This document shows positions 1 through 53,421 of a stretch of DNA of 53,421 nucleotides, one piece after another; the stretch's first letter is position 1; every line of letters begins with the position of its first letter. Position numbers and translations under genes: made by a program. The DNA comes from Armatimonadota bacterium (GTDB taxonomy: Bacteria; Armatimonadota; Zipacnadia; Zipacnadales; UBA11051): assembly GCA_013178155.1 (NCBI GenBank), contig JABLXH010000024.1, positions 1 to 53,421 of the forward strand. The letters run 5' to 3'. The notes beneath the pieces are model-generated. The model was given only the letters and a program-made list of their open reading frames with translations, did not search any database and had not been told where the DNA came from.

Positions 1-2
1 TT

Positions 3-3000
3 GGTGCCGGGCTGGCGCAGGGCCCGCGGGTCTACAGCATCGAGTATGACCATGGGGCGAAGCGTCTGCTGGTGCGTTCACACTTCGGCCTGAGTCGCCA
101 GGTCAAGGGGCTGCCGGGCAAGGCCTGGTTTGCTTTCCTGCTCTATCGCCATGACGGCGTCTGGGGCCTGCGCTCGGCCGCGCAGCGTTTCTACGACTTC
201 TTCCCGACTGACTTCGCCAAGCGTGTGCCTTACGAGGGCTATCTGGGCTATGCGAGCCTGGAGACGGCCAACACGCGGACCGGGCCGTCTGCGTTCTACG
301 GGGTCCCGGCCCTGGGCGACTTCGGCCGCGGGTTCCGATGGTTCTGGCACCAGCATACGGCCTATTCCGCTCTTCGCTATGAGACCGATGACCGGACCCA
401 TCCTGACGATGGGACGGTGCGACAGTTGCTAGCCGAACTGGCTCAGGCCCAGGGTGATAAGCTTCCCTACCAGTGGAGTTCGGGCGTCTTTGATCTTCTC
501 GGACAGCGCCGCCGAGTGACCTGGGAAGAGCCGGCGTGGTCACTGCAACAGCGCCTCTACGAAGATGCCCGCGGACAGATCACGTGGGTAGGTGACAGCC
601 GCTATGAGGAGGCAACGCCGGGCCGAGAAGCCGGATGGCTACTGAACTTCCGGGTGACCGAGGACCCTGACATTTCTCCGGCTGTGCGGGACAGCCTCAT
701 GGCGGCTATCCGGCAGTGGGAACGCGATGTGCCCGACCGCGCGCCTTTCACCTGGTGCGTAAGCTGCGACGGCACGGGCTTTGTAGGGCGTGAGTTGGAC
801 TTCCGACCGGAGCACATCGCCAGCAGCGCGGCGCCGCTGACCTACGACGCTGCTAGCCGGAAGGTGGCCGTGGCCGATGTGACCTGGGAGTGGAACAGCA
901 AGGTCCTGGGGCCGCTGAGCGCCAGGCACCAGTTCCTGCTGCATCGGAACTTCGTTTGCGGCACGCCGTTTGTTGGGGCCAACAGCCCCTTCGTGGACAT
1001 CGGGCTCATCGAATGCCAGCACGGCGGCTATGGGATGGACGAGGCCACGGACCGGTACGTGAGAACCATTGGTTACCGGCGCATCTTCCGCTACTGGTTC
1101 TACCCTGCCAGCGGGGCAAAGCGCGATCAGAGCATCCACGACATGTTCCACCGTGGTCTGGTCTATGCCGTCTACCCCCACCTGGTGCCTGAACCGGAGG
1201 CCTACCGCCATCTGTACCAGGCTTTCGTCCCGGTCGTCGAGCAGCTCTCGGCGGCTGGGTGGCAACCAGTGACCATGGCCCGGACCGACGACCCGCGCTT
1301 GCGGTTGGAGCGCTACGGCACGGTGGAGACCGCCAATCTCGCCTTCGCCTGCCGCAACGCCGGAACGGAGCCGTTGCGGGCCAGGATACTGCTTGACCCC
1401 GCTCTGGGCCTGGATGCGGAGGGCAAGGACCTGATCGTGCGTGACTTGCTCTCGGGGCAGACCGTTACCCCCCTCGCTGAGCAGGGGCGGCTGGCTTTGC
1501 CGGTGGCCCTGCCGGCCGGGGAGTCCACGGTTTTCTCCGTCCTGCCGCGACGCAAACGCCTGCAGGCCGATCTGCTGCAGGCGGCCGACGCGGTACGCCA
1601 GGCGGCGCCCCTGGATACGACCGAGGAGGTCACCTACACCAGCAACCGGGCGGCACAGTTTGTGTCCGACGGGACACCCCCTCAGGCTCGCCCTGAACGT
1701 GTGCTGTGCGACGGATGGGTGGCCTACCAGGGCCTCATCTGGACGGCGGGGGAGCCAGTGGAGATCACGCTGGATCTGAACTCCCCCCATCGTCTCCAGG
1801 CGCTGCAGGTCCATTACGGGCGCGGAGAGGCCTATGGCGCTCCGGCCTGCGCCCTGGAAGGGCGCGACGCCGAGGGCAACTGGCACTCGCTGGCCGAACT
1901 CCCGGAGCCGCCGCCCGGCGAGGCCGACCCGGTCTCACGCGTGCGCCTCGAGACGCCAGAGGAGTACCAGTTCATCCGCCTGCGCTACCCCGCCCTCACC
2001 CGCAACCTGTGGCTGCAGGAGATCGTTATCCACGGCCAGGACGGAGCGATGTTGCGGGCCGCGGAGCGCTTTGAGGTATTGGCCGCGAATCCCAACCCCG
2101 ATGACTTCGGCGTGGTCAGCCAGTTGGCACTGGCACTGCGCGTGCGGCGGATGCTGGGCCACGACCGGACGCTACAGGAGCGAGCGCTGCAGGCCCTGAC
2201 GGCCTTCTGCTCCCTGGCCTCCGGCGTGGAAGTCACGGTGCAGGTGCCCGAGGTCATGCCGGCTGACGTTGCCACGCCTGCCTGGCTGGTGGTCAGCAAC
2301 CGCAGCCACGAGGCTTTCCGCGAGGGCAGCATCAAACTGCGCTTGCCGCCGGGATGGCGGGCGGCTCCCAGCAAGTTCGACCTCACGGTCTATGCCGGCA
2401 AGACCGTCAAGCAGCCCCTGGATCTGTTCGCGCCGCCCGGACCGGCGCAGTTGTCGCTGCTGGTGACCGGCGTTGTGGGGGCCAATCCTCTCTTTCTGAA
2501 CACCGGGCAGGCGGTGGTCGCCGAGCGCCCGCTGTCGCTGGTTACCGTCAGCCCCTTTGCTCCTCTGACGCAGGGCGCGGTCGAACTGCGGGTGGGCCTG
2601 CACTCCCGGGCCGTGGTCCCCGTGGCCGCCGAGGTTACGCTCCAGTCGCCGGAGGGCCAGCCGCTGGGAGAGCCGCAGGCCGTTACCCTTGCGCCCGAGG
2701 CGACCACCGTGGCGGTACTGCCATATACGCCAGCGGGGCCCGGCAGAGTCGCCCTCGCCGTGCGCGTGCGCTATGCGGAGACCGAGGCGGTCTTCCCGTT
2801 TGACGTCCACTTCACGGCGCGGCACGGGCTCTGTGCCCGTACCCAGGTGCCGCCACGGGTGGATGGCGACCTGGGCGACGCGGGTTGGCAGATGGCCCCC
2901 GAGCTTACCGGCCTGGTGCTGGCCGATGGCCGCCCCGCCACCGAGGCTACCAGCACGCGGTTGCTTTGGGACCAGGAGAAGCTCTACGTCGCCATCCGAT

Positions 3001-3389
3001 GCAGCGAGAGCGCCATGGAGGGGCTGCAAGGCAGTATCATCGGTCGCGATGCGCCGGTGTGGCAAGGCGACGACGTGGCCCTGGTGCTGAACTGCGGCGG
3101 CACGTCGTTCAAGCTGGAGACAGGACCCAGCGGCGCCTTCTTCGATGCCCGCGAGGGCGAGGCGAACTGGAACGGTGACTGGCAGGTGAAGACCTCGCGC
3201 AGCGCCCAGGGATGGACGGTGGAGGCCTCGGTATCCTGGTCATCTCTGGACTGGGAGCCCCGCCCGGGCCTGGCGCTCGGGGTAAACGTGTGCCGGCAGG
3301 AGAAGCCCCACGGCGAGGTGAGTTACTGGATCCCTGGCAACCTCAACGACGGCTGGAGTGTGGGGGCGGTGGTGCTTAGTGGCAGCTAG
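3..3389 (+). CDS. Glycosidase-like protein with discoidin-like and CBM9-like modules (5' partial)
   Basis: The reading frame is open to the left edge, so the N-terminus is missing; an internal GTG at 72 is not needed as a start. The first 1.4 kb resembles the C-terminal part of a TIM-barrel glycosidase (aromatic-rich segments such as FYDFFPTDFAKR and RWFWHQH), but I cannot name the family or its catalytic residues. About 1620-2040 encodes a discoidin (F5/8 type C)-like module (ITLDLNSPHRLQALQVHYG, then FIRLRYP). About 2230-2800 holds beta-sandwich linkers of the NEW3 kind. About 2820-3380 is a CBM9-like domain (VDGDLGDAGWQMAP, LLWDQEKLYVAIRC, VWQGDDVALVLN). The role is inferred to be extracellular or periplasmic glycan breakdown. 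It overlaps the next gene by a few bases, which suggests one transcript. Confidence 0.75.
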   Translation, partial: GAGLAQGPRVYSIEYDHGAKRLLVRSHFGLSRQVKGLPGKAWFAFLLYRHDGVWGLRSAAQRFYDFFPTDFAKRVPYEGYLGYASLETANTRTGPSAFYGVPALGDFGRGFRWFWHQHTAYSALRYETDDRTHPDDGTVRQLLAELAQAQGDKLPYQWSSGVFDLLGQRRRVTWEEPAWSLQQRLYEDARGQITWVGDSRYEEATPGREAGWLLNFRVTEDPDISPAVRDSLMAAIRQWERDVPDRAPFTWCVSCDGTGFVGRELDFRPEHIASSAAPLTYDAASRKVAVADVTWEWNSKVLGPLSARHQFLLHRNFVCGTPFVGANSPFVDIGLIECQHGGYGMDEATDRYVRTIGYRRIFRYWFYPASGAKRDQSIHDMFHRGLVYAVYPHLVPEPEAYRHLYQAFVPVVEQLSAAGWQPVTMARTDDPRLRLERYGTVETANLAFACRNAGTEPLRARILLDPALGLDAEGKDLIVRDLLSGQTVTPLAEQGRLALPVALPAGESTVFSVLPRRKRLQADLLQAADAVRQAAPLDTTEEVTYTSNRAAQFVSDGTPPQARPERVLCDGWVAYQGLIWTAGEPVEITLDLNSPHRLQALQVHYGRGEAYGAPACALEGRDAEGNWHSLAELPEPPPGEADPVSRVRLETPEEYQFIRLRYPALTRNLWLQEIVIHGQDGAMLRAAERFEVLAANPNPDDFGVVSQLALALRVRRMLGHDRTLQERALQALTAFCSLASGVEVTVQVPEVMPADVATPAWLVVSNRSHEAFREGSIKLRLPPGWRAAPSKFDLTVYAGKTVKQPLDLFAPPGPAQLSLLVTGVVGANPLFLNTGQAVVAERPLSLVTVSPFAPLTQGAVELRVGLHSRAVVPVAAEVTLQSPEGQPLGEPQAVTLAPEATTVAVLPYTPAGPGRVALAVRVRYAETEAVFPFDVHFTARHGLCARTQVPPRVDGDLGDAGWQMAPELTGLVLADGRPATEATSTRLLWDQEKLYVAIRCSESAMEGLQGSIIGRDAPVWQGDDVALVLNCGGTSFKLETGPSGAFFDAREGEANWNGDWQVKTSRSAQGWTVEASVSWSSLDWEPRPGLALGVNVCRQEKPHGEVSYWIPGNLNDGWSVGAVVLSGS

Positions 3390-6300
3390 CGCCCACCGTG
3401 TGTTGCTGGCTCTGATGGCGCTTGTGATGGCCACCGCAGGCGCCGGCGCGGACAGCGGTGACCCGCTGGTGTGGGTCGTTGCCGACCACCTGGCCGACCT
3501 GCCGCCCATACTCCGCAGCATGCGACTGCCGGTGGCTCTCGTGAGTACCATCGGCGAGTTACCTCGCGGCGCTGCGACTGTGCTGGTGCTCGCCGATACC
3601 TACCCCACGCCCCGCCGGCTTACCCTCGCCGACACAGCGCGGCTGCGGTCGCTGGCAGACGATGGAGCGCGGATCTACCTGGAGTTCGTGCAGCCGGAGG
3701 GCGGTGGCTCGTGCTTCGGCGTGCCGGTTGATACCACACCCGGCCGCCCGCTCTATGAGCGTCTGGTGGTGTGTGCGGCCATGGGCACGCTGCAGCCCGA
3801 GGACCTGCTGGAGGAGCACGATGGCGCCAGTCTGGCCATCGGGCTATTGCCGCCGGATAGCCAGGTGCTCCTGGAGTATGACCGGTGCCTGGGTACCTAC
3901 CGGCGACAGCCCTGGCCGGAGAATGGCATCTTCGCGGTTACGGTGGATCTCGGTGACCGCCTTGGCCTGGAGCAGTGCTCCCAGCGGTATGGCGCGGGAC
4001 AGCCCAACTATCGCCCCGAAAGCGTGGAGCTCTGGCTGTCCGACGACGACAGGCAGTACCGCTTTGCCGGCCGGGTCGCCGAAGTGGCCGAGACCGTGCA
4101 GTTCAAACTGGGGGGCGAGAGCGCCCGATATGTCCGACTGGTGGCCCGCAAGCTGCGGCGCAGCGCGGTGACCGACTTCCTCTTTATGGGCGAGTTGGAG
4201 GTGCGAGACACAAGCGGGCGCAACGCCGCTCTGGGCCGACCCTATCGTCTGGAGTCCCCTCACCCACAGGCGGGTGGCGGCTACGCCGATGACGGCCGCA
4301 AGCTGACCGATGGGGTCGTAGAAGGGCTCTACACGGACCATCGGTCGGTCGGTTGGGGCACACCGCTGCCCCGTCCTGCCACGACGGCGCCGGCTCTGGT
4401 GGCCGTGCCTGTAGGGCGCGGCGAGGTGTTGCTCAGCGCCGGCAGGCTCAGTGACTTCCGCCTGCGGAACTTCCGGCTGACGGAGCGGTGGGAGGAGCTG
4501 TGGCGTCAGATCGTGCTGCGGCTCCTGCCCCCGGAGGCGCGAATGGCTGTTGGCGGGCGGTATGTTGCCCTGCAGGCACACACGGAGCCACGGGACTGGG
4601 TGGAGCCGGGCACGCCAGTGCGTCTGGTCGTGCAGGCTCCGCCAACGGCAGAAGTCGTGGCCCGGCGCACCGGTGGGGAAGCGATCGCCCTGGTGGACCT
4701 CGGGGATGGCCGCTGGGAAGCCGAATTGCAGCCGGAAGCCGGCCAGCACCGCTACCTGGTGACAGCGCAGACTGAAGCCGGACAGGCCCGGGTGGTGGTC
4801 GCGCTGGAAGCAAGCCCACGGCGCACGCGGTACCGGGAGGCGCTGGACCGCAACATCCGCTGGTTCCTCCGGTCCGGTGTCTTGCCCCGCGCTGACGGGA
4901 GCGAAGGAGTCTACTCGCAGGTCTGCCTGGCGTGGCTGGACAGCCAACCACCCGGCTATGACTGGCTCGGGTCACCCTTCCGGACCGACTGCAATGCCAT
5001 GACCCTGGAGGCTTTCTACCTGTACGGTCTGCTCACTGGTGACACCCGGTACCGGCAGATGGCCTGCAGGATCGCCGATACCGTGGTGGCGCACCAGTTC
5101 CAGGATGCCAGCCGGGCCTCGCTGGGGGGATTCCCCTGGCTGTATGAGAGCTGTGATGTCATCTACTTCTGGGACGACAACTGCCGCATCAGCACGGCCC
5201 TGACCTGGCTGTACCACTGGACCGACGACGAACGGTACCTGCGCAGCGCTGGCCTGTGCGCCGAGTTGTTCCGGCAGGTGGCCCGCGACGATGGATGCGT
5301 CCACCGCCATGCCATCACCCGCGAAGACCTGGACGCCCTGGGGCGTGAAGCCTACCGGGAAGGTGCCCAGGGCGTGGATGCGGACTTCCGACTGATGCAT
5401 TGGTGGACCCTGGCGGCCGCCACCGGTGACCCGATCTACAGGGCACTGGCGGAGACCGTCGGGGACGTGTGGGGAGCGGAAGCAGGCTGGCAGGGGCTGC
5501 CATATCTGGCGCGGTACACCGACGATGCGGATGCCCGTCAGCGCCTGCATGAACTGGCCACGGCCTACTTGCGCAGCCCGGCCGTGCAGCGCTATGGCGC
5601 GCCGACGGTGGGTGGTGGCGGCTATGAGCTGGCCTACGAGGGAGACTGCGGCATTGCCACCGCGGACGGGGAACCCCTGACGGACCAGCTTTACAGCACG
5701 TCTTGGCTCTTCCTGTGGATGCTTCGGGCCTGGCGGGCCACGAGCGATGGGGCCTGCCGACAGGCCTGTGAGAGCCTGGGGGACTACCTGGTGCGCATCC
5801 AGGTGACCAGCCCTGACCGCCGGCTCGATGGCTGCTGGATGCGGGGCTTTGACGCCGAGCACTGGGAGTACTACGGCGCTCCCTACGACCCTGCCTATGG
5901 ACCGTACTCGGCCTATACCGGCTGGATGAACGCCATCATCGCCCAGGCACTGGCGTGGTACCTGCTCGATGAGGACCCATTCGTGCTCCTGGCGAAGGCG
6001 CCTAAGGGGGCATCGCTGGTGCGGGAACTGCGCGCCCTGAACCCGAAACTCATCTCCGACGGGCCCAATCTGGCGCTCGGCTGCCCCTATACACTGAGCG
6101 AGCCGGCGAACCCGGACTATGCCGACGACGGCGGGAAGCTCACGGACGGAGTGATTGACGGGGGGTACGCTGACCATCGCTCGGTGGGCTGGTCACTCCC
6201 GGCGGTCGGTGACTCCCTGACGGTCAGCATGGAGCTGGACCTGGGCCAGGAGCGCCCGGTGCGACTGATCACCCAGCAGTATGGTGCGGGACGGGGTACC

Positions 6301-6513
6301 TACAACCCGGACGAGGTGCAGGTCCTCGGCAGCGCGGACGGACGGCAGTTCGTGGAGTTGGGGTCGCGGCGCTTTGGCACCCACGGCGCCGGGCTCCTGT
6401 GGCTGCCGTTGCCGCAGGCCGACCGCGTACGGTACCTGCGGTTCCGGTTCAGCAAGCAACGCCGCGACGACGTGACCGATTTCCTCTTTGTCGGTGAGAC
6501 CAAAGCTTTCTGA
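3379..6513 (+). CDS. Secreted alpha/alpha-barrel protein with amidotransferase-like and discoidin-like modules
   Basis: I prefer the GTG at 3379 because it places a clean signal peptide at the N-terminus (VLLALMALVMATAGAGA, then DS); a GTG at 3358 in the same frame is the alternative. Product about 1044 aa. Residues 25-175 look like a class-I glutamine-amidotransferase-like fold without an evident catalytic triad, and this fold seems to resume near residue 335 (PALVAVPVGRGEVLLSAG). A discoidin-like segment lies between (about 180-325). Residues 480-870 form a helix-rich region typical of (alpha/alpha)6-barrel glycosidases or lyases (NIRWFLRSGVLPR, LTGDTRYRQMA). Residues 890-1044 form a second discoidin-like domain (YADDGGKLTDGV, DHRSVGW, VTDFLFVGE). 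The substrate cannot be read from the sequence. It is likely an exported glycan-degrading enzyme cotranscribed with its neighbours. Confidence 0.75.
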   Translation: MAASAHRVLLALMALVMATAGAGADSGDPLVWVVADHLADLPPILRSMRLPVALVSTIGELPRGAATVLVLADTYPTPRRLTLADTARLRSLADDGARIYLEFVQPEGGGSCFGVPVDTTPGRPLYERLVVCAAMGTLQPEDLLEEHDGASLAIGLLPPDSQVLLEYDRCLGTYRRQPWPENGIFAVTVDLGDRLGLEQCSQRYGAGQPNYRPESVELWLSDDDRQYRFAGRVAEVAETVQFKLGGESARYVRLVARKLRRSAVTDFLFMGELEVRDTSGRNAALGRPYRLESPHPQAGGGYADDGRKLTDGVVEGLYTDHRSVGWGTPLPRPATTAPALVAVPVGRGEVLLSAGRLSDFRLRNFRLTERWEELWRQIVLRLLPPEARMAVGGRYVALQAHTEPRDWVEPGTPVRLVVQAPPTAEVVARRTGGEAIALVDLGDGRWEAELQPEAGQHRYLVTAQTEAGQARVVVALEASPRRTRYREALDRNIRWFLRSGVLPRADGSEGVYSQVCLAWLDSQPPGYDWLGSPFRTDCNAMTLEAFYLYGLLTGDTRYRQMACRIADTVVAHQFQDASRASLGGFPWLYESCDVIYFWDDNCRISTALTWLYHWTDDERYLRSAGLCAELFRQVARDDGCVHRHAITREDLDALGREAYREGAQGVDADFRLMHWWTLAAATGDPIYRALAETVGDVWGAEAGWQGLPYLARYTDDADARQRLHELATAYLRSPAVQRYGAPTVGGGGYELAYEGDCGIATADGEPLTDQLYSTSWLFLWMLRAWRATSDGACRQACESLGDYLVRIQVTSPDRRLDGCWMRGFDAEHWEYYGAPYDPAYGPYSAYTGWMNAIIAQALAWYLLDEDPFVLLAKAPKGASLVRELRALNPKLISDGPNLALGCPYTLSEPANPDYADDGGKLTDGVIDGGYADHRSVGWSLPAVGDSLTVSMELDLGQERPVRLITQQYGAGRGTYNPDEVQVLGSADGRQFVELGSRRFGTHGAGLLWLPLPQADRVRYLRFRFSKQRRDDVTDFLFVGETKAF

Positions 6514-6531
6514 AGCGGAGAGGCGGAGGCT

Positions 6532-7980
6532 GTGGACGGGCTCTTTGGCGAGTTCGATAGTCCCTTTCGCCAGTCGCTGCGGCGAAGACTGCAGACACGC
6601 GCGTGGCGGGAGACGCTCGCAGCGGGCCAGGTCGAGCTGGCCCGCCGCCGCATACTGACGCCACCGCCGACCGAGAATGTCTTCGCCCTGCCGGTCGAGC
6701 AACTCGTGACGCTCAATGGTGGCCGAGTGCAGGCCATGATCGCGAACGGGGAGCGGGACGAGGAGCGGCTGCTAGCGGCGCTGGGGACCTGGCCCGACCA
6801 TTGGCCTGATGAGGTGCCGGTGCGTCTCTCCTTCCTGGGCCTGAACCTGGGCTTTGCCTGCGACATGCAGCCGCGCTGTGTCTACTGCAATCAGCAGCCG
6901 GTGCAGGAGTCTATGACGGCGGCCCGGTGGAAGGCCCTCCTGCGGGACCTGCGGCCGTGCGAGGGCAAGGGCACGTATGTGTACCTCACCGGCGGCGAAC
7001 CGCTGATTCTGGGAGAGGCGCTCTGGGGGCCACGGGGGCTCATCCGGACCGCCACAAGAGCCGGGGCAGCGTGCAACCTGAACACGAACGCCCTGCAACT
7101 CACGCCACGGGCCGCTCTGGGGCTGGTCAGCGCCGGTCTGGGCCGCATCCACATCTCGCTGGACTCTCACCGCCCGGAGGTGCAGGATGCCATCCACCGC
7201 AAGCGCGGACGCTGGCGACAGGTGCTTCGCGGTCTTGGCAACCTGCTCATGGCGCGGAGCCTCCTGGGTGTCAGCCACCCCATCGTCCACCTTAACTGCG
7301 TGTTGACGAAGCTCAATGCCTGGGATTTCCCGGACTTCCTGCGCTTCGTTCTCGGGATGAAGCCTCTGGTCGCGGGTGCGGTCAGTCGCGACCTGGACCT
7401 GCACCTGATACCCGTGGGCGGAGAGCGTAACCGCGACCTGCGCTTGACGGCGCGCGAGTACGAACGCTTCTTCACCGAGACCTGGGACGCGGCCGACGCG
7501 GTGTGGCAGGAGTATCAGGTCAGGCAGGGGGTCCCCGAGGAGCAGCGGGGCCGGTTGCACGAGAAAGTGCCCTTCATGAGCCCCTACCACCGGGTCCAGC
7601 AGAGAGGGGACCTGCGCCAGTGGGCGGAGCGGGCCGGGGCCGGGCGACCGGGCGATCTCGCCCTGACCCAGCGCTGCTATGTGGCCCCGACCCAGGGGTT
7701 CGTGCTCCCGGATGGCAGCCAGTATTGGTGCGGCGGGCACACGGTATCTCGTCCGGCGCCGGTGGGCCACGTCTTCCAGGCGTCAGTCGAGGCTAATATC
7801 CGCCACTCGATGCCCCAGCTACGAAGTCTGCCGGGGCCCCAGTGCGCTAACTGCCCCGGGGCGACCCAGGCCATCAACCAGACGGTCGAGGCAAGGCTGA
7901 GGCAGACCATCCAGGAATGGCTGCATCCCCCGCAGTCAGCCGGCGACGCTCCTTTGACCCCTGATCGGCTCTTCGAGTAG
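6532..7980 (+). CDS. Radical SAM protein with SPASM-like C-terminal cysteines
   Basis: The 482-aa product has a radical SAM core, with cluster cysteines at 110, 116 and 119 (CDMQPRCVYC), TGGEP at 153-157, and IHISLDSHRPEVQDAIH as the later strand typical of SPASM-type enzymes. The spacing CX5CX2C differs from the usual CX3CX2C. Four further cysteines at about 382, 400, 438 and 441 (LTQRCY, QYWCGG, QCANCPG) suggest an auxiliary Fe-S cluster of the SPASM/twitch type. Such proteins usually modify peptides or act as anaerobic sulfatase-maturing-like enzymes, but there is no peptide substrate or sulfatase next to it. The GTG start follows GAGAGGCGGAGG, 18 bases after the upstream stop. The function is not assigned. 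Confidence 0.85.
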   Translation: MDGLFGEFDSPFRQSLRRRLQTRAWRETLAAGQVELARRRILTPPPTENVFALPVEQLVTLNGGRVQAMIANGERDEERLLAALGTWPDHWPDEVPVRLSFLGLNLGFACDMQPRCVYCNQQPVQESMTAARWKALLRDLRPCEGKGTYVYLTGGEPLILGEALWGPRGLIRTATRAGAACNLNTNALQLTPRAALGLVSAGLGRIHISLDSHRPEVQDAIHRKRGRWRQVLRGLGNLLMARSLLGVSHPIVHLNCVLTKLNAWDFPDFLRFVLGMKPLVAGAVSRDLDLHLIPVGGERNRDLRLTAREYERFFTETWDAADAVWQEYQVRQGVPEEQRGRLHEKVPFMSPYHRVQQRGDLRQWAERAGAGRPGDLALTQRCYVAPTQGFVLPDGSQYWCGGHTVSRPAPVGHVFQASVEANIRHSMPQLRSLPGPQCANCPGATQAINQTVEARLRQTIQEWLHPPQSAGDAPLTPDRLFE

Positions 7981-8071
7981 CCCCCTGTGCCAGCGCTGCT
8001 GGCCGCTCCAGGCAGGTCTCAGGGCCGCGAAGGCGAATCTGCGCCCGAAAGGCGGACCGAGGAGGCCCGGC

Positions 8072-9691
8072 ATGCCAGACCTGCCCCGCGTGCAGTACGA
8101 CCACTACTACGACCACGCCGAGCTATCCGCACACCTGCAAGCGCTGGCCGAGGCAGCACCCGGCCGCGTGCAACTGCATGCGCTCTACACGACCCCCGAG
8201 GGGCGCGAGGAGTGGCTGGTGGAGGTCACAGACTTCAGCTCACTGCGCAGCGACGGCCGACCCGCCTACCTCGTACACGCCAACCTGCATGCCCCTGAAG
8301 TCTCTGGCACCACGGCCTCCCTGCGGCTCATCGAGCGGCTTCTCACTGACCCGAGTCTGGACGATCTGCTACGGGATATGGTCTTCTATGTCATCCCTCG
8401 TGTCAACCCGGATGGCGCCGAGTACGCGCTCAAGACCAGTGGTCCGATCCGCAGCAAGTTTGAGATTCGCCCCTGTCGCAACGGTTTGGTGCCGCAGGAT
8501 GTCAACGGCGATGGCATGATCCTTAGCATGCGCTGGCAAGACCCCTTTGGCCCCTATGTGGCCGACGACACGGACCCGCGCTTGCTGCGCAGCCGCGAGC
8601 CCACGGATGAAGGCCCCTTCTATCAGATGACGACCGAAGGCGTACTGCTGGACTACGATGGCGGCCCCATCCAGCAGGCAGTGCGTGGCTTTGACTTCAA
8701 CCGCAACTGGGGCAGTAACTGGCAGCCTGAGCACATCCAGTGGGGCGCCGGGGACCACCCCTTCTCGCAACCTGAGATGAAGGCCGTAGCCGACTGGGTC
8801 TATACGCACCCCAACATCATGGGGATGCTGGGGTTTCATAACGGAAGCAATGCGGTCCTGCGGCCTTCGGCCACGGTGGCTGACGAGGAGTTGCGCCCGG
8901 CCGACCTGAAGGTGATGAAGCGGCTCTGCGCCGAGGGGTCAGTGCTGACCCGGTTCCCTTCCCGGGCGGTGCGTATGTACAAGGCCGACAACGCCCCCCC
9001 GCTGTCGCTGCAGGGCCATTTCACTGACTGGGGCTATTTCGGACTGGGTCTGTTCGTGTTTGAGATCGAGTTGGGCAATAGCTACAACGCGGCCGGGGTG
9101 ACTACCGAGGAGTTCTTCGCTGCGGACGAGGAGACCCGGGAAGTGGAGTTCCGTCGCCGGGTTCTGCGCTTCCTCGACCAGCGGCCGGGGAAAGCGGCCT
9201 TCGTGGACTGGCGCCCTTGTGACCACCCGCAGCTTGGGCGAGTGGAGATCGGGGGCCTCAGAACCGTTGACTACTGCTGCCCGCCTCCAGAATCCATGGA
9301 GCAGATCGGCAGCAACTGCACCGACTTCATCGTCAGCCACGCCCGCCATCGTCCCCGCCTGGTGCTGGACAAGGTTCGGGCCGAGCACATCGCCGGCGGC
9401 GTCTACCGGTTGCGCGCCACCGTGGGCAACAGCGGTCTGCTGCCGACCCATATCACCGAGCAGGCCCTCAGCCTGGCCCACCGCCCGCCGGTCACCGTGC
9501 GTGTCCTGCCGGACGAAGGCGTGCGCGTGGTGTCCCGGGGCGCGCTGGTGGAGATTGACAGCCTGCCGGCGCTAACCGGTTCGCGGGACCTGGAATGGTT
9601 CGTCCACCGCGAGGCAGCCGCAGGGGTGGTGGAGATCGTGGCCCAGCACCCGAAGGCGGGGACAGCCAGAGCCCGGGTGCAGTTGGCCTGA
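8072..9691 (+). CDS. Zinc carboxypeptidase, peptidase M14 family
   Basis: The 539-aa product is a metallocarboxypeptidase. The zinc motif HxxE is at H73-A-P-E76, followed by the family's NPDG strand (VIPRVNPDGAEYAL). The third zinc ligand is probably H256 (GMLGFHNGSN), and the general base is E331 or E333 (FVFEIELGNSY), all in the order expected for M14. Residues from about 430 on form an added beta-sandwich-like region beyond the catalytic domain. No signal peptide is visible at this ATG, which is preceded by GAGGAGG. It probably removes C-terminal residues from peptides or cell-wall peptides. It lies between the radical SAM gene and the mannosidase on the same strand, with a short gap to the latter. 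Confidence 0.88.
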   Translation: MPDLPRVQYDHYYDHAELSAHLQALAEAAPGRVQLHALYTTPEGREEWLVEVTDFSSLRSDGRPAYLVHANLHAPEVSGTTASLRLIERLLTDPSLDDLLRDMVFYVIPRVNPDGAEYALKTSGPIRSKFEIRPCRNGLVPQDVNGDGMILSMRWQDPFGPYVADDTDPRLLRSREPTDEGPFYQMTTEGVLLDYDGGPIQQAVRGFDFNRNWGSNWQPEHIQWGAGDHPFSQPEMKAVADWVYTHPNIMGMLGFHNGSNAVLRPSATVADEELRPADLKVMKRLCAEGSVLTRFPSRAVRMYKADNAPPLSLQGHFTDWGYFGLGLFVFEIELGNSYNAAGVTTEEFFAADEETREVEFRRRVLRFLDQRPGKAAFVDWRPCDHPQLGRVEIGGLRTVDYCCPPPESMEQIGSNCTDFIVSHARHRPRLVLDKVRAEHIAGGVYRLRATVGNSGLLPTHITEQALSLAHRPPVTVRVLPDEGVRVVSRGALVEIDSLPALTGSRDLEWFVHREAAAGVVEIVAQHPKAGTARARVQLA

Positions 9692-9717
9692 CGGCCGCCA
9701 GCCGAGGAGACTTGCGC

Positions 9718-12700
9718 ATGTCCCGTAGGCCCATTCATCGGCGCTACTACACACCCGGCTTCCACTCCGATGTGGTCTGGATTGAGGACCAACGCGATTA
9801 CGCCATCGTGTTGATGGGGTGCATGGCGCAGAACCTCCAGGCCTGTCGCGCTGACCCGGGCTATGGGGTATTCCTCCACGAACTGACCTACCTCAAGCCC
9901 TACCTCGACTCCCACCCGGTCGAACGCAAGCTCGTTCTCGACCTCATCCGGGCCGGCCGCATCGGCACCGGCGGAGCCCACAGCCTCCCCTCAACCAACC
10001 TCATCAGCGGCGAGGCGTTCCTGCGCAATTTCGCCTACGGCCGGGCCTATCAAGAATCCCTGGGCGACACACCCGAGGTGGCGATGCTGTGGGATGTCTT
10101 TGGCCACTGCTCACAGCTCCCGCAGATGCTGACGGAACTGCGATTTGCCGGGGTCATCTGGTCCAAGGACATACGGGGAGTGCACCCCCTCTTCTGGCAC
10201 CTCGGGCCCGACGGCACTCGCCTGTTGACCCGCCGGGTCATGTACGGTCATGTCACGGCGCCCCGCAAGGCCTGTCAGCGTTACCTGCAGGAGTGCCTGC
10301 CGGAGATAGCCGGCCTGGGGCACCCCGTTGACCTGCGTCTGGATTGCGGCGACTTCAAGCCCCCCACGGCGTGGATCGTGGGGCGAAGTGCGGAGTTAGC
10401 CGCCGAGCCTGACGCTGAGACGGGCTGTTGTGGCGTGCCAGACGCCCCGTGGCTCATCAGCGGCCAGGCGCACCGTCTGTACTTCCGTGAGATGCACGAG
10501 GCCATTGCGACGAAGCGTTTCTTCGTCCCGACGTGTGGACGCGACCTCGAGTGGCACCACCAGGGCACCGGACTGACCCACATTGACCTGAAGATCGCCA
10601 ACCGACGGGCCGAGAACGTGCTGGTCAGTGCCGAGAAGTGGTGCTGCTTCGCCGAGGCGCTGGGGCTGCCCTACCCCCATCGGGCGCTGGACAAGGCCTG
10701 GCGACAGGTTTTCTTCGGCCAGCACCATGACGCCATCACCGGGCCCTGCAACGATCGCAGCTACCTGGACCTGATGGACGGCTACCGCGAGGCACTGGAG
10801 CTGGGTGAGGCGGCTCAGGACGCTGCTCTGGCCTGCCTGGCTCAGGCGACCGATACTCGCGGCCCGCGGGGTTCCCTGGCCCTGGTCGTCAGCAATCCCT
10901 GCAACTGGCGGCGCACCGATGTGGTGGAGACGGCTATAGTCCTGCCGGATGGATGGAGCGGCCTGCGACTCCAGGATCGCGCCAGGGCCGACGTGGTCTT
11001 TGAGGTGGAGTGGACGGAGCCGGGGTCAGCTCTGACCCTCCGCTTCGTAGCCACGGTCCCAGGCCTCGGGCAGACCACTTACTGGCTCGTGCCCGGCGAT
11101 GGCCCCCTGCCTGAGGTGCAATCCCGCGAGGGGGTCACCATCGCCAGCGACCTGTTCCAGGTGGTCGCTGACCCGCGTCACGGTGGCCTCGTGACCCTCT
11201 ACGACAAACGCCTGCAGTGCGAGCTCCTCGGAGGTCAGGAGCCCGGCAACGAGCTCCTGGCCCTGGAGGAGGACTTCACGGGCCACCCGGAACCCCCTTG
11301 GGAGCTGAACACCTCCGGGAAACACTGGCTCTCACGGGACTACAAGGCCGAGCTCGAGGTGCGCGAGGGGCCGGTGTCGGCCACACTGATCGTTCGCGGC
11401 AAGTTCCGCGACTGTCGCCGCGAGCAGCATGTCAGGCTCTACCAGGGGGTTGGTCGCCTCGAGTTCCGGACCGTCCTCCGGCGCTACCAGGGCCGCGAGA
11501 CCATCTACGCGCTGGCCTTCCCGGCGGCCTTACCCGGTGCTACGCCAGTGTACGACGACCGCTTCGGCTGCGTCGTCAAGCGGCGCAGCCGCGGGCACCT
11601 GGACTTCCGCACCTGGCAGTGGCGCAACTACAGCGACTGCGGCGCCCGCCGGGCCTACCAGTGGGTGGACCTGTCCCATTCCGCCATGCTCGCCATCACC
11701 GATGGTGCGGCTACCGTTGCCAGCCACGCGCTCGGGCCGATGAGCCTGGTGCTCACCCGCAGTGAGCCGGTCGAGGAGGCAATGAACAGTCTGCAGGAGG
11801 CCCTCGTCAGGCGCGGGGTGCCCTGCACCGTCTTCCACGATGATTGCGACCGGGAGCAGCGCTGGTTCCTGCCGCACCAGGACTCCACGATGCCGCAGGA
11901 GAGCCCGGACGAGGACCTGCCCTGGGGCACGGCCTTCCGCGTCATCGCCGACACAAACGACACGAATCTGCTGTGGCAGCGCCTGCGGTCTGACCTGACA
12001 CCGGAGCAGGCCGAGGCGCTGGGCGAGGAACGCTGTCGGGAAGGGGTGGCGGTGCGGTTCATGCGTGATACCCACGTGCCGGGCGGCTGGGAGCCCCTGC
12101 CCACGTTGGTGGTCAGCGCGGCGGATGAGCGCGCCCTGACCACGGCTCTGCATCGGCTCGCCAGGGAACTGACCGAGACCGGCCGCCTGTCCCTGCCCGC
12201 CGAGGCTGACCTGACCGGGACCAGGACGGTGCTGCCAGACCACGGCCTGGCTCTCCTGAACCGCGGAACGCCGCTGCACTCGCTGGAGGCCGACGGCACC
12301 CTGGTTCTGATGCTCACGCATGCCGTCCCCTGGGCGCGGTCGCCATGGGGGCCGGATCGCCTGGACTTCCATCTGGTCGCCGAACACAAGACCCACGAGT
12401 TTGAGTACGCCCTCTACCCTCATGCGGGGACCTGGCGCGAGGGCGGAGTGGCGCAGGCCGCCTATGAGTACAACAACCCCCTGATGGTGCGGCAGACCGA
12501 CTGCCACCGAGGCAAGCTGCCGCCGGAGTTGAGCTTCTGCGATGTGCAGGGCGGTATCGTCACGGCACTCAAGCCCACCGGCTACCACCTCGCCCGCGGC
12601 GAGGCGCCACCGGGGCCGGAGGAGCGCACCTATGCCCTGCGCGTCTATGAGCCCACAGGGCAGCCGGCTGAACTGCAGATAGAGTGGGCCGGGGGGCTGT

Positions 12701-13542
12701 TGTCCGCCCAGCGCGCCAACGCTCTCGAAGAGCCGCGCACGGACCTGGAGCTGCACGAGAGCCTGGCCAGGGCGTCACTGAACGGCTTTGAGATCGCGAC
12801 TTGCCTCCTGACGCCCCGTCGCAGCCGCAGGGCGCCCTTGCCTGCTCTGCCCGATGACGTCCCCTTGCCGCCGGAGACCGAACGAGGCATCGTTCCGGCC
12901 CGATACTGGCTGCACAACGTTGGCGAAGCCCCCCTGGGTTTCGTGCCGGTGGCCCTGACCCTGACGGGTGACGTGCAGTTGGACACCCACGTCAAGCATG
13001 GCGGGTATACGGTCAACCAACTGACGGTCGGTGTCGCCAACAACACGCCGGAGATGGCGCGAGGGGCCGTGCGCCTGTTGGTCGGCGACGGCTGGCGGGT
13101 GGAGCCGGCAATGGTGCGCTTCTCGGTTCCGCCGCGGGGCGGCAAGGAGTATCCGGTTACGCTGCTCTTTGAGACCGACCGCCGCGACGGCCTGGTACGA
13201 GCCCAGTTGGACTGGGACGGGCAAACCTTCGAGGACACCATCGTGGTGGGACAGCCGCCAGCGCCGCGATGGAAGGCTAAGCTGGGCAAAGAGCGCGTGC
13301 GCGTGACGGTGACTAACCCCGGTGTAGACGACCTGAACGCCGATCTGTACCTCATCGCTCCCCATGAGGCGTGGCGTGAGGTCGGCCCGCGGCGCCAGGT
13401 GATCTCGTTGGCTGCCGGCGAGAGCCAGGCCTACGACTTTCCCCTCAGGCCGAGCTCCGGCCGCGACCAGCGTGACCTGTGGCTGGTGGTAAAGCTGGCC
13501 TACTGGGGGCGCGTTGAGTACCGGCCGGTGTGGCTACCATGA
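9718..13542 (+). CDS. Glycoside hydrolase family 38 alpha-mannosidase
   Basis: The 1274-aa product shows the GH38 marks. An HxD metal motif is near the start (H16-S-D18, then W21). The nucleophile Asp is in AMLWDVFGHCSQLPQM (about D126), and the HHDAITG loop comes later (FGQHHDAITGPCNDRSYL). A long beta-rich C-terminal half follows, as in the family. The enzyme would cleave alpha-linked mannose from glycans with retention. I chose the ATG at 9718, behind GAGGAG, rather than a GTG at 9595 that would overlap the peptidase gene by about 100 bases and add a low-complexity Arg/Gly stretch. No signal peptide is seen, so it probably acts inside the cell on imported oligosaccharides. The C-terminal part has extra beta-sandwich segments (from about residue 1060). 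Confidence 0.88.
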   Translation: MSRRPIHRRYYTPGFHSDVVWIEDQRDYAIVLMGCMAQNLQACRADPGYGVFLHELTYLKPYLDSHPVERKLVLDLIRAGRIGTGGAHSLPSTNLISGEAFLRNFAYGRAYQESLGDTPEVAMLWDVFGHCSQLPQMLTELRFAGVIWSKDIRGVHPLFWHLGPDGTRLLTRRVMYGHVTAPRKACQRYLQECLPEIAGLGHPVDLRLDCGDFKPPTAWIVGRSAELAAEPDAETGCCGVPDAPWLISGQAHRLYFREMHEAIATKRFFVPTCGRDLEWHHQGTGLTHIDLKIANRRAENVLVSAEKWCCFAEALGLPYPHRALDKAWRQVFFGQHHDAITGPCNDRSYLDLMDGYREALELGEAAQDAALACLAQATDTRGPRGSLALVVSNPCNWRRTDVVETAIVLPDGWSGLRLQDRARADVVFEVEWTEPGSALTLRFVATVPGLGQTTYWLVPGDGPLPEVQSREGVTIASDLFQVVADPRHGGLVTLYDKRLQCELLGGQEPGNELLALEEDFTGHPEPPWELNTSGKHWLSRDYKAELEVREGPVSATLIVRGKFRDCRREQHVRLYQGVGRLEFRTVLRRYQGRETIYALAFPAALPGATPVYDDRFGCVVKRRSRGHLDFRTWQWRNYSDCGARRAYQWVDLSHSAMLAITDGAATVASHALGPMSLVLTRSEPVEEAMNSLQEALVRRGVPCTVFHDDCDREQRWFLPHQDSTMPQESPDEDLPWGTAFRVIADTNDTNLLWQRLRSDLTPEQAEALGEERCREGVAVRFMRDTHVPGGWEPLPTLVVSAADERALTTALHRLARELTETGRLSLPAEADLTGTRTVLPDHGLALLNRGTPLHSLEADGTLVLMLTHAVPWARSPWGPDRLDFHLVAEHKTHEFEYALYPHAGTWREGGVAQAAYEYNNPLMVRQTDCHRGKLPPELSFCDVQGGIVTALKPTGYHLARGEAPPGPEERTYALRVYEPTGQPAELQIEWAGGLLSAQRANALEEPRTDLELHESLARASLNGFEIATCLLTPRRSRRAPLPALPDDVPLPPETERGIVPARYWLHNVGEAPLGFVPVALTLTGDVQLDTHVKHGGYTVNQLTVGVANNTPEMARGAVRLLVGDGWRVEPAMVRFSVPPRGGKEYPVTLLFETDRRDGLVRAQLDWDGQTFEDTIVVGQPPAPRWKAKLGKERVRVTVTNPGVDDLNADLYLIAPHEAWREVGPRRQVISLAAGESQAYDFPLRPSSGRDQRDLWLVVKLAYWGRVEYRPVWLP

Positions 13543-13573
13543 TGTCGCCAGCACGCGAAGGCTTTGGCTGCCC

Positions 13574-14302
13574 ATGCAGATAGCGCTCTTTGTGCCCTGT
13601 CATGTGGATCAGTTCATGCCCCAGGTGGCGGAGGCGGCTTACCGGCTGCTGCGCAGTCTGGGGCACAATGTGGTGGTCCCCGAGGCGCAGACGTGCTGCG
13701 GCCAGCCGGCCTACAACGCTGGCTACTGGCCCGAGAGTCGCCGCATCGCCCGCAACTTCCTGCGCGTCTTCGGCGAGCATGGGACGATTGTGGCGCCGTC
13801 GGGCTCCTGTGTCTCGATGGTCCGCACCAACTACCCGGGGCTGTTTGCTGGCGAACCAGAAGAAGCGGCCGCGCGGGCCCTCGGCCACCGCGTGCACGAG
13901 CTTTCCAGCTTCCTGGTGGACATCCTGCAGGTGACCAACCTCGGCGCCGAACTCCCTGTGACGGTGACCGTTCACGATTCATGTCACGCTCTCCGGGAGT
14001 TGGGCGTGCGCGACCAGCCGCGGGCGTTGCTGGCCCAAGTCCGCGGCCTGACCCTCGTCGAGATGGCGCACTCGGAGGTCTGCTGTGGCTTTGGCGGGTT
14101 ATTCTCAGTGAAATATCCGGAGCTGTCCACCGCGATGGCTGACGAGAAGCTCGACAACGCCCTGGCGACGGGAGCGCAGTACCTGGTGGGGGTTGAGGCA
14201 AGCTGTCTCCTGCACCTGCAGGGCCGTCTGCGGCGCCGTGCACTGCCCCTGCAGACCCTGCACCTGGCGGAGCTGCTGGCGTGGGGGAAGGGCCTGCTAT
14301 GA
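13574..14302 (+). CDS. lutA: L-lactate utilisation protein LutA, (Fe-S)-binding
   Basis: The 242-aa product carries two cysteine-rich CCG domains. The first is around FVPCHVDQFMP and AQTCCGQPAYNAGYW. The second is around VHDSCHALRELG and EVCCGFGGLFSVKYPELS, with VEASCLLHLQG following. This is the LutA/YkgE layout and the usual length. With LutB and LutC it forms the iron-sulfur complex that oxidises L-lactate to pyruvate. The ATG at 13574 is chosen because it starts directly with the family's first strand (MQIALFVPCHVD). Its stop overlaps the lutB start as ATGA, so the two are translationally coupled. Confidence is high because all three lut genes follow in order. Confidence 0.92.
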   Translation: MQIALFVPCHVDQFMPQVAEAAYRLLRSLGHNVVVPEAQTCCGQPAYNAGYWPESRRIARNFLRVFGEHGTIVAPSGSCVSMVRTNYPGLFAGEPEEAAARALGHRVHELSSFLVDILQVTNLGAELPVTVTVHDSCHALRELGVRDQPRALLAQVRGLTLVEMAHSEVCCGFGGLFSVKYPELSTAMADEKLDNALATGAQYLVGVEASCLLHLQGRLRRRALPLQTLHLAELLAWGKGLL

Positions 14303-15678
14303 GCCGCCGCCAGGACTTCGCTCGCTCGCTGGCTGACCTGGACCTGCGGCGCAAGATGGCCGTGTCCATGGCCCAGGCTCTGGGGCACCGGGCGGCGCGA
14401 GTGGCCGAGACCCCGGAGTGGGAGGCGCTACGCGATGCGGCCCAGGCCATCCGCGCCTACGGCCTCACGCACCTGGACGAGATGCTGGCCCAGTTCCGGC
14501 ACCAGTTGGAGGCGCGCGGAGCCCGGGTGCATTGGGCGGCCGACGCGGAGGCGGCCAACCGGCTGATCCTGGACGTGCTCCGGGCCCGCGGCGTCACCCG
14601 GTTCGTCAAGGGCAAGAGCATGGCGACCGAGGAGACGCGTCTCAATGAGGCGCTCATCGCCGCCGGCCTGGACCCCGTGGAGACCGACCTGGGTGAGTAC
14701 CTGGTGCAGCTCTGCGGCGACCGTCCTGCCCACCCGACGGCTCCCGCCGTGCACCTGTCGCGGCAGGACTGCGGGCGGCTCATCTGCCAGCATCTCGGCG
14801 CCCCCTACACCGATGACCCGACAACGCTGAGCCTGATGGTCCGCGAGGACCTGCGGTCGGAGTTCCTGCGCTCGCCGGCGGGGATCACCGGGGCGAACTT
14901 CGCCGTCGCCGAGACCGGCACCGTGGTTATCGTGGACAACGAGGGCAATCAGGGGCTGGTCTCGGCGCTCCCCGACCTGCATATCGCGCTGGTGGGCATA
15001 GACAAGCTCATCCCACGACTGCAGGACCTGGGACCGCTCCTGCGGCTGCTGGCGCGCAATGCCACCGGCCAGACGCTCACCTGCTATACGACCCTCATCA
15101 GTGGCCCACGCCAGGCGGAGGATGCCGACGGCCCGCGGGAACTGCACGTCATCCTGCTGGACAATGGCCGCCGGGCAATGCTCGCCGATCCGACGGCGCG
15201 CCAGGCCATGACCTGCATCCGCTGCGGGGTGTGCTGCAACATTTGCCCCATCTACAGCAAGGTGGGCGGGCACCCGTACGGCTTCACCTATCCTGGCGCT
15301 GTCGGGTCCATCTGGGCGGCCTTTCTCTCGGCCGATCCCGGCGCCGAGGAGTTGGCCCACATCTGCTCCCTGTGTGGGGCCTGCAGTGAAGTCTGTCCGG
15401 TGCGAAACGAGCTGTCGCACACGCTGGCGGCCATGCGGCGCCGGCGACACAGACCCTGGGCCGAACGGCTGGGAATGGGCGCCCTGGCGGCTGTGCTGGC
15501 TCGCCCGTCGCTCTACCGGTTGGGCACGCGGCTTCTGCGCTGGGCCCATCCCTTCCGCAGGCTGGGTGCGGCGGTGCCCCCCATCCGGGGTTGGACCCTG
15601 GGGCGCGAACTGCCACATCCCCCGAGCCGAAGCTTTCAGGAGAGCCACCGCCGGTGGGGAGGGCACCGCCGTGAGTAG
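14299..15678 (+). CDS. lutB: L-lactate utilisation protein LutB, iron-sulfur oxidoreductase
   Basis: The 459-aa product has an N-terminal LUD domain (FVKGKSMATEETRLNEAL, GITGANFAVAETGTVVIV) and then two 4Fe-4S motifs, CIRCGVCCNICP and CSLCGACSEVCP. This order is typical of LutB. In the family it passes electrons within the LutABC complex during lactate oxidation. The ATG overlaps the lutA stop (ATGA). The tail beyond the second ferredoxin motif is Arg-rich, as in homologues. The end overlaps the GTG start of lutC by 8 bases, so the three genes form a tight operon. Confidence 0.93.
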   Translation: MSRRQDFARSLADLDLRRKMAVSMAQALGHRAARVAETPEWEALRDAAQAIRAYGLTHLDEMLAQFRHQLEARGARVHWAADAEAANRLILDVLRARGVTRFVKGKSMATEETRLNEALIAAGLDPVETDLGEYLVQLCGDRPAHPTAPAVHLSRQDCGRLICQHLGAPYTDDPTTLSLMVREDLRSEFLRSPAGITGANFAVAETGTVVIVDNEGNQGLVSALPDLHIALVGIDKLIPRLQDLGPLLRLLARNATGQTLTCYTTLISGPRQAEDADGPRELHVILLDNGRRAMLADPTARQAMTCIRCGVCCNICPIYSKVGGHPYGFTYPGAVGSIWAAFLSADPGAEELAHICSLCGACSEVCPVRNELSHTLAAMRRRRHRPWAERLGMGALAAVLARPSLYRLGTRLLRWAHPFRRLGAAVPPIRGWTLGRELPHPPSRSFQESHRRWGGHRRE

Positions 15679-16231
15679 CGATGTCCGCTTGCCGGGGCCG
15701 GTCCCGGTGGCTGGGGCCGGGGACCTGCCAGAGGTGTTCACGGCGGCACTGGCGAGCGTCAGCGGTGAAGCGTTCCGGGCTGCAGGGGCAGCGGAGGCGG
15801 CGCAGCGGCTGCTGGAGGCCGTTCCGCCCGACGGGCGACCCTGGTTCGTGGCCGAGCGGGAACTCGCCCAGGCGCTGGGCCAGCACCTGCCCGTCACGTG
15901 GACGGACCGCACTGGGCTCGCGGAATGCCAGGTGTCTCTGACCGCAGCGGAGTGGGCCATCGCCGACACCGGTACGGTGGGCCTGCTGCTGGACGCCCGC
16001 CAGCCCCGCGCTTGTTACCTGCTGCCCGAAGTGCACGTGGCGGTGTGCCGGACCAACGCCTTGCTGCCTACCCTCAGCGACGCACTGTTGCGCCTCGGCG
16101 AGCGCGACCAACTCCCAACGGCGTGTGTGTTCGTCACCGGCCCCAGTCGCACCGCTGACATCGAGAAGACCATCGTCATCCCGGCCCACGGACCCAAGCG
16201 GCTGATCGCGGTACTGCTCGACGAGATCTGA
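15671..16231 (+). CDS. lutC: Lactate utilisation protein LutC, LUD domain
   Basis: The 186-aa product is a single LUD (DUF162) domain: AEWAIADTGTVGLLLDARQP, YLLPEVHVAVCRTNALLP, then GPSRTADIEKTIVIPAHGPK near the end, which is the LutC signature. The GTG start at 15671 lies 7 bases behind GGGGAGGG and overlaps the lutB stop. An in-frame extension further upstream would only read antisense-like sequence inside lutB. It completes lutABC. Upstream glycosidases and a downstream DUF4091 gene on the same strand place lactate oxidation within a sugar utilisation neighbourhood. Confidence 0.92.
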   Translation: MSSDVRLPGPVPVAGAGDLPEVFTAALASVSGEAFRAAGAAEAAQRLLEAVPPDGRPWFVAERELAQALGQHLPVTWTDRTGLAECQVSLTAAEWAIADTGTVGLLLDARQPRACYLLPEVHVAVCRTNALLPTLSDALLRLGERDQLPTACVFVTGPSRTADIEKTIVIPAHGPKRLIAVLLDEI

Positions 16232-16249
16232 GTGTCCAGGAGACCCCCG

Positions 16250-18412
16250 ATGAGACCTCTGATCGCTCTTTGGCTCATCACCGGCCCGGCGGCGGCACTG
16301 GCCCAAATCCAGGCCCACCTGGAGTACGAGCCGCCTGACCCCGGTCCGGGGTTCGGGCCGAACCTGCTCCTGAAGGCTCCGGTGACGGCTTCGCCCCATT
16401 GGAGCGACCGGGGCCCCGAGTTTGCGGTGGACGGGCAGCACGACAACCCCGGCAACCACTGGGCCGCCGAGAATATACCGGTGCAACTGACGGTCCACTT
16501 GCCGCAGCCCGCCGCGCTGAACTGCTTGCGTCTATGGACCTTCTGGGACGACCGCCGCTACTACCAGTACTGCATCGAAGGCTCAGCCGACGGAGAGACC
16601 TGGACGCTGCTGGCTGATCGGCGTGAGAATAGAACACCGGCCACTGCGACCGGGGAAACCTTCGTGTTCCCCGAGGCGACTCTGTCGCAGGTTCGCGTGA
16701 GCTTCACCCACAACTCCGCCGGCAACGGCGCCGGTGGTCATATCGTGGAGCTGGAGGGGTACCGACTGCCGCCGGAGCAGGCGGCGGCGGCCGCTGACCG
16801 TACCCGGCGCTGGAGCGCAGTACCGGCCGGCCTGCAGGCGGGCTGGGGCTCGACGGACGTGCGCTACCCGCGAAACGAGCCACCGCAGGCTGACGAGGCA
16901 TGGTCGAGCGTGGCCTGGCGCGGTCAGCGAGTCAGCGGGCAACTGCTGCTCTGGACCAGGGCGGGCGCCGCGCAGGTGCGTTTGGCCCCCGAGCCGCTGC
17001 GGTCCCGCTCCGGGAGCGTCATCCCGGCTGCCGCCATCAGCGCCCGATTTGTGCGCTACGTCCTGGCTGACGGCAAGCTGGTGCCTGATGTTCTGGACAC
17101 GGCCCGCCGTCTCGACCTGCGGCAGGAGACGGTGCGCCCTGTATGGGTGGCCATCGAAGTGCCTACGGACGCCAGGCCAGGCGTCTATGGCGGCAGTCTG
17201 ACAGTGCGTGCCCAGGGTCTGGAGCCGCTGTCCGTTCCTTTCACGTTGGAGGTCCTTCCCGCTGTCTTGCCGCCTCCGGCCCAGTGGACGTACTGGCTCG
17301 ATCTCTGGCAAAACCCCTATGCGCTGGCGCGTTACCATGGGGTGGAGCCGTGGTCACCGGCACATCTGGCGATACTGGAGCCGCATCTTCGCCTCCTGGC
17401 GGACGCCGGCCAGAAGTGTATCACCACCACCGTCGTCTACCGCCCCTGGGGCACACAGACCTATGACCCCTACGATTCGATGGTCGAATGGATCCTGGAG
17501 CCGGACGGCCGCTGGCGCTATGACTACACGGTCTTTGACCGCTATGTGACCCTGGCCCGACAGTGCGGCATCAGGGGAGCCATCAACTGCTACTCTGTAT
17601 CCTCATGGACGGGCAGTCTACGGTACCTGGACGCCGCCACCGGAGACTACGTGACCGTCGGGGCAGCGCCGGGGAGTCCGGAGTACGTCGAACACTGGGG
17701 ACGCTTCCTGCGAGACTTCACGGCGCATCTGCGGCGGCGCGGGTGGCTGGGAGTGACCGCGCTGGCGATGGATGAGCCGCCGGCCGCAGTGGCCCAACAG
17801 GTGCTGAACGTGGTGCGTAAGGCGGCGCCTGACCTCCGGGTTGCCATGGCCGGGGGCAATCACCCGGAGCTCAGCGACCTCATTGACGACTGGTGCGTGT
17901 TCGTCAGCCCACCACTGGACCCGGCCATCGCGCGAGAACGGACTTCCCGGGGCCTGCCGACCACTTTCTATGTGTGCTGCGGCCCGGCCAAGCCCAACAC
18001 CTTCACCTTCTCGCCGCCCGCGGAGGCCGAATGGCTGGGCTGGTATGCCGCCGCGCAGGGCTACACCGGCTTTCTGCGCTGGGCCTTCGATAGCTGGGTG
18101 CGAGACCCGCTGTGGGACACCAGCTATGTGACCTGGCCGGCCGGCGACTGCTTCCTCGTCTACCCTGGCCCGCGCAGCTCTCTACGCTTCGAACGGCTGC
18201 GCGACGGCATCGTCGCCTACGAGCAAGTGCGGCTGGTGCGTAAGGCTCTGGCGGCTCGCCGCGACAGGGCAGCGCGGCAAGCATTGCAGGCCCTCGACCA
18301 AGCGCTGTCAGGGTTCAGCTACGAGGCGGTGCAGCACACGCCGGCCGAAGAGACCGTCCGCGCGGCCCGGGAGGCCCTTCAGACGGCCGCTCGCGTTGCC
18401 TGGCCGGGCTAG
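16250..18412 (+). CDS. Secreted DUF4091 glycosidase-like protein with discoidin domain
   Basis: The 720-aa product starts at the ATG at 16250 behind CAGGAG and has a short signal peptide (PLIALWLITGPAAALA, then Q). Residues 38-170 form a discoidin (F5/8 type C)-like domain (FAVDGQHDNPGNHWAAENI, IEGSADGETWTLLAD). Residues 340-705 match the GH123-like/DUF4091 group: a TIM-barrel-like part with TYWLDLWQNPYALARYHGV and ALAMDEPPAA, and near the end GFLRWAFDSWVRDPLWDTSY and LVYPGPRSSLRFERLRDGIV, the DUF4091 hallmark. The substrate is unknown; family members are linked to amino-sugar glycans. It starts 18 bases after lutC and overlaps the convergent small gene at its 3' end. Confidence 0.85.
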   Translation: MRPLIALWLITGPAAALAQIQAHLEYEPPDPGPGFGPNLLLKAPVTASPHWSDRGPEFAVDGQHDNPGNHWAAENIPVQLTVHLPQPAALNCLRLWTFWDDRRYYQYCIEGSADGETWTLLADRRENRTPATATGETFVFPEATLSQVRVSFTHNSAGNGAGGHIVELEGYRLPPEQAAAAADRTRRWSAVPAGLQAGWGSTDVRYPRNEPPQADEAWSSVAWRGQRVSGQLLLWTRAGAAQVRLAPEPLRSRSGSVIPAAAISARFVRYVLADGKLVPDVLDTARRLDLRQETVRPVWVAIEVPTDARPGVYGGSLTVRAQGLEPLSVPFTLEVLPAVLPPPAQWTYWLDLWQNPYALARYHGVEPWSPAHLAILEPHLRLLADAGQKCITTTVVYRPWGTQTYDPYDSMVEWILEPDGRWRYDYTVFDRYVTLARQCGIRGAINCYSVSSWTGSLRYLDAATGDYVTVGAAPGSPEYVEHWGRFLRDFTAHLRRRGWLGVTALAMDEPPAAVAQQVLNVVRKAAPDLRVAMAGGNHPELSDLIDDWCVFVSPPLDPAIARERTSRGLPTTFYVCCGPAKPNTFTFSPPAEAEWLGWYAAAQGYTGFLRWAFDSWVRDPLWDTSYVTWPAGDCFLVYPGPRSSLRFERLRDGIVAYEQVRLVRKALAARRDRAARQALQALDQALSGFSYEAVQHTPAEETVRAAREALQTAARVAWPG

Positions 18413-18642
18413 CTGCCGGTGCTGTGGGGCCGTAGGTGCCTCAGCAGGCTGATGGCGGGGTAGGCGGCGCAGAGCTCCTCGATGGCCTCGCAGGGCACGC
18501 CCTGCTCCGCCAGGCCCCGGCGGAAGCCGCCCAGGGCCTGACGGCGGGCGTGGGACAGTTGCAGGGCAGTGAGGGCCAGCTTACCGGTGAGCCGGGCGAC
18601 AGAGCCGGCCGCCTTGCCTACGTCTCTGGCGCGGGGGCCCAT
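18409..18642 (-). CDS. Small hypothetical protein in sigma factor operon
   Basis: A 77-aa basic product (MGPRARDVGKAAGSVARLTG start) with no recognised domain. Its ATG lies 2 bases after the stop of the 88-aa gene, and a GGTGAG ribosome site lies inside the end of that gene, so the two are translationally coupled. The stop overlaps the end of the convergent DUF4091 gene by 4 bases. It is predicted to be mostly helical. The only functional hint is its place as the last gene of a sigma/anti-sigma operon. Confidence 0.65.
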   Translation of the reverse strand: MGPRARDVGKAAGSVARLTGKLALTALQLSHARRQALGGFRRGLAEQGVPCEAIEELCAAYPAISLLRHLRPHSTGS

Positions 18643-18644
18643 GT

Positions 18645-18911
18645 CTACTCACCGTGCTTGATATTGACGTTCTTCAGGACGCCCTGCAGCGTGCCCACAT
18701 AGCTCTTGGCCATCTCCAGGGCCTCCTCCGCCGGGATACCGCTGTCCACCAGCTCCCGGTAGAAGGCGCCCACGGCGCGACCCAGCTCCTGCCCCGCCTC
18801 AGCGGAAAACAACGTGGACTTGAGCTGGTTGATCAGCGCCGGGACGCGGTCCCCGACGATGTCCAGTACTTCCCGCAATTTCTCGATGTCGTGATCGTGA
18901 TGCTCGCCCAT
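18645..18911 (-). CDS. Small helical protein in sigma factor operon
   Basis: An 88-aa acidic helical product that begins MGEHHDHDIEKLREVLDIVG and contains VGAFYRELVDSGIPAEEALEMAK. A longer frame exists upstream, but this ATG sits 7 bases behind AAGGGAGA and gives a protein-like composition, while the extension is Arg/Pro-rich shadow sequence of the anti-sigma gene. The EHHDHD start could bind a metal, which is a guess. I do not recognise the family. It lies between the anti-sigma gene and the 77-aa gene with short gaps on either side. Confidence 0.75.
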   Translation of the reverse strand: MGEHHDHDIEKLREVLDIVGDRVPALINQLKSTLFSAEAGQELGRAVGAFYRELVDSGIPAEEALEMAKSYVGTLQGVLKNVNIKHGE

Positions 18912-18928
18912 TGCCGAGTCTCCCTTCG

Positions 18929-19327
18929 TTACGCCCTGACGGTCACTGTCTGCCAAAGGGGTACGTCTATGCTTACAGCCCAGCGCTGGTCTCCCAACGC
19001 GCGGCCGAGGTGCAGCAGCCGGGTGACTGCCGGCGGCAGCCCACAGGCTTCCAGGGCGGGCAGCCAGCGCTTCAGCACCAGGTCCAGTTCTCCCGCGGTC
19101 GGGGTGAGCGCGGCAGCCAGCCGATCCCAGCCGTCCGTGGGTGTCGCCGGCAGAGCCTCCGCTGCCTCGTGTAGGCGGCGCCACAGGGCGATGGTCTGTA
19201 CCAGTTGCCGGCGGCACTCCTGGCAGCTTGCCACATGCAGGTAGACCTCGGCCACCTCATCTGCCGCGGCGGTATGGTTGGCTACCCAGGGCAGCATCCG
19301 TTGCACCTGCTCACAGGCCTCGCTCAC
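18929..19327 (-). CDS. Anti-sigma factor with zinc-finger (zf-HC2-like) domain
   Basis: The product (about 132 aa from this start) has an H-X3-C-X2-C zinc motif (H31, C35, C38 in YLHVASCQECRRQL) with a Cys near the N-terminus. That is the usual anti-sigma zinc-binding domain of ECF pairs. No membrane segment is present, so it is a soluble type. The start is uncertain: GTG codons at 19339, 19336 and 19327 all follow GGAAGG/GGTGGTG; 19327 is chosen because it best fits the family N-terminus. It overlaps the sigma factor stop by 17 bases. It would hold the sigma factor inactive until a signal releases it. Confidence 0.82.
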   Translation of the reverse strand: MSEACEQVQRMLPWVANHTAAADEVAEVYLHVASCQECRRQLVQTIALWRRLHEAAEALPATPTDGWDRLAAALTPTAGELDLVLKRWLPALEACGLPPAVTRLLHLGRALGDQRWAVSIDVPLWQTVTVRA

Positions 19328-19844
19328 GCTGCTCACCACCTTCCAGCAGAGCCTGAAGACGTCGCCGCGCATGGAAGGTCCTGGACTTGACGGTGCCGAC
19401 CGGCACTCCCAGCATCTCGGCGACCTCCTCCTGCGAAAAGCCCTGGTGGAACACCAGCAACAGCACCTCGCGATGCTCGGGGCTCAGAAGCCTGAACTGC
19501 TGCCATAGCTCCACAGTGGCAGTCGGCGTGCCGTGGGCCGCCAGGTCCGGCAGCCCGTCCAGGGGCTGCAGTTCGCGCCGCCGGCGGAGCCTCTCGCCGA
19601 TCTTGTTGCGGCAGATGCCAAAGACCCACGTACTTGGCCGCGAGGCCTGACGGAACGTGCCGGCGCCCTGCCAGATCGCGAGCATGGTCTCCTGCACCAC
19701 GTCTTCGGCTTCCTGGCGATCGTGGAGCTGGGGGTAGGCAAATCGCAGGAGGCGATCCGCATAGCGGTCATATAGCTCCCGCATAGCCTGCCGGTCGCGG
19801 TCCGCGATCCGCCTGAGCAAGCTTTGGTCATCGGCACTGCCCAC
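19311..19844 (-). CDS. ECF-type RNA polymerase sigma factor
   Basis: The product (about 177 aa) shows region 2 (LYDRYADRLLRFAYPQL, EAEDVVQETMLAIWQ) and region 4 with its helix-turn-helix (LSPEHREVLLLVFHQGFS, QEEVAEMLGVPVGTVKSR). I chose GTG at 19844, giving the normal ECF length; an ATG at 19937 in frame would add about 30 residues running through the stem-loops upstream. The N-terminus at this point reads MGSADDQSLLRRIADRDRQA, as expected for region 1.2/2.1. It forms an operon with the anti-sigma gene and two small genes downstream. The regulon cannot be read from the window. Confidence 0.92.
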   Translation of the reverse strand: MGSADDQSLLRRIADRDRQAMRELYDRYADRLLRFAYPQLHDRQEAEDVVQETMLAIWQGAGTFRQASRPSTWVFGICRNKIGERLRRRRELQPLDGLPDLAAHGTPTATVELWQQFRLLSPEHREVLLLVFHQGFSQEEVAEMLGVPVGTVKSRTFHARRRLQALLEGGEQRERGL

Positions 19845-19862
19845 AATCGCACCTGCCAGGCT

Positions 19863-19914
19863 GCTACTATCGGTAAGTAGCGCCAGCCCCGCCGAAAGTT
19901 CAAACGGGGCTGGC
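19863..19914 (-). terminator. Two adjacent stem-loops between dehydrogenase and sigma gene
   Basis: GCCAGCCCCG (19882-19891) pairs perfectly with CGGGGCTGGC (19905-19914) over a 13-base loop. Directly next to it GCTACT (19863-19868) pairs with AGTAGC (19876-19881) over 7 bases. Both lie after the stop of the dehydrogenase gene and before the sigma gene on the same strand. There is no T run, so termination is likely but not certain. Confidence 0.5.
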
Positions 19915-19946
19915 AGATGAAACACAGCTCTCAGCATTGCGGTGCG

Positions 19947-21017
19947 TCAGCCCACCAACGGCCCCCGCGGAACGAAGGTCTCTCCCCGGGCGTTCACCTC
20001 GGCGCCGGGCGCCACCTGGATGACCACCTTCAGGGCCTCACGGTCTGGCAGCCTCGCGGCCGCCGGATCGCCCTCCGGGTAGAGGAGGGGCGATATCTCC
20101 AGCAACGCGATAGCCTGCGGCAGCTCCTCCATCGGGAAGACATGGGTGATGTAGGGGCGTGTCGCACAGTGTCCTGCCGCCAGCAGGCGCTCGCTCATCC
20201 GCATCGCCTCCTGCCGCGTGTAGGTACTGCCCTCATTGGCCATGTGCACAGTCAGCGCCTTGTATTCCCATTGCAGCAGGTCCAGGGTCACCCGCTCCTC
20301 CACATGGTGGGTCCCGAAGATGCAGACGATCCCCTCATGGCGCACGGCGTCAATGCACTGCTGCACAACGGTGCGGGTGCCGACGGCATCGTAGCACACG
20401 TCCGGCCGGGTGGGGAAAGCGTCGCCCACCGCGGCCAGCACGTCTTCCCGGCGGGCGTTGATGGTTACGTCCGCCCCGAGGTCGCGGGCCAGGCGCAGGC
20501 GGCTGTCGAGAAGATCGGCCACCGCGATGCGGGCGGCGCCGCGCAGCCGTGCCACCTGCAGGATCTGCAGCCCCGCCGAGCCGGCGCCGATGATGAGTGC
20601 GTTGTCGCCGAGACGCAGTGTCCGCGTGGCATGGACGGCGATGGGCACCTGCTGTGCCGGGGCGCCTTCCAGAAAGCTCATATGGTCTGGCAACCGGGCG
20701 ATGTTCACCGGGTCGGCCAGGCAGTACTCGCTGAGTCCGCCCGGTGCTCCGGGGGAGCGCAGGAAGACGCGGGTACCCGGCTCCGGCCCCTTGACCCCCG
20801 GCCCGAGGCGTTCGACGATGCCGCTCACCTCGTGGCCAAAGTGCCCTCCGGGCTGGCAGTGGGGCTTGAGGCCGCAGTACTTGTAGTAGACCAGGTCCGT
20901 GCGGCTGCAGATCGAGCAGGCCATGACCCGGATGAGCACCTGGTCCTCGCCAGGCTCCGGCACGGGCAAGTCCTGCAGCTCGATCTGACTCTGACCGACC
21001 AGTTGCCAGGAACGCAT
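19947..21017 (-). CDS. Zinc-binding alcohol dehydrogenase, medium-chain (MDR) family
   Basis: The 356-aa product has the catalytic-zinc residues C37 (CSICSRTDL) and H62-E63 (GGHFGHE) and a Rossmann motif (IIGAGSAGLQILQVARLRG) followed by an Asp (IAVADLLDSR), which favours NAD(H). The four-cysteine structural zinc loop of many relatives is absent: the segment GTRVFLRSPGAPGGLSEY carries no Cys. Substrates of such enzymes are often sugar alcohols, sorbitol or threonine; the exact one cannot be read. The ATG lies 9 bases behind GGAGGG. It is a single gene with stem-loops behind it. Confidence 0.88.
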   Translation of the reverse strand: MRSWQLVGQSQIELQDLPVPEPGEDQVLIRVMACSICSRTDLVYYKYCGLKPHCQPGGHFGHEVSGIVERLGPGVKGPEPGTRVFLRSPGAPGGLSEYCLADPVNIARLPDHMSFLEGAPAQQVPIAVHATRTLRLGDNALIIGAGSAGLQILQVARLRGAARIAVADLLDSRLRLARDLGADVTINARREDVLAAVGDAFPTRPDVCYDAVGTRTVVQQCIDAVRHEGIVCIFGTHHVEERVTLDLLQWEYKALTVHMANEGSTYTRQEAMRMSERLLAAGHCATRPYITHVFPMEELPQAIALLEISPLLYPEGDPAAARLPDREALKVVIQVAPGAEVNARGETFVPRGPLVG

Positions 21018-21082
21018 CGGGGGTCCCTCCAGTAGTAGACAGGCAAAAAGGACAAGGCCCTATCCGGGCATGGTAGCGAGTG

Positions 21083-21877
21083 TCAGAAGCCCAGACCCTT
21101 CAGCCATTCCCCGCAGAGCCGTGACCAGCTCGCCACGTGCGGGTCCTCGTCCGCCAGGCCCAGCCCGTGTCGCCCGCTCTGAAACACATGCAGCTCGTAT
21201 GGCACCTTGTGGGCGGAGAGGGCCTGGGCGAAGAGCAGGCTGTTCTCGACCGGCACCCCCGCGTCGTCCGCGGTGTGCCACAGGAAGGTGGGAGGCGTGT
21301 CGGCCGTCACCTGCAGTTCGTTTGAGAGCGCAGTCACCAGCTCCGGCTCAGGGTCATCGCCCAGCAGGTTGCGCATGGAGCCGTCGTGGCGGTACGGGCC
21401 AAAGCTGACAACCGGGTAGCAAAGGACCAGGGCATCGGGCCGGCAACTGAGCCGGTCTATCGGGTCCGCAGCGGTGGGATCGCCGGCGTCGAACTGAGTG
21501 CCGACCGTGGCGACCAGGTGGCCGCCAGCGGAGAAGCCGAGCAGCCCGATGTGCGCGGGGTCCACGTCGTATTTCGCGGCATGGGCGCGTATCCAGCGCA
21601 CGGCACGCTTGGCATCCAGGGAGGGGTACGGATGACGATACGGCGCTACCCGGTAGTCACAGACGAAGGCGTGGATGCCCAGTGAGTTCAGCCACCTTGC
21701 AACCGGCTCGCCCTCGTGCGGTGCGCGCCCGGCGTAGCCACCCCCCGGACAGATGATGACCGCCCCGGCACGGTGCCCAGTGGCACACGCACAGGGCGTG
21801 ATGGTGGGGTTGAACGCCGGGCTGGCCTCATTGAGGCCGGGGGCACCGTCGGGCCAAAGCGGTATCGCGTCAAGCAT
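21083..21877 (-). CDS. Alpha/beta hydrolase, acetyl-esterase-like
   Basis: The 264-aa product has an oxyanion-hole GGG (CPGGGYAG), a nucleophile Ser in GFSAGGH (S116), an acidic residue in HTADDAGVP (D204 or D205) and a His in GRHGLGLA (H237), giving a full triad. Such BD-FAE/acetyl-xylan-esterase-like proteins remove acetyl groups from plant polysaccharides or sugars. No signal peptide is seen. The ATG at 21877 is chosen because it follows GGAGG with 6-base spacing and starts with the family-like DAIPLWPDGAPG; an upstream ATG at 21913 has no good ribosome site. Confidence 0.87.
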   Translation of the reverse strand: MLDAIPLWPDGAPGLNEASPAFNPTITPCACATGHRAGAVIICPGGGYAGRAPHEGEPVARWLNSLGIHAFVCDYRVAPYRHPYPSLDAKRAVRWIRAHAAKYDVDPAHIGLLGFSAGGHLVATVGTQFDAGDPTAADPIDRLSCRPDALVLCYPVVSFGPYRHDGSMRNLLGDDPEPELVTALSNELQVTADTPPTFLWHTADDAGVPVENSLLFAQALSAHKVPYELHVFQSGRHGLGLADEDPHVASWSRLCGEWLKGLGF

Positions 21878-21981
21878 CAGGCCCTCCAGGGCAGGGGTCT
21901 CGCGGCGGGCCATAGGCCCAGCGGGAGTTTGGCCGCTGACTGGTCGGATTCCTGCTTGCCGGGCGCCACAGCGGCGAAAGC

Positions 21982-22011
21982 GAGAAGACCCCGCCGAGGC
22001 GGGGTCTTCTC
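21982..22011 (-). terminator. Stem-loop terminator after prepilin-like gene
   Basis: A 14-base perfect inverted repeat (GAGAAGACCCCGCC and its complement) with a very short loop follows the prepilin-like gene stop at 22033. On the - strand only a weak T stretch follows (CTTTCG). It also separates that gene from the hydrolase gene. Confidence 0.7.
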
Positions 22012-22032
22012 CAGCGACAAGGGGTCAGAGCA

Positions 22033-22719
22033 CTACCAGAAGATAAGGCGCTTCGACAGCGGACCACCGGGGATGAACTCACTACCCGGCAGCCACTTGG
22101 CATGCCCATCGGCGAAGGCGCAGTTGACACCGTCGTTGTGGGTCGGATAGGCGCCGCCGCAGACGTATCCGGGCGAGCGGTAGGCCCAGTTCGGCCAGTA
22201 GGCATTGCCGACATAGTAGCAGTTGCCGCGAGCGTCAGACATCATGATGGTCTCCGAGGGGCGGGCGAAGGCGGCCAGGGAAGCGCCGCCGTAGCCATAG
22301 GCCCACGGGCCGGAGCTGCCCACGGACGCCTGAGCATACCCCGACGGGTAGTAGTTCATGCCATAGCCCCACAGCGCGGCGGAGTTGCTGGGGCACTTGA
22401 AGATCTGCTCGTTCTTGCAGTACGGCATCAGACGGGAATCGATGTGGCCCGGGTTCCGGGTGGTAGCCCAGATCCACATGTCGGTGCGGTCCGGGGCGTT
22501 GTAGAAGCTGACGGGAGGCATGTGCGTAGCGCAGATCCTCTCGTCATAGTCCTGGGCGTAGGCCATCCAGGCAAGGCCAAGTTGCTTCACATTGCTCAAA
22601 CAACTGGTCTGACGAGCCTTCTCCCGCGCTTTGGCGAAAACCGGGAAGAGGATCGCCGCCAGAATGGCAATGATGGCGATGACGACCAACAACTCAATCA
22701 AAGTGAAACCACGCCGCAT
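22033..22719 (-). CDS. Prepilin-type protein with N-terminal methylation motif and H-X9-DG (DUF1559)
   Basis: The 228-aa product starts [20 protein letters not shown], a class III signal peptide cut before the Phe by a prepilin peptidase, and one hydrophobic helix. The next part is [20 protein letters not shown], as in many Armatimonadota and Planctomycetes pseudopilins. The C-terminal motif [12 protein letters not shown] is H-X9-DG. Such proteins may be pseudopilins of a type II secretion or type IV pilus-like system, or surface proteins; the window contains no assembly genes. The start at 22719 lies behind AAGGTGG at a rather long distance. A stem-loop follows the stop. Confidence 0.9.
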
Positions 22720-22790
22720 GGTGCGAAGCACCACCTTTCTGCCCCTGACCGGGGCGCATGATAGTTTGTCAACGAGGTGACAGATTAGCA

Positions 22791-22808
22791 CACAATGGCC
22801 GCATTGTG
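22791..22808. promoter_or_regulatory. Palindrome CACAATG-N4-CATTGTG
   Basis: A perfect 7-base inverted repeat with 4-base spacer lies in the 133-base gap between tatD and the prepilin-like gene. It could be an operator for the prepilin-like gene. No protein is known to match it. Confidence 0.35.
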
Positions 22809-22852
22809 CCAGGGTTATTTCGCCGCAGGTCCCTTTTTCTCCTTCTTGTTTG

Positions 22853-23677
22853 CTAGAGTACGCCTTCGATCCCCCCCAGCAGATGCTGAACATTGACCGC
22901 CAACACCTGCTTCAGAGCGTCGGGCGACACGTCCAGCAGTTGTGCGACACCGGCAACAACAGCAGGGAGATTCGCCGGCTCGTTGAGGGCTTCTCCTTCG
23001 GGCGTCATGGTCACAAAGGGCCGAAAGGGCGCCGGCGGCAGCATGGCCGGGGCGTCAGTCTCCACCAGCAGCCGCTCCAGCGGCACCGCCGCCAGAGCGG
23101 CTCGGGCCCGTTGGCGGGCAGGGTCCAGCACGTTGCCGGCAAAGGAGAAGTGGGCTCCCATCGCGGTTAGCTCCGGCAGCAGCTCGGGAGCCCCGCCGTA
23201 GGCGTGGACCAGCAGTCCCGCCGGGAGTGGGCTTGCCTCCCGCAGCACCTCCAGCAACCATCCCCAGGCCCGGAGGCAGTGGACCATCACGGGGAGCCCG
23301 CGACGTTGGGCCAGGGCCAACTGCTGCCGGAAGCATTGCTCCTGAGCGGTCTCATCCCGGTCGCGCAGCCAGCGATCGAGGCCGATCTCGCCGATGGCGG
23401 AGGGCGCAGCGTCCAGGTACTCTTCAAGCCGGTCCAGCCAGTCAGGCGACCGCTCACCCACGAACCACGGGTGCAGGCCGAAGCACGGGATGACGCCGGG
23501 GTACTCGCGTGACAGGCGTAGCACCTCGGGCCAGTCGGCCTCGCTGGTGCCGTTGACCACCATGCCGGTTACGCCGGCCTCAGCCGCCCGCCGCATCACG
23601 TCCGGGAGGTACGGCGCCAGGACCTCCTCCTGAACGTGATTGTGAGCGTCCACCAGCCCCACGCGGAGCCCGCTCAT
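22853..23677 (-). CDS. TatD family metal-dependent hydrolase
   Basis: The 274-aa product carries the TatD metal-binding pattern in order: H12-N-H14 (VDAHNHVQ), GLHPW, GEIGLD, MVHC, HAYGG and ETDAP. The family has deoxyribonuclease or related phosphodiesterase activity, but substrates vary; here it is slightly divergent in the GEIGLDRW context. Its ATG overlaps the stop of the acetyltransferase-like gene (ATGA), so it is the last gene of that operon. Confidence 0.88.
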
Positions 23678-24495
23678 ACTTCTTCAGCGGCCTCCTCCAG
23701 GTCCTGCCGGCACACCGGTATGCTGCGGTGATGGTCGCCCGTCATCAGGAGGGCCGACGGGTCCTCGCGGACCAGCTCCACCGCCGCCTCGAACATCGCC
23801 CCGGCGTCCAGGCAGCGGACGAGGGCGTCGCCGATGAGCACTTCCTGCTGGATGCCCCGCTCCCGCAGAAGGTCGTTGACCCGGTTGAAATCATACGTTC
23901 GCGACATGCTATGGAGCCGGGTAGGCAACGGGTGCTGCCGTCCCTCTTCGTCAATGATGGTGGCGCCAGGCACGTTGCGCAGGCCGCAATAGAAAAGCTT
24001 CTCCTGCTCCTCCACAGCGTGGAACATGGTGCTGCTGTTGTGGCTCACGCCAATGAGCAGGATTTTGCCGCCGCCACGGGCGATGCGCGCAAAGGGGCTG
24101 TGCACACCGCAGGGATCCGGTCCGTGGTCAGTGGTGATCTCGCGGGCTCGTGGCCCCACGGCGCACAGCGAGTGGGTAACGTGGTGACTGCGGCACACGC
24201 CCGGCCACGTCCGAAAGCGTTCGTAGACCTTGCTGGCCCAGGTGGGAGTGTGCAGTACGTCGAAAACCGGAGCGGGGACATCCACGAGCTGGAAGCTGAA
24301 GCCCGGGAGGACCAGCGTGCCGCGCTCCCCGACGGCTGCCTGCAGCGCCGCGATGAGTGTCTCTGCCCCGCCCTCCACATGGCCCAGCTTCCCCATGCTG
24401 ATGTGCGCCAGCACCAGGTCGCCAGGCCCTACTCCGAGTGCAGCCAGTCCCTTCACTATGTCGTCGTGGGTCACGCGTGTCTGCAGTGGTCCCAT
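23674..24495 (-). CDS. AAC(3)-family N-acetyltransferase-like protein
   Basis: The 273-aa product matches the aminoglycoside 3-N-acetyltransferase fold: DLVLAHISMGKLGHVEGG, ERGTLVLPGFSF, THSLCAVG, HSPFARIARGGGKILLIGV and HNSSTMFHAVEE. Chromosomal members of this family often act on unknown amines, and this one should not be read as a resistance gene. The ATG at 24495 follows GGAGG with 8-base spacing; an earlier in-frame ATG adds a Gly-rich stretch. It is translationally coupled to tatD. Confidence 0.82.
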   Translation of the reverse strand: MGPLQTRVTHDDIVKGLAALGVGPGDLVLAHISMGKLGHVEGGAETLIAALQAAVGERGTLVLPGFSFQLVDVPAPVFDVLHTPTWASKVYERFRTWPGVCRSHHVTHSLCAVGPRAREITTDHGPDPCGVHSPFARIARGGGKILLIGVSHNSSTMFHAVEEQEKLFYCGLRNVPGATIIDEEGRQHPLPTRLHSMSRTYDFNRVNDLLRERGIQQEVLIGDALVRCLDAGAMFEAAVELVREDPSALLMTGDHHRSIPVCRQDLEEAAEEV

Positions 24496-24652
24496 TGCCC
24501 CACCTCCCGCTGCTCCAGGAGCCACTCGAGTGGAACAACCACTTCCTGCCGCAAGAGCACGGGCTCCCCGGCGAGGTGAAAGCTATCCGCCGTATGGCAC
24601 GGGCGCATGGCCGGCACCTTCGCCGTGACGGGGCAGTGACCTTCCGCTGTCC

Positions 24653-25732
24653 TCAGGTCAGACTCTGCCCCAGCAACACCTCGTACATGGCCACGATGTT
24701 CTCCGGCGGGGTGTCTGGTTGCAGGGAGTGCGAGGCGCAGGCGATCCAGCCGCCATCCTGGTTCATCACCTCCAGCAGGCGCGCCGTGTGATCGCGCACC
24801 CCCTGGACGGTAGCGTGCGGCAGCAGGTCCTGCATGTCTATACCGCCGTGGAAAGTCAGGTCCCGGCCGAACTCGCGCTTCAGTTCCACGGGGTCCATGC
24901 CCTGGGCCAGCGGCTGCACCGGGTTGAGGATCTCCAGCCCAAGCTCGATCAGGTCGGGGATGATGGCTCGCAGGCTGCCACAGCAGTGGTATCGCACCCG
25001 GCAGCGGTAGCGCCGGACCAGGTCGAACACCTCGGCGACACGGGGCCTGAAGTACTGCCGCCACATCTCTGGGGACATCAGCAGCCCATTTTGGCTCCCC
25101 ACATCGTCGTTGTACTCGGCCAGGACGATGGCGTCGCCACCTGCCTCCAGCACGCGGCGCAGGCGCTCCAGCAGCCGCTCCTGAACGCGGTCCATCAGCG
25201 CCTGGGCCCTGGCTGGTTCCAGGGCCAGGTCCAGCATTAAGCCATCCATGCCCCGGATGAACCAACTGATCTCAAAGGTGCCCCGGCTGTGGGCCATCAC
25301 AGCCTTGTCGGCCTGCGCTTCGGCGACGGCGCGGACACGGGAGTAGTCCCAGTCATCCGGGTCCATATAGGTGTGGCTTTCGATGTCGGCCAGCGTGCAG
25401 GGGCCAGCGAGGGGGTGATGGGCAATGTCTATGTACTCCCCCGTGGGTGTCTGCGCGCGGCGGAAGCCCACCCCCCACAGGTCAATGAACAGGCCGTCGG
25501 CCGTCACCTCCCGGGTCGGGTCGGCATAGCAGACTGGCGAGGCCTGCCACTTGATGACCGGGCCCGTCCCTCCCATGTCTACTCCGAAAACCTCGGTGAG
25601 GTCGGCATCGTCTGACAGGCCCAGGTACTCCCGCAGCCGACGCACCGTCTGTGGGTGGGCCGAGAAGTCCACCGGCACCCGGTCGGGCTGGCGGTGGTCT
25701 ATGGCGGCAATGACACGTTCCCTGGAGGTCAT
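24653..25732 (-). CDS. Uroporphyrinogen decarboxylase (URO-D)-like protein
   Basis: The 359-aa product begins with SRERVIAAIDHRQPDRVPVD and contains RVRYHCCGSL and EILNPVQPLAQGMDP, the H-x-CG and PVQ segments of the URO-D superfamily. The HCCG pattern is typical of the corrinoid-methyltransferase and catabolic branch rather than of haem-synthesis HemE. It may use Cys and His for zinc and act on methyl groups; that is inferred. The start at 25732 begins MTSRERV; the frame extends further upstream without a good ribosome site. The gene follows the secreted propeller gene by 29 bases. Confidence 0.82.
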   Translation of the reverse strand: MTSRERVIAAIDHRQPDRVPVDFSAHPQTVRRLREYLGLSDDADLTEVFGVDMGGTGPVIKWQASPVCYADPTREVTADGLFIDLWGVGFRRAQTPTGEYIDIAHHPLAGPCTLADIESHTYMDPDDWDYSRVRAVAEAQADKAVMAHSRGTFEISWFIRGMDGLMLDLALEPARAQALMDRVQERLLERLRRVLEAGGDAIVLAEYNDDVGSQNGLLMSPEMWRQYFRPRVAEVFDLVRRYRCRVRYHCCGSLRAIIPDLIELGLEILNPVQPLAQGMDPVELKREFGRDLTFHGGIDMQDLLPHATVQGVRDHTARLLEVMNQDGGWIACASHSLQPDTPPENIVAMYEVLLGQSLT

Positions 25733-25761
25733 GGGGTCTCTGGTCTGGACGAGCGCCGGTG

Positions 25762-27330
25762 CTACCGCGGCAGTTCCGGCGTCACCTGGCGACCGGTCAG
25801 CCTGCAAGGTGTCCGGCCGAAGAGGCCGCGGCCCCAGGTGATGCGGGCGGGCCTGAGGTCGGCCAGCAGCGATGGCTCGATCGAGGTCTCGCCCCGCACC
25901 ACACCGTCCTGGAGTACCACCAGACGATTCCGCTCGAGTCGACAGGTCACCTCCGTCGGACGTGGCTCGTACTTCAGCGGTGCGGATAGGTGGCCCGGCA
26001 GTGCGTAGCGCCAGATGCGGCCATACTGCTCATAGACCTCGTCAGTCAGGAAGGGAAGCCTGGGGTCGCGCTCCATGGGGCCCTTGGCCGACGTCGCGAT
26101 CATCAGCGAGTCCTGCCACGGCGCCAGTCCGCAGACTCGCTGGCCCCACAGGTTCATGACGATGTCGGTGCCATTGGCCTCGTTGTACGCGATGATCTCG
26201 CCTTCATACGGGTGGCCGATCTGGTCGGTCAGGGGCGGCTCGGTGAACATCCGGCTGGCCAGGGTCCATGATCTGGCATCGCGGTCATAGCGCCACAACT
26301 CGGCCCAGGGCCAGACACCAACATAGAGGTCCCCCCGGTACAGCATGGTGCTTTGCGCCTCGCGGGCGTAGGTGGCCACGCCGGGCATGACGGGCGGGAA
26401 GTCGGCCAGCTCAGTGACCGTGTGGCCGTCGAAACGGAAGAGCCTGCCGGTGGGGTACTGCCCGAGCAGCAGGTCGCCCTCGTAGTTCACCGCCGAGTAG
26501 ATCTGGTAGCTGGTGTTCTCCACCGGCCAGCGGATGACGCGCCACCGCTCGCCGTCGAAGACCGCCGTGGTGCCCCGGTTGGAGACCGTCACCACCTCGC
26601 CGTCAAGTTGCCCCCAGACAAACGGCGTCTCCCCCACCTTGCGCGTCTCTACATACTGCATACGGCTGACGTCGGCCTGGGCCATGCCCGGCTGCCAGGG
26701 GACGGCGCAGATGCGCGTGAAGCCGCCCTCGCCGGACCGGGTGTGGAAGAAGCACAGGTGACCCGCCGCATAGTACAGGTTGTGATAGCTGCCCTCGGCC
26801 GGGGCGGGGAGGATGAGCTGGCCGTCGTACCAGGCCTGGCTGAGCTGATGGACCAGGAGCCTGCCGGCCACCCGCAGGAAACCGTCGCCGAAGCCTGCTC
26901 GCTCGCGGTCCAGCAGGTCCGTATCCTGCCACTGCCCCGTTGCCGGGTTCCATCGCCGGACCGTCAGGTCCTTGTAGTAGGTCCAGGCGTACAGGTCGCC
27001 GTCCATGTCCTGGACCGACTGGTGAACGATGGGACTGGGGCGAGGGAGCAGCTCCTTCCTGGCCGGTACCTCGGCAGTCGGGCGGACATAGAACTGCAGA
27101 GCATAGCGGTCCAGGCGGGCGCAGGTGTTGTAGATGCCCGGGAAGCCGGCGCCGGCGATGACGCGGCCACTGGCGTCGCGTATCTCAAAGAGGGTGCCGA
27201 AGTTCTGACCCAGGTCGGGGCCGAAGTCCAAGGTCGCCGTCACCGTGAGTAGCGGTTCCGCGGCAGCCGCCATTGTCATCACCCCTGGCGACAAGATGAC
27301 GGCCAACGCAAGTGCGGCGTGCCCTGTCAT
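25762..27330 (-). CDS. Secreted protein with propeller-like repeats, function unknown
   Basis: The 522-aa product has a signal peptide (MTGHAALALAVILSPGVM, ending near AAAAEP). The rest shows repeats of short strands with W, Y and DG, for example DGDLYAWTYYKD, LYYAAGHLCFFHTRSG, GDLLLGQYPTGRLFRFDG and GDLYVGVWPWAELWRYD, as in beta-propellers. No catalytic motif is seen. The ATG at 27330 lies 7 bases behind GGGAGGAA. It heads an apparent operon with the URO-D-like, AAC(3)-like and TatD genes. Its role may be binding or cleaving an external glycan. Confidence 0.78.
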   Translation of the reverse strand: MTGHAALALAVILSPGVMTMAAAAEPLLTVTATLDFGPDLGQNFGTLFEIRDASGRVIAGAGFPGIYNTCARLDRYALQFYVRPTAEVPARKELLPRPSPIVHQSVQDMDGDLYAWTYYKDLTVRRWNPATGQWQDTDLLDRERAGFGDGFLRVAGRLLVHQLSQAWYDGQLILPAPAEGSYHNLYYAAGHLCFFHTRSGEGGFTRICAVPWQPGMAQADVSRMQYVETRKVGETPFVWGQLDGEVVTVSNRGTTAVFDGERWRVIRWPVENTSYQIYSAVNYEGDLLLGQYPTGRLFRFDGHTVTELADFPPVMPGVATYAREAQSTMLYRGDLYVGVWPWAELWRYDRDARSWTLASRMFTEPPLTDQIGHPYEGEIIAYNEANGTDIVMNLWGQRVCGLAPWQDSLMIATSAKGPMERDPRLPFLTDEVYEQYGRIWRYALPGHLSAPLKYEPRPTEVTCRLERNRLVVLQDGVVRGETSIEPSLLADLRPARITWGRGLFGRTPCRLTGRQVTPELPR

Positions 27331-27415
27331 GCTGTTCCTCCCTGGCCACGACGCTGACTGCGGACTCTCGCTTCGCAGACGTAAGACGCATGACCTGCAC
27401 GGCTGGTGAAACAAG

Positions 27416-27443
27416 CCGCCTTCCCCACGTCAGGGGAAGGCGG
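27416..27443 (-). terminator. Rho-independent terminator after prepilin-like gene
   Basis: CCGCCTTCCCC pairs perfectly (11 bases) with GGGGAAGGCGG over a 6-base loop. On the - strand the next bases are CTTGTTTC, a T-rich tail. It follows the prepilin-like stop at 27473. Confidence 0.8.
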
Positions 27444-27472
27444 CCCGCTCTTGGTGCAGCCGCTGTCTGCTG

Positions 27473-28138
27473 CTACATGGTGCGCCAGTCCTCCACCCAC
27501 AGCTTGACGCCAAACTGGCGGTCCGCATAGCGCTTGTACCACTTGCAGTGCCCGTCGAAGAAGCCCACATTGCGGCCGTCGTTGTGCGGGTAAGCTGACT
27601 GGTAGTGGTACCCATTGGGCAGCAGGGTTCCGGTACGGTATACGCCATAGGTGAGGTCGTCGGGACCATAGTAGCTGGACTCGGCGATCATGGCGCACTG
27701 TGCGGGGTAGGGCACATCCCCGTCCGACAGCGGAGCGGCTGGCTTTCGCCCGTTGGGGCCGCAGGAGTAACCATCAATCCGGCTCCACTGCATCACGGCG
27801 CAAGCCATCCCGTAGTGCGGGTAACAGTTGTGGAAGCCACAACTGGCGTTGCGTGATGGGCAACGCATGACCTGCGTGTTCTTGATGTAGGGCTGGATAG
27901 CCGCCGTCCAGTAGGCCACGAGGCTGTTGGGGTTCCAGTTATACGGAGAGGGGTAGCACTCGTCGTAGTCCTGCGCGTACTGGATCAGGGCCAAGGCAAT
28001 CTGCTTGGCGTTTGATAGGCAACTCGCCTGTCGCGCCTTCTCGCGAGCCTTGGCAAAGACGGGGAACAAGATGGCTGCCAGGATCGCGATGATGGCGATC
28101 ACCACCAAGAGCTCAATGAGCGTAAAGCCTCGTCGCAT
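27473..28138 (-). CDS. Prepilin-type protein with N-terminal methylation motif and H-X9-DG
   Basis: The 221-aa product shares the [20 protein letters not shown] start and [16 protein letters not shown] stretch with its paralogues in the window and ends with the [12 protein letters not shown] motif. The middle region is rich in Tyr, Cys and Trp and differs from the others. It has the best ribosome site of the family here (AGGAGGTGA, 6 bases before ATG). It lies 35 bases after the GntR gene and may be cotranscribed with it. It is likely an exported pseudopilin or surface protein. Confidence 0.92.
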
Positions 28139-28173
28139 TCCCTTTCACCTCCTGTCAGGAGTGTGGGCAACGT

Positions 28174-28923
28174 CTAGGCACTGGCAACACGCCGTCCTGT
28201 CTGGGGCACCTCGCCTCCTTCCCGATGTAGAACACCTTGTAGATAAGCCTGCATGACCTCCGAGCTAGCCTGGATGTGCTCACGCATCCGGGCTTCAGCG
28301 GCATCGCCATCCCCCGTCAGGATGGCCTGGTAGACGCTGACATGCCCGTCTTCAGGCTCTGGAGCTGGCCAGGGCAGGTCCTCATTGAGAGGCTGGAAGT
28401 AATCGGGGATCATGAAGGACAGCAACACCAGTGCTCCGGCGTGTCCGACAGCAGCCAGATAGCGGTTGCCGCATGCCTGCACGATGCGCCGATGGAAAGA
28501 GAAATCCAGGCGGTTGTAGGCGGCCATATCGAGGCTCTCCCGCGCCTCCACCAGACCCTGACAGATGACGGCAAGCGCCCGCAAGTCGGCACCAGAGGCG
28601 TGCGTCGCCATCAGCCGGGCCGCGAGGGGTTCGATCGCCGCACGTACTTCAAAGACCTGGCGCAACTCCTCCGGTGTCGGATGGGCAACAAACCGCCCAC
28701 AGTGGCTCCGCTGCTCCAGCAGGCCCTCGCTGACGAGCCGCGTGAGAGCTGAGCGCAAGGGTGTTCGACTGCACTGGAGCTCTTGCGCCAGTTGCGGCTC
28801 GACGAGGTGGTCACCGGGGCGGAGTCTGCCGGTGATAAGCCGGTCGAGGATCGCCTCATAGAGCTCATCTACGCGGGTGGCTTTGCGCGGACGGCCATCG
28901 GTGCTCTCAGTGGTACGTTTCAT
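28174..28923 (-). CDS. GntR family transcriptional regulator with FCD domain
   Basis: The 249-aa product has an N-terminal winged helix-turn-helix (ILDRLITGRLRPGDHLVEPQ, QCSRTPLRSALTRLVSEGLL) and an all-helical FCD ligand domain (VFEVRAAIEPLAARLMA, FHRRIVQACGNRYLA, EARMREHIQ). FCD regulators sense organic acids or sugar acids, often through a metal held by His and Asp residues. The ATG at 28923 excludes an upstream extension that would overlap its promoter. Two palindromic sites lie right upstream and point to autoregulation. Its other targets may include the genes downstream on the same strand. Confidence 0.92.
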   Translation of the reverse strand: MKRTTESTDGRPRKATRVDELYEAILDRLITGRLRPGDHLVEPQLAQELQCSRTPLRSALTRLVSEGLLEQRSHCGRFVAHPTPEELRQVFEVRAAIEPLAARLMATHASGADLRALAVICQGLVEARESLDMAAYNRLDFSFHRRIVQACGNRYLAAVGHAGALVLLSFMIPDYFQPLNEDLPWPAPEPEDGHVSVYQAILTGDGDAAEARMREHIQASSEVMQAYLQGVLHREGGEVPQTGRRVASA

Positions 28924-28940
28924 GTTGGTTCTATGGCCTA

Positions 28941-28950
28941 TTGTATACAA
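28941..28950. promoter_or_regulatory. GntR/FCD operator 2 (TTGTATACAA)
   Basis: A perfect 10-base palindrome in ATTGTATACAAT context, just downstream of the predicted transcription start of the GntR gene. It fits the FadR-subfamily consensus of GT and AC half-sites (TNGT..ACNA). Confidence 0.7.
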
Positions 28951-28964
28951 TATCACGCGAGGTT

Positions 28965-28993
28965 TATATATCGTATACAATCTGGCGCGTCAA
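28965..28993 (-). promoter_or_regulatory. Sigma-70-like promoter of the GntR gene
   Basis: On the - strand, TTGACG (28993 to 28988), a 17-base spacer and TATATA (28970 to 28965). The spacer contains operator 1, so a bound regulator would block RNA polymerase. Confidence 0.62.
28971..28980. promoter_or_regulatory. GntR/FCD operator 1 (TCGTATACAA)
   Basis: One base away from the perfect palindrome at 28941-28950 and exactly 30 bases from it centre to centre (about three helical turns). It lies wholly inside the -35/-10 spacer of the GntR promoter. Confidence 0.68.
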
Positions 28994-29336
28994 GACGTTT
29001 CTCCGTGGCGACATGACCGTAATGCGGCCTGACACAGGGCAGCGAGGGTGTACGGGAAGGGGCGGAACGTTGATGTCGTGCGGGGTACCAGATTCGGAGC
29101 CGGCGTCGAGCAATCGGGTACGGTGCCCATCGTCAACAAACGACTGGGCCGCCCCGACACAGGACGGCCCATGGGTTGATCCCTCTGCTAATCAGCCAGC
29201 TCTTGTCTTCCGGGCGGCAGCCGCACCTTTCACCTGCCAAGGCCCAGAACAGGCCACAGGTCGACAGGAAGTGTAGCCATGTCCCCTTTTGGGCGGACGG
29301 ACCGGGCGGACGCGGACACCAGCCCCGTGGCCCGGA
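28994..29336. other. Intergenic region without a supported gene
   Basis: I see no convincing coding region here. It holds the region upstream of the GntR promoter and the likely transcript end of the small lipoprotein gene, with the stem-loop at 29145-29171. Confidence 0.6.
29145..29171 (-). terminator. Probable terminator downstream of small lipoprotein gene
   Basis: TGGGCCG pairs with CGGCCCA over a 13-base loop that can extend the stem by CC/GG. On the - strand it is followed by GTCGTTTGTTG, a T-rich tail. It lies about 165 bases after the lipoprotein stop. Confidence 0.55.
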
Positions 29337-29558
29337 TTACTTGCCGCCGCCCATCTTCATTCCGCCACCGCCCTTCCCACCCTTCATGCCACCGGGCATC
29401 GCGGCGTTCGGGTTGGGCTCATTCCCGCCCTTCATCATGCCCCCCGAGGGCGCCTTCGAGGCGCTCTTGGAGCTACCCGGGCCACACCCCACAATGATCG
29501 TCACTAACATCACAATGACGATGGCGACAGCCAACTTCGACACGATGGCCCTGCTCAT
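29337..29558 (-). CDS. Small Gly/Met/Lys-rich lipoprotein
   Basis: The 73-aa product has a basic N-terminus, a hydrophobic stretch and a lipobox (TIIVGC) with Cys at residue 25, so it is probably a lipoprotein. The mature part is low in complexity: GGMMKGGNEPNPNAAMPGGM then GGKGGGGMKMGGGK, rich in Gly, Met and Lys. Met-rich segments can bind Cu(I), but this is only a guess. The ATG at 29558 lies behind GGGAGGG at a normal distance. It stands just downstream of a prepilin-like gene on the same strand. I know no family. Confidence 0.75.
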   Translation of the reverse strand: MSRAIVSKLAVAIVIVMLVTIIVGCGPGSSKSASKAPSGGMMKGGNEPNPNAAMPGGMKGGKGGGGMKMGGGK

Positions 29559-29631
29559 TAGATACCCTCCCTTGCTCAGGTCATCTGGATCCGTGCGCGG
29601 CAGGCGTCCCCCCGACCACCCCGAGACGACT

Positions 29632-30291
29632 TCACGGGTAGTGTGGGCCGCACCCGGCTGCGCACGAGCTCTTCGGATACCAGCCGGCCCACTTCACACT
29701 GTCCACGGCGGAGGTCTTGTACCACTTGACATGACCATCGGCGAACACGATGTTGAGGCCCTCGTTGTGCCAGTTGCCCAGGCCCGTGGGTAGACCCCAG
29801 GGGCTCAGACAGGCGTCCTTGGGGCGTACCGGCCAGTTGACGGCGTCGCAGAAGACGGCGAGCCGCGCGGGCTCTTCGACCACCGAGAGCCGGGTGCCGG
29901 CCCAGGCATACTTGCAGTTGTAGCCATAGGCCGGGTACCAGTTCGTGTCCCAGGCTGGGTAAGGCATCCAACCTGAGGCACAACAGCCCGGATCGGGTTG
30001 GTCATGCAGATAGGAAGGACACTGGAAGATCTGGGCGTTCTTCACGTAGGGATAGAGGGGGTTCGTGTAGCACCAGCAGGCGCCACCATAGCAGGCTTGC
30101 ATGAGTTCTTCGTCGTAGTCCTGGATGTACATCGTCAGGGCGATGCCGAGTTGTCGGCAGTTCGAGGAACAGGAGGCTTGTCTGGCCTTCTCCCGTGCCT
30201 TTGCGAAAACAGGGAACAGGATAGCAGCCAGGATCGCAATGATCGCGATCACCACCAGAAGCTCGATGAGTGTGAATCCGCGACGCTTCAT
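29632..30291 (-). CDS. Prepilin-type protein with N-terminal methylation motif and H-X9-DG
   Basis: The 219-aa product starts [20 protein letters not shown], continues with [16 protein letters not shown], and has [12 protein letters not shown] near the end. The body is Cys/Trp/Tyr-rich ([30 protein letters not shown]). The ATG at 30291 is 9 bases behind AAGGAGGT; the in-frame ATG at 30324 lacks one. A promoter and long leader lie upstream. Like its paralogues it is likely exported through a pilus-like or type II-like route. Confidence 0.92.
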
Positions 30292-30509
30292 ACCTGAGAC
30301 CTCCTTACGCTCAGTGTGCCTCACGTCTTCAGCAACTCCCGATACCTGTTCGGCCGACGCGAGTTACCACGCTCCTTTCGTTCGCTTGCTATCGCCTTGC
30401 CGCTTGCGGTCTGCGACCGCTACGCCGCTGCGAGACCGCAGGACGCCACGCAGACGCAGTATTCTTGCCAGATGCTCACCAGATACTTACCACTACCTTA
30501 ACATGCCCC
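30292..30509 (-). other. Long structured 5' leader of prepilin-like gene
   Basis: Between the promoter and the start codon lie about 210 bases. TGCGGTCT (30405-30412) and AGACCGCA (30433-30440) form an 8-base inverted repeat enclosing a GC-rich region. The leader holds no gene; it may fold, but I cannot assign a riboswitch class. Confidence 0.4.
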
Positions 30510-30537
30510 ATTCTGCACAGATGGTGCCGCTTGTCAA
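30510..30537 (-). promoter_or_regulatory. Sigma-70-like promoter of prepilin-like gene
   Basis: On the - strand: TTGACA (30537 to 30532), 16-base spacer, CAGAAT (30515 to 30510). The -35 box is perfect and the -10 box matches in 4 of 6 positions. The gap also must hold the promoter of queA on the other strand. Confidence 0.5.
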
Positions 30538-30610
30538 GCTATAACCTTGGTAAATCGGTGCCCGCCGGAGCCGGCAGGGACCCTGCGTCCGCGCAGGGAA
30601 CTCACGCCAC

Positions 30611-31639
30611 ATGCTTGTCTCCGATTTCGACTACGAGCTTCCGCCTGAGCTCATCGCCCAGCATCCTCCGGCCGAACGCGGGCAGTCACGGCTTCTCGTG
30701 ATCCCGCGCGATGGTGGCCCCCTCGAGCATCGCCGGTTCGGGGACCTTCCGGAGTACCTCCGCGCTGATGACTGCCTGGTGCTGAACGACACGAAGGTCC
30801 TCCCGGCGCGGCTGGTCGGGCGACGGGCCAGCGGTGGGCAGGTGGAACTGCTGCTTCTGCGGCCCGTTGGTGAGGGGCTGTGGGAGGCCCTGGGCAGGCC
30901 CGCGCGGCGGCTGCGGGTAGGGGAGCGGGTGAAATTCGGCCCTGAACTGGCCGCGCAGATCGTGGCCGTCGGCGGGGAGGGGTTGCGGACGGTGCGCCTG
31001 GAGCATGAGGGCGAGCTCCTGCCGGTGCTGGAGCGCGTGGGACAGATGCCCCTGCCACCCTACATCCGCCGTGACCACCCTGAGGCGGACGACGCCACCC
31101 GCTATCAGACCGTCTACGCCGAGAGACCTGGGGCGGTGGCCGCGCCGACGGCGGGGCTGCATTTCACGGAGGAGCTGCTCCAGCGGATTGCTGAACAGGG
31201 CGTCAGCATGGCCCGGCTGACGCTGCACGTCGGCCTCGGCACCTTCCGGCCCATCAGCGTCGAGCGCCTCGAGGAGCATGTGATGCACGCCGAGTGGTAC
31301 CGCGTGCCCCCGGAGGCGGCCGACGCCATCAACGCGGCGCGGGCGGCGGGTGGGCGCATCGTGGCGGTAGGGACGACAGTGGTGCGCACGCTGGAGAGTG
31401 TCGCGGACGAGGCCGGAGTGGTCCATCCGGGCGAGGGCAGCACGAACCTGTTCATCACCCCGGGCTTTCGGTTCCGGGTGGTGGATGCGCTACTGACCAA
31501 CTTCCACCTCCCTCGCAGCACCCTGCTGGTGCTGGTATCCGCCTTCGCTGGACGAGAGCGTATCCTCGCCGCCTACCAGGAAGCCATCGCGGCGGGGTAC
31601 CGGTTCTACAGCTACGGCGACGCGACGCTATTGGTCTAG
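30611..31639 (+). CDS. queA: tRNA ribosyltransferase-isomerase QueA
   Basis: The 342-aa product is full length for QueA and shows its marks: DFDYELPPELIAQHP, LNDTKVLPARL, GAVAAPTAGLHFT, HVGLGTFRPI, and AVGTTVVRTLES near the end. It transfers and isomerises the ribosyl part of S-adenosylmethionine to 7-aminomethyl-7-deazaguanine at position 34 of tRNA, giving epoxyqueuosine. The next step is done by QueG or QueH; a queH gene lies at 40461 in this window. The ATG at 30611 has a modest ribosome site (AGGGAAC). It is divergent from the prepilin-like gene. Confidence 0.95.
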   Translation: MLVSDFDYELPPELIAQHPPAERGQSRLLVIPRDGGPLEHRRFGDLPEYLRADDCLVLNDTKVLPARLVGRRASGGQVELLLLRPVGEGLWEALGRPARRLRVGERVKFGPELAAQIVAVGGEGLRTVRLEHEGELLPVLERVGQMPLPPYIRRDHPEADDATRYQTVYAERPGAVAAPTAGLHFTEELLQRIAEQGVSMARLTLHVGLGTFRPISVERLEEHVMHAEWYRVPPEAADAINAARAAGGRIVAVGTTVVRTLESVADEAGVVHPGEGSTNLFITPGFRFRVVDALLTNFHLPRSTLLVLVSAFAGRERILAAYQEAIAAGYRFYSYGDATLLV

Positions 31640-31671
31640 TCACGGGGTGGGGCAAGCTCCCACTTACCGTC

Positions 31672-31700
31672 TTGACAAATCCCGTGGGGGGGTATGGGAT
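31672..31700 (+). promoter_or_regulatory. Sigma-70-like promoter upstream of prepilin-like gene
   Basis: TTGACA at 31672-31677, then a 17-base spacer and TGGGAT; the -10 region reads TATGGGATA, so the exact hexamer is open. It lies about 75 bases before the start codon at 31775. Confidence 0.5.
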
Positions 31701-31774
31701 AGGCGGTGCCAAGCCCATGCATGCCCCATGCGACGCCGTATGTGGGCAGGCGAGAGAGCCGGGAGGCGAGAACC

Positions 31775-32725
31775 ATGGCCGGATGGCGTGGGCTCAGGTC
31801 GCTTGCCGAGGGGATGGCGAACATGGCACAGCTCAGGCCGTGCAGACGTCGGCATCGCGGCTTCACTCTCGTTGAGCTGCTGGTCGTGGTCGGCATCATC
31901 ACCGTCCTGGCGGGGATGATACTCGTCGGAGTGTTCGGCGTGCGGCGGAAGGTGGATGCGGTGAGCTGCACCGCGAACCTGCACCAGGCCGGCCTAGCTA
32001 TCGCGATGTACATCGAGGACTACAGGGCCCTGCCTGTGGCGGGCAACGGTTTCACGCGCGAGGAGTTCGCGCGGGTTCGCGCAGTTGGCCGCGGCTACGA
32101 CCCGATGGTTGAGCGCGACCTGGCTGTTATCTTCGGCGACTATGTGCCCAAACGGCGAGCAATGCAGTGCCCGGCGGCGTTGCGTACCGATCCCTATCCG
32201 GACGACTGGCGTTCGTTGGCCATGTATGACTTCGAGGACGGTGCCAAAGGCGTCAGAATGGCCCACATCCGCACCCCCAAGAGCCGGGCCCCGATCCTCT
32301 ATGATCCTATACCCCGCCCCCACGGCCTCTGCAACGTGCTGTTCCTGGACGGGCATGTGAAGGCCTACAAGGTGGTCTACCGTGGTGCGAATGACCTGAC
32401 CACCCGCAATGACGGCAGTGAACCCTGGATGTGGCCGCCAGACTGCAGGGCGGGTGGACTGAGAGCAGACTACGGGCTGGAGGCGACTCCAGCCCGTTCC
32501 ATTTGGGGCCGGGCCCCGGCTACGGGGCAGGTCCTCGCCGCTCCCGCGCCGAACTCCCGACGTGACAAACCGAGGACAACAATGGTGGTGAAGCCATGTT
32601 CAAGCTCAGTGTCATCTCGGACGAGATCTCCCAGGACTTCCAGCGGGTCCTGGACGTGTGCCAGGAGTACGGCGTGCCGATGGTCGAGCCGCGGTCGGTG
32701 TGGGACACGCCGCCCCATAAGCTGA
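31775..32725 (+). CDS. Divergent prepilin-type protein, probable stop-loss or frameshift at 3' end
   Basis: The class III signal is RGFTLVELLVVVGIITVLAG, more divergent than in the other four. The H-X9-DG motif is HGLCNVLFLDG, followed by HVKAYKVV. The frame then fails to stop: it reads through a perfect 11-base stem-loop (32472-32497) and 130 bases into the next gene in another frame. A TGA in a neighbouring frame lies at 32460-32462, just before the stem-loop, so a frameshift between about 32370 and 32460 is likely and the true protein probably ends there. The ATG at 31775 follows GGGAGGCGAG; an ATG at 31823 behind GAGGGG is the alternative and gives a shorter leader. Confidence 0.7.
   Translation: MAGWRGLRSLAEGMANMAQLRPCRRRHRGFTLVELLVVVGIITVLAGMILVGVFGVRRKVDAVSCTANLHQAGLAIAMYIEDYRALPVAGNGFTREEFARVRAVGRGYDPMVERDLAVIFGDYVPKRRAMQCPAALRTDPYPDDWRSLAMYDFEDGAKGVRMAHIRTPKSRAPILYDPIPRPHGLCNVLFLDGHVKAYKVVYRGANDLTTRNDGSEPWMWPPDCRAGGLRADYGLEATPARSIWGRAPATGQVLAAPAPNSRRDKPRTTMVVKPCSSSVSSRTRSPRTSSGSWTCARSTACRWSSRGRCGTRRPIS
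32472..32497 (+). terminator. Stem-loop terminator after prepilin-like gene
   Basis: ACGGGCTGGAG pairs perfectly with CTCCAGCCCGT over a GCGA loop and is followed by TCCATTT. It supports a gene end near 32460. Confidence 0.65.
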
Positions 32726-33474
32726 CCGATGAGCAACTCCTGACCATGCGGCGGCTGCTCAACAACGCCGGGATGAGCGTCTGCGCCATCGCCTCGCCCT
32801 TCCTGAAGTGCGATCTGGGCGACGCAGAGGCCTATGAGGACCATCTAGCCATCCTGCGGCGTTGTGTGCAGATGTGCCACTTCTTTGACTGCAAGATCAT
32901 CCGCGGCTTCACCTTCTGGAAGACCGGGCCGGCCGAGGCTGTGTGGCAGCAGCTCCTGGACGCCTATGCCGAGCCTATCCGCATCTGCGAGCAGGAGGAC
33001 GTCTACATTGGGATCGAGAACGAGGCCAGCACTCACATCGCCACCGCCGCCGAGGCGGAGCGCATGTACAAGGACCTCAACCACCCCCGGATACGAGCCA
33101 TCTGGGACCCCGCCAACGAGGTCTACGCGGCCGATGGCGAGTTGCCTTTCCCGACGGCCTTCGAGCGCATGAAGCCTTATCTGATCCATGTGCACATCAA
33201 GGACGCAGTGAAGGATCCGGAGGCCGAAGGGGGCGCGCGTTGTGTGCCGGTGGGGGACGGCGGGTATATTGATTATCCAGGACAGTTGCAGGCGCTGGTG
33301 GACATGGGCTATGAGGGAGCGTGTTCGCTGGAGACGCACTGGCGGATCTCCACCGCGCTGGATGAGGACCTCCTCAACCGTCCCGGCGGCGCCGCCTTCT
33401 CGGAAGGAGGTGAGGAGTCGTCCCGTGTATGCCTAGGGAAACTTAAGGCGATGGTCGCGGGCCTGAGGGTCTGA
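32596..33474 (+). CDS. Sugar phosphate isomerase/epimerase-like TIM barrel
   Basis: The 292-aa product belongs to the xylose-isomerase-like TIM-barrel group (AP endonuclease 2 fold). Likely metal ligands sit in IGIENEAS (Glu), IWDPANE (Asp), IHVHIKDA (His) and CSLETHW (Glu), the usual order. Such proteins isomerise or epimerise keto sugars or inositol derivatives. The ATG follows GGTGAAG. It lies behind the terminator of the prepilin-like gene, so it may have its own promoter, which I could not find. Confidence 0.88.
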   Translation: MFKLSVISDEISQDFQRVLDVCQEYGVPMVEPRSVWDTPPHKLTDEQLLTMRRLLNNAGMSVCAIASPFLKCDLGDAEAYEDHLAILRRCVQMCHFFDCKIIRGFTFWKTGPAEAVWQQLLDAYAEPIRICEQEDVYIGIENEASTHIATAAEAERMYKDLNHPRIRAIWDPANEVYAADGELPFPTAFERMKPYLIHVHIKDAVKDPEAEGGARCVPVGDGGYIDYPGQLQALVDMGYEGACSLETHWRISTALDEDLLNRPGGAAFSEGGEESSRVCLGKLKAMVAGLRV

Positions 33475-33591
33475 CACCAAGCCAACGCCTTGAGCATGCT
33501 TGACCAGAGCTTGCTTTTTCAACGGTGATGGACGGGTGATAATGCTCTCGGCAAGCCGCAAATATCACACTTGATGCGAGGTATGAGAACC

Positions 33592-34176
33592 ATGCGTCGT
33601 CGCGGGTTCACCCTGATTGAGCTGCTCGTCGTGATCGCGATCATCGCGATCCTGGCCGCCATCCTGTTCCCGGTCTTCGCCAAGGCGCGTGAGAAGGCCC
33701 GGCAGACGTCGTGTCTGAGTAACGTAAAGCAGTGGGCGTTGGCTTCCATGATGTACGCTCAGGACTATGACGAAGTGACGGTTCCGACCTACTCGTACAA
33801 CCCCGCCGGGCCGATGACCAGTTGTGGCAACCTCATGGGGTGGTGGCAGATGCTGGAGCCCTATGTCAAGAACACGCAGCTTCTCGTCTGCCCTTCTTAC
33901 CACCACACCTGCGTCTGGAACAGGCCCATCAGCTACGGCGTCAACTCGCTGGTCATGTACCGCAGCCTGGCCGTCGTCAAGAATCCGTCGGAGATCATCC
34001 AATTCTTTGAGAACAAGGCCTACCTGGAGATCCATACGCCTGACTTGAATGCCGACTATGTGCCGAACTGCTCCAGCTGTGTCTCCAAAGTCCACAACGA
34101 TGGCACCAACTTTGGTTTCTGCGACGGCCATGCCAAGTGGCTGAAGGTGAGCAAGCGCGAGAACTGGTACCCGTGA
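33592..34176 (+). CDS. Prepilin-type protein with N-terminal methylation motif and H-X9-DG
   Basis: The 194-aa product starts [20 protein letters not shown], then [16 protein letters not shown], and has [12 protein letters not shown] near the end. The start at 33592 is 9 bases behind GAGGT; earlier in-frame ATG codons at 33574 and 33583 lack a ribosome site at proper spacing. A strong stem-loop follows. The body is shorter than in the paralogues but has the same plan. Confidence 0.92.
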
Positions 34177-34202
34177 TCGGCCCGCTTGTTGCGGCCCACA
34201 CA

Positions 34203-34236
34203 ACAGCGGCCCCCTCCCGTCGGAGGGGGCCGCTGT
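34203..34236 (+). terminator. Stem-loop terminator between convergent genes
   Basis: A 15-base perfect inverted repeat (ACAGCGGCCCCCTCC and complement) with a CGTC loop lies between the prepilin-like stop and the end of convergent cysK, so it may serve both. Confidence 0.75.
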
Positions 34237-34256
34237 GGCGTTCAGCGTCGTGCGGG

Positions 34257-35153
34257 TCAGATCAGACTGGTGCTGAAGTAACGTTCCGCCCGGTCGGCGA
34301 GGATAGTGACCACATTGCCGTCGGTGAAGGCGCGGGCGGTGCGGATGGCGGCCCAGACGTTGGCGCCGGAGGAGGTGCCGACGAGCAGGCCCTCCACCCG
34401 CGCCAGTTCGCGGGCGGTAGCGATAGCGTCGTCGTCGCTCACAGTGACCACGTGGTCTATGAGGCTGGTATCCAGGACCGGGGGGATGAAGCCGTCGCCG
34501 ATGCCCTGGATCTGGTGCAGGCCGGGCTCCTGGCCCAGTAAGGCTGCGGCCCCGGCCGGCTCGACAGCGATGACCTGAACGTCCGGGTTTCGCTCCTTGA
34601 GGTACTTGCCGACCCCACCTAGCGTGCCGCCGCTGCCAATGCCAGCCACGAAGGCACCGACCTGCCCCTCCGCCTGTGCCCAGATCTCGGCGGCGGTGGT
34701 GTCGTAGTGGCAGCAGGGGTTCTCGGGGTTCTCGAACTGCTGGGGCATGAAGTAGCCGGGCTGGGCGGCCAGTTCGGCAGCGCGGTCCACGGCGCCCTGA
34801 ATACTGGCGGCCGCGGGAGTCAGCTCCAACTCCGCGCCCAGGGCCCGGATGATCTTCTTGCGCTCCTCGCTCATGTTCTCCGGCATGCAGATGATTACGC
34901 GGTATCCCTTCTGGACGCCAACCAGCGCCATGCCGATGCCGGTGTTGCCGGAGGTGGGCTCGATGATGGTGTCGCCGGGTTTGAGCTTGCCCTCGGCCTC
35001 GGCGCAGGCGATGAGGCGCAAAGCGATGCGGTCCTTGATGCTGCCGCCGGGATTCAGAAACTCACACTTGCCAAACACCGGGAAGTCCGTAAGCTTCGCC
35101 AGACGAAGCAACGGGGTGTTGCCGATCAGGTCCAAGACACTGTCGTGCCACAT
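34257..35153 (-). CDS. cysK: Cysteine synthase (O-acetylserine sulfhydrylase)
   Basis: The 298-aa PLP enzyme has the lysine in NPGGSIKDR (K40), the phosphate-binding and substrate loop TSGNTG (67-72), and GIGSGGTLGGVGKYLKE, all typical of CysK/CysM. It makes cysteine from O-acetylserine and sulfide. The ATG at 35153 lies 8 bases behind AGGTGA; a GTG at 35165 is not preceded by a proper site. It is divergent from the trpS leader. Confidence 0.95.
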   Translation of the reverse strand: MWHDSVLDLIGNTPLLRLAKLTDFPVFGKCEFLNPGGSIKDRIALRLIACAEAEGKLKPGDTIIEPTSGNTGIGMALVGVQKGYRVIICMPENMSEERKKIIRALGAELELTPAAASIQGAVDRAAELAAQPGYFMPQQFENPENPCCHYDTTAAEIWAQAEGQVGAFVAGIGSGGTLGGVGKYLKERNPDVQVIAVEPAGAAALLGQEPGLHQIQGIGDGFIPPVLDTSLIDHVVTVSDDDAIATARELARVEGLLVGTSSGANVWAAIRTARAFTDGNVVTILADRAERYFSTSLI

Positions 35154-35191
35154 GGAGACGGTCACCTACTGCAGGAGCAGAATGAGCCATC

Positions 35192-35220
35192 ATCTTACCC
35201 TGCCTCCGCTAGCAGGGCAA
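35192..35220 (-). promoter_or_regulatory. cysK: Sigma-70-like promoter of cysK
   Basis: On the - strand: TTGCCC (35220 to 35215), 17-base spacer, TAAGAT (35197 to 35192); both boxes match in 4 of 6 positions. It gives a 5' leader of about 30-35 bases. Confidence 0.5.
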
Positions 35221-35250
35221 GCGCAGAATGACAGGGTGGCGACTTCGCTC

Positions 35251-35279
35251 TTGACAGGCCGGGCGTTTGGGCCTAACAT
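35251..35279 (+). promoter_or_regulatory. trpS: Sigma-70 promoter of the trpS leader
   Basis: TTGACA (35251-35256), a 17-base spacer and TAACAT (35274-35279). The -35 box is perfect. Transcription would start near 35286, about 15 bases before the leader peptide start. Confidence 0.78.
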
Positions 35280-35301
35280 ACGGCGCAACAGGTAATCAGG
35301 C

Positions 35302-35355
35302 ATGTTGGTGACACAGGTGGTATTCAGCTTTTGGGCGTGGCGTGAGTTCGCATAA
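35302..35355 (+). CDS. Tryptophan leader peptide (17 aa)
   Basis: ATG at 35302 to TAA at 35353-35355 encodes MLVTQVVFSFWAWREFA with Trp codons at 35332 and 35338 separated by one Ala codon. The start lies near AGGTAATCAGG, a weak ribosome site. Two Trp in 17 residues right after a good promoter and before an intrinsic terminator is the classical layout of a ribosome-mediated attenuator. The peptide itself is probably without function beyond sensing charged tRNA-Trp. Confidence 0.8.
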   Translation: MLVTQVVFSFWAWREFA

Positions 35356-35443
35356 CCTGCGGGCGCCCGCTGTGCTGACCACCAGTTAGCCAACCAGAAG
35401 CAAAGAACCAGCCGTGGGCCCCGCAGAGGGTTCACGGTTTTTT
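35333..35443 (+). promoter_or_regulatory. trpS: Tryptophan attenuator: competing RNA hairpins in trpS leader
   Basis: Region 1 GGGCG (35333-35337, over the Trp codons) can pair with CGCCC (35364-35368). Region 2 TGCGGG plus CCC (35358-35370) can pair with 35414-35425 (GGG and CCCGCA), which covers most of the 5' arm of the terminator (35412-35421). A ribosome stalled at the Trp codons would cover region 1 and leave region 2 free to form the antiterminator. With enough charged tRNA-Trp, region 1 and 2 could pair and the terminator form. The pairings are read by eye. Confidence 0.72.
35412..35443 (+). terminator. Intrinsic terminator of the trpS attenuator
   Basis: CCGTGGGCCC (35412-35421) pairs with GGGTTCACGG (35428-35437), including two G-U pairs, over a 6-base loop, followed by six T (35438-35443). 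It is the only terminator in the window with a full T tract and it lies upstream of a gene, not behind one. Confidence 0.85.
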
Positions 35444-35515
35444 GCGTTGCCGTCTGGGTTCTGTGGACGTCCATTCTTACCCACGCCCTGGGCGCACAGC
35501 AAACGGAGCGATGAC

Positions 35516-36481
35516 ATGGTAGTCCTATCTGGTATCCAACCCACGGGCCGTCTGCACATCGGCAACTACTTCGGAGCGATCCGGCAGTACATCGAGCTGC
35601 AGGACAGGCCCGACCATCAGTGCTACTACTTCCTGGCCAACTACCATGCCCTGACGACCATCCACGACGGGGCGGCACTGCGACAGCAGACGTTGGACGC
35701 CGCCACGGACCTCCTGGCGCTGGGCCTGGACCCGACCAAGGCGCTGCTTTTCCGCCAGTCAGACGTCCCGGAGGTCTGCGAGCTGGCCTGGATCCTGAGC
35801 TGTCACACGCCAATGGGGCTGCTGGAGCGTTGCCACGCCTATAAGGACAAGGTCGCCCAGGGCCTGCCCGCGGACCACGGGCTGTTCGCCTACCCGGTGC
35901 TCATGGCGGCCGACATCGTTATCTACAACGCCAACCTGGTGCCGGTGGGACAGGACCAGAAACAGCATGTGGAGGTCACTCAAGACCTGGCCCAGCGGCT
36001 CAACCACCGCTATGGCGAGGTCCTGACTGTCCCTGAGCCCTACATCGTGGAGAGCACAGCGGTGGTACCGGGAGTTGATGGGCGGAAGATGTCCAAGAGC
36101 TATGACAACACCATCGGCATGTTTGAGCCCGAGAACGTCGTAAAGAAGAAGATCATGGGGATTGTCACGGACTCCACGCCGGTCGAGGCGCCCAAGGACC
36201 CGGAAAACAACACGGTTTACCAGCTCTACAAGCTGTTCGCCACACCTGAGCAGGCCGCGGCCATGCGCGACAGCTTCCTGGCCGGCGGGACCGGCTACGG
36301 CGAATACAAGAAACAGCTTCTGGCTGCCTTTCTGGAATACTTCGGTCCGGCCAGGGAACGCCGGACGCGGTACGAGGCTGACATGAGCTACGTGCAGGAT
36401 GTGTTGGCGGAGGGCGCACGGCAGGCCCGGGCCGTGGCCCGGGAGACACTGGACCGGGTACGGGCGGCAGTAGGCATCTAG
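35516..36481 (+). CDS. trpS: Tryptophanyl-tRNA synthetase
   Basis: The 321-aa product is a class I synthetase of usual TrpRS length, with the HIGH-like motif HIGN (14-17) in GRLHIGNYFGAI and the KMSKS loop in GRKMSKSYDNT. PVGQDQKQHVE is the conserved segment before it. It charges tRNA-Trp. The ATG at 35516 follows GGAG with 7-base spacing; the frame upstream runs into the leader terminator and is not used. It is controlled by the leader described above and followed, after 345 bases, by trpE. Confidence 0.96.
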   Translation: MVVLSGIQPTGRLHIGNYFGAIRQYIELQDRPDHQCYYFLANYHALTTIHDGAALRQQTLDAATDLLALGLDPTKALLFRQSDVPEVCELAWILSCHTPMGLLERCHAYKDKVAQGLPADHGLFAYPVLMAADIVIYNANLVPVGQDQKQHVEVTQDLAQRLNHRYGEVLTVPEPYIVESTAVVPGVDGRKMSKSYDNTIGMFEPENVVKKKIMGIVTDSTPVEAPKDPENNTVYQLYKLFATPEQAAAMRDSFLAGGTGYGEYKKQLLAAFLEYFGPARERRTRYEADMSYVQDVLAEGARQARAVARETLDRVRAAVGI

Positions 36482-36620
36482 AAACCGCGACCATTGGGAC
36501 GGGCACTCCCGCCGGCGCTGGGTGTGCAGACAGCAGTGTGCCCGCCACCGGTTACCGGTCCAGGCCAGAGGCGGAGGGGCATTGGGGACGACGGCGGGCG
36601 GAGACTTGCCACCAACGAGA

Positions 36621-36643
36621 CCCCCGGCCGGAGCAGCCGGGGG
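36621..36643 (+). terminator. Stem-loop after trpS without T tract
   Basis: CCCCCGGC (36621-36628) pairs perfectly with GCCGGGGG (36636-36643) over a 7-base loop. It could end part of the trpS transcripts. Confidence 0.45.
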
Positions 36644-36689
36644 GCGGAGCTCGCGGAGTTCCGCGCCTCGACGAAAGAGGGTGATGCTC

Positions 36690-36779
36690 ATGGCAGAACA
36701 GACGCTCTGCCGGGCCTTCGGGGCCCGGTCAGTCGCCCGTTTGTCCCAGGGCTGGGCCTGCCTCGGGCGTTGCGTGTGA
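36690..36779 (+). CDS. Possible 29-aa small protein or leader peptide before trpE
   Basis: ATG at 36690 (another in frame at 36684) stands behind AGAGGGTG at proper spacing and reads a 29-aa, Cys/Arg-rich peptide ending LSQGWACLGRCV, with one Trp codon near its end (36753). It ends 47 bases before trpE. The good ribosome site makes translation plausible, but with a single Trp it is not a clear tryptophan sensor. Confidence 0.4.
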   Translation: MAEQTLCRAFGARSVARLSQGWACLGRCV

Positions 36780-36826
36780 GCCCATGTTGGGGCCGGCCCA
36801 AAGCCGTCCCGGGAACGAGGTGAGGC

Positions 36827-38329
36827 ATGTACACACCGGACTTCGAGACTTTCCTGCAGCGTGCCCAGCACGGGAACCTCATTCCCGTCTACCGCGAGAT
36901 TCTGGCTGACCTGGAGACTCCGGTCTCAGCCTACCTCAAGCTCGAGCAGATCAGTGACGGCTATTCCTTCCTACTGGAGAGCGTGGCCGGCGGCGAGAAC
37001 GTGGCCCGGTACTCCTATCTGGCCTGCAGCCCCAGCCGGTTATTCAGCAGCAAGGGCCGCGAGGTCACCATCCGCCGAGGCAGCGATACACAGACCATCG
37101 TCTTGCCGGAGGACGAAGACCCCCTCGATGAGCTGAAGCGCCAGTTGGCCGCCTACCGGTTCGTCCCTCTGCCGGACTGGGAACGGTTCTCGGGCGGCGC
37201 GGTAGGTTACCTCAGCTATGACATGGTTCGCTTCTTTGAGGACCTGCCGGACGAAAACCCTGACGACCTGGGCCTCCCCGAGAGCCAGTTCATGTTCGCC
37301 GATACGCTGGTCGTCTTTGACCATGTGCGCCACCGCGTGCGGATTATGGCGATGGCCGCGGTGGGCGAGGATCCGCAGGCAGCCTATTGGGAGGCCGTTG
37401 GTCGCATAGACCGTATGGTGGACGTGCTCACCGGCCCCATGCCGCAGTCACCGGCCCGCCCGCCGAGCCCGGCGACCATCCCCGATGACCCGGCCGGGCT
37501 GCCCTCCACCATGACCCGGGCGCAGCACCGGGAGGCGGTGCTGAAGGCAAAGGAGTACATCGCCGCCGGGGATGCCATTCAGATCGTGCTGGCTCATCGT
37601 CTGCAGGCGCAGATCAAGGTGGCGCCCTTCGACCTGTACCGCGCCCTGCGGGCCATCAACCCGTCCCCGTACATGTACTATCTGAGCTTCGGCGACCTGA
37701 AGATCATCGGCGCCTCGCCGGAGATTCTCGTCACCGAAGACGCCGGCCGTGTCGTGACTCGTCCCATCGCTGGCACGCGGCGGCGGGGGAAAACCCGGGA
37801 GGAGGACCTGGCCCTGGAGCAGGAGCTTCTGGCCGATGAGAAGGAGCGCGCCGAGCACATCATGCTGGTAGACCTGCACCGCAACGACATCGGTCGTGTC
37901 TGCGAGCCGGGCACCGTGCAGGTGGACGCGCTGATGACCGTGGAGCGCTACTCCCACGTGATGCACATCGTGTCCAACGTGGTGGGCAAGCTGGCCGCCG
38001 ACAAGGACCAGTTCGACGTCCTGCGCGCCACCTTCCCGGCGGGGACGGTCTCCGGGGCGCCAAAGATCCGGGCCATGGAGATCATTGAGGAGCTGGAGCC
38101 GGTGCGCCGCGGGCCTTACGCCGGGGCGGTGGGCTACTTCAGCTTCTCCGGCAGCATGGACACCTGTATCACCCTGCGGACGCTCGTGGTGAAGGGCAAC
38201 ACGGTCTACTTCCAGGCCGGCGGCGGCATCGTGGCGGACAGCGATCCGGATGCGGAGTACCAGGAGACGTTGCACAAGATGGGGGCACTGCTGGACGCCG
38301 TGCGCATGGCAGAGCGGGGGTTGGTGTAG
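36827..38329 (+). CDS. trpE: Anthranilate synthase component I
   Basis: The 500-aa product has the N-terminal feedback site motif LLES (in [11 protein letters not shown]) that binds tryptophan, and the chorismate-binding core: [60 protein letters not shown] and [17 protein letters not shown]. With the TrpG glutaminase it turns chorismate to anthranilate. Length and motifs favour TrpE over PabB, supported by trpD and trpS nearby. The ATG lies behind GAGGTGAGG. Confidence 0.94.
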
Positions 38330-38433
38330 GCGTCCCTGCCCGTGGGAGCGGCCGGGCCTGCTCGGCCTGCCGTCTGGGAGCGCTGGGTCGGCTGAAGCTC
38401 GGGCCCGGCACGCTGACAACACAGGAGCACAGC

Positions 38434-39003
38434 ATGCTCATCCTGCTCGACAACTACGACAGCTTCACCTACAACCTGTACCAGTACCTCTCGGAACTGG
38501 GCGAACAGGTCGTCGTCTACCGCAATGACAAGATCACAGTGGAAGAGGTCGAGCGTCTCCAGCCCGACCGCGTGGTCATCTCGCCCGGCCCGTGCACACC
38601 CGATGAGGCCGGCATCTCCATGGCGCTCATCCGGCATATGGCCGGCAGGGTCCCGGTGTTGGGCGTCTGCCTGGGCCATCAGGCCCTGGGGCAAGTGTTC
38701 GGTGGGAAGGTGGTGCGGGCGGGACGCCTGATGCACGGCAAGACCTCCCCTATCTATCACGATGGCAAGGGGCTCTTCGTCGGTCTGCCCAATCCCTTTG
38801 AGGCGGTGCGATATCATTCCCTCCTGGTGGAGAAGGAAAGCCTCCCTGACTGCCTGGAGATCACCGCCGAGAGCGACCAGGGGGAGATCATGGGCCTCCG
38901 TCATCGGGAGTATGTGGTAGAGGGGATACAGTTCCACCCGGAGTCCATCATGACCGCGGTGGGCAAGGACCTGCTGCGGAACTTCCTGCGGATGACCGTG
39001 TAG
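38434..39003 (+). CDS. trpG: Anthranilate synthase component II, glutamine amidotransferase
   Basis: The 189-aa product is a class I glutaminase with catalytic C79 (LGVCLGHQ) and H168/E170 (QFHPES). [15 protein letters not shown] at the start is typical of TrpG/PabA. It supplies ammonia to TrpE and may also serve p-aminobenzoate synthesis, as no separate pabA is seen here. The ATG follows CAGGAG 9 bases upstream; about 100 bases separate it from trpE. Confidence 0.94.
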
Positions 39004-39021
39004 GGGTCGAAGGGGTGCACA

Positions 39022-39387
39022 GTGCTGGATTTCGATGATCCGTGGTGGCTGATTGCAGTAATCGTGCTCATCGGCTGCTGGGTGGTCGGGGTCCTGGTCC
39101 CGGTGCGCATGGCCGCGGCGCCGCTGCAGCCCCTGCGCCAGTATGCCGACCTGGCCGAAGATGTGGTCGAGGAGCCCCCTCCGCCGGCGGCCAAGCCTGG
39201 TCTGGGGCTGCCTGTGCTGGCCTTCCTGGCCAGTCTTGTGATGTCCGCTATCAGCTTGCGTAAGCGGATCCAGGAGCCTGAGGGCGGCAACCGCTGGGTC
39301 TGGATGGCCGCGGCTCAGGGCGCCGGCTGCTTCTGGGCCTTCATCCTGATCGTGTGGGTGCTCAAGGTTTCCGGGAGCGGGGGATGA
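39022..39387 (+). CDS. Small membrane protein between trpG and trpD
   Basis: The 121-aa product has a first membrane helix at about 8-30 (WWLIAVIVLIGCWVVGVLV), a charged Pro-rich loop (VVEEPPPPAAKPG), a possible short second hydrophobic part (PVLAFLASLVM) and a C-terminal helix (GAGCFWAFILIVWVLKV). The GTG start is behind AAGGGGTG, 18 bases after trpG. I know no family. Its place inside the trp operon might mean a role in tryptophan or anthranilate transport, which is only a guess; it could also be an unrelated insertion. Confidence 0.72.
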   Translation: MLDFDDPWWLIAVIVLIGCWVVGVLVPVRMAAAPLQPLRQYADLAEDVVEEPPPPAAKPGLGLPVLAFLASLVMSAISLRKRIQEPEGGNRWVWMAAAQGAGCFWAFILIVWVLKVSGSGG

Positions 39388-39447
39388 TGTTTCCCTTTGC
39401 CTGGCACAGAGCCGGGCGAAACGCCAGATAGATCGGGGGCGCAGCCC

Positions 39448-40464
39448 ATGTTGCAGGCGGCGCTGGGTAAGCTTGTTGCTCGCCAGCACCTGACGGCCGA
39501 CGAGGCCGCGGACGTGCTGGGACACGTCATGTCCGGTCAAGCCACGGAGGCGCAGATCGGCGCGCTGCTGGTGGCCTTGCGGATGAAGGGCGAGACCGCT
39601 GAAGAGATCGCCGGGTTTGCCCGGGCCATGCGCGCCCACTGCGTGCGGGTGGAGACGGATGTGCCGGGCCTCGTAGACCCAGTGGGCACGGGGGGCGACC
39701 AGGCCCACACCTTCAACATCTCCACCGCCGCCGCCTTTGTGGCCGCGGGGGCGGGCGTGCCGATCGCCAAGCACGGCAACCGCGCCATGTCCAGTCAGTG
39801 CGGCAGCGCTGATGTGCTTACCGCTCTTGGCGTGGAGATCTCGCTCTCGCCGGAGGCGGTGGCCCGCTGCATCCGGGAGGTGGGCATCGGTTTCATGTTC
39901 GCGCAACGGCTGCACCCGGCGATGAAGTATGCCGCCGGCCCCCGGCGCGAACTGGCGATGCGTACGATCTTCAACCTCCTCGGGCCGCTGACCAATCCGG
40001 CCGGAGCCAAGCGCCAGGTCATCGGCGTCTTTGACCCGCATTTCGCTCCGCTGATGGCCGAGGCCCTCCGCACCGAGGGTTCGGAGCACGTGCTGGTGGT
40101 CCATGGTCTCGTGGGACTGGATGAGATCGCCCTGACGGGGCCGACGCTGGTGACGGAACTGCGCGAGGGTGTCATCCGGGAGTATCAGCTTACCGCCGCC
40201 GACCTGGACCTGCCCGAGGGGCGCCTGGAGGACATCAGTGGTGGCGATCCGGAGACCTCGGCGCGGATGCTGCGCGAAGTCCTGGAAGGGCAGCCTGGCC
40301 CCCGCCGCGACATCGTGGTCGCCAATGCGGCGGCCGCCATCTATGTCGGCGGCAAGGCGTCTGACCTCCGGGCTGGCGTGACCCTGGCTCAGGAATCACT
40401 GGACAGCGGGGCAGCGGCCGCGAAGCTGGAGGCGTTGGTCGCCCTGTCCCGGGAGCTGGCGTGA
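39448..40464 (+). CDS. trpD: Anthranilate phosphoribosyltransferase
   Basis: The 338-aa product has the PRPP/anthranilate motifs VGTGGDQAHTFNIST, KHGNRAMSSQCGSADVL and RTIFNLLGPLTNPA. It links anthranilate to PRPP. The ATG at 39448 matches the family's N-terminus (LQAALGKLVARQHL); the frame upstream adds an unlikely segment. trpC, trpF, trpB and trpA do not follow, so the remaining pathway genes lie elsewhere. Its stop overlaps the queH start. Confidence 0.95.
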   Translation: MLQAALGKLVARQHLTADEAADVLGHVMSGQATEAQIGALLVALRMKGETAEEIAGFARAMRAHCVRVETDVPGLVDPVGTGGDQAHTFNISTAAAFVAAGAGVPIAKHGNRAMSSQCGSADVLTALGVEISLSPEAVARCIREVGIGFMFAQRLHPAMKYAAGPRRELAMRTIFNLLGPLTNPAGAKRQVIGVFDPHFAPLMAEALRTEGSEHVLVVHGLVGLDEIALTGPTLVTELREGVIREYQLTAADLDLPEGRLEDISGGDPETSARMLREVLEGQPGPRRDIVVANAAAAIYVGGKASDLRAGVTLAQESLDSGAAAAKLEALVALSRELA

Positions 40465-41009
40465 GCGCCGCCGACCCCCCCCGGCTCTTGCTGCACGTCT
40501 GCTGCGGCCCCTGCGCCACGGCTGTCGTCGAGCGGCTGCAGGCAGATCACGAGCTGACCCTCCTGTGGTACAACCCCAACATCCAGCCCGCTGAAGAGCA
40601 TGAGCGAAGGCTGCGAGCGGCCCGGGAGATGGCGGCGGCGCTGGGACTGGCGCTGGTGGAGCTGCCCGGAGGCGAGGAGGCGTTCGCAGCCCTCTGCGCC
40701 GGCCGCGAAGCAGAGCCCGAAGGCGGTGAGCGCTGCCGCCTGTGCTACGGCTTGCGCCTGCGCCAGGCCTGCGCCTATGCGGCGGCGCAGGGCATCGAGC
40801 TGGTCGCCACCACGCTGACGATCAGCCCCCACAAGGCTGCCGCCACGGTCAACGAGGTCGGAGGCCGCATGGCACAGGAGGCTGGGGTGAGCTTTCTGGC
40901 CGCCGACTTCAAGCGGGACGGCGGTTTTCAGCGCAGCGTTGAGTTGAGCCGGACGCTGGGCCTCTATCGGCAGAGCTACTGCGGATGTCTCTGCAGCCGG
41001 CAGCGCTGA
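40461..41009 (+). CDS. queH: Epoxyqueuosine reductase QueH
   Basis: The 182-aa product has the QueH (DUF208) motifs HVCCGPC (C14, C15, C18), CRLCYGLRL (C92, C95) and SYCGCLCS (C174, C176, C178). In characterised QueH the first pair and the CxxC bind an iron-sulfur cluster. It reduces epoxyqueuosine to queuosine in tRNA, completing the step after QueA at 30611. The GTG start overlaps the trpD stop as GTGA, so it is translationally coupled to the tryptophan genes. It is QueH rather than the unrelated QueG. Confidence 0.95.
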   Translation: MSAADPPRLLLHVCCGPCATAVVERLQADHELTLLWYNPNIQPAEEHERRLRAAREMAAALGLALVELPGGEEAFAALCAGREAEPEGGERCRLCYGLRLRQACAYAAAQGIELVATTLTISPHKAAATVNEVGGRMAQEAGVSFLAADFKRDGGFQRSVELSRTLGLYRQSYCGCLCSRQR

Positions 41010-41020
41010 GCGGCAGCCAG

Positions 41021-44000
41021 TCAGGGCCGGAACACCGCCGTGCTGTCGAACCTCACGTCGTCCCCGACGCCGTACTCATAGATGCGGAACTCGTTGTCCT
41101 CGCCGATGAGCTCGCGCAACCGGTCGGCCGGGATGGGCTCGCACAGGACAACGTGGTTGTCGCCCGCGTTGTGCAGGTCGCCCCACGCCTGATAGGGGTA
41201 GCCCATGACCCCACGCACCTTCAGGTCCACCCCGGGCCTGCCAGTCTCCAGGTGTCCTCCGTAGTGGAAGGCGTCACTGGCATCCAGGCGCCCCCCGATC
41301 TCCACCAGCCCGGCCAGCGGCATGGCGATCTCCGGACCGTTGCGGATGAACCCGTCCTCGAAGTCAGTGGCGATACCCTCGCCGAGCAGGCCCGAGGAGT
41401 CCAGCTCCAGCCGCACGCGCGTGGGGCTCAGGCGCTCCGCCGCTCGGATGGTGTAGCTGCTCAGACGCTCGCCGTGGTTGTCCACGAGTACCCGCCGCCC
41501 AGCCAGCGTCTCTGCTGGCGGCACCGGCCCCTCCAGCTCGATGGTGCGGCGGGAGCGGTCCACCGCGATGATCCGCGCCGGGCCGCCTGGGACCGACTGC
41601 TCAACCTTGAGGTCACCCCAGGCCAGATGGCTACCGGCCACCAGCCGCAGTTCGGTGACCCTCCCGTCGCGCTCGCGCACCAGGCCAAACTTGCCGGTCA
41701 GACTGAAGCCATCGCCGCGCAGGGAGGCATCCTCGCGACCGTTGAGCAGGAGAATGTCGCGCCCGCCAGGCACCGTCACCTCCAGCGCGATGGGCTCGTA
41801 CCCGGCCTCACCGACGGCCTCAGAGGGCAAGCGGCGGATGTCACTGACGACGCGCTGACCGGTGTAGGCCTCGATGACGGTGACGAACTGCGACCTCAGA
41901 CCGGCAGGGCCCTGCCGGTGGGGCAGCGTCCAGGCCAGGGGGTCCTTGTCCGGGGCGATGGGAGCGCCGCCGCGGGCAGTGATGAGCTCAGTCTCGTCCA
42001 CGGGGACGAAGTTCAGGCGCACCTGCAGGCCGTCGGTGAAACCATAATCATGGACCACTGCGGCCAGGGGTCCCATGGGCCCCCGCGCCACGTCCTTCAG
42101 AAAGCAGTAGGGCTCCCAACGCTCTCGCCCCGCGGCGTCGGTGTAGCGGGCCCCGTACTCCACGTCCTCCCCGGCCAGCGTACCCCGCTGCTGGGCAGTC
42201 AGGGCCACGCCTTCCACGGTGGTGGTGAGGCCCGGCGCCGAGCCACTGTGCCAGCTTTGCAGGTGATCCGTTCCACCGGTGACGCGGAAGACATCCAGGA
42301 CATACCATTGCTTGGCATCCAGATCAATCAGCGCTGTCAGGCGGCGGTAATCGGTCACGTCGGGGCCGTTCTCGCCGCGGGGCTCGCTGATGCGGTACGG
42401 GCGCTTGCTGGCCTCCATGACCTGGCAGCCCTCGCCGGGCGCCCAGACCGTCAGGCTGCCCACGACGGTCGAACAGGGCTTTTCGTCGCGGTCCACAACG
42501 ACGGTGTTGTGAGTCAGGAGACTCCATTCCCAGGCCGGAGCGAAGTTCCAGGACTGAGGGTAGCCGATGTTGGGCAGCAGGTCGCGACCGTAACCGTGCA
42601 TGCCCAGCATCAGGGGGTCGTAATGGGCGTGTCCGCGCACGCCGCCATAGAAGAGGGTCACATCTCGCTGATCCATCCCGGTTCCGCTGCGCAGGATGCC
42701 CAGGCCATAGCCGTCGAGAAACTCTGACCTGCGTTCGGGGCTGCCACCGATGCGGGGCTGCGCGGCCACTTCGGTGGTTCCGCCGTCGCCGATGCAGATG
42801 GTATACCCGCCACCAAGCGCCAGGATAGCCGGACGGTAAGTGTCCAGGTAGCGCTGCAGCTTCTCGTCCTGAGTCATGTCCGGGTAGCGGTCGGCGGGCA
42901 CGCGCTCGGGGGCGAGAGCCCGCAGGCGCTCCACCGTCCGCGCCGCCTGCACCAGGCCCATCCGCGCGTCGTTGTAACCGGTGGACTCGTAGCTCGAGCC
43001 GTCCTTCCAGAACTGGTTGCCCAGGGTCTTGAGCCGACCGCCGCCATAGTAGAGCCACTCCAGCGCATCGAGGCTATTGGGGTGCCGGTCACCGAAGTCG
43101 CCGAGGAGCAGGGCCAGCTTTGCCACCGCCTCCTGCCCCCAGCCTTCATTGGGCTGGATGCGGAGGTCAATCAGGGCCCGCAGTCCGGCGCGGAGAGTGT
43201 GGTCCTCGATATAGGCCTTGACGTCCTCGCCGGTCTCGATCCCCGGAATGTGCTGGCGAGCCAGAGCCAGGAGCTCGGCATCGTTGGCGATAGTGTCCTT
43301 GACCTCGTCGTAGCACAGGGCGCTGGCGTTGAGGGCGCCAGCCGACCAGACAACATCAGTGATCATCCCTGAGCCATGCCCATATCCCGGAATGTACGTC
43401 CAGTCCTTGCGATCGGTGCTGTTCGGGTACTCAGAGGCCTCCTTGAGCAGGCAGACGGCGGCCTTATGGGCGTAGCGCTTATCACCGGTGATGAGGTAGG
43501 CATGCCCAAAGGAGCGGATCGCGGGGATGAGGACAGTGTTATACGCGTAGTGAGCGTAAAGCCCGATGAAGTGGTAGCGGGTACCGTTCGCGTCCACGTA
43601 CCCGTTCCCGTCATCGGGGTAATCGCCGCTGGTCAGGTCGCCGGCGGCGAAGTCGTTGCTGGGATAGGTCTCGCCGCCGATGGGGCACTTGAGCTTGTAC
43701 GGGGCGGCGATGCAGTCCACAATCCACGGGTAGTAGGCCTCTACCTCGTAGATCCGTTCCTTGTGCACCGGGCAGCCGATCTTGGGCGTGCGAAACGGGT
43801 TGTTGCCGACATCCACGCACCGCTGGTATCTCGTGGACGGCATCACATTCCAGAAGACCTCGTCCGGGAGGTCCACCCAGGTCTCGGCTGGCGCATTGCC
43901 CACGGCCGCGCAGAAGGGCATCTTGTCGCCCTTCAGGGCAAGGTTGCTATAGTAGGGGTTGGTCCGGTACGCCTTGACCTCTTCCGGAGTGAGCAAGCGC

Positions 44001-44071
44001 AGGTCACCATCGTCGGGTTGGGCCAGGGCGACGGTGGCGGAAAGTAGCAGCAGGCCGAAACAAAGCAGCAT
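41021..44071 (-). CDS. Secreted heparinase II/III-like polysaccharide lyase
   Basis: The 1016-aa product starts with a signal peptide (MLLCFGLLLLSATVALA, then Q). Residues 60-470 are helix-rich with AIRSFGHAYLITGDKRYAHK, a toroid-like domain. Around 470-520 lie YGGVRGHAHYDPLMLGMH and SLLTHNTVVVDRDEK, the conserved start of the heparinase II/III beta-sandwich, with likely catalytic His/Tyr residues. It would cut uronate-containing polysaccharides (heparin-like, alginate-like or others). The ATG at 44071 follows AAAGGAG. The gene converges on queH with an 11-base gap and diverges from the ceramidase-like gene. Confidence 0.86.
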   Translation of the reverse strand: MLLCFGLLLLSATVALAQPDDGDLRLLTPEEVKAYRTNPYYSNLALKGDKMPFCAAVGNAPAETWVDLPDEVFWNVMPSTRYQRCVDVGNNPFRTPKIGCPVHKERIYEVEAYYPWIVDCIAAPYKLKCPIGGETYPSNDFAAGDLTSGDYPDDGNGYVDANGTRYHFIGLYAHYAYNTVLIPAIRSFGHAYLITGDKRYAHKAAVCLLKEASEYPNSTDRKDWTYIPGYGHGSGMITDVVWSAGALNASALCYDEVKDTIANDAELLALARQHIPGIETGEDVKAYIEDHTLRAGLRALIDLRIQPNEGWGQEAVAKLALLLGDFGDRHPNSLDALEWLYYGGGRLKTLGNQFWKDGSSYESTGYNDARMGLVQAARTVERLRALAPERVPADRYPDMTQDEKLQRYLDTYRPAILALGGGYTICIGDGGTTEVAAQPRIGGSPERRSEFLDGYGLGILRSGTGMDQRDVTLFYGGVRGHAHYDPLMLGMHGYGRDLLPNIGYPQSWNFAPAWEWSLLTHNTVVVDRDEKPCSTVVGSLTVWAPGEGCQVMEASKRPYRISEPRGENGPDVTDYRRLTALIDLDAKQWYVLDVFRVTGGTDHLQSWHSGSAPGLTTTVEGVALTAQQRGTLAGEDVEYGARYTDAAGRERWEPYCFLKDVARGPMGPLAAVVHDYGFTDGLQVRLNFVPVDETELITARGGAPIAPDKDPLAWTLPHRQGPAGLRSQFVTVIEAYTGQRVVSDIRRLPSEAVGEAGYEPIALEVTVPGGRDILLLNGREDASLRGDGFSLTGKFGLVRERDGRVTELRLVAGSHLAWGDLKVEQSVPGGPARIIAVDRSRRTIELEGPVPPAETLAGRRVLVDNHGERLSSYTIRAAERLSPTRVRLELDSSGLLGEGIATDFEDGFIRNGPEIAMPLAGLVEIGGRLDASDAFHYGGHLETGRPGVDLKVRGVMGYPYQAWGDLHNAGDNHVVLCEPIPADRLRELIGEDNEFRIYEYGVGDDVRFDSTAVFRP

Positions 44072-44249
44072 GAGAAGCTCCTTTGGGCAGATGCCCATCT
44101 CGTGCAGCAGGGCCATGGACGCCGCGGTGCAGCCGGAGAAGGAAGGTTCAGACCGTGCGGGCGCCCAATAGACAGCCGCCACAGCATACCACTCCTGCCC
44201 CCGGAGTCAACTCCGCCCTCCGGGGTGGCTATCCTGGCGAGGATGACAC

Positions 44250-45590
44250 ATGAGCAAGCAACTTCTGGCTGGCGCCGCCAAGATTGACATCACCCCCCCG
44301 GTCGGCGTGGACCTGTGCGGCTTTGGGGGCCGCGAGGGGCATTCCACGGGCATCCATGACCCCCTTATGGCCGGGGCTCTCTATCTCGACGGGACGCCGC
44401 TGCCCGGCAGTGACTCAGGGCAGGTCCTGATCATCACCTGCGACCTCATCGGCTTCGACCGCGCTGCGGTGGCCGAGATTCGCGACCTCGTGACGGCCAG
44501 CACAGGATTGCCTGGCAACCGTGTGATGGTCGGCTGCAGCCACACCCACAGCGGCCCGGCAACACACTGTCTGCCCACCCTCGGCGTGCCCGACGACAGC
44601 TACCTGGCCATCCTGAAGCGCAAGCTGGCCGGGCTAGCCAGGATGGCCGTGGACGGTGCCCGTCCCTGCCGGCTGGGAACCCAGCGCGAGCCCGTGTCGG
44701 TGGGCATCAACCGGCGGGAGATGCGCCAGGGAGCCATGGTGCTCGGACTGAACCCCGAGGGTACCACCGCGCCCTACGTGGACGTCGTGGCCGTGGACAC
44801 GATCGAAGGGGAGCCGCTCGCCCGGTACTTCGTGCATGCCGCGCACGCCGTGACGCTCGGCGGCGACAACCTGCTGATCTCCGGAGACTGGCCGGGGTAT
44901 GCCCAGCGGTGCCTGGAGCGCATCTATGGCAACGGCTGCGTGGCATTATTCGGTCAGGGGTGCTGCGGGAACATCAACAGCGACCCCCGCGGGACCTTTG
45001 AGGTGGCCGAGGCGCAGGGACGAATCATGGCGGGCGCGGTGCTCAAGGCAGCCGAGTATGCCACCAAGGAGCCGGAGGTCCTGGTCGGGGCGGTTTCGGA
45101 GGAGCTGCTTCTGCCTTGCCAGGATCCGCCTCCGTTACCGGAGGCAGAAGCCATCCTCGCGGCGGCCCAGGCAGATGCGGCGACCAAGGGCACCAACTAT
45201 GGGCTGAAGCTCATGTACGACGGCCTGGTGGACTGGGCGGAGCGGCTCCTGGAGCTGTCACGCTCGGGCGCGACGGGGCTGACTACCCCCTTCGAGCTGC
45301 AGGTCTTCCGCCTGGGGGACTTCGCGCTGATCGCCATGCCGGGCGAGGTCTTTGTTGAGTACGCCCTCCAGCTCGATGAGACGCCGCTGTTCCGGCAGAC
45401 GGCCACCATGGCGTATGCCAATGGCAATATCGGGTACGTGCCAACGGCCGCGGCCTTCCCGGAGGGGGGCTACGAGGTGCACTCGGCCATCCGGTTCTAC
45501 GGCGATACCATGATCGCCCCCGCCTGTGAGCAGCTCATCCTGGCGGCAGGAAAGCGCCTGCTACGCCAACTGCGACCCGCGGGAACCTGA
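44250..45590 (+). CDS. Neutral ceramidase-like hydrolase
   Basis: The 446-aa product resembles the N-terminal catalytic domain of neutral/alkaline non-lysosomal ceramidases: AGAAKIDITPPVGVDLCGFG, CSHTHSGPATH (metal His residues) and QGCCGNINSDPRGTFE. The C-terminal Ig-like domain of true ceramidases is lacking. In soil bacteria such proteins often sit in sugar utilisation clusters and their substrate is unclear, so the name is only a family name. No signal peptide is seen. The ATG follows GAGGAT at proper distance. It is divergent from the lyase gene. Confidence 0.85.
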   Translation: MSKQLLAGAAKIDITPPVGVDLCGFGGREGHSTGIHDPLMAGALYLDGTPLPGSDSGQVLIITCDLIGFDRAAVAEIRDLVTASTGLPGNRVMVGCSHTHSGPATHCLPTLGVPDDSYLAILKRKLAGLARMAVDGARPCRLGTQREPVSVGINRREMRQGAMVLGLNPEGTTAPYVDVVAVDTIEGEPLARYFVHAAHAVTLGGDNLLISGDWPGYAQRCLERIYGNGCVALFGQGCCGNINSDPRGTFEVAEAQGRIMAGAVLKAAEYATKEPEVLVGAVSEELLLPCQDPPPLPEAEAILAAAQADAATKGTNYGLKLMYDGLVDWAERLLELSRSGATGLTTPFELQVFRLGDFALIAMPGEVFVEYALQLDETPLFRQTATMAYANGNIGYVPTAAAFPEGGYEVHSAIRFYGDTMIAPACEQLILAAGKRLLRQLRPAGT

Positions 45591-45687
45591 GACCCCGGCG
45601 ACGGCGTTATCCAACAGTGGCGGCGTGGCTGCCACGGGCAGTGCGGCCGGAGTGGCCTCGCCTGACTCCGACGTGAGAGGTAGCACG

Positions 45688-47136
45688 GTGAACAAGCGTG
45701 TCAAAACCGGCCCGGTGCTGGTCATTGTTGCGTTAGTGGTCCTGGTGGGCGCTGCGATGATGCTCACCCCGGCCCCGCCTCCGGCGCAGGAGGAGGCCGA
45801 GCATGACCACGAGGCGGAATCCACTGGCCTGCCCAAAGAAGAGCCTGAGAAGCCCAAGGTTAACCTTGCCGAGCTCCGTAAGCTCCTGAAGTCCTCAGAC
45901 CCCCATGCCCAGACCTCGGCCCTGGACCTGCTGGCTCAGCACTACCTGACGACCCGGGGTCCTGAGAAGACCGAGCTGAGCGCCATGGTGCGGGACTTGT
46001 CCCTGAAGGGCGCCACCACCGAGGTCCGCACGGCGGCGCTGGCCATGTTGCGCAGCTTTGGCGAGACACCCAGTAGCTTCTTCGTCAAGCTGGCGCGGAC
46101 TGATCCCAGTCCGGATGTGCGTGAGAGCGCCGTCAGCATCCTGGGCACCTTTCCTAACGACCCCGAAGCCGCAGCGGTGATCAAGGCCGCGCGCAACGAC
46201 CCGGACCCCGGCATGCGCGCCGTGGCCGGCATCGCCTGGGTGGCCTACCTGATGGGTTCTGGTCAGGCTGGTGATGAGGAGCTCTGCGCGCTGCTTGGCA
46301 AGTTCGACAACGACATGGCGGCCAAAGCTGCTATGGCCCTGCAGCAACGCGGCCCGCAGGTGGTGCGGACGGTGGAGAAGGTTCTGTACACCAGCAAGAG
46401 CGGTCCGCAGCGCCACGGTGCAGCCATGGTCATCGCCCTGGCCTGTAAGGGCTTCAACCCCAGCATTGAGCAGTTTGCGCGGGCGGCACAGGCCACCCAT
46501 CGCCAGGATGCGGGCCACATCAAGGCCGATCTATCCGGGCTGAAGCCACTGCTGTGGGCCCTGCAACACGATGACTACGCTCCGACCCGGGAGGTCGCGG
46601 CCCAGGGGCTGGGCTATCTCGGGGCGGCCGAGGCCGCCAAACCGCTGGCCGCCGCCCTGCAGGACAAGGACCCACTGGTGCGACGCCGGGCGGCCGCGGC
46701 TCTGATCACCGTTCCGGCCGAGACCGTCATCCCGGAGCTCTCGGCTGCCGCCACGCGCGACCGTGATCCGGCGGTGCGGCAGTTTGCCGCCGAGGCCCTG
46801 GGTTGGATCGGCAAGCCAGAAGTCGTCCCGGCGCTGATCCAGGCGACGCGCGATCCGTCGGCCAATGTGCGGCGCAATGCCGCCATACAACTGGGCAAAC
46901 TGGCGGATCCCAGCTCCCTGGACGCACTGGCCGATATGCTGGACGATACGCCCGACGAGGACCCCGATGTGCGATGGGCGGCGGTCGTGGCCCTGGGCAA
47001 ACTGCGCGACAGGCGGGCCGAGCACGTCCTGGTGAAATGCCTGTCGGACCCCTCGCCGCAGGTGCAGAACTCGGCTGAGCGGGCGCTGCAACGGCTGGGG
47101 ATCGCCCGCCGCGAGGAGGCCGGGTTCCGCAGCTAA
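45688..47136 (+). CDS. Membrane-anchored HEAT-repeat protein
   Basis: The 482-aa product starts with a short basic segment and one membrane helix (about 9-26, PVLVIVALVVLVGAAMML), then a His/Glu-rich linker (QEEAEHDHEAES) and, from about residue 65 to the end, many HEAT/PBS-lyase-like repeats (for example VRRRAAAALITVP, VRQFAAEALGWIGKPEVV). HEAT repeats form scaffolds for protein binding. The GTG at 45688 follows AGAGG with proper spacing; a longer frame overlaps the ceramidase-like gene and is not likely. Its partner is unknown. Confidence 0.82.
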   Translation: MNKRVKTGPVLVIVALVVLVGAAMMLTPAPPPAQEEAEHDHEAESTGLPKEEPEKPKVNLAELRKLLKSSDPHAQTSALDLLAQHYLTTRGPEKTELSAMVRDLSLKGATTEVRTAALAMLRSFGETPSSFFVKLARTDPSPDVRESAVSILGTFPNDPEAAAVIKAARNDPDPGMRAVAGIAWVAYLMGSGQAGDEELCALLGKFDNDMAAKAAMALQQRGPQVVRTVEKVLYTSKSGPQRHGAAMVIALACKGFNPSIEQFARAAQATHRQDAGHIKADLSGLKPLLWALQHDDYAPTREVAAQGLGYLGAAEAAKPLAAALQDKDPLVRRRAAAALITVPAETVIPELSAAATRDRDPAVRQFAAEALGWIGKPEVVPALIQATRDPSANVRRNAAIQLGKLADPSSLDALADMLDDTPDEDPDVRWAAVVALGKLRDRRAEHVLVKCLSDPSPQVQNSAERALQRLGIARREEAGFRS

Positions 47137-47150
47137 GTCATTGTTAGGCT

Positions 47151-47190
47151 GACGCAAAGGGGAAGCCCCAATGGGCTTCCCCTTTGCGTC
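47151..47190. terminator. Bidirectional terminator between convergent genes
   Basis: An 18-base perfect inverted repeat (47151-47168 and 47173-47190) with a CAAT loop. It lies between the HEAT-repeat gene and the convergent zinc-ribbon gene and can work on both strands. The A- and T-rich parts (AAAGGGG/CCCCTTT) lie inside the stem. Confidence 0.85.
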
Positions 47191-47205
47191 TGCGCTGAAG
47201 CTCGG

Positions 47206-47697
47206 CTAGTCGGGTGTCACCTCTAGGTTACCCCCGCATGAGGGGCATTTGCGCCCCGGTGTGTTCACGGGGTACTCGTTGCCGCAGTACGGGCAACGCT
47301 TCACCACCTTGGTCTCCTTGAGGCCGGGGAACACATAATACTCGGTGCCATCGCGATACTCCACACGGGCGACGCCGCGGCTAACCAGGTCGCTGAGGAC
47401 CGGCGCGACAGCCTCAGGTTGCAGTCGCAGGTGACCGCAGGCGGAGGCCAGCGTGACCTCGCCGTTGCTGGCTGCGGCCAGTGCAGATACCTGCTCGGCC
47501 AGGTACTCGGGAGTAAGGCGGGCCATGGCCCGCAGGCGGCTGAGTGCGAAGCCGATCAGACCGCCCGCGACGAGCAGCATCATCAGCCCCTTGGCTGCCC
47601 TGCCCGGAGCCAGCACGAAGACCAGGCCCAGCAAGCCGATCAGAGCCCCCACCAGCATCAAGGAATATGCCACCGTCCGCAGACATCCCTGACTCAT
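47206..47697 (-). CDS. Membrane protein with winged-helix-like and zinc-ribbon domains
   Basis: The 163-aa product has two membrane helices at about 8-32 and 36-52 (GALIGLLGLVFVLAPG, GLMMLLVAGGLIGFAL), a winged-helix-like segment (EYLAEQVSALAAASNGEV, VLSDLVSRGVARVEYRDG) and a C-terminal zinc ribbon with two CxxC pairs (RCPYCGNEY and KCPSCGGN). I know no named family. It may bind nucleic acid or protein at the membrane. The ATG follows AGGAG with 7-base spacing. Confidence 0.8.
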   Translation of the reverse strand: MSQGCLRTVAYSLMLVGALIGLLGLVFVLAPGRAAKGLMMLLVAGGLIGFALSRLRAMARLTPEYLAEQVSALAAASNGEVTLASACGHLRLQPEAVAPVLSDLVSRGVARVEYRDGTEYYVFPGLKETKVVKRCPYCGNEYPVNTPGRKCPSCGGNLEVTPD

Positions 47698-47819
47698 AAC
47701 CCACTCCTGCCGCGACTTGGGCGTCGGCCGCGGATTGCTCTAGGTTCGCCATTCGCAGGCGCAAATCCCTTCCTTGCGCTGGCGGTCGCGGGACCGGACC
47801 CTATCAGGCACACCCGCCA

Positions 47820-47849
47820 TTGACACTCCTGCGGGGCCTGTGTTACAGT
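47820..47849 (+). promoter_or_regulatory. Sigma-70-like promoter of the GT2/phosphatase operon
   Basis: TTGACA (47820-47825), 17- or 18-base spacer and TTACAG or TACAGT around 47843-47849. The -35 box is perfect. It lies about 70 bases before the GT2 gene. Confidence 0.55.
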
Positions 47850-47889
47850 CTAGGGCCGCCGTGCCGGTGGTAAGGATGAGTATCTCCCA

Positions 47890-47909
47890 GGGGGCCGGAG
47901 CCGGCCCCC
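47890..47909 (+). promoter_or_regulatory. GC hairpin just before the GT2 start
   Basis: GGGGGCCG (47890-47897) pairs perfectly with CGGCCCCC (47902-47909) over GAGC and ends 10 bases before the ATG at 47920. No Shine-Dalgarno sequence is visible between it and the ATG. Confidence 0.45.
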
Positions 47910-47919
47910 GTACCTCGTT

Positions 47920-48870
47920 ATGGAACTCGTCAGCGCGATCATCCCGGCCTATAATGCCGCCGATACCCTGGGCCGAGCCATTGACTCTGTGTTGGCTCAG
48001 ACATACCCGCACATTGAGATCATCGTTGTCAACGACGGCTCCACGGACCACACGGAGCGTGTTGTCACAGAGAACTACCCCCAGGTGCGCTACCATTACC
48101 AGGAGAACCGGGGCCTGGCTCACAGCCGCAACGTGGCCGCCAGTCTGGCCACCGGCGAAGTGCTGGCGATGCTGGACGCCGATGATGCCTGGCTCCCGAC
48201 GAAGGTCGAGCGCCAGTTGCAGGTGCTGCGTGAGTGTCCAGACATTGCGGCCGTCTCCTGTCACCGCGTGCGGGTCAAGGTGGACGCGGAGGGGCGCGAG
48301 CTGTGGCGACGCAGCAGCCCCCATGCCGATGGGCGTCTGCAGGAGATCGGGTTCCTGGAGGAAATCTGGGGCAACAAGGTCTGTGGACCCGCTATCATGG
48401 TGCGGCGCAGCGCGTTCGAGCGCCACGGCGGGTACGATCCCACCCTCCTGGCCATTGAGGACCTTGATCTTTGGCTCCGGATGATCGCTGCCGGTGACAA
48501 AGTAGCCGTCTTACGTGAGCCACTGTATCTTTTCTATGAACGCCCGGGCAGCCTGCGTACCCAGTTGGACAAGGTCGAGCCCGCCTGGGCCAAAATCCTG
48601 GAGAAATGGGACCCCGCCCGCGACCCCGCGGCGGCGCGATTGCTCTCAGTGGAGAAACATCGAGAGGTCGCCAAGTGGTGGTGGCTGAAACTGGCCTTTC
48701 ACGCTCTGCGACTCGGTGATCGTGAGCGCGCTGGCCGCTATGCTCAGAGGGCTAGCGGCATCCCGGCCACGAATGGGAGCTTGTGGGTCGCGGCCGCACT
48801 CGCCCGGAACTGCCCCTGGCTTTTCTACCAGATGGGGCGGGTGAAAGGCTTCCCGCGGACGACGGGTTAG
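47920..48870 (+). CDS. Glycosyltransferase family 2
   Basis: The 316-aa product has the GT-A fold marks: SAIIPAYNAADTLGRAI, IIVVNDGSTDHT, AMLDADDAWLP (DxD region), and IEDLDLWLRM with the ED motif near residue 185. It moves a sugar from a nucleotide-sugar donor to an acceptor, probably for a surface glycan or lipid. No membrane helices are seen. It is the first gene of a run with three phosphatase-superfamily genes. Confidence 0.92.
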   Translation: MELVSAIIPAYNAADTLGRAIDSVLAQTYPHIEIIVVNDGSTDHTERVVTENYPQVRYHYQENRGLAHSRNVAASLATGEVLAMLDADDAWLPTKVERQLQVLRECPDIAAVSCHRVRVKVDAEGRELWRRSSPHADGRLQEIGFLEEIWGNKVCGPAIMVRRSAFERHGGYDPTLLAIEDLDLWLRMIAAGDKVAVLREPLYLFYERPGSLRTQLDKVEPAWAKILEKWDPARDPAAARLLSVEKHREVAKWWWLKLAFHALRLGDRERAGRYAQRASGIPATNGSLWVAAALARNCPWLFYQMGRVKGFPRTTG

Positions 48871-48881
48871 GTCTGCTGCGG

Positions 48882-50582
48882 ATGGCGGGTCTTGCCAAGA
48901 CGATGCCAGATACCTCCTGCTGCCGTCGAGTGGTAGTCCTGGGGCTCGATGGAGCCCCCCCTCACCTGCTGAGGCAGTGGGCCGACCAGGGACACCTGCC
49001 GGCCTTCGCGCGTCTTTACCGCGAGGGCGCCTGGGGGACGATGCAATCCACTCCCCAGCCTCACAGCGCCCCCGCCTGGAGCTCCTTTGCCACGGGCCTC
49101 AACCCCGGCCGCCATGGCATCTTCAGCTTCATGAACCGCCTGCCGCGCAGCTACGATTGCCGGCGCATTGACGCGCTGGATCGACATGGGCAGACTTTCT
49201 GGGATGTGGCCGGCGCCTGCGGCCGAAGGTGCGCCGTGCTAAACGTCCCGGTCACTTACCCCGTTACGGCCGTTAACGGTGTCCAGATCGGCGACTGGCT
49301 TTGCCCCTCGCTGCAGGCACCCGGCGCTACGCATCCCCCCGAACTGGCGCAGGAACTGGGCCAGCGGGTGGGCGAGTACCGTTTCCACGCTGATGTCAAG
49401 CGGCACGTCATTGCCGGGCGCCATCGCAAGGCTCTGGAGAACCTGCGCCAGGGTATCGCGCAGAAGGCGGAGGTTGGCCGGTGGGTCTGGGACCGCGAGC
49501 CCTGGGACCTGTACGTTTTGGTCTTCGTGGAGACCGACGCCGCTCAGCACTACTATCTTCACACGGGTGATGAGCGGCATCCTCTGCACGCTCAGGCAGT
49601 ACAGAGCGGCCTCGATGGGGCGCTGCTGGCTCTGTATCGGCAGGTGGACGAGGTACTGGCCGACCTGATGTCGCGTCTCGGTGACGACACGACGCTGTTG
49701 GTGGTTTCGGACCACGGCGCCACCGCCAACAGCCGGGGCCGTTGCTTCATGCGGAGTTTCCTGCGCAACGTCGGCGTGCTGCACATGCGGCCGCCAGGGG
49801 GCCCGGGCGAGCGACTGCGGCGCTGTCTGGTGCAGGGCCGCAAGTGGGCCTTTGAACTGGCCAACGCGCATCTCCCCAAGAGCCTCAAGGTGAAGCTCAA
49901 TCGCCTCCTGCCCCAGGCCCGCGAACGGGTTTTCGCGGACTCGTTCACCGTTGATGTGGACTGGTCTCGCACCCGGGCCTACTCCTATTACTGGGAGACG
50001 GATCCGTTCGTGAACCTCCGGGGCCGTGACCCGGATGGCATCGTGGACCCGGGTGACGAGTACGAAGAGGTCTGTCGGTATGTCGCCGATTTCCTGCGTG
50101 CGGCCCGCGAACTGCGGAGTGGTCGGCCCGCTGTCCAGGATGTGCGGCTGAAGGACGGGCAGTTCTATGGGCCCTTCGCCGACCTCGGGCCCGACCTCAT
50201 CGTGGACTGGACCGAGAACCAGATCATCGAGGGGCTTGTGGTCCAGGTGGACGGGAAGGAACGGGTGGCCCGAGCGGACCTGCGTGACGACACGATTGGG
50301 GCCCACCACCCGGAGGCCCTGCTCCTGGCCTGGGGCGCCGGTGTGAAGCCTGGGGAGATCTCGGCAGAAGCGAGCATCATGGACCTGGCCCCTTCGGTGC
50401 TGGCCTTGCTGGGCTGCCCTGTGCCGGCGGGCCTTGACGGCCAACCCCTGGAAAGCATGCTGGACATCACGGTCGAGACGGCCGAGGTCAGGGGACTAGC
50501 GGCCGAGGCCCCAGCGACCGTCTACACCGCCGACGAGGAAGCCGAGGTGGAAGACCGCTTGCGCAACCTCGGTTACCTGTAG
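48882..50582 (+). CDS. Alkaline-phosphatase-superfamily phosphodiesterase-like protein, copy 1
   Basis: The product (about 566 aa) belongs to the type I phosphodiesterase/nucleotide-pyrophosphatase group. The first metal Asp is in VVLGLDGAPP, and the nucleophile Ser/Thr region is APAWSSFATGLNPGRHGIFSF. Further metal ligands are in LLVVSDHGATANSRG and near the end in GAHHPEALLLAWGAG. It would cleave phosphodiesters or phosphomonoesters, perhaps on lipids or glycans. The start is uncertain: ATG at 48882 (chosen) or 48903, both without a clear ribosome site. No signal peptide is seen. It starts 11 bases after the GT2 gene. Confidence 0.87.
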   Translation: MAGLAKTMPDTSCCRRVVVLGLDGAPPHLLRQWADQGHLPAFARLYREGAWGTMQSTPQPHSAPAWSSFATGLNPGRHGIFSFMNRLPRSYDCRRIDALDRHGQTFWDVAGACGRRCAVLNVPVTYPVTAVNGVQIGDWLCPSLQAPGATHPPELAQELGQRVGEYRFHADVKRHVIAGRHRKALENLRQGIAQKAEVGRWVWDREPWDLYVLVFVETDAAQHYYLHTGDERHPLHAQAVQSGLDGALLALYRQVDEVLADLMSRLGDDTTLLVVSDHGATANSRGRCFMRSFLRNVGVLHMRPPGGPGERLRRCLVQGRKWAFELANAHLPKSLKVKLNRLLPQARERVFADSFTVDVDWSRTRAYSYYWETDPFVNLRGRDPDGIVDPGDEYEEVCRYVADFLRAARELRSGRPAVQDVRLKDGQFYGPFADLGPDLIVDWTENQIIEGLVVQVDGKERVARADLRDDTIGAHHPEALLLAWGAGVKPGEISAEASIMDLAPSVLALLGCPVPAGLDGQPLESMLDITVETAEVRGLAAEAPATVYTADEEAEVEDRLRNLGYL

Positions 50583-50585
50583 GCG

Positions 50586-52106
50586 GTGACCCCTGCTGTG
50601 GCCGGCTCTCGACCACCACGCCTGCTGCTCCTGGGCCTCGATGGAGCCACCCTGGATCTCCTGCTGCCCTGGGCAAAGGCTGGTGAGTTGCCCAACCTGG
50701 CAGCGCTGATTGAGCGCGGCGCTTGCGGTACCCTGCGCTCCACCATCCCCCCGATCACGCCTTGCGCCTGGACCACGATGATGACGGGGGCAAATCCCGG
50801 CCGCCACGGCATCTACGATTTCGTCTTGCCCAAGGCCGGCAGTTACGGCCGCCGCATGGCCTCGGCCAGAGACCGCCAGATGCACCCGGTGTGGCTGCTG
50901 GCCAACGATGCCGGACTGACAGCCGCTGTGCTGAACGTTCCCACCACGTACCCCCCTGACTCTCTGAACGGCTACATGCTGGCCGGTGAGATGGGGGCGC
51001 CCTCGTTCAACCCGTCGGCCACGACGCCCACGGCCCTCTATGAGGACCTCAAGGCCGCGGTGGGCGGCTTCCCCATGCAGACGATCACCCGCACTACTCG
51101 CGGCTACGACCTGGCGGCGCTGGATGCTCAGGTGGCCAATCGGCAGGCCGCTTTCACCTGGGTGCTGGACAACCGGCCCGCCGACCTGTTCATTGCCGTG
51201 GTCAACTACACTGACCATCTGGAACACTTCTTCCTGCAGGACCGCGCACTGGACAGTGATGGGCGGCATGTCGAGGATATGGTGCTGTATGGCTACCAGG
51301 CCGCAGACCGCCTGCTGGGGAGCCTCCTGGAACGTTGCGATGCGTCCACCAACGTCCTGGTTGTCTCCGACCACGGCGCCGGCCCCTTGCGGACCTATGT
51401 CAACATAGACCGTCTCCTGGTGGAGGCGGGTCTCCTCGCGTTCCGGGGCGGCAGTGGTGTCCAGCGCGGAGGGTTTCTGCGGCGGGTGGCCCAGGCCACG
51501 CCCGACTGGATCCGTGATGCCCTCCCCAAGCAGTGGCGGCGAGGGGCTCTGGAGAAAGTGCGCCAGGAATACGAGGGTGAGATAGACTGGCGGCGCACCA
51601 GGGTGTTCCGTCGTGGCACGGGCTTCGGTCTGGAGCTGAATGTCCAGGGACGTCTGCCCGAAGGGACTATCGCCGCAGCGGACTACGAGCAGGCGCGGGA
51701 GGAGATCATCGCGACCTTGCGCGCTGCGTGGGCGGCCGTGCCGGAGCTCGGGGGTCTGGAGGTCTACCGCAGGGAGGAGCTCTACAGCGGCCCGATGTCG
51801 GACCTGGCTCCCGACATCATCCTGGCCCCCGACGAGTTCGCTGTGGAACCAACTGCCGCCCCTTCGCCCGAAGCAGGCGTCGCCGTGACCCTGGAGGAAA
51901 TGCACCACTACGGCGCTGCCAAACGCTTCAAGATCGGCAGCCATCGTCTGAACGGCGTCTTGCTGGCGGCCGGGCCAGACATCAAGACCGGGGCCACTCC
52001 GGAGGGGGCCGCCCTGGCGGACGTCACGCCCACCATCCTGCACTTGCTGGGCATCAAGGCGCCGGAAGGCCTGGACGGCCGCGTACTCACTGAGATACTC
52101 GCCTGA
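50586..52106 (+). CDS. Alkaline-phosphatase-superfamily phosphodiesterase-like protein, copy 2
   Basis: The 506-aa paralogue has LLLLGLDGATLD, ITPCAWTTMMTGANPGRHGI, NYTDHLEHFF, VLVVSDHGAGPLRTY and, at the end, HRLNGVLLAAGPDI. The nucleophile region has Thr instead of Ser (WTTMMTG), so the copies may differ in substrate. The GTG at 50586 lies 3 bases after the stop of copy 1, so the genes are coupled. Identity with copy 1 is clear only in the motifs, which means an old duplication. Confidence 0.87.
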   Translation: MTPAVAGSRPPRLLLLGLDGATLDLLLPWAKAGELPNLAALIERGACGTLRSTIPPITPCAWTTMMTGANPGRHGIYDFVLPKAGSYGRRMASARDRQMHPVWLLANDAGLTAAVLNVPTTYPPDSLNGYMLAGEMGAPSFNPSATTPTALYEDLKAAVGGFPMQTITRTTRGYDLAALDAQVANRQAAFTWVLDNRPADLFIAVVNYTDHLEHFFLQDRALDSDGRHVEDMVLYGYQAADRLLGSLLERCDASTNVLVVSDHGAGPLRTYVNIDRLLVEAGLLAFRGGSGVQRGGFLRRVAQATPDWIRDALPKQWRRGALEKVRQEYEGEIDWRRTRVFRRGTGFGLELNVQGRLPEGTIAAADYEQAREEIIATLRAAWAAVPELGGLEVYRREELYSGPMSDLAPDIILAPDEFAVEPTAAPSPEAGVAVTLEEMHHYGAAKRFKIGSHRLNGVLLAAGPDIKTGATPEGAALADVTPTILHLLGIKAPEGLDGRVLTEILA

Positions 52107-52135
52107 CCGGGCCCCTGACTACCGAGAGCGATACC

Positions 52136-53421
52136 ATGGCAGGACAGATCATCATTGTCGGCATGGACGGGGCCGATCCTGACCTCGTTCTCCGTTGGGC
52201 GGGCGAGGGGCGGTTGCCAGCCATCCAGAAGCTTCTGGACAGGGGTTGCGGCGGCACGCTTTGGTCTACGCCCAATGCCATGAGTCCGGCCGCCTGGTCC
52301 TCCTTCGCCACCGGCCTCAATCCCGGCCGCCACGGCGTCTTTTACTTTCTCGACCGCAAGCCGGGCACGTATGAGCTGATGCATGCCGGGTCGCGGACCC
52401 GCGACGGTCTCAGTTTCTGGAAGGCCGCCAGCCTGGCTGGCAAGAAGGTCGCCATCCTGCACGAGCCGATGACCTATCCCGCGGAGGAGCTCAACGGCGT
52501 TCAGGTCTGCGGCTGGCTCGCCCCCGGCGCCAATGCCCCCGGCTACACCTACCCCACCGAGCTGGCCGCCGAGTTGCGCGCCGAGTTCCCCGACTTCGTC
52601 CTGCACACGGGCATGACGGAGTTCATCCGGCGAGGCCGGTACGACCTGGCGCTGGAGAAGAAGCTGACCTCGGCGCGGGTCAAGGGTAAGCTGGCCCGGC
52701 ACATCTACCAGCGCGACAACTGGGACCTCTTTCTGACGGTCTTTGATGAGACCGACCCTGTCAGCCACTACTTCTGGCATTTCATGGACCCAGCGCACCC
52801 CGAGCACCAACCGGACACCGCGCAACGCTACGACGAGGCCATCCTCGACGTCTATCGTGTGGTGGACGAGGAGATCGGTCGGTTGCTGGAGTTAGCCCCT
52901 GATGACGCCCACATCTTTGTGATGTCCGACCACGGCAGCACCAGGAACTCGCGGGGAGCCCTTTACCTGAAGGGTCTCTTGCGGGCCATGGGGCTGGAGA
53001 TGGGCAGTGAGCACCGGGGAGCGGCCGCGGCTGCGGCCGGCGTTGCCCATCGTCTGGCCGACAGACTGCTGCCCTCACGGGTGAAACACTGGGCAGCAGA
53101 GCGCTTCTCGGGCCTCGCCTCCCGCGTGCTCACCGCCTCGGCCGCCGGTGACATCAACTATGAACGCAGCCGGGCCTACACTTTCTGGTGCAATGGCTGT
53201 GCTGAGCCGTGGCTGAACGTGGTCGGCCGCGATCCGAGGGGCCTGGTGCGTCCTGGACCGGAACAGGAGCAACTGGTGGGGGAACTCCGTGAGGCGCTGC
53301 TGAGAGCGACGGAAGCAGCCAGCGGTGAGCCGCTGGTGCAGGCCGTGGACCTTGCGTCTGACGTGTACTGGGGACCACACCTTGACCGGGCCCCTGACCT
53401 GCTGGTGCACTGGACCGACAC
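52136..53421 (+). CDS. Alkaline-phosphatase-superfamily phosphodiesterase-like protein, copy 3 (3' partial)
   Basis: The frame from ATG 52136 runs off the right edge after 428 codons. It starts MAGQIIIVGMDGADPDLVLR and shows SPAAWSSFATGLNPGRHGVF, FDETDPVSHYFWHF and IFVMSDHGSTRNSRGALY, closely like copy 1 in the motifs. The last visible part still matches the family, but the C-terminal metal His is outside the window. It starts 30 bases after copy 2. Confidence 0.87.
   Translation, partial: MAGQIIIVGMDGADPDLVLRWAGEGRLPAIQKLLDRGCGGTLWSTPNAMSPAAWSSFATGLNPGRHGVFYFLDRKPGTYELMHAGSRTRDGLSFWKAASLAGKKVAILHEPMTYPAEELNGVQVCGWLAPGANAPGYTYPTELAAELRAEFPDFVLHTGMTEFIRRGRYDLALEKKLTSARVKGKLARHIYQRDNWDLFLTVFDETDPVSHYFWHFMDPAHPEHQPDTAQRYDEAILDVYRVVDEEIGRLLELAPDDAHIFVMSDHGSTRNSRGALYLKGLLRAMGLEMGSEHRGAAAAAAGVAHRLADRLLPSRVKHWAAERFSGLASRVLTASAAGDINYERSRAYTFWCNGCAEPWLNVVGRDPRGLVRPGPEQEQLVGELREALLRATEAASGEPLVQAVDLASDVYWGPHLDRAPDLLVHWTD

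Follow-up and report, generated by a model that had tools for sequence, protein, structure and literature searches.

A predicted ribosome-mediated tryptophan attenuator upstream of trpS in Armatimonadota

The window, the whole 53,421-nt stretch of DNA analyzed here, comes from an Armatimonadota bacterium and carries the tryptophanyl-tRNA synthetase (TrpRS) gene trpS followed by trpE, trpG and trpD; a queH-like gene also lies downstream beside these three (Pfam). Armatimonadota is a phylum mostly known from uncultured genomes. The window trpS looks like the sole clear TrpRS of its genome; a second, weak match (34% identity, E 3.5e-6) may represent a related synthetase. A sequence-only reading of this DNA had described a promoter, a 17-codon peptide with Trp-Ala-Trp and a terminator with six T residues in front of trpS, and all three are present where it had placed them (Table 1).

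Table 1. Features of the trpS leader and the genes that follow it in the window
Feature	Position	Strand	Basis or remark
Sigma-70-like promoter, TTGACA-17 nt-TAACAT	35251-35279	+	-35 at 35251-35256, -10 at 35274-35279
Leader peptide MLVTQVVFSFWAWREFA (then stop), 17 codons	ORF 35302-35355	+	Sequence; orthologous leaders in relatives
Region 1, control codons UGG GCG UGG	35332-35340	+	Sequence
Region 2, CUGCGGGCGCCCGC	35357-35370	+	Folding, covariation; partner is region 1 or the terminator 5' arm plus loop
Intrinsic terminator (regions 3 and 4), six T	35410-35443	+	Scan, folding
trpS, tryptophanyl-tRNA synthetase	35516-36481	+	Start is ATG 35516
trpE	36827-38329	+	Pfam; same order in the nearest relative (G001)
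trpG	38434-39003	+	Pfam GATase
trpD	39397-40464	+	Pfam Glycos_transf_3

The promoter matches the consensus at 10 of 12 positions in a consensus scan, and comparable promoters are also found 5' of the leaders of relatives. The -10 element lies 22 nt from the leader ATG, and the Shine-Dalgarno site of the peptide is weak. Two Trp codons (35332-35334 and 35338-35340) give the WAW of the peptide. The intrinsic terminator sits between the leader ORF and trpS, with its stem at 35410-35439 and its T run at 35438-35443, and the leader as a whole has a folding z of -2.75. Within region 2, positions 35358-35370 (TGCGGGCGCCCGC) are complementary to both GGGCG at 35333-35337 and GTGGGCCCCGCA at 35414-35425. 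The alternative pairing proposed earlier for this segment holds for both partners but needed amendment at the second, where the terminator loop is used as well as the arm.

TrpS is present in 60 of 61 related genomes, and in the class it falls into two types (57-77% versus about 40-44% identity). Relatives that carry names belong to Candidatus Zipacnadia, with one record named Armatimonadia; the earlier description of the genome as Armatimonadota-like agrees with the several relatives of the window trpS that are named Candidatus Zipacnadia. The same leader layout is found in 16 of the 20 class genomes with window-type trpS, the orthologous upstream regions of 15 other genomes sharing peptide geometry, pairing and terminator with the window. 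All 16 leader peptides end in W-x-W-R, WWR or a near variant. In the relatives region 2 comes just after the Trp codons and is followed by the terminator, and a conserved CCGUGGGC core is present in the terminator 5' arm of most trpS leaders. From the second Trp codon to the end of the stop codon the distance is 15-21 nt in 15 leaders; in the remaining one, G004, it is 42 nt, and the leader peptide there extends through region 2. The leaders of G043 and G044 were found by eye; their T tails are poor, and neither of the covariance models described below detected them. No such leader was found at the window-type trpS of four genomes (G003, G013, G041 and G045). G042, G043 and G044 each possess two TrpRS genes of different type, and in all three the leader is on the window-type copy.

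The antiterminator pairing was examined by a covariation test on a 12-sequence alignment, in which region 2 was compared with the terminator 5' arm and loop. Nine doubly changed cells were found versus 3.4 in shuffled data (a count not reached in any of 500 shuffles), and a shift of the partners by 1-3 columns lowered the paired cells from 86% to 30-47%. When the pairing of each region 2 with its own terminator was compared with its pairing to foreign terminators, none of 200,000 permutations was as good for 16 leaders, and z was -9.7 for 54 leaders. Restricted to the 9 nt that follow the invariant arm, the same comparison gave 0.0008, and 0.014 on 11 representatives. There is no evident reason other than pairing for the terminator-loop bases to match region 2. 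Both the Trp codons and the pairing are kept in relatives, the opposite of the lack of conservation that the sequence-only reading had named as refuting it.

Folding the leader with and without a ribosome in place, a check of the kind proposed in the sequence-only reading, gave a switch in one setting and none in the other. In prefix folding, which considers transcripts ending before the terminator 3' arm, region 2 pairs with a share of 0.00 of the window's 5' arm and loop when the ribosome is absent, 0.76 when it is stalled at Trp and 0.37 when it is at the stop codon; the means of 16 leaders were 0.26, 0.64 and 0.28, respectively. The modeled order is the one expected for a classical attenuator. 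In equilibrium folding of the full-length window leader the terminator was favored (0.94) in every ribosome state and no switch was seen, and only 4 of the 16 leaders (L005, L009, L011 and L018) also switch at equilibrium. Since the window terminator dominates in every equilibrium state, the switch must be kinetic in the window, being decided during transcription.

The window leader is very probably a ribosome-mediated transcription attenuator of the classical trp type. The sequence features of such attenuators are found together here: near-tandem Trp codons in a short ORF, a terminator, a covarying antiterminator and pathway genes downstream. Points against this reading are the equilibrium folding of the window leader, the four window-type trpS genes with no such leader, the irregular leaders of G004, G043 and G044, and the weak Shine-Dalgarno site. 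RNA polymerase would start near 35286, and a ribosome would begin the 17-codon peptide at once. When tRNA-Trp is charged, the ribosome would reach the stop codon and region 2 would be masked or folded on region 1; the terminator would then form and transcription would end near 35443. When charged tRNA-Trp is scarce, the ribosome would stall on UGG-GCG-UGG and leave region 2 free to pair with the 5' arm and loop of the terminator; transcription would then run into trpS. Antitermination would probably also carry transcription into trpE-trpG-trpD. Translation of the peptide and stalling within it would in this way set the efficiency of termination and give the response to tryptophan.

The distribution of these leaders was followed with two covariance models. 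The first was built from the 12 trpS leaders only and was run on 46 class genomes and 291 phylum genomes; its matches were not confined to the window type of trpS but included leaders with Trp-rich peptides in front of trpE, trpB1, trpB2 and a further trpS type. The second was built from 51 leaders, partly from genomes that it then finds, and at a cut-off of E <= 0.003 it gave 72 matches in 56 of the 291 Armatimonadota genomes. Although the second model was trained in part on its target genomes, the finding across different genes had already been made by the first, from trpS leaders alone. Tryptophan or aromatic-pathway genes follow 66 of the 70 second-model matches that could be assessed. Window-type trpS accounts for 15 of the 72 matches, another trpS with trpE behind it for 7, another trpS with no trpE seen within about 3.5 kb for 3, trpE for 28 (that of L177 by reading a truncated frame), trpB1 for 3, trpB2 for 6, operons with trpE further downstream for 3 (G028, G013 and G024) and a DAHP synthase gene, identified by reading the sequence, for 1; two matches lie at contig ends and in four no trp gene or Trp peptide was seen. 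These last four (G023:C806, G284:C27, G030:C113 and G246:C333) were rejected, as was a first-model match without a Trp peptide (G031:C9). A trpS-attenuator candidate from a mechanical scan of a Desulfocapsa MAG (L101) was also set aside; by the authors' own reading it is the end of an upstream gene, a DnaK-like C-terminus, followed by a terminator.

The operons of G028 and G013 are led by a Gfo/Idh/MocA-like gene. In G013 trpE and trpG are found further on; trpE itself was seen only in this genome, and its presence in the G028 operon is inferred from the similar first gene. The Trp attenuators before the Gfo/Idh/MocA-like oxidoreductase gene in these two genomes (L141, L144 and L203) have peptides with ...FAWWWYR or ...FAWWWCR, and the one before the DAHP synthase-like gene (L231, at G063:C749) has a peptide with YWAWRFY.

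A control set consisted of 40 genomes outside the class, reached through relatives of the window trpS. There the first model at E <= 0.05 gave two matches, one of which, in Akkermansia, is a chance match that lies, by the authors' own reading, inside an ATPase-like coding frame and is without a Trp peptide. The second model at E <= 0.003 gave three, and two of these precede trpE (in an Armatimonadetes MAG and an Actinomycetota MAG). L219, a trpE leader in an Actinomycetota MAG that was picked up by the Armatimonadota model, has WWRW and a strong terminator.

The sequence-only reading had also raised the possibility that the attenuator feeds into trpEGD, and gene order and attenuator placement support this well. 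The order attenuator-trpS-trpE-trpG-trpD is found in the window genome (G000) and in its nearest relative (G001), and attenuator-trpS-trpE recurs in seven further genomes outside the class, with other TrpS types. It is nevertheless conceivable, if unlikely, that the attenuator governs trpS alone and that trpE-trpG-trpD use their own promoter in the gap behind trpS. The gap is long (345 nt in the window and roughly 650 nt in G001), which would suit a separate promoter, but a consensus scan of its + strand showed nothing resembling a promoter or a terminator; the crudeness of the promoter consensus leaves room for a promoter. Further evidence against a separate promoter comes from the placement of attenuators. 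No separate attenuator was found on trpE in G000 or G001, where trpE is linked to trpS, whereas the sister genus, in which trpE was not seen beside trpS in the stretches read (G002 and G004), has an attenuator on trpE itself. The seven further genomes with attenuator-trpS-trpE, whose TrpS is of other types, also speak against it. Because of the gene order, the attenuator placement and the lack of a site seen in the trpS-trpE gap, read-through from the attenuator into trpEGD is likely on the sequence evidence, and trpE is probably in the same transcription unit as trpS. The gap (36482-36826) contains a short ORF with GWAC and no terminator; this ORF is possibly a remnant of a former trpE leader. 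In G000 and G001 one other attenuator was found in each, on trpB. That of the window genome (L163, G000:C2:70936-71048) has the peptide MTAQRFGFWWWRRTLT.

A further alternative to a ribosome-mediated attenuator is a leader that binds tRNA, such as a T-box, or one that binds a protein. T-boxes are common in the class, with matches in 44 of the 46 genomes, and four lie elsewhere in the window genome (G000:C112, C142, C159 and C29). However, the T-box model (RF00230) has no match at the window trpS leader, and among the T-box matches listed none is at the trpS locus of G000. The window leader is also unmatched by the Rfam Trp_leader family (RF00513) at the gathering score. None of the Rfam families, T-box included, matched the window and the other trpS and trp leaders tested at that score, and permissive thresholds gave nothing useful. 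What is conserved is instead a short ORF whose in-frame Trp codons keep a fixed distance from its stop, and TrpR, the Trp repressor, has a match in none of the 46 class genomes. On the conserved codons and the Rfam and TrpR searches, a T-box or binding leader is very improbable. Least credible of all is an ordinary terminator beside a chance WAW ORF in GC-rich DNA: a simple scan does find three terminator-like sites where 2.3 are expected, but conservation, covariation, the specificity of the models for trp genes and the near absence of matches in the 40 control genomes stand against it.

The leader peptides tend to begin close to their promoters. In the 48 leaders whose promoter match was good, the distance from the -10 end to the leader ATG has a median of 13 nt and is exactly 9 nt in 13. 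Transcription usually starts 6-7 nt from the -10 element, so many of these peptides would have 5' untranslated regions of a few bases. It is tentatively suggested, with confidence a little short of even, that tryptophan control in Armatimonadota uses one type of attenuator. Near-leaderless Trp-rich peptides would precede trpS, trpE, trpB, the DAHP synthase gene and the oxidoreductase operon; a common cassette would have been reused on unrelated TrpRS types and kept on tryptophan genes even though the same genomes use T-boxes elsewhere.

In the E. coli trp leader (trpL), the Trp codons come shortly before the stop, with the spacing WWR-x-x-stop. The same spacing is found in L019. Like E. coli trpL, the Armatimonadota leaders have alternative 1:2, 2:3 and 3:4 pairings and a U-tract terminator; unlike it, they control trpS, trpE or trpB, separately or together, and match no Rfam family. 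An attenuator has been predicted for trpS2 of Streptomyces avermitilis (PMC1262725), and in Streptomyces lividans trpL2 (MMTRTCTQLWRAA) has been mapped by RNA-seq before trpS (PMC8079986). The Streptomyces arrangement (trpRS1/trpL2) resembles that of the window in having a peptide with one or more Trp codons and alternative hairpins before a TrpRS gene. In S. lividans, trpL2 contains a single Trp codon and lacks a U tract, and trpS is monocistronic (PMC8079986); in the window, one codon separates the two Trp codons, a U tract is present and trpEGD follows trpS. Leaderless trp leaders have also been reported in S. lividans (PMC8079986). An experimental study of S. coelicolor trpS (Vecchione and Sello 2010, cited as reference 57 in PMC4787780) concerns, by its title, an auxiliary, antibiotic-resistant TrpRS; the window trpS is the only clear TrpRS of its genome. 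The E. coli pheST attenuator (pheM), named as a precedent in PMC1262725, likewise places a ribosome-mediated attenuator on an aminoacyl-tRNA synthetase operon, for another amino acid and in another phylum.

Since trpS attenuators have been predicted and mapped in Streptomyces, this kind of control is already known; the idea of trp leader logic on a synthetase gene is upheld, and its novelty is smaller than first supposed. No earlier report of attenuation in Armatimonadota was found in a search limited to open-licence papers. What this analysis adds is a phylum, a regulon, a target that appears to be its genome's only TrpRS, and the linkage to trpEGD. Ribosome-mediated tryptophan attenuation is thereby extended to Armatimonadota, and two covariance models now predict tryptophan-responsive genes in the phylum, where leader-peptide attenuators and T-boxes stand side by side in the same genomes. 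In the window genome, the charging of tRNA-Trp appears to govern the one clear TrpRS that performs it, and the gene for this enzyme is linked to trpEGD.
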